From: a virus
DNA length: 20,650 bases
IMG/VR virus record: IMGVR_UViG_3300043436_001582
Span: 1-20,650 of that record
Reading direction: 5' to 3' (one strand)
This document shows positions 1 to 20,650 of the stretch, piece by piece. How positions within the stretch are numbered: position 1 is the first letter of the stretch; each line of letters starts with the position of its first letter. The position numbers were made by a program, and so were the translations under genes. Below the pieces are notes generated by a model that saw only the letters and a list, made by a program, of their open reading frames with translations, was not told where the DNA came from and made no database searches.

Positions 1-9
1 TTTTACCAT
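1..9 (-). CDS. 5' end of a further phage gene, truncated by the window edge
   Basis: Only the first three codons (M-V-K) lie in the window. The ATG overlaps the stop of the preceding small ORF in a TAATG junction, and an AGGAG sequence lies 8 bases upstream. That is a good ribosome binding site and the main reason to call a start here. The product cannot be named. Confidence 0.55.
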
Positions 10-155
10 TATTGGTCTCCTGAACCTTCACCCGGAATGGTGTCTTGATATGGTTGATTAACTTGGGGCTGGGGTTCACGGTGTCTGTGGGACATAACCC
101 TGCGAAGGCAGGTAATTTCCTCAACATTTCCTTCAGGCTTGGGCAAAAACTCCAT
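9..155 (-). CDS. Small hydrophilic protein of unknown function (48 aa)
   Basis: This reading frame of 48 codons plus stop follows the glycine-rich fibre gene after a gap of 22 bases. It begins M-E-F-L-P-K-P-E and ends P-G-E-G-S-G-D-Q. The product is rich in Pro, Glu, Gln, Arg and His and has one cysteine. It has no membrane segment and no motif I recognise. Its TAA overlaps the next ATG (TAATG), and that ATG has a strong ribosome binding site inside the 3' end of this frame. This fits the coupled style of the other genes here. There is no clear Shine-Dalgarno before its own ATG, so the start is uncertain. It fills what would otherwise be a gap in a compact phage genome. Confidence 0.55.
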   Translation of the reverse strand: MEFLPKPEGNVEEITCLRRVMSHRHREPQPQVNQPYQDTIPGEGSGDQ

Positions 156-177
156 GATTAAAGAATACTACAAAGGC

Positions 178-1410
178 TCATGGACCCCAGTATCGGAAGC
201 GTACAAAGCCTGAACCGCCAGCGGCTCCTCCACCGCCACCACCGCCCGTGTTTGCAGTTCCTGCTGAACCACCTGCGCCACCGCCTCCAGAACCACCAGC
301 GGCAATATGTGTGTAACCACCACCACCGCCAGCGGCACCACCGCCACCTCCACCATAGGTGTACCCGTCTAGTGTTGAACCTGCTCCACCAGCACCAGCA
401 ATCTGTGTTGAAGCAGGGGCTGAATTGGCACCTGCGCCACCTGCTCCACCGCCACCACCACCTGCATATGTGCTTGCAACAATACTGTTCCAACCAGTAC
501 CACCAGCAAACCCATTACCAGATGTACCACCATCAGCGCTAAAAGAGAATTCTTCACCACCAGTTTGACCGGCGTATCCTCCAGCATTGGCAACTTCACC
601 AGCCAGACTACTTAAAGTGTCAGAACCACCTACAGATACAGCAACATTTCCACTGATACTAATAGACGTGATAAAGCGACCTTGTCCACCGCCACCGCCA
701 CCGCCATAAAATGAACCGCTACCACCGCCACCAATAATTAAACAATCATTGATTGTTGTAATAGCCAAACCATTTGTACCACTAGTAGGAACTGGGTTTG
801 TCCATGTTTGACTACCTGTACTGGTAAATGCAGCAGTACGATAACTGTATGTTGTAAAAGACAATACAGAACCTTGTGCTACAGCATTAGCGGCTACAAA
901 TGAGTTCTCAGAGCCATAAACAAAACCAGTTGTAGTAGAGGCTTTAATTCGGTAGTAATACCTAGTTCCTACAGTTAATCCAGAAATACTGACACTGACT
1001 GCTTGGTTGTTAGCAGTGGTGTAGGAACCTTGTGCAACTTCAGATGTGTAAACACCTGTAGAAGTACCGTATTCAAATGACACTGTTGTGGGAGATGTGG
1101 CAGAAACAGTGCCTGCTAAAGAAGCAGTAGCAGCGTTATTAGTACCAACTGCTCTAAAGTAATAAAGAGTTCCGTTAGACAACCCTGTCAAGGAAGAAGA
1201 TGAACTAGCAGTGCTGGGGCTAGCCGAAGTACCCCAAAGGTATGAAAGTGTTCCAGTGCTTGTGGAACCATTCATTGTTCCAGAGTTCTGGTTAAAGTTA
1301 GTCGCTGCACTAGTCGTAACAGTAGGTGCAGGGGTAGTGCTAGTAGCCGCCCCCGTTACGATTGTGGGGACGGGTCGTGAAGCATGTGCTACAACGCCCG
1401 GGATTATCAT
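178..1410 (-). CDS. Glycine-rich tail fibre/adhesin with FN3-like domains (410 aa)
   Basis: This is a probable receptor-binding or fibre-tip protein. Residues about 30-172 look like two fibronectin type III-like beta domains: they contain L-S-N-G-T-L-Y-Y-F-R-A and V-G-T-R-Y-Y-Y-R-I-K-A, the usual Y-x-Y-R strand of that fold. From about residue 225 to 400 it becomes polyglycine (runs of 5-8 Gly mixed with Ala, Ser, Thr). It ends F-V-R-F-R-Y-W-G-P. Glycine-rich distal domains of this kind are common in phage tails, and in T-even gp38 adhesins polyglycine helices form the core. The frame stays open 10 codons further upstream, but I chose the ATG at 1410 because it forms an ATGA overlap with the stop of the gene before it, implying coupled translation. 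It is a paralogue of the protein at 16693-17907, with the same domain order and a similar C-terminal end. The specific receptor is unknown. Confidence 0.8.
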   Translation of the reverse strand: MIIPGVVAHASRPVPTIVTGAATSTTPAPTVTTSAATNFNQNSGTMNGSTSTGTLSYLWGTSASPSTASSSSSLTGLSNGTLYYFRAVGTNNAATASLAGTVSATSPTTVSFEYGTSTGVYTSEVAQGSYTTANNQAVSVSISGLTVGTRYYYRIKASTTTGFVYGSENSFVAANAVAQGSVLSFTTYSYRTAAFTSTGSQTWTNPVPTSGTNGLAITTINDCLIIGGGGSGSFYGGGGGGGQGRFITSISISGNVAVSVGGSDTLSSLAGEVANAGGYAGQTGGEEFSFSADGGTSGNGFAGGTGWNSIVASTYAGGGGGGAGGAGANSAPASTQIAGAGGAGSTLDGYTYGGGGGGAAGGGGGYTHIAAGGSGGGGAGGSAGTANTGGGGGGGAAGGSGFVRFRYWGP

Positions 1411-2309
1411 GCGGTAGTCAAGTCCCCAAAGAGAAGCCAAGAACCGTCTGTGCGCTTAGTAAGCGATGCTGTAGACCATTGTGTACGGAGTTTGAGACCA
1501 AGGGAAGAATGTACAGTTACGTTGGCACCACCACTCTGGACAACGACAGCATCACCGCTTGCCCCAGATTTTACAAGGGTGATTATGCAACCAACAGGAA
1601 AGTTAGCGTTGCTAGCGGTTGGAATAGAGATGTTACAAGCAGAGGAATACTCAATAGTGTTATCAATGTCAGTAACACTTGGAGAATCTGTAGACGCACT
1701 ATGAGCACGAGGAACAATCAGGTGATACTCAGCAAGGTTTTCCCATGTGCTTGCACCGGTCTTTACCCAAAGTTGTGAACGACCAGAAAGTGTAGTAACT
1801 GTTGTATTGATGTAGAAGTCACCGATAGAGCCGACAGAGCCACTTGGTTCACCTGCGCCTGTACGAGCATCATTGCTCATCATGAAAATGCGCTTGTCAG
1901 TAATTTGAGTACCTGAAACAGTACTTGCTGTTCCTGATGTGCGGTACACAGCCGCTAAAAGGACGTCTCCTGAAGAAAGGGTAGGAAACGTTGGGTTAGC
2001 ACCGGCAGTACCTTCACGCACTGCAAGAGCGCCTGTAGAAGTGGCAACCACTAAATCAAAACGTGGACCAGCCGAACTTCCAAGTCCTACTGAAAGATTA
2101 CTTGACGAAGAAACTGTCTTGTAAACACCTTCTGTCAGAATTTCTCCAGCGGATACTTGGACAGTTTGGTTTGGGGATACCTGAGCGGTTATTTCACACC
2201 CAGAAATAACGCCACTCTTCCGATTACCAAGGGCTGCAAAATCTACGCTGTCTGGCTCTGATTGGTCAATAACCGAGGCGTCGGGAGCATTAGGAATATA
2301 GAAGCCCAT
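1407..2309 (-). CDS. Tail fibre/baseplate-associated structural protein (300 aa)
   Basis: The N-terminal half resembles a common phage tail domain: G-V-I-S-G-C-E-I near residue 34, V-S-A-G-E-I-L near 52, P-R-F-D-L-V-V-A-T near 82, and a stretch ending T-Q-I-T-D-K-R-I near 140. The C-terminal 100 residues form a beta-rich domain ending in G-L-K-L-R-T-Q-W-S and then W-L-L-F-G-D-L. The giant collagen-like fibre at the right end of the window ends in the same kind of domain, so it is probably a shared trimerisation or attachment module (inference). The ribosome binding site GAGGT lies 6-7 bases before the ATG and overlaps the TGA of the previous gene. The stop overlaps the next fibre gene by four bases. 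I saw no enzymatic motif. Structural role likely; exact position in the tail unknown. Confidence 0.7.
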   Translation of the reverse strand: MGFYIPNAPDASVIDQSEPDSVDFAALGNRKSGVISGCEITAQVSPNQTVQVSAGEILTEGVYKTVSSSSNLSVGLGSSAGPRFDLVVATSTGALAVREGTAGANPTFPTLSSGDVLLAAVYRTSGTASTVSGTQITDKRIFMMSNDARTGAGEPSGSVGSIGDFYINTTVTTLSGRSQLWVKTGASTWENLAEYHLIVPRAHSASTDSPSVTDIDNTIEYSSACNISIPTASNANFPVGCIITLVKSGASGDAVVVQSGGANVTVHSSLGLKLRTQWSTASLTKRTDGSWLLFGDLTTA

Positions 2310-2317
2310 TAGTTACC

Positions 2318-2554
2318 TCAGAGAGTGTCGTAGATGTTCCCGTACTTCTTCAAGTGTTCGTAAAGGTCAACGGGAATGTTGAAAGTTTTACCATCTTCAA
2401 AGTTGAACATCTTTGCACCCCAGTACATTGTCCACGTACCTTTAACACGGGCACGCTTCAAGTCTGAACCAGCGGCTGGGACAGGGGTAACAACAGTCTC
2501 TTCAACCTCAGAAACGGGTTCAGCGAATGTGTTGGAATTGCGGTTAGTAGCCAT
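2318..2554 (-). CDS. Small protein following the major capsid gene (78 aa), function unknown
   Basis: The product begins M-A-T-N-R-N-S-N-T-F. Its first 30 residues are acidic, low in hydrophobics and probably disordered. A folded-looking part follows, with G-T-W-T-M-Y-W-G and F-E-D-G-K-T-F-N-I-P-V-D-L-Y-E-H-L-K-K-Y-G. I chose the ATG at 2554 because AGGGAG lies about 8 bases upstream. A longer frame from GTG at 2617 would run through a strong hairpin and lacks a binding site. Small proteins directly after the capsid gene are often decoration or head-completion proteins, but nothing here proves that. The F-x-D-G-K-x-F-x-I/V-P-x-D-x-Y-E-H-L-K pattern recalls small phage proteins known only as hypothetical. 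Confidence 0.75.
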   Translation of the reverse strand: MATNRNSNTFAEPVSEVEETVVTPVPAAGSDLKRARVKGTWTMYWGAKMFNFEDGKTFNIPVDLYEHLKKYGNIYDTL

Positions 2555-2592
2555 TTGGATTTCTCCCTTACTTGTTGTTATGTAGTACCTGT

Positions 2593-2618
2593 AGTGAGGG
2601 GTCTTGCGACCCCCCACT
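2593..2618 (-). terminator. Hairpin with GCAA tetraloop after the major capsid gene
   Basis: Arms 2593-2603 and 2608-2618 pair over 11 positions with one mismatch. In the minus-strand RNA the loop is GCAA, a stable GNRA tetraloop. It lies about 20 bases after the capsid stop and before the ribosome binding site of the 78-residue gene. There is no U-run after the stem, so a classic intrinsic terminator is not supported. Partial termination, or protection of the capsid mRNA 3' end, are the likelier roles (inference). Confidence 0.5.
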
Positions 2619-2638
2619 TCAGAGTTCTTTGGGGGCTA

Positions 2639-3727
2639 TCAGGAGATAGCGCCACCCTTTGTGTTGATAAGCACACGAGACTCATGGGTGATAACACCGA
2701 AGCCCCAGATTGCGTACCAAGCGAGACCGTGCTCACGACCAAAGTCAATGACACCACCGTCACGGAGTTCCACTGGCAATGCAATGGCTTGTCCGAAAGC
2801 GTTGTCACCAATCATGATGGCGCTGTACGAGTCAGCAGTTGGGTCTTGGTATCCACTTGTGAGTGGGTCAAGGTCAACAACGTCAGTTCCAGCGGTTTGA
2901 CCCTTAAGAACTTGCGTGGTTTCAATGAACACGACGTCGTAGATACGACCAATTTCACCGAGCATGAAGTTGCCGGGAGCGGCGTACTTCGTGACTTCAA
3001 TGAATTCAGGCCAGTCACGAAGTGCACGTGCCTGCGCTGGGTGGACGAAACAAACGTAGGTGTCGCCAAGGCGTGGGATGTTCTGGTTAGCAAGAACTTC
3101 AACTGAGTCCTTAACCGTTGCAGGTGACATGTACCCCGGAGCCGAAGCCGAACCGAGTGTGCCAGCATCGTATGGGCTGATTGAGCCACGTGCAGCGACT
3201 GGTGTGCGACCAAACACAACGTTTGGAGCAACAGCAGCGCCACCACCGAAAGGAACGCCGGGAGCGTAAAGGGTGTTACGTGCTTGTGCGTCCATGCTTT
3301 GTGCCATGTGGCGACCAAGGAGACGTGAAGACGAAGCCATAACGTCATCAAATGATGCGTTAAGGAGGAGTTCTGTTACTGCAACAGACTGACCTTGTTC
3401 CTTAACGGTGATTTGAATCTGGCTTGCCGACAGAGCCACTGGCTCCATACGGACACCTTCGGTAAGTTCTGCGCCGGTTGCGTCATTAACTGCAAGGTTG
3501 TTATAACGCATGAAGTTAATGGTGAGACCGGGCATAACGCCGAGTTCTGTCTTCTTGACTGCAAACTGTTCAAAACGAAGAACAGGCATTGCTTGGAACA
3601 AGATTTCCTTGGACCAAATAGTCTGGATTGCTGGGGAGAGGGTACTGTCACTTGAGTAACCAGTGGTTGAAATTGAACCAAGGTTAGCACCGGTAATAGC
3701 ACCACCTTGTGGGGCTGGAAGGGCCAT
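2639..3727 (-). CDS. Major capsid protein, probably N4-gp56-like family
   Basis: This 362-residue protein forms the phage head shell. Its N-terminal part has the pattern I associate with N4-gp56-type capsid proteins: an I-W-S-K-E-I-L-F-Q-A segment near residue 37, R-F-E-Q-F-A-V-K-K near 51 and G-L-T-I-N-F-M-R-Y-N near 67. Later come Y-V-C-F-V-H-P-A-Q-A-R-A-L-R-D near 225 and a C-terminal region rich in beta strands, as in HK97-fold coats. Length is typical. A strong GGAGG site lies upstream of the ATG, fitting high expression. It sits directly after the scaffold-like gene, and the portal precedes both, the standard head-module order. Capsid identity is well supported by sequence and context; the family name is from memory of the motif and not from a search. 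Confidence 0.87.
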   Translation of the reverse strand: MALPAPQGGAITGANLGSISTTGYSSDSTLSPAIQTIWSKEILFQAMPVLRFEQFAVKKTELGVMPGLTINFMRYNNLAVNDATGAELTEGVRMEPVALSASQIQITVKEQGQSVAVTELLLNASFDDVMASSSRLLGRHMAQSMDAQARNTLYAPGVPFGGGAAVAPNVVFGRTPVAARGSISPYDAGTLGSASAPGYMSPATVKDSVEVLANQNIPRLGDTYVCFVHPAQARALRDWPEFIEVTKYAAPGNFMLGEIGRIYDVVFIETTQVLKGQTAGTDVVDLDPLTSGYQDPTADSYSAIMIGDNAFGQAIALPVELRDGGVIDFGREHGLAWYAIWGFGVITHESRVLINTKGGAIS

Positions 3728-3761
3728 TGGATTATCCTCCGGGGTTGTGGGTTTTTATGGG

Positions 3762-4568
3762 TTAATACCTGCCCCGTTGGGGGCGAGCATTCATGAGCCT
3801 GTCACGCATCTGTGCATACTTTTCCATTGGCATATTGCGGATGTCCTCCGCTGTCAACGTTTGATACTCCGTTTGGGTGTCCATTGGCCCAATAGGGGGT
3901 GACGTAGGTGTTACCCCCCGCAAGCGACTTTGCTGTTGCTGAGTCGCTTGTTGGATTGATTCAATAATAGCATTACTTCTTTCACGAAGTACGGCAATTG
4001 AATTCTCAATCTCATCCTCACTGTTACCTGCGACGAGGTCAATCAATTCGGGGATGATGTGTTCTTGCTCTTCTTGAACACGACGTTGACGATGCGAGTT
4101 AATTGCTTGCATCTCACGTTCTTTTTCAAGGAGTGCTTCTTGAGCAGCACGCTGACGCTCAATTTCGTCAAAACGAGCCTTGTAGTCACCTTCAATTTGT
4201 GACAACTTGGCGTTAAATTCATCTTCTCGCTTAAGAAGAAGTTCCTTTGCTGAGAGTTCTGCAACTTCACGCTCACGGATGATTTCTGCTTCTTTAGAAG
4301 CACGCTCATCCGCTTCTGCACGAGCGGCTTCACGCTCTGCGGCAATGATAGCCATCTGCTCTTCCATGCTCTTCACACGGGTATCAGCCTCTTCAAGACG
4401 CTTATACATCTTGTCTTTTTCCTGCTTACGGATGTTTTCTACTTCATCCTCAGAAAAGAGTTTGCTGGTTGCTTTTGCCATTGCATCCTCTACAAACTGC
4501 TCCACCATTGGTGCGTCTGTAGGGACCATGATGATATCCCCTTCAGGGATATTAGGGTTCTTTGCCAT
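3762..4568 (-). CDS. Capsid assembly scaffolding-like coiled-coil protein (268 aa)
   Basis: From about residue 35 to 180 the sequence is almost entirely charged helix (Glu, Lys, Arg, Ala, Gln), the pattern of a long coiled coil. Examples are A-A-E-R-E-A-A-R-A-E-A and L-L-E-K-E-R-E-M-Q-A. A Q-rich stretch follows near residues 203-211 (Q-Q-A-T-Q-Q-Q-Q-S). The C-terminus holds a P-P-I-G-P linker, then a short helix with M-P-M-E-K-Y-A-Q-M-R-D-R-L and a basic end R-P-Q-R-G-R-Y. Scaffolding proteins typically combine a helical rod with a small basic C-terminal capsid-binding region. The position between portal and capsid genes is where such a gene is expected. The ribosome binding site is GAGG about 9 bases before the ATG. 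No protease motif was seen. Confidence 0.8.
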   Translation of the reverse strand: MAKNPNIPEGDIIMVPTDAPMVEQFVEDAMAKATSKLFSEDEVENIRKQEKDKMYKRLEEADTRVKSMEEQMAIIAAEREAARAEADERASKEAEIIREREVAELSAKELLLKREDEFNAKLSQIEGDYKARFDEIERQRAAQEALLEKEREMQAINSHRQRRVQEEQEHIIPELIDLVAGNSEDEIENSIAVLRERSNAIIESIQQATQQQQSRLRGVTPTSPPIGPMDTQTEYQTLTAEDIRNMPMEKYAQMRDRLMNARPQRGRY

Positions 4569-4618
4569 AGTATTTACCTCACTAGTTTGGCTAATTGGAA
4601 CTGTTTTTATGTAACTTT

Positions 4619-6310
4619 TTAATTATCTTCGTCTGGGTTTCTACGTTGAGCAAATCGCCCACCGTAAGCCCGTGATACCAGTTTGTTTATGAGTTCCCCT
4701 TCCATTGGAGCAGCAGCACCAATGCCGGGGAGTAGTCCGGAACCATCGTCCGTACTAGATACATTACCATCTCCAGAAGGTGCTGGCTGAGCATTACCAT
4801 CTGGTCCGGCGAACATGCCTGTAGCCAACATAATGGCTTGTTGAATCTGGGCACGCATCATGTCCAGCGCACCTTGGTCAATGGCGTCGTCTTGAAGTTC
4901 TTCAAATATTTCAGCCAACTTCTCACGTGGGAATTCTTCACCAAGAAGACGCAGTGCGCCCTCCTTAGACTCAAGTCCCAAATTCATCTTGGCTTGTACT
5001 TCGTTAAGTTTGATAAGAACATCAACAGGAAGTGGTTCAGGCCAGTGAACAGTTGTTTTATAGATAAGAGGGTCAGCAGGGTCCAACTGGTCAAGTTGGT
5101 CTTTTTCTGGTAGTTCAGCACGGCTAGGGTCCCACGTAAGCATTTGTGGTTCAAAGATTGCGGCAGTACGAATAATGATTTCGTTAATGCGCTCTAGACC
5201 CTTGGTGAAGTGGATTTTCTTCATCGTAAAGCGGTTCATCATTGGCTGGTATTGGATAGCCAATGCCACACCAGAGGTGTTAGATACAGGTTGGAATTGT
5301 CCAAGTGCTGACTCAGGAACACCAGTAATTTCGTGCATAGTGCGTTTAATGACATTGATGTATTCCAGAGCACCTGACATCTCACCACGAGATTCAAGGT
5401 TGAACACGCTGGCATCCTTTGGAAGACCAGCCCAAACCTTCTTCGGTCCACGCTCTAACTGGGAAGCCTTGGCGCCAGTGATAATTGTCACAGGGGCAGC
5501 GTGGTAGTTGATGATGTCAGAAACTTCCAACATCTTTTCGTTCAACTCACGATTCAAAGGAATGATGTCCCAGATGTCTGACTGTCCCCAAGGAGAAGAA
5601 GAGATAGTCGTATTTGGAATATGCACAATTGGAATAGTTCCAATTGCATTTGGGTATTCGTCAATCAATTCGTCATTAACAAATTGTTGCACCATGTCAT
5701 CAGAGATGATTTCCGTAAATGTGTAAACCTGACGAGTACCTTCAGGAGAAGTGCCCCAGAAACGATACTTTAACTTAAAGCGAATCAAACGGTCACGGTC
5801 ATGAGGGTGGTATTCAGGGAAACAGTGAGCAGGGTTCAATGGAATAACACGAATACGACCTGAATGAAAAATACCAATACTGTCGGTATAAGGTTCTTCG
5901 TAAGCAACTTTTACAAAGCAGTCACCCGTAACAGATGCAAGTTGTCCCATTTCCCAAAGAACATAATGCTTATTGTTGTGGTTATCCCAAACTTCATGTA
6001 AAAGTTGAGGAATGATTGCTTCGTTTTGTTCTGGAACGTGGAATTGAATACCTTTACCAAAACAGAAGTTGGTGATGTAGTCCGACATAGTACGGACATA
6101 ATTCATGTAGAACTGGGATTCACCCATCTCACGGCGATAAGACCAGTGGTGTCCAAGGTACCAAGCCCAAGCCGCTGAGTAGCGGTTAAGACGAGGACCA
6201 TGTACTTCAAACTCTTCGTCTGCAAGTTCCACCAAACCAAGTGGGGAAATAGCAACGGTGAGGTCGCTTGACGACGCTCTATAAGATGGGGACCAAAAAT
6301 CAACTGCCAT
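4619..6310 (-). CDS. Portal protein (563 aa)
   Basis: Portal proteins form the dodecameric ring through which DNA enters and leaves the head. The central part has the typical portal pattern: I-P-I-V-H-I-P-N near residue 230, then S-P-W-G-Q-S-D-I, I-P-L-N-R-E-L-N-E-K-M and V-S-D-I-I-N-Y-H-A-A-P, followed by G-V-P-E-S-A-L-G-Q near 345 and S-G-V-A-L-A-I-Q-Y-Q-P-M. This corresponds to the stem and crown-adjacent helices. The C-terminal 80 residues are acidic, Gly/Pro-rich and probably flexible. The start is an ATG preceded by AAGGTG. Length is within the usual 450-600 range. The next genes downstream encode scaffold and capsid proteins, which supports the call. Confidence 0.9.
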   Translation of the reverse strand: MAVDFWSPSYRASSSDLTVAISPLGLVELADEEFEVHGPRLNRYSAAWAWYLGHHWSYRREMGESQFYMNYVRTMSDYITNFCFGKGIQFHVPEQNEAIIPQLLHEVWDNHNNKHYVLWEMGQLASVTGDCFVKVAYEEPYTDSIGIFHSGRIRVIPLNPAHCFPEYHPHDRDRLIRFKLKYRFWGTSPEGTRQVYTFTEIISDDMVQQFVNDELIDEYPNAIGTIPIVHIPNTTISSSPWGQSDIWDIIPLNRELNEKMLEVSDIINYHAAPVTIITGAKASQLERGPKKVWAGLPKDASVFNLESRGEMSGALEYINVIKRTMHEITGVPESALGQFQPVSNTSGVALAIQYQPMMNRFTMKKIHFTKGLERINEIIIRTAAIFEPQMLTWDPSRAELPEKDQLDQLDPADPLIYKTTVHWPEPLPVDVLIKLNEVQAKMNLGLESKEGALRLLGEEFPREKLAEIFEELQDDAIDQGALDMMRAQIQQAIMLATGMFAGPDGNAQPAPSGDGNVSSTDDGSGLLPGIGAAAPMEGELINKLVSRAYGGRFAQRRNPDEDN

Positions 6311-6351
6311 GTTACTTACACCTTACCACTAATGGTGGGTAGTTACTTATA

Positions 6352-6654
6352 TTAGGCTTTTGGAGCAGCAGGCTTCTTAGCAACTGCCTTTTTAGCAGGG
6401 GCCTTCTTCTTCTCTACTTCTGCTGTTACTTCTTCAACAAGTGTAGGAAGTTCTGCGGAAGCCTTAGCAAGAAATGATGCTGTTCCCTTGTCACCTACAA
6501 GTGTGCTTGCGTATGCAAGACCTGTAATAACAAGTGGCATGATTGCGGCTTGTGCGCCCGGGTCAATGTTCCACTTAGCAAGGAAAAACGAAATAGCGCC
6601 GACAACTGCGCCCTTGAGAGTCTGGTCTGCGACCTGCTGGTTCTTTGTAGCCAT
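6352..6654 (-). CDS. Small membrane protein with Lys/Ala/Pro-rich tail, holin-like
   Basis: The 100-residue product has two hydrophobic stretches, about residues 14-27 and 35-53. They are separated by a short segment containing W-N-I-D-P-G, a small-holin-like layout. After residue 78 it changes to a highly basic tail, E-K-K-K-A-P-A-K-K-A-V-A-K-K-P-A-A-P-K-A, resembling the C-terminal tail of histone H1 or HU-like proteins. Such a tail could bind nucleic acid or an acidic cell envelope. The start has an excellent AGGAG site 7 bases upstream. Its position just before the portal rather than beside the endolysin makes a pure holin role uncertain. A membrane-anchored DNA-binding or virion protein is an alternative. 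Confidence 0.65.
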   Translation of the reverse strand: MATKNQQVADQTLKGAVVGAISFFLAKWNIDPGAQAAIMPLVITGLAYASTLVGDKGTASFLAKASAELPTLVEEVTAEVEKKKAPAKKAVAKKPAAPKA

Positions 6655-6694
6655 GAGTGCTCCTAATAGAAGGTTTACATCAATAATACTACGT

Positions 6695-6991
6695 TTATCG
6701 GTGCAAGTAGTTAATCTTCTGTACCATACCTGTAGGAATCATAATTCCATTTCCGGCATGGGTGTCATTGATAAGTGATACTAACTTTACACACTCGGCG
6801 TCTTTATGCATTAAATAACCAACGGACAAAGATTTGGCTGGTTTAGACTTTTGAATTTCTTCATGCCCAAACCAACCAGATTCAATGTCAGATGCGTCTA
6901 GCCAAAGGACTTCCACAAGGGGAGGCTTGCTAGGGTTCTTCTTCCCGAATACAGATTCTACGAATTTCTTGAAGTCGGGGAAAGCGTCCAT
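6695..6991 (-). CDS. Small phage protein of unknown function (98 aa)
   Basis: The product begins with a basic helix (D-F-K-K-F-V-E-S-V-F-G-K-K). A beta-rich part follows: V-E-V-L-W-L-D-A-S-D near residue 27, S-L-S-V-G-Y-L-M-H-K-D-A near 55, and G-N-G-I-M-I-P-T-G-M-V-Q-K-I near 80. That order, a W-x-D segment, then S-V-G-Y/W-L, then I-P-x-G-x-V/I, matches a widespread class of small uncharacterised phage proteins I recall, for which I know no function. It follows the phosphoesterase gene by four bases with a weak AGG site, so it probably shares that transcript. Confidence 0.7.
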   Translation of the reverse strand: MDAFPDFKKFVESVFGKKNPSKPPLVEVLWLDASDIESGWFGHEEIQKSKPAKSLSVGYLMHKDAECVKLVSLINDTHAGNGIMIPTGMVQKINYLHR

Positions 6992-6995
6992 AGAC

Positions 6996-8144
6996 CTATT
7001 CTACACCCAGCAACTTGCCCTTATAAAACATGGTTCCATCATGGATGGGGAGCATCTCAGGGTGGAAAGCACCATCTCCCTCTTGGTAGTGGATAATCCC
7101 AAGACCTTGTTGCCAATCCTCTACACAGGTAATTGGACGACCATCAAGGTCCATACCACCCTTGGTAGAAGGCACCATACCGTCTACACGGGCTAAACAA
7201 CCAAAGGAGATAGCCGCAATGGTCTTTGGACCATCCCAGTCACTACGGGTGCGCTCAGCCCACTCACGTCGGTGAATGTGACCATAGACCACGCTGGACT
7301 TCTCAGTACCCAGATACTTGTGGGCAGTAGAGCCACCTGAAGCCACCTTTGTGCCATGAATAATCTTGATGCGATTATTTAGCCAAAACTGGCTGGCTGG
7401 GTATCCAGCAAAGTATTCCACCCCAAAGTCCTCAAAACGACACAGGAAGGGAATAGAGAGCACTGGAAAAGAGTCAGGGGTATTGCCCTGCTTTAAACCA
7501 AATGCGGCTTTTGCGTTATCAATGATGTAGTTAGTAAGACGAATTTCGTGGTTACCCTCCATCCAGATAATGCGAGCATGGGGAGCAGCGTCACGGATTT
7601 GAGCACAGAGAGTGGTCAAGTAGTCAATGGTTGCCTGAGTCGTCAATGAGAACGCAGGACTTAAACGGTACTTTGACATCTCAGGAAGGTCAGCGTTATC
7701 ACCGTTAAGGGCAACAATGTCAGGCTTCTCTGCCTTGATTACAGCCAAGGCGTAATCCATTGCAACGGGGTCATGCGTGCTAACTAGTTCACCATTGGCA
7801 TCACGGAAGAATCCAGCCTGAATATCAGGAAGTACTACACACTTCTTCCAATTGGATACAGATTGTTTAACTGTAACCTTTGGCAACTTAATAGAAGGAC
7901 CTTGATAGACGGGGTTCCACTCAGGACCTTCTGCCCATTTAGGAGAGAACTGAATAGCGGCGAGGTCATGAATTTGTGCGTCACCGTCTTGGTCTTTAGT
8001 CAATGACTGATAAAGAGAAACACGCTTTACAGAACCAATTTCATTGATGTCAATGTTTTGACGGTCAAGAATTTCAACAAGTCTGCCGAGGGCTTGTGCT
8101 TTAGATTCTGGTGGGGTAGACAACTTATTAACCAATTCGCTCAC
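6996..8144 (-). CDS. Calcineurin-like metallophosphoesterase (382 aa)
   Basis: This is a predicted metal-dependent phosphoesterase acting on nucleic acid or phosphorylated small molecules; the substrate is not visible. The ordered motifs of the family are present: motif I V-L-P-D-I-Q at residues 104-109, G-D-N-A-D at 148-152, G-N-H-E at 197-200, H-G near 263-264 and G-H-I-H at 288-291. Motif I normally reads D-x-H; here it is D107-I-Q109, so one metal ligand is altered. The first 95 residues precede the catalytic core and resemble a small helical regulatory or DNA-binding domain. The start is GTG at 8144, preceded by AAGGAG at 7 bases. It overlaps the upstream HTH gene by 17 bases, suggesting coupled expression and perhaps joint function. 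Confidence 0.85.
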   Translation of the reverse strand: MSELVNKLSTPPESKAQALGRLVEILDRQNIDINEIGSVKRVSLYQSLTKDQDGDAQIHDLAAIQFSPKWAEGPEWNPVYQGPSIKLPKVTVKQSVSNWKKCVVLPDIQAGFFRDANGELVSTHDPVAMDYALAVIKAEKPDIVALNGDNADLPEMSKYRLSPAFSLTTQATIDYLTTLCAQIRDAAPHARIIWMEGNHEIRLTNYIIDNAKAAFGLKQGNTPDSFPVLSIPFLCRFEDFGVEYFAGYPASQFWLNNRIKIIHGTKVASGGSTAHKYLGTEKSSVVYGHIHRREWAERTRSDWDGPKTIAAISFGCLARVDGMVPSTKGGMDLDGRPITCVEDWQQGLGIIHYQEGDGAFHPEMLPIHDGTMFYKGKLLGVE

Positions 8145-8409
8145 AGGAGCACTCCTTATTTACATGGCGTTGAACAGTACTGACACTAACGTCATGTCCA
8201 AAAGAACGGAGAACTTTGGCAAGCCAAGAAGCACTGTACTTCTTTGCTTTACCAAGACCTGCGTCTTGACGGATACCATCTACTGCTTTATCAAGAGCCT
8301 CACGCTCTTCGGTAGAGAGGGTATTACGAACCTGCATAAATTTGCAGGAAAGTTGATTAGTTGCATCCTTAGGTGTTTGCAACGCCTCAATCAGAGAATT
8401 ATCTGACAT
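8128..8409 (-). CDS. Small helix-turn-helix-like DNA-binding protein (93 aa)
   Basis: The C-terminal half reads Y-S-A-S-W-L-A-K-V-L-R-S-F-G-H-D-V-S-V-S-T-V-Q-R-H. This has the spacing of a helix-turn-helix: first helix W-L-A-K-V-L-R, turn G-H-D-V, recognition helix S-T-V-Q-R-H. It ends in C-S-C-E-R-I-G. Small actinophage proteins with the same ending (G-H-x-V-x-x-S-T-V/I-x-x-H then C-x-C) are known to me only as putative DNA-binding proteins. The first 50 residues are helical and charged (T-E-E-R-E-A-L-D-K-A). The start has AGAGG before the ATG. A palindrome and promoter-like elements lie upstream, raising the possibility of autoregulation. A small terminase subunit is an alternative, since no other candidate is visible near the large terminase. 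Confidence 0.7.
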   Translation of the reverse strand: MSDNSLIEALQTPKDATNQLSCKFMQVRNTLSTEEREALDKAVDGIRQDAGLGKAKKYSASWLAKVLRSFGHDVSVSTVQRHVNKECSCERIG

Positions 8410-8427
8410 GGTTTCCTCTGGTGTTAA

Positions 8428-8443
8428 TCGTGTATTTACACGA
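8428..8443. promoter_or_regulatory. 16-bp palindrome, candidate operator upstream of the HTH gene
   Basis: The sequence TCGTGTATTTACACGA has 7-base inverted arms around a central TT. It lies 19 bases before the ATG of the HTH-like gene and just downstream of a possible promoter. A dimeric repressor binding here would block transcription; autoregulation by the HTH protein is inference. The same element could instead form a small RNA hairpin. Confidence 0.4.
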
Positions 8444-8455
8444 ACCGTATCACCA

Positions 8456-8485
8456 AGGATAGCAGCACCATGTTCAGGATGTCAA
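8456..8485 (-). promoter_or_regulatory. Possible sigma70-type promoter
   Basis: On the minus strand a perfect TTGACA (8485-8480) is followed after 18 bases by TATCCT (8461-8456), matching TATAAT at four of six positions. It lies in one of the few gaps between genes and points at the HTH-phosphoesterase genes. The -10 match is only partial and the spacing slightly long, so it remains a candidate. Confidence 0.35.
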
Positions 8486-8489
8486 CTAG

Positions 8490-8699
8490 TTACTTCTTCA
8501 AATGCCAATCAATGTGGTCATCAAGCCTGTCGCCAACTTTGTCAATGCTTCCCTGTACTTTGTTTAACTTTAACATCACAACGCCGTGGTCAGCATCATT
8601 CTTGTTTTTCAAAGAACGGAACTCTTTTATAGCAAGTCCTGTAAGACCACTAATTGCGCCAATAAGCGCAACGATGATGGAAGCAAGTGCTGGGTCCAT
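8490..8699 (-). CDS. Small single-span membrane protein, holin-like (69 aa)
   Basis: Residues 5-23 form a hydrophobic helix (S-I-I-V-A-L-I-G-A-I-S-G-L-T-G-L-A-I). A basic boundary follows (K-E-F-R-S-L-K-N-K-N) and then an amphipathic helix with V-D-x-x-D-type heptads ending D-D-H-I-D-W-H-L-K-K. This layout, one N-terminal transmembrane helix plus a C-terminal coiled coil, is that of XhlA/DUF2746-like small phage proteins, some of which take part in lysis. No clear Shine-Dalgarno is present. It lies two genes after the terminase and ahead of the possible promoter. The endolysin is about 4 kb away, so a lysis role is plausible but unproven. Confidence 0.65.
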   Translation of the reverse strand: MDPALASIIVALIGAISGLTGLAIKEFRSLKNKNDADHGVVMLKLNKVQGSIDKVGDRLDDHIDWHLKK

Positions 8700-8704
8700 A
8701 AGTA

Positions 8705-9202
8705 TTAATTAGTGTATCGTGCTTGACGTCTGCCGGAGCCTTCGCTGTTACCTGTGTTCTCGGCTTTATATGCTCGCTTACCAGCACCACGATATTCTTT
8801 ATCAACTTGCTCGGGCTTATCGTCTGTCCGAGTACTACCCTCTTTAAACTTTTGAGGCTTAAAGTTGTCCATAGGGTCTACGTGTTGCTCACCATCACCA
8901 ATAAGTTCACGCTCTGCGTGGACAACTGCTTGACTACCACGGCGGGATGGGACGTAGTTGGATTCATAGGAAACTTTGGGCATACGTGGTTTAGCACCTG
9001 CGTAACCACGGTTAAAGTGACCTCTACGGGATGCAAACACATTTGTAGAAAATCCATACCCTGCATAAGCAGGTGAGATTGGAAGTCCAGAAACAGTAGA
9101 AGTAATTGTAGGGATTGTTGCCCCTACTTGGGTTACATTTTCTTGCTGTTCAGAGTCCGTGGTTACTGGGGCTTCTGATGCGGCCCCACCGTCACCTTCC
9201 AT
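8705..9202 (-). CDS. Hydrophilic, probably disordered protein of unknown function (165 aa)
   Basis: The sequence is rich in Gly, Ser, Arg, Glu and Lys with no hydrophobic core of normal size. The N-terminal 40 residues are acidic and Thr/Ser-rich. The middle has an aromatic/Gly segment (I-S-P-A-Y-A-G-Y-G-F) and repeated S-R-R-G (residues about 58 and 86). The C-terminus is highly charged, with R-R-Q-A-R-Y. I recognise no domain. It follows a similar low-complexity protein by three bases and the terminase lies just upstream, so it probably belongs to the packaging/head group, for example as an internal or head-associated protein. No good ribosome binding site precedes its ATG, so the start is uncertain. 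Confidence 0.65.
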   Translation of the reverse strand: MEGDGGAASEAPVTTDSEQQENVTQVGATIPTITSTVSGLPISPAYAGYGFSTNVFASRRGHFNRGYAGAKPRMPKVSYESNYVPSRRGSQAVVHAERELIGDGEQHVDPMDNFKPQKFKEGSTRTDDKPEQVDKEYRGAGKRAYKAENTGNSEGSGRRQARYTN

Positions 9203-9205
9203 GAT

Positions 9206-9607
9206 TTAGTCAAATACGACTGTTGGGTTTGGACGGTTCATGTGTCCACCCGTGTTGTACTCATACTCAAAAGTTGGCATTCCGTCGCCAGCCATTGCAC
9301 CCTGTACGAAGTCCGAAAGAACTGTAGGGGCTTCAATCCAAGATGCAGAACCCACGTGAGCACGCTCACGCATTGTGTCCATTGCGTGCTTGTAGAAAGC
9401 CTCTGGGTTGTTATGGTTTTGACGCATTGGCGATGGTGCTGTGTCCTCATATGCACCTTGTGCAAAGTCGGCAGGAACATCAGTATCGGTTGCGACACCC
9501 TCTTCAAAACGAAGAGGACCCTTGTTCATAGGGATGCTAGGCGCAAAACTACGTTCAAATACTGGGCTGTGCTTCTCGGGAAACATCGGTGCGGGTGCTA
9601 CGTTCAC
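9206..9607 (-). CDS. Pro/Met-rich protein of unknown function (133 aa), GTG start
   Basis: The frame is open from TTG at 9619, but the better start is GTG at 9607: GGAGG lies five bases before it, and nothing suitable lies before the TTG. The product then begins M-N-V-A-P-A-P-M-F-P-E-K. It holds many Pro, Met and Asn residues, two similar segments (D-F-A-Q-G-A-Y near residue 54 and D-F-V-Q-G-A-M near 104), and a polar end N-R-P-N-P-T-V-V-F-D. The D-F-x-Q-G-A repeat suggests two copies of a short binding segment. No family is recognised. It sits between the terminase and another unusual protein of similar composition. Confidence 0.7.
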   Translation of the reverse strand: MNVAPAPMFPEKHSPVFERSFAPSIPMNKGPLRFEEGVATDTDVPADFAQGAYEDTAPSPMRQNHNNPEAFYKHAMDTMRERAHVGSASWIEAPTVLSDFVQGAMAGDGMPTFEYEYNTGGHMNRPNPTVVFD

Positions 9608-9666
9608 AAAATCCTCCAAATAGGGAGTGGTTACTTACTATCAACTTTACACTAAAACTAGGGCTT

Positions 9667-11223
9667 CTACCTGAAAAACGGATTATCAGCCACCATAATC
9701 TGAGGCATGGTGTCTTGAACCGTCATATGGCAGGCAATAGCCAATGAGTCTGGGTAGTCGTCAAAGGCTCCTTTTTCATCAGGAGCAGCCGCCAACATGT
9801 ACGGACCTTTGTATACTTTTTCAAGGTCAGCCATTTGTTGGTTAAAACGCTTCCATACTCTGTTACGGCGAGCCTTAGAGTGTCCGGGAATAATCAACTG
9901 TTCACGCTGGATTAGTTCAGTTAGGTGAACCCAGCGTTCATGCTGTGCTTTGGAGTCTGATGAAATCGCAAGAACTTCCATATCGGGCAAAAGAACTTGA
10001 AGTCTTTCTGCCACGGCACCACCGACACCTTGAGCGTCTACACCAATGCGGAGTACGTCATAGTTGCGGATAAAGTCAATAATCTGGAAATACTGAGATT
10101 CCCATTCTTCGTTGTTAATCTCAAGCCAGTTAAGGATGCGGTGTTCATAAAAACCAAAAGGGTCCGGATGGTCCCAATCAACCCAAACGGCTGTGGCTAC
10201 AGTTGAGTCATTAGCACGAGCGACGTCAATCCCAATAACAACGGGGGTACGCCACCATTGTTTAACAAGACCCATAGAAGGGTCGTACATGCGTTCCATG
10301 CGCTCTTCGGTAACAAACATACCTTTTTCAAGAACCCATTTATTGCAATAAGACATTTGAAATTCATCTGAGTCTTCCCCAATTCTTAGTTTTTCTTTAG
10401 AAATGAACTTAGCGTAGTTAGCATTGTACTTAGCGGCTGTTCGCCAATCGTACTCAAAGTGGCAATGCCGTCTGTTTCTACCATTAACCATTCGCCTTTT
10501 ATTGAATTGAATGGCTTTGTAGAAGTAACACTTATTACGGGTAGCCGTACCTGTCAAACAAATAGAGCCGTTGTTGAACGCCAACATGGGCTTGATTGAT
10601 TTGGTAATCATAAACTCGTCGGCTTCCTGAGCCTCGTCAATAAGAACGAAGTGGTAAGTTTTAGACTCAATCTTTGCCTTGGGGTTACAAGTCTGCATAC
10701 GACATAGTGAGCCAGAGTGCTTCAAAGTAATAATGCGACCCTTACCACGTGTACCACCTGATGTTGCTTTGTCATCAATCTCGGGGTCAAGTAGGAACTC
10801 AAGTGCGTGGTCACTTGTAAGTTTAGAAACAATACGACTAAACACGGTGTCGGCTTGGTCTTCGGTAGGTGCAAAAACACCAATCCAAAATCCCTTTTCA
10901 AACTTCTCAAGCCATGTTGGGTACACTTTTGCCAACTTGGGCAAGATAACCATCATTGCGGCACAGACATTGGAAAGCACTTCAGACTTACCTGACTGGC
11001 GAGTAGCCACAACTGTCATCTCTTCACCGTCACCTAAAACGATGGATTCAATTATGCGGTAAGCAATAGGAACCTGATAGGGAAACAACTCTACGTCACA
11101 GAATTCTTCTGTAAAAACAATTAGTCTTTTTACAAGATTGTCTAAGAATTCAGCAGAGGTTTCATCTAACTCCTCTACGACTTCCTCGTCTATCATTTCA
11201 TTTTGTTGTTCTTCTGTTATCAC
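9667..11223 (-). CDS. terL: Terminase large subunit (518 aa)
   Basis: This is the ATPase/nuclease motor that cuts and packages phage DNA through the portal. The ATPase part shows Walker A T-R-Q-S-G-K-S-E (residues 74-81), Walker B V-L-I-D-E-A (193-198) and a coupling motif L-T-G-T-A-T (223-228). The RNase H-like nuclease part shows G-I-D-V-A (D333), G-V-D-A-Q-G (D396) and a final acidic cluster D-D-Y-P-D-S near 488-493. Length is typical. The N-terminal 25 residues are very acidic. The start is uncertain: GTG at 11223 and ATG at 11196 are both in frame and neither has a clear Shine-Dalgarno, which is odd for an essential gene. Two hairpins lie immediately upstream. No small subunit is evident directly beside it. 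Confidence 0.93.
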   Translation of the reverse strand: MITEEQQNEMIDEEVVEELDETSAEFLDNLVKRLIVFTEEFCDVELFPYQVPIAYRIIESIVLGDGEEMTVVATRQSGKSEVLSNVCAAMMVILPKLAKVYPTWLEKFEKGFWIGVFAPTEDQADTVFSRIVSKLTSDHALEFLLDPEIDDKATSGGTRGKGRIITLKHSGSLCRMQTCNPKAKIESKTYHFVLIDEAQEADEFMITKSIKPMLAFNNGSICLTGTATRNKCYFYKAIQFNKRRMVNGRNRRHCHFEYDWRTAAKYNANYAKFISKEKLRIGEDSDEFQMSYCNKWVLEKGMFVTEERMERMYDPSMGLVKQWWRTPVVIGIDVARANDSTVATAVWVDWDHPDPFGFYEHRILNWLEINNEEWESQYFQIIDFIRNYDVLRIGVDAQGVGGAVAERLQVLLPDMEVLAISSDSKAQHERWVHLTELIQREQLIIPGHSKARRNRVWKRFNQQMADLEKVYKGPYMLAAAPDEKGAFDDYPDSLAIACHMTVQDTMPQIMVADNPFFR

Positions 11224-11246
11224 GTAACCATGATACTAGAGAAAAT

Positions 11247-11290
11247 GGCAGGTACTCAAGAGGAATGTTGGAAAAACTTGAGTACCTGCC
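11247..11290 (-). repeat. Perfect 14-bp inverted repeat (hairpin 1) upstream of the terminase
   Basis: Arms 11247-11260 and 11277-11290 are perfectly complementary (GGCAGGTACTCAAG) around a 16-base loop. In the minus-strand RNA the stem is followed by AUUUUCUCU, a weak U-rich tract, so partial termination is possible. It ends 23 bases before the terminase start, leaving no room for a new promoter after it. RNA processing, a translation-control leader or a packaging recognition site are alternatives. Confidence 0.7.
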
Positions 11291-11292
11291 AA

Positions 11293-11329
11293 GCCAAGCC
11301 TAGTGGAAAGGAGGAAACACTAGGCTGGC
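11293..11329 (-). repeat. Second hairpin with anti-Shine-Dalgarno-like loop
   Basis: Arms 11297-11305 and 11318-11326 (AGCCTAGTG and CACTAGGCT) pair perfectly, extended by GCC/GGC across one bulged base at 11296. The 12-base loop at 11306-11317 reads UUUCCUCCUUUC in minus-strand RNA. This contains CCUCCUUUC, the same as the 3' tail of bacterial 16S rRNA. The plus-strand version, GAAAGGAGG, is a full Shine-Dalgarno. It lies two bases from hairpin 1, in the gap before the terminase. Confidence 0.6.
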
Positions 11330-11333
11330 AAAC

Positions 11334-11561
11334 CTATTTAGTAACTTCTCTATTAGATAGTTCTTCCCACATAAGGGTTAAGGCTTCAATGTATTCATTG
11401 ATAAGTTCTGATGAACCACCACGAAAACGCCAATCATCATACGCTCTATGGAAGTTCATAAGAGAAGTATCCATCCATAAGATGATTTCATCATTAGCCA
11501 TTCGTTGGATACGCTGAGGCACAATCTTAGTTGTTGTTTTTTCTTTTGTCCAAAAAGCCAT
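11334..11561 (-). CDS. Small protein upstream of the terminase (75 aa), unknown
   Basis: The product begins M-A-F-W-T-K-E-K-T-T-T-K and is mainly helical, with R-I-Q-R-M-A-N-D-E-I-I-L-W near residue 17, F-H-R-A-Y-D-D-W-R-F-R near 37, and an acidic helix E-Y-I-E-A-L-T-L-M-W-E-E-L. It lacks cysteines and membrane segments. Its ATG overlaps the stop of the membrane-protein gene (TAATG), so it is translationally coupled to it. A small helical protein directly before the large terminase could be a small terminase subunit, but it is shorter than usual and no DNA-binding motif is clear. Function otherwise unknown. Confidence 0.65.
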   Translation of the reverse strand: MAFWTKEKTTTKIVPQRIQRMANDEIILWMDTSLMNFHRAYDDWRFRGGSSELINEYIEALTLMWEELSNREVTK

Positions 11562-11992
11562 TACTTATTCCTAATACTTTCAGATTGTTCTCTGATTTGA
11601 CGTGGAGTCAAGTCTAAGAACCTACCTTGGATTGCTGCCAAGGAGCCTTCTAAATCATTATGGTACTTCTGTTCTTGGCAGATACCTACCTGAAAAGACC
11701 TTTTCCACAAACTAATCTGAACACCCTTACCTTTAAACCAAGGGTCAGAAATGGTGTGCATAAAACCACTACCAATACGGAACTTCTGAATGTTGTCGTA
11801 GTCCCGACTAATCCAGTAAATAGGACCGACTACTTGGAGAATGTTAAGAGTATTGCGAAAAGTAAAATAAGCAAAAATGGAGATAGGAATAAGAGCATAA
11901 AAACTTACTGCTAACGCTACTGTAGAAATCCAAAGACCGATTAAAGGCCAATAATAAAAGGTTTTAGGAATTGAAAACCGATGTGTCGCCAT
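11561..11992 (-). CDS. Membrane protein with two N-terminal transmembrane helices (143 aa)
   Basis: Residues about 13-33 and 33-60 are strongly hydrophobic (Y-W-P-L-I-G-L-W-I-S-T-V-A-L-A-V and Y-A-L-I-P-I-S-I-F-A-Y). A soluble C-terminal part of about 80 residues follows, with W-F-K-G-K-G-V-Q-I-S-L-W-K-R and a charged end L-T-P-R-Q-I-R-E-Q-S-E. I know no family for it. It overlaps the 3' end of the KTSC gene by 29 bases and lies two genes after the endolysin, so a holin or other lysis role is possible. The large cytoplasmic-type tail is unusual for a simple holin; a membrane-anchored superinfection factor is another option. Confidence 0.65.
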   Translation of the reverse strand: MATHRFSIPKTFYYWPLIGLWISTVALAVSFYALIPISIFAYFTFRNTLNILQVVGPIYWISRDYDNIQKFRIGSGFMHTISDPWFKGKGVQISLWKRSFQVGICQEQKYHNDLEGSLAAIQGRFLDLTPRQIREQSESIRNK

Positions 11993-12458
11993 TTAAGTTA
12001 GACCTACTTCTATCCAGATAATTGTCCAAGGTGTTGTTAATAAAACGACCTTTTGATGTAGACCTAGCAAAGTCTTCATACACATTAAAAGGCACGTTAA
12101 AGTAAGCATACACGTCATTACGCTTTTGAAACATAACATATACAGTTCCCAAACCGGGAGCAAGTCTGTTCAAACCTTCTGGGTTGTCAGGTTTAAATAA
12201 ATGCTTGATAACACGAGTACTAAACTTTGGACCAAATCCATAGTTTGACCCGTCTCGTTTGTCTTCAAGAGGGTAGACATCTTCAGGACGTGTTAGTTGA
12301 TTGTACTCAATGTCAGAGTCAAGGCGACCTTCCTCAAACTCTTCATATTGTTTACCTGTAAGCCAACCGTCTTCACTGGGTTCCTCATTAGAGATATCTT
12401 CCCAGTTTCTATTTAAACGTCTACGACCTGCGTCGCCTAATCCTCGTTTTGGTGCCAT
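11964..12458 (-). CDS. KTSC-domain protein (164 aa)
   Basis: Residues about 80-147 match the KTSC domain pattern: S-T-R-V-I near the start, then V-Y-V-M-F-Q-K-R-N-D-V-Y-A-Y-F-N-V-P, V-Y-E-D-F-A-R-S-T-S-K-G-R-F-I-N. The conserved Y-x-Y-F-x-V-P and S-K-G-x-x-x-N are both present. The domain occurs in phage and bacterial proteins, including beside lysyl-tRNA synthetase domains, with poorly known function. The N-terminal 60 residues are basic, then very acidic, and probably flexible. The gene lies between the endolysin and a membrane-protein gene and overlaps the latter by 29 bases. In phages this small domain may be a structural or regulatory module; that is inference. Confidence 0.75.
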   Translation of the reverse strand: MAPKRGLGDAGRRRLNRNWEDISNEEPSEDGWLTGKQYEEFEEGRLDSDIEYNQLTRPEDVYPLEDKRDGSNYGFGPKFSTRVIKHLFKPDNPEGLNRLAPGLGTVYVMFQKRNDVYAYFNVPFNVYEDFARSTSKGRFINNTLDNYLDRSRSNLNGDTSVFNS

Positions 12459-12472
12459 TAAAGTATTCTAGC

Positions 12473-13000
12473 CTACTCAGGCTTAGGGAGTGCTCGCCAT
12501 GCTGCTTCAAACTTTGCAGCATCCTTAGCCATCTCTGGAGAAAGTTCTAAATGCAACCACTTCCCGCCAAAACTTCCAGCGTTATCGGACTCACTAAAAA
12601 TCTTTACCCCAGCCTCATTTTCCCCACGACTGCACCTGAAACCTCTTCCATAGCCCTGATTCTTGTCTTTGGGGTTTGCGTCAAATGCGTAGTCGTGAAT
12701 CTCTTCAATGCCAAGTTCTTTGGTGTACTTGATAAACCAGTTCCACATAGCAACGCCAACCTTGCGGTCTTTGTAACCAATGTCGCATGCGGCTCCCGTG
12801 GCGTGAACGCTCAGGTACTTTTCCATACCGGGGTCGCCAATCTTCTTGCCAGCAGTCTTAGAATTTCGCATCAATCGTGGAGAATAAATCCCCATATTGG
12901 AAGTTTTCCAACGCTTCCCACAAAGTTCAACAAGTTTTTCAGTCCCGGGCTGTGCGCCTTTTCCGTCAAAACTTGGATAATAACTGTATTTACGAGGCAT
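12473..13000 (-). CDS. Peptidase M15-like endolysin (175 aa)
   Basis: This is a predicted zinc L,D/D-Ala-type carboxypeptidase that cuts peptidoglycan crosslinks at lysis. The zinc-site pattern is visible: S-V-H-A-T-G-A-A-C-D (H66 and D73) and W-L-H-L-E (H150, E152). These correspond to S-x-H-x-x-G-x-A-x-D and W-x-H-x-E of the family. A region with G-Y-G-R-G-F-R lies between. There is no separate cell wall-binding domain and no signal peptide, so release would need a holin, and three small membrane proteins in the window are candidates. A strong AAGGAG site lies 7 bases before the ATG. It could also act as a virion-associated lysin, since tail genes lie upstream. Confidence 0.85.
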   Translation of the reverse strand: MPRKYSYYPSFDGKGAQPGTEKLVELCGKRWKTSNMGIYSPRLMRNSKTAGKKIGDPGMEKYLSVHATGAACDIGYKDRKVGVAMWNWFIKYTKELGIEEIHDYAFDANPKDKNQGYGRGFRCSRGENEAGVKIFSESDNAGSFGGKWLHLELSPEMAKDAAKFEAAWRALPKPE

Positions 13001-13059
13001 TAATTGCTCCTTGAAAGTGTCTTGCCTACATTTTATCAGACTAGATTATGTAGAGATAG

Positions 13060-13302
13060 TCACCATTTACCGACTGGGCAAGAAGCATGTTCTAAACCTG
13101 CCTTAACGGGCATGAAACATCCACACTTACTGCACTGGCTAGTTGGTAAATAGTGAGGACAAGACTCACAGATGGCTAAACGTTCAGCCTTTAATGCTGG
13201 TTCTGCTTGTGGTGTATCAGGGTTAAACAAGGCTGTAGGGGTAACAATGCCTGCTTGTTGTTTGGCTAGGTTCTTAGCCTTCCATTCTTGCCAAGGATTC
13301 AT
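13060..13302 (-). CDS. Small zinc-binding protein with four-cysteine cluster (80 aa)
   Basis: The first 35 residues are helical (W-Q-E-W-K-A-K-N-L-A-K-Q). The rest holds R-L-A-I-C-E-S-C-P-H-Y and then Q-C-S-K-C-G-C-F-M-P-V-K, ending A-S-C-P-V-G-K-W. The C-x-x-C...C-x-x-C-G-C pattern is a small zinc-ribbon-like site. Proteins of this form (C-x-x-C-P, C-G-C-F-M-x-K, C-P-x-x-K-W) recur in tailed phages of aquatic bacteria as uncharacterised genes. It overlaps the gene before it by four bases (ATGA) and precedes the endolysin by 59 bases. Nucleic-acid binding is possible but not shown. Confidence 0.75.
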   Translation of the reverse strand: MNPWQEWKAKNLAKQQAGIVTPTALFNPDTPQAEPALKAERLAICESCPHYLPTSQCSKCGCFMPVKAGLEHASCPVGKW

Positions 13303-13484
13303 GGCCTAACAAACCCTTCACCGTTCCAAAGCAACCCTTCTTCAATTCTTTCCTCTGTTCGGATAAAGATAGGGGAAGACGAGTATATGGCTTCTAGTTT
13401 TTCAGCCATTGGTAGTTGTGATGGGAAAGTAATATTGCTGGCTACTTCTCCATCAATAATAATTGCAAAATTAATAATTTCCAT
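13299..13484 (-). CDS. Small phage protein of unknown function (61 aa)
   Basis: The sequence opens with a hydrophobic beta-like part (I-I-N-F-A-I-I-I-D-G-E-V-A-S-N-I) and ends E-G-L-L-W-N-G-E-G-F-V-R-P. The I-D-G-x-V start and the W-x-G-x-x-F-x-x-P end match a small family seen in T4-like and cyanophage genomes near tail genes, known to me only as hypothetical. The ribosome binding site AAAGGA is good. The stop overlaps the next start in an ATGA. The pair with the zinc protein forms a coupled unit. Confidence 0.7.
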   Translation of the reverse strand: MEIINFAIIIDGEVASNITFPSQLPMAEKLEAIYSSSPIFIRTEERIEEGLLWNGEGFVRP

Positions 13485-13496
13485 AATTTCCTTTAA

Positions 13497-14177
13497 CTAA
13501 AAACAGAGCGACAAGGTTGTGCCTATGGCTGCGCCACAAGTCCAGAATTGAGTCCAACAGGTACTATCGTTGTATGCGTAGCATTCTTCAGGAGCACCAC
13601 CGATACTACCAGCACTAAAAACTCCAGTATAGAAAACGCCGTTGAAAACAAAGTTTGTTGAACTCAAATAGTTGCAAGTTATGTTTGTCCAACAAGCACT
13701 ACCAACAGCGCCACAATCAGGTGATGAAGTCCACGCTGTATAATCATACTGTGTACCACATGCTGTCCCACTTTTAGGTGTAAAAGTGTAAACGATACGA
13801 GATTCTCTTGCACTACAAGAGAATCGGTATTCATAAGCACCTGTTGCTGCGTTGTAACAGTTCGTGTCGTATTTATTGCAGTCAGGGCTAGAAACAGTAG
13901 AGCCAGCAACATCATAAGATGGGCAACCATCTTTTGTGTAGCGAGTAGGAATCTGGTAGGTGCGGTTTCCACATGACCCTGAGTACACAGCACTTAAAGT
14001 AGTCGTTCCCCAGTCACGACCACCAGCGTCATGTCTACGGCAATCAGTCCATGCCCGTGACCATGTTCCGTCTTTTTTAGCCCACACACTTTTAGCGTAG
14101 AGCCAGTTTCCCCCTGATTTACCATAGGCAGCGGACGCATTTTTCCATACGCCTCCATCTTTTCCCTGTAAAGGCAT
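13497..14177 (-). CDS. Cysteine-rich tail-associated protein (226 aa, 14 Cys)
   Basis: The N-terminal 45 residues contain a motif I associate with phage tail proteins: W-K-N-A-S-A-A-Y-G-K-S-G-G-N-W and V-W-A-K-K-D-G-T-W-S-R-A-W. The remaining 180 residues carry all 14 cysteines, with many Tyr, Thr, Ser and Asn, and very few charged groups. Repeated themes are D-C-N-K, N-C-Y-N, P-D-C, A-C-W-T and C-Y-A-Y. Such a composition suggests an extracellular, disulphide-stabilised beta domain, unusual for a bacteriophage protein made in the cytoplasm. It lies three bases after the OB-fold gene, so it is likely part of the same tail or fibre assembly. No enzyme motif seen. Receptor binding is inference. 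Confidence 0.7.
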   Translation of the reverse strand: MPLQGKDGGVWKNASAAYGKSGGNWLYAKSVWAKKDGTWSRAWTDCRRHDAGGRDWGTTTLSAVYSGSCGNRTYQIPTRYTKDGCPSYDVAGSTVSSPDCNKYDTNCYNAATGAYEYRFSCSARESRIVYTFTPKSGTACGTQYDYTAWTSSPDCGAVGSACWTNITCNYLSSTNFVFNGVFYTGVFSAGSIGGAPEECYAYNDSTCWTQFWTCGAAIGTTLSLCF

Positions 14178-14180
14178 GTC

Positions 14181-14555
14181 TTAAACTACAATCCAAACAT
14201 CACCGTTGCTACCACCTGTAGGTCCAGTGGCAGATACCGTAATTGTAGGACCGGTAGCAGCAGGACCTGTGGCACCCACGGGACCTGTTGGACCCATTGG
14301 ACCTGTGGGTCCAATGTCACCAGTTGTACCTGTAGCCTTTTCTGTTTGCATCCAAAACACATTGGTCATATTTACATCATCAGATGTGACTACAATCTGG
14401 TCTCCAACGGACGGTACAACCCAAGGTGCACTGCGCCCAATGTAAGATAATGCTATTTCTGAGTTAACTCCTAAAATGCTAGGAATCTTTACACGCACTT
14501 CACCTGTGGTGTTATTAGAATAGGTAACAAGTGCCCTATGAATTGGATGATTCAT
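14181..14555 (-). CDS. gp5-like OB-fold protein with collagen-like tail (124 aa)
   Basis: Residues about 5-60 look like the OB domain of gp5/VgrG-type baseplate spike proteins: [12 protein letters not shown] near 18, then [10 protein letters not shown] near 47. From residue 79 to 103 it has Gly-Pro-Thr collagen-like triplets, then ends [10 protein letters not shown]. It is far shorter than a full gp5, so the lysozyme and long needle domains are absent. A short spike or fibre-attachment adaptor is the best reading. The gene starts at ATG 14555 without a clear Shine-Dalgarno, four bases after the glycosyltransferase stop, so translation is probably coupled. The identification of the fold is from motifs only. 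Confidence 0.7.
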
Positions 14556-14559
14556 AAAA

Positions 14560-15618
14560 CTAGTTTAACGTATACCAGCCATCTTCCCACAAAGTGAGAA
14601 GACGCTTGAAGTACCGTTCATACATTTTGCCTACTGTGGCAAGACCATAACGATTTTTTGAATAATTACTAATATCCTCACGGCTGAGATATTTGGCATC
14701 CTCAGCCGCATCTACGAATTCTTGTAGTGTATGGCAACGGTACCCCGTGACCTTGTCAATTACAGTTTCTGTAAAGGCACCCCAGTCGGTGGAAATAACA
14801 GGGGTGCCACAAGCCATAGCCTCAATAGCAACTGTGCCAAAAGGCTCCACATAGATTGTGGGGGTAAATACAGCAATTGCGCCACCCATCAATTTGGCCC
14901 GCTCTTCAGTGCCGACTACACCAACGTACTCACCATACTCAGGTGGTACACCCTGTCCAGCGACCACCAAACGCTTCCCAAGGTGCTTACAAACATCCAC
15001 TGCTATTTGATAGCCCTTGCGTTCAATGAGACGTCCTATGTAGAGATAATAGTCATCAGGTGTTTCTTGAAAGGGAAAATCATCTACGTCAATGTAACTA
15101 GGGATTACGGTGTCGTAGAACTTGCCGTCAAGAGCGTGGGGGTCTGTGACTTTTGACCCATAACAGGAGTGCATCCATGCGTAGGACTCAAACACTTTAA
15201 ACGGTGCAAATGAGCCACCGTATCCAATACCAAACTCCACGCTTAATTCATTTGGGAAAGCATCAGCGATTGGTTTAGACGCATATCCAGTAATAAGGCA
15301 GATAAAGTCTTTGTGCTCTAAGCGTTCTTGAATACCAGCAATTACGTTGTTGTTGAAGTTAACCCAGTGAGGTAGGGTCCAATCAAATGAAGCCGCTGAA
15401 TAATGGTTATTACCTACAGCCTTTAAACGGTCTTCTTCTGTAATGCACATAATGTGTTCGTCACAAGGCGCTTCGTTGAACTCACCGCCGTATAGAAAGA
15501 CCGTGTGACCAAGGTCTTTCATCATGATACAAAACTTGCGAACCTTTTCTGTATAGGCGCAAGCCGTAAAGTCTTCAGTAGTATTAGTATGTGGAAGACT
15601 AACTACGTGGAATCTCAT
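14560..15618 (-). CDS. Glycosyltransferase, GT-B fold, GT4-type (352 aa)
   Basis: This enzyme probably transfers a sugar from a nucleotide sugar to a protein, DNA or glycan; the acceptor is not visible. The C-terminal domain has [10 protein letters not shown] at residues 193-202 and the E-x7-E motif E-P-F-G-T-V-A-I-E (E258 and E266) followed by [10 protein letters not shown]. These are donor-binding elements of GT4 retaining enzymes. The N-terminal half is a less conserved Rossmann-like acceptor domain, with a [10 protein letters not shown] strand near 35. It overlaps the unknown 361-residue gene by 20 bases and precedes the OB-fold gene by four. Lying inside a fibre module, it may glycosylate virion proteins (inference). 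Confidence 0.88.
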
Positions 15619-16684
15619 CTAGTACTCTCTTCTTGTTTTTGAATAATCTTAACTGATTATGTACGTATGGTCCAACTGTTTCATGAATGTGTAATTGGCA
15701 ATGCTCAACGATTCGGTAAGTATCAGACATTTCCCAATCTTCTGGGATTTGGTAGTAATCCCTAAATCGTTGGATACCAGCGTTTAGTTCGTCTTGCTCT
15801 GCATTTAAAAGTTCTTGTGTATCCCAAATCTCTGGGTAAAGGACTGACAAGGATGCTAGTGAACTACTTGCCATGTTCTTTTTAATAAATTCAATTAGTT
15901 CTGGTTTGTTAGGTTGCACATCCGTAGGGCGTAACCGTGCATGGTCACTACCTTTTAAGTAGTTAGCAACTTGCATGTCAACTTGACTATCAACAAGGTC
16001 GGGGGTAAAGCCAAAAGTATTCAAAAACTCAGATGCTTTAAGGGCAATGTCTTGTGTACTGTTAAACGGTTCTTTAGTTACTTCCGACCATTCATGAAGT
16101 AATTTAAAAGATTCAGATAGCGTAAGACCCACGCAAGGTACTTCTGAGTTATTTTTATATTTTTCACGAACTTCTGCATCGTCATGAAGATGTAAGTAAA
16201 TAAGATAACCGACACCATGAAGACTCAATATCGTTTCATACGCTTTTAGTTTATTGATTGTAGGTACAATGCGACCATCTTCTCGTATAAAAGTGTGTGG
16301 TCCAAACATGGTGTTGTCACACCGCCACTCAACTGCTGGGTCAAAGAGTGCTTGAGAATCACAAAAAGCAAAGAAACCTTGGTCAGTGTTTGCGATGTCT
16401 GTGTCATAAAAATCAACAAGTCGTTCCCATGACACAAGGTTAACAATCTCTTCAATATCCCCTTGTTTAGCAATTAAACAATTATTAGCAGAGTATTTAA
16501 AAGGGTGTGCGATGGTAACTACAAGGTGCCCATCTTGCATAGAAAATACTTCGGCATCTATAAATGGGTCATCACCAGCAGGGGTACGGCGGTATAAATC
16601 TACAGTAGTTCCTGAAATGTGGTCTAGTACATAAAACAACTTGTGTGTTTTAATAACATCAATGTTAAATGGCTTAATAATCAT
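15599..16684 (-). CDS. Protein of unknown function paired with the glycosyltransferase (361 aa)
   Basis: I do not recognise the family. The N-terminal 90 residues look beta-rich (V-D-L-Y-R-R-T-P-A-G-D-D-P-F; D-G-H-L-V-V-T-I-A-H-P-F). The next part has W-E-R-L-V-D-F-Y-D-T and a conserved-looking D-S-Q-A-L-F-D-P-A-V-E-W-R near residue 109, with W-R-C-D-N-T-M-F-G-P-H-T-F near 119. The second half is helical and charged. The H-D-D and H-L-H-D motif near 165 could bind metal, but this is weak. A good AGAGG site lies before the ATG. The 3' end overlaps the glycosyltransferase start by 20 bases, implying a linked function, such as a partner enzyme or a glycosylated substrate. Confidence 0.65.
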   Translation of the reverse strand: MIIKPFNIDVIKTHKLFYVLDHISGTTVDLYRRTPAGDDPFIDAEVFSMQDGHLVVTIAHPFKYSANNCLIAKQGDIEEIVNLVSWERLVDFYDTDIANTDQGFFAFCDSQALFDPAVEWRCDNTMFGPHTFIREDGRIVPTINKLKAYETILSLHGVGYLIYLHLHDDAEVREKYKNNSEVPCVGLTLSESFKLLHEWSEVTKEPFNSTQDIALKASEFLNTFGFTPDLVDSQVDMQVANYLKGSDHARLRPTDVQPNKPELIEFIKKNMASSSLASLSVLYPEIWDTQELLNAEQDELNAGIQRFRDYYQIPEDWEMSDTYRIVEHCQLHIHETVGPYVHNQLRLFKNKKRVLDEIPRS

Positions 16685-16692
16685 TATTCCTC

Positions 16693-17906
16693 TTATGGTC
16701 CGAAGTATTTAAAGGTTACACCACCAGCAACGCCAGCATTAAACCAACCTTGCCCACCAGTTCCTACGATTGGACCACTGCCTGCTGGAACTGAACCATT
16801 TGCGCCAACACCTTGCGTGCCTCGTCCTCCACCACCGTTACCACCACGAAGTCCATAGGCTCCACCTCCAGCGCCACCTGCTCCACCAACATGGGAAGTA
16901 CTATTTTGTGTGGCGGCAGATGCGCCACCTGCGTCAGTACCACCGCCACCGCCACCTGCGTAATAGTTACAGTCGTAGGCATAACAAGTAGAGTAACAGG
17001 TTTGATAACAGGTTTGATAACAGGTGTCGCAGCAAACCGTCCCATTAAAACAGTTGCCATTCTTGTCAACACCGTCACAGCAGACACAGTTACAAGAGTA
17101 AGGGTTACAGGCAAATGGGTTACAGTTATAAGGGTTACAGGCATAACCGTAGTAGTAGCCATAGGTGTTGTTTCCACCACCTCGTGCTGAGTTGTCTCCT
17201 GAACCAACAGCACCGCCAGTACCGCTTGGTGCACCACAGGTACCGGGATGTGCGCCAGTCCCACCGCCACCGCCAGTCCATGTTGTAGAGCCAACGGTTA
17301 ATGTTGTGTTTCCACCTGCTGTTGCGCCTCCTGCGCCTGTGCCACCATTGCCTCCTGCGCCACCTCCTCCTACAGTTCCACTAATCGTTTGTGTTCCTGT
17401 AGCGGAAGACGTGTGAGATGCCGAAAGGCGATAACCGCCACCGCCACCTCCTGCGTAGTTGGCTCCACCACCGCCACCATACAGAAGCATTTCGGTAATG
17501 GTAGGGGCAACACCGGGGATTGATGGTAAAGACAACGAGTAAGCGCCAGCAGTTGTATTTAAATAAGTTTTTAGACTCCAAGTAGTAAATGAAACAGAAC
17601 TACCCGTTGTTGTCCCAACGCCATTAACTGCACGGCAACGGACATAATAAAGTGTCCCATTTGACAACCCAGTAACAGTTGAAGAAATTGCTTGACTTTG
17701 TCCAGTAGTTGTGGTTGCTGTTACTGTTGTAAAACTAGAAAAAACAGAACTTGTTGAATAATCAAAATAAACAACAGTTGATAGGTTATTTGCGCTGACA
17801 GTGGCGTTAAAAGTTGCTTGATTTTGATTAAAGTTTGTTACAGCATTGGTTGTTACTGTTGGTAACTCCCCAATGCTAGAAGCAAATGTGCCTTTTTTGA
17901 TAGGCA

Positions 17907-17907
<1 letters not shown>
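16693..17907 (-). CDS. Glycine-rich tail fibre/adhesin with FN3-like domain and Cys-rich insert (404 aa)
   Basis: Residues about 17-110 form an FN3-like domain (V-T-N-F-N-Q-N-Q-A-T-F, then L-S-N-G-T-L-Y-Y-V-R-C-R-A-V). From about 143 to 395 the protein is polyglycine, ending V-T-F-K-Y-F-G-P. Residues 257-313 interrupt the glycine region with 15 cysteines in pentapeptide C-N-P-Y/F-x units and tetrapeptide C-Y-x-T units. The remaining cysteines are few. It is a paralogue of the protein at 178-1410, sharing N-F-N-Q-N and L-S-N-G-T-L-Y-Y; that copy has no such insert. The ATG overlaps the stop of the collagen-like gene (TAATG), so they are coupled. Likely a fibre tip or adhesin; disulphide or metal crosslinking of the insert is inference. 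Confidence 0.8.
16969..17139 (-). repeat. Cysteine-rich repeat insert (15 Cys in 57 residues)
   Basis: This encodes residues 257-313 of the glycine-rich fibre. The first part has C-N-P-Y/F plus one residue, three times. A C-x-C-x-C-C cluster and a second C-C follow, then C-Y-Q-T-C-Y-Q-T-C-Y-S-T-C-Y. In DNA a 12-base unit (AACAGGTTTGAT on the plus strand) occurs twice in direct tandem at 16995-17018, and GGGTTACAG recurs at 17103-17140. Both suggest growth by slippage or unequal recombination. Confidence 0.85.

Positions 17908-20650
<2,743 letters not shown>

Follow-up and report, generated by a model that had tools for sequence, protein, structure and literature searches.

A tandem-hairpin RNA with an anti-Shine-Dalgarno-like loop: a candidate small non-coding RNA of phages

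Two hairpins upstream of the terminase gene

The window analysed here is the whole of a 20,650-base IMG/VR record, a virus genome fragment in which the terminase, portal and capsid genes all lie on the minus strand. Its terminase large subunit gene (9667..11223, minus strand, GTG start), assigned by a PHROG match, encodes a protein with 47-48% identity to those of Streptomyces phages BRock and LuckySocke. Closer terminase relatives occur on hundreds of IMG/VR contigs, and these relatives point to a freshwater actinobacterium as the host. Upstream lies a small gene (11334..11561, minus strand; 75 aa) that has no PHROG match. The window also encodes an 810-aa collagen-repeat protein (17907-20339; Pfam Collagen, E 4e-51) and, among the late genes, a group 1 glycosyltransferase (14560-15618).

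The 110-base gap between the terminase gene and the small gene (11224-11333) contains two hairpins in tandem. The first-pass annotation had described them correctly except for the H1 stem, which is perfect, as it had said, but 15 bp long rather than 14 bp. In transcribed order H2 comes first (11293..11329, minus strand), with a 12-bp stem, one bulge and the all-pyrimidine, anti-Shine-Dalgarno-like loop UUUCCUCCUUUC (11306..11317, minus strand); the fold, compensatory changes in relatives and a manual tally all define this hairpin. H1 follows after one base (11246..11291, minus strand) and carries a 16-nt loop. The minus-strand fold reaches -45.6 kcal/mol, compared with -16.7 +/- 2.7 in dinucleotide shuffles, none of which (0 of 200) folded as well (z -10.6), while the plus-strand fold of a wider region has a z of -5.9. 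One copy of the sequence CCTCCTTTC is present in the window, where 0.13 would be expected, and no DNA-level match to the hairpin locus was found in public phages.

Beyond H1, the transcribed strand reads through the U-rich tail UUUUCUCUAG (11236..11245, minus strand), a candidate termination site, to the -10 box TATCAT (11230..11235, minus strand), six bases and the terminase GTG. H1 probably forms the terminator of the RNA, and with it the 3′ end; a consensus terminator scan of the window, with a scanner loop limit of 8 nt, called no terminator there. The terminase GTG lacks a Shine-Dalgarno sequence, as had been reported (pairing of the leader with the 16S tail scores -2.7 kcal/mol), but the proposed tie between this absence and the hairpins gives way to a better explanation, a conserved leaderless promoter. 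Of the 99 distinct upstream regions of relatives, 78 have TAnnnT 5-8 nt ahead of the start codon of the terminase, mostly as TATNAT-6-GTG and with hairpins present or not, so the hairpins are not needed to account for the missing Shine-Dalgarno. Another sequence with the look of a leaderless promoter lies at 12459-12470 of the window: TAGAAT, six bases ahead of the ATG that starts the 11964-12458 gene (KTSC domain).

The start of the hairpin RNA is less clearly marked in the window than elsewhere. A -10-like TAGGTT (11331..11336, minus strand) sits just before the RNA and overlaps the stop codon of the upstream gene; because it is weak, the window RNA may be cut from a longer upstream transcript. 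Much better candidate promoters are found at the same position in L010, L014, L040, L052 and L116, with TTGACA and an extended -10 preceding the hairpins in L040, L052 and L116, and the candidates are also good at the replication-initiator slot described below.

Conservation, covariation and a second genomic location

Tandem hairpins with pyrimidine loops precede the terminase gene in about 12 lineages: the window, L001-L004, L010/L011, L014, L040, L052, the L116-L124 group and L208, and more loosely L049, L051 and L054. Covariation in related phages, the check that the first-pass annotation had named, came out in favour of the element, since both hairpins are kept through compensatory stem changes while the loop stays constant. 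In the window group, 8 of 27 pairs have changed on both sides among only five sequences (5 of 15 in H1), 95% of cells are paired, and none of 500 shuffles reached the covariation score. The H2 loop is invariant in L001-L003 and L014 as the stems around it change. In the relatives, over flanks of up to 8 kb, the clean hairpins with CUCC-type loops are concentrated in the terminase slot. Many relatives have nothing in the terminase gap, and many are without any such RNA, although most of the records are fragments; in L198, L203 and L206 the gap holds an ordinary T-tailed hairpin. RNA genes do occur in this slot, because two relatives, L235 (2698-2926) and L251 (2720-2949), carry tRNA-Gln, tRNA-Leu and tRNA-Lys there.

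With only the window group as input, a covariance model picks up the terminase slot of the divergent L010, L040, L116 group and L052 (E 6e-7 to 6.5e-5). It also matches G025:37888-37991 (E 0.0099) and G053:2105-2210 (E 0.056), two genomes without a terminase copy of the RNA. These E-values alone are modest, and the matches are convincing through synteny and covariation: the two loci are syntenic, and in both the RNA sits between two opposite-strand genes, divergent from an O-like replication initiator. Nine distinct sequences from this initiator locus keep the loop CCCCUUUCU, with CCCCUUUC constant, while the stem varies among CCCTG/CAGGG, CTCTG/CAGGG, TTCCG/CGGAA and ATCTG/CAGAT and the -10 hexamer among TAACAT, TACGCT and TACTAT. 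Stem pairs in this slot were counted by hand, as the MAFFT alignment A6 puts one arm off by a base. Weak model matches in G028 and G067 were judged to be chance.

The initiator slot of G019, G022 and their relatives shows a third arrangement, a larger branched RNA behind TGnTACACT with the hairpin loop CUUUCCCUCCUUUCU. It keeps CCUCCUUUC, and its stems covary (GCGGGGG, GCAAGGG, GCAGGGG and GCGCAGGT, with their complements); this RNA may be either homologous or convergent. The RNAs of L376-L392 have, besides the loop, a second invariant stretch, ACCTCCTCAGG, in the branched part. Across 19 distinct hairpins from the three arrangements, 126 of 128 stem pairs are standard, CCUUUC is present in 18 loops (L010 is without it), and three to five pair types occur at every one of the six pair positions nearest the loop. 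A structure with covarying stems and a constant loop is thus found in at least two genomic positions. G014, which has the terminase copy, has no RNA at its initiator slot, which suggests one copy of the RNA per phage, in alternative places.

Other structured sequences were seen as well. In L394, L395 and L373 (G030), a conserved promoter, GATACACT, upstream of the replication initiator is followed by hairpins without CUCC loops, which are possibly the same RNA gene with a different loop specificity. At 5652-5713, L320 (G004) has an inverted repeat of 22 bp that resembles parS-like sites and has ATGTTCCACGTGGAACAT within its arms.

A 16S-like loop and what it may do

The resemblance of the loop to the anti-Shine-Dalgarno, which the first-pass annotation had pointed out, holds for many Actinobacteria. 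The 16S tail GGATCACCTCCTTTCTAAGGAG, containing CCUCCUUUC, was confirmed in Streptomyces, Microbacterium, Rhodococcus, Mycobacterium and other Actinobacteria, and also outside the phylum. The window H2 loop is identical to the actinobacterial 16S 3′ tail (ACCUCCUUUCU) over 9 nt, and the loops share up to 11 nt with it, a length reached in L384. All 19 H2 loops are C/U-rich. The H1 loop varies among lineages; it is CUCC-rich in most of them but not in the window, where it matches the 16S tail over only 4 nt. The match to 16S rRNA is less striking than its length suggests, because an all-pyrimidine loop fits an all-pyrimidine motif more readily than a random sequence would. Furthermore, across one megabase, tandem hairpins with pyrimidine loops are no more frequent overall than those with purine loops, so the signal rests on conservation and position and not on raw counts. 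Exact matches to the 16-mer TGTTTCCTCCTTTCCA in viral contigs were left uncounted, since on the other strand this sequence also picks out ordinary Shine-Dalgarno sites.

Other viruses also carry what look like real hairpins with the identical loop TTTCCTCCTTTC. They lie between late genes (L084, 2588), upstream of a large ORF at the contig start (L086, 82), just downstream of a tRNA-like gene (L097, 309, minus strand), before an 18-bp terminator-like hairpin (L089, 7918, minus strand) and, with a long stem, at an ORF start (L105, 1462).

Our preferred reading, which we rate at about even, is that the hairpins form a phage small non-coding RNA of ~90 nt that pairs with Shine-Dalgarno sequences through its 16S-tail-like loop. 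The conserved unit is the loop sequence together with pairing, and not the sequence of the stem, which argues that the RNA displays its loop for base pairing; the displayed loop is the 16S tail sequence, and its natural partners would therefore be Shine-Dalgarno sequences. From sequence we infer how such an RNA would start and end, bind Shine-Dalgarno sequences, find its targets and benefit the phage. The 5′ hairpin would expose a pyrimidine loop with the sequence of the anti-Shine-Dalgarno tail of actinobacterial 16S rRNA; transcription probably ends at the 3′ hairpin, which often has a second, CUCC-rich loop. The 5′ loop would pair with GAAAGGAGG-type Shine-Dalgarno sequences in host or phage mRNAs, competing with 30S subunits for messages led by them, and the adjacent leaderless terminase message would escape this masking. 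The best predicted loop duplex in the window is with the major capsid leader (-11.1 kcal/mol, the 16S tail itself scoring -9.5), and the predicted score with the terminase leader is -1.1 kcal/mol. Counting against the reading are the weak -10 of the window, the L010 loop without CCUUUC, the variable H1 loop, the hairpins with other loops in the initiator slot of L394, L395 and G030, and the relatives, many in number, in which no such RNA is seen. A broader version makes this a mobile small-RNA gene of freshwater actinophages and a general decoy that, during infection, hides Shine-Dalgarno sequences and shifts translation towards leaderless phage messages such as that of the terminase; as a whole, it seems to us unlikely.

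We doubt that the hairpins do no more than end transcription and insulate the leaderless terminase promoter from the late operon upstream of it, H1 serving as the terminator and H2 as protection for the 3′ end. The window itself would suit such an arrangement, as a strong H1 runs into UUUUCUCU, which immediately precedes the terminase -10, and so would the T-tailed hairpins that occupy the same place in L198, L203 and L206. However, a terminator does not need a constant loop amid stem turnover, L010 and L052 are among several relatives that lack a U-tract after H1, and the initiator-slot element is antisense to both neighbouring genes and stands behind its own putative promoter. That the RNA is found elsewhere in other lineages, with opposite neighbours, divergent from the initiator and behind a conserved -10, argues against a plain terminator, a terminase leader and a packaging signal alike.

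The small RNA might instead bind a protein, with its pyrimidine loops acting as a decoy for Rho, S1 or a cold-shock protein, for example, and not for Shine-Dalgarno sequences. Pyrimidine loops with few purines have the composition that such proteins favour, and the loops here, of 9-17 nt, contain few purines or none. We consider this improbable. The order of C and U is maintained (the CCUUUC of nearly all loops, CCUCCUUUC in many) and, across three different arrangements of the RNA, it is that of the 16S 3′ tail, which favours base pairing. A role within a long late transcript, as an RNase processing site or as an mRNA stabiliser, would be consistent with the weak window promoter before H2 and with the co-directional neighbours of the terminase-slot element, but the putative promoters that directly precede the hairpins of other lineages and the antisense position of the element in G025 and G053 make it very improbable. 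A cos or pac signal, suggested by the adjoining terminase gene, is scarcely credible, given that such hairpins are absent from this place in most of the distinct relatives whose terminases are 82-90% identical, that the same element lies at the replication locus, and that the compensatory changes obey RNA pairing, G-U included.

Among the functions that had been offered at the outset, a structured small RNA able to bind purine-rich leaders has therefore gained from covariation, loop conservation and the second, antisense location, and DNA packaging has lost. What the family offers is a candidate defined by sequence and supported by covariation, with a mechanism that can be tested: a phage RNA that would copy the ribosome's mRNA-recognition tail in a host group that mixes leaderless and Shine-Dalgarno-led translation. 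If this is true, it would be a phage takeover strategy that acts on a class of mRNA.

Comparison with known RNAs

No Rfam family matches the hairpin RNA, and literature searches found no paper describing it. One close likeness is to the 6C/B11 sRNA of Actinobacteria, which is also small and also has two hairpins with C-rich loops. The C-rich loops of B11 bind G-rich mRNA leaders and act redundantly on a 5′ UTR (PMC10470900). The phage RNA shares the two hairpins with C-rich loops, but its loops are of the CCUCCUUUC type instead of six C's, it is encoded by a phage, and the Rfam 6C model gave no match at E up to 10 for the window or 0.5 for relatives, with the gathering score not reached. In Caulobacter, the alpha-R8 sibling sRNAs (SisA-D) carry UUUCCUCCCU, which has been described as a signature of the anti-Shine-Dalgarno kind, and act as repressors of many targets (PMC12559287). 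Their motif lies in a single-stranded part of the RNA, in an alphaproteobacterium with Hfq, whereas that of the actinophage lies in a hairpin loop. Staphylococcal C-rich (UCCC) sRNAs such as RNAIII, RsaA and IsrR are reported to pair with Shine-Dalgarno sites through a C-rich loop or sequence (e.g. PMC3961350), and they have no sequence homology to the phage RNA and are not phage-encoded RNAs of such a kind. Repression of Shine-Dalgarno-led or G-rich leaders is thus a reported mode of action for 6C/B11 (PMC10470900), for alpha-R8 (PMC12559287) and for the staphylococcal C-rich sRNAs.

Phages also encode RNAs that invite comparison. The c4 antisense RNA of phages P1 and P7 acts, probably from its loops, on a ribosome-binding site (PMC12197685), but c4 is specific for the ant leader, whereas the present loop copies the generic anti-Shine-Dalgarno tail. 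Mycobacteriophages D29 and L5 make an abundant, toxic non-coding RNA whose mechanism is unexplained (PMC5712189) and which is, like our candidate, an actinophage non-coding RNA; the transcribed strand of the D29 Pleft RNA has no CCUCC loop. WC1 nc_2 was rejected as a counterpart, having only a short GCCCUUUC hairpin. The working principle is known from bacterial sRNAs, and a phage family built on a copy of the 16S tail and placed at no fewer than two genomic sites appears to be new.
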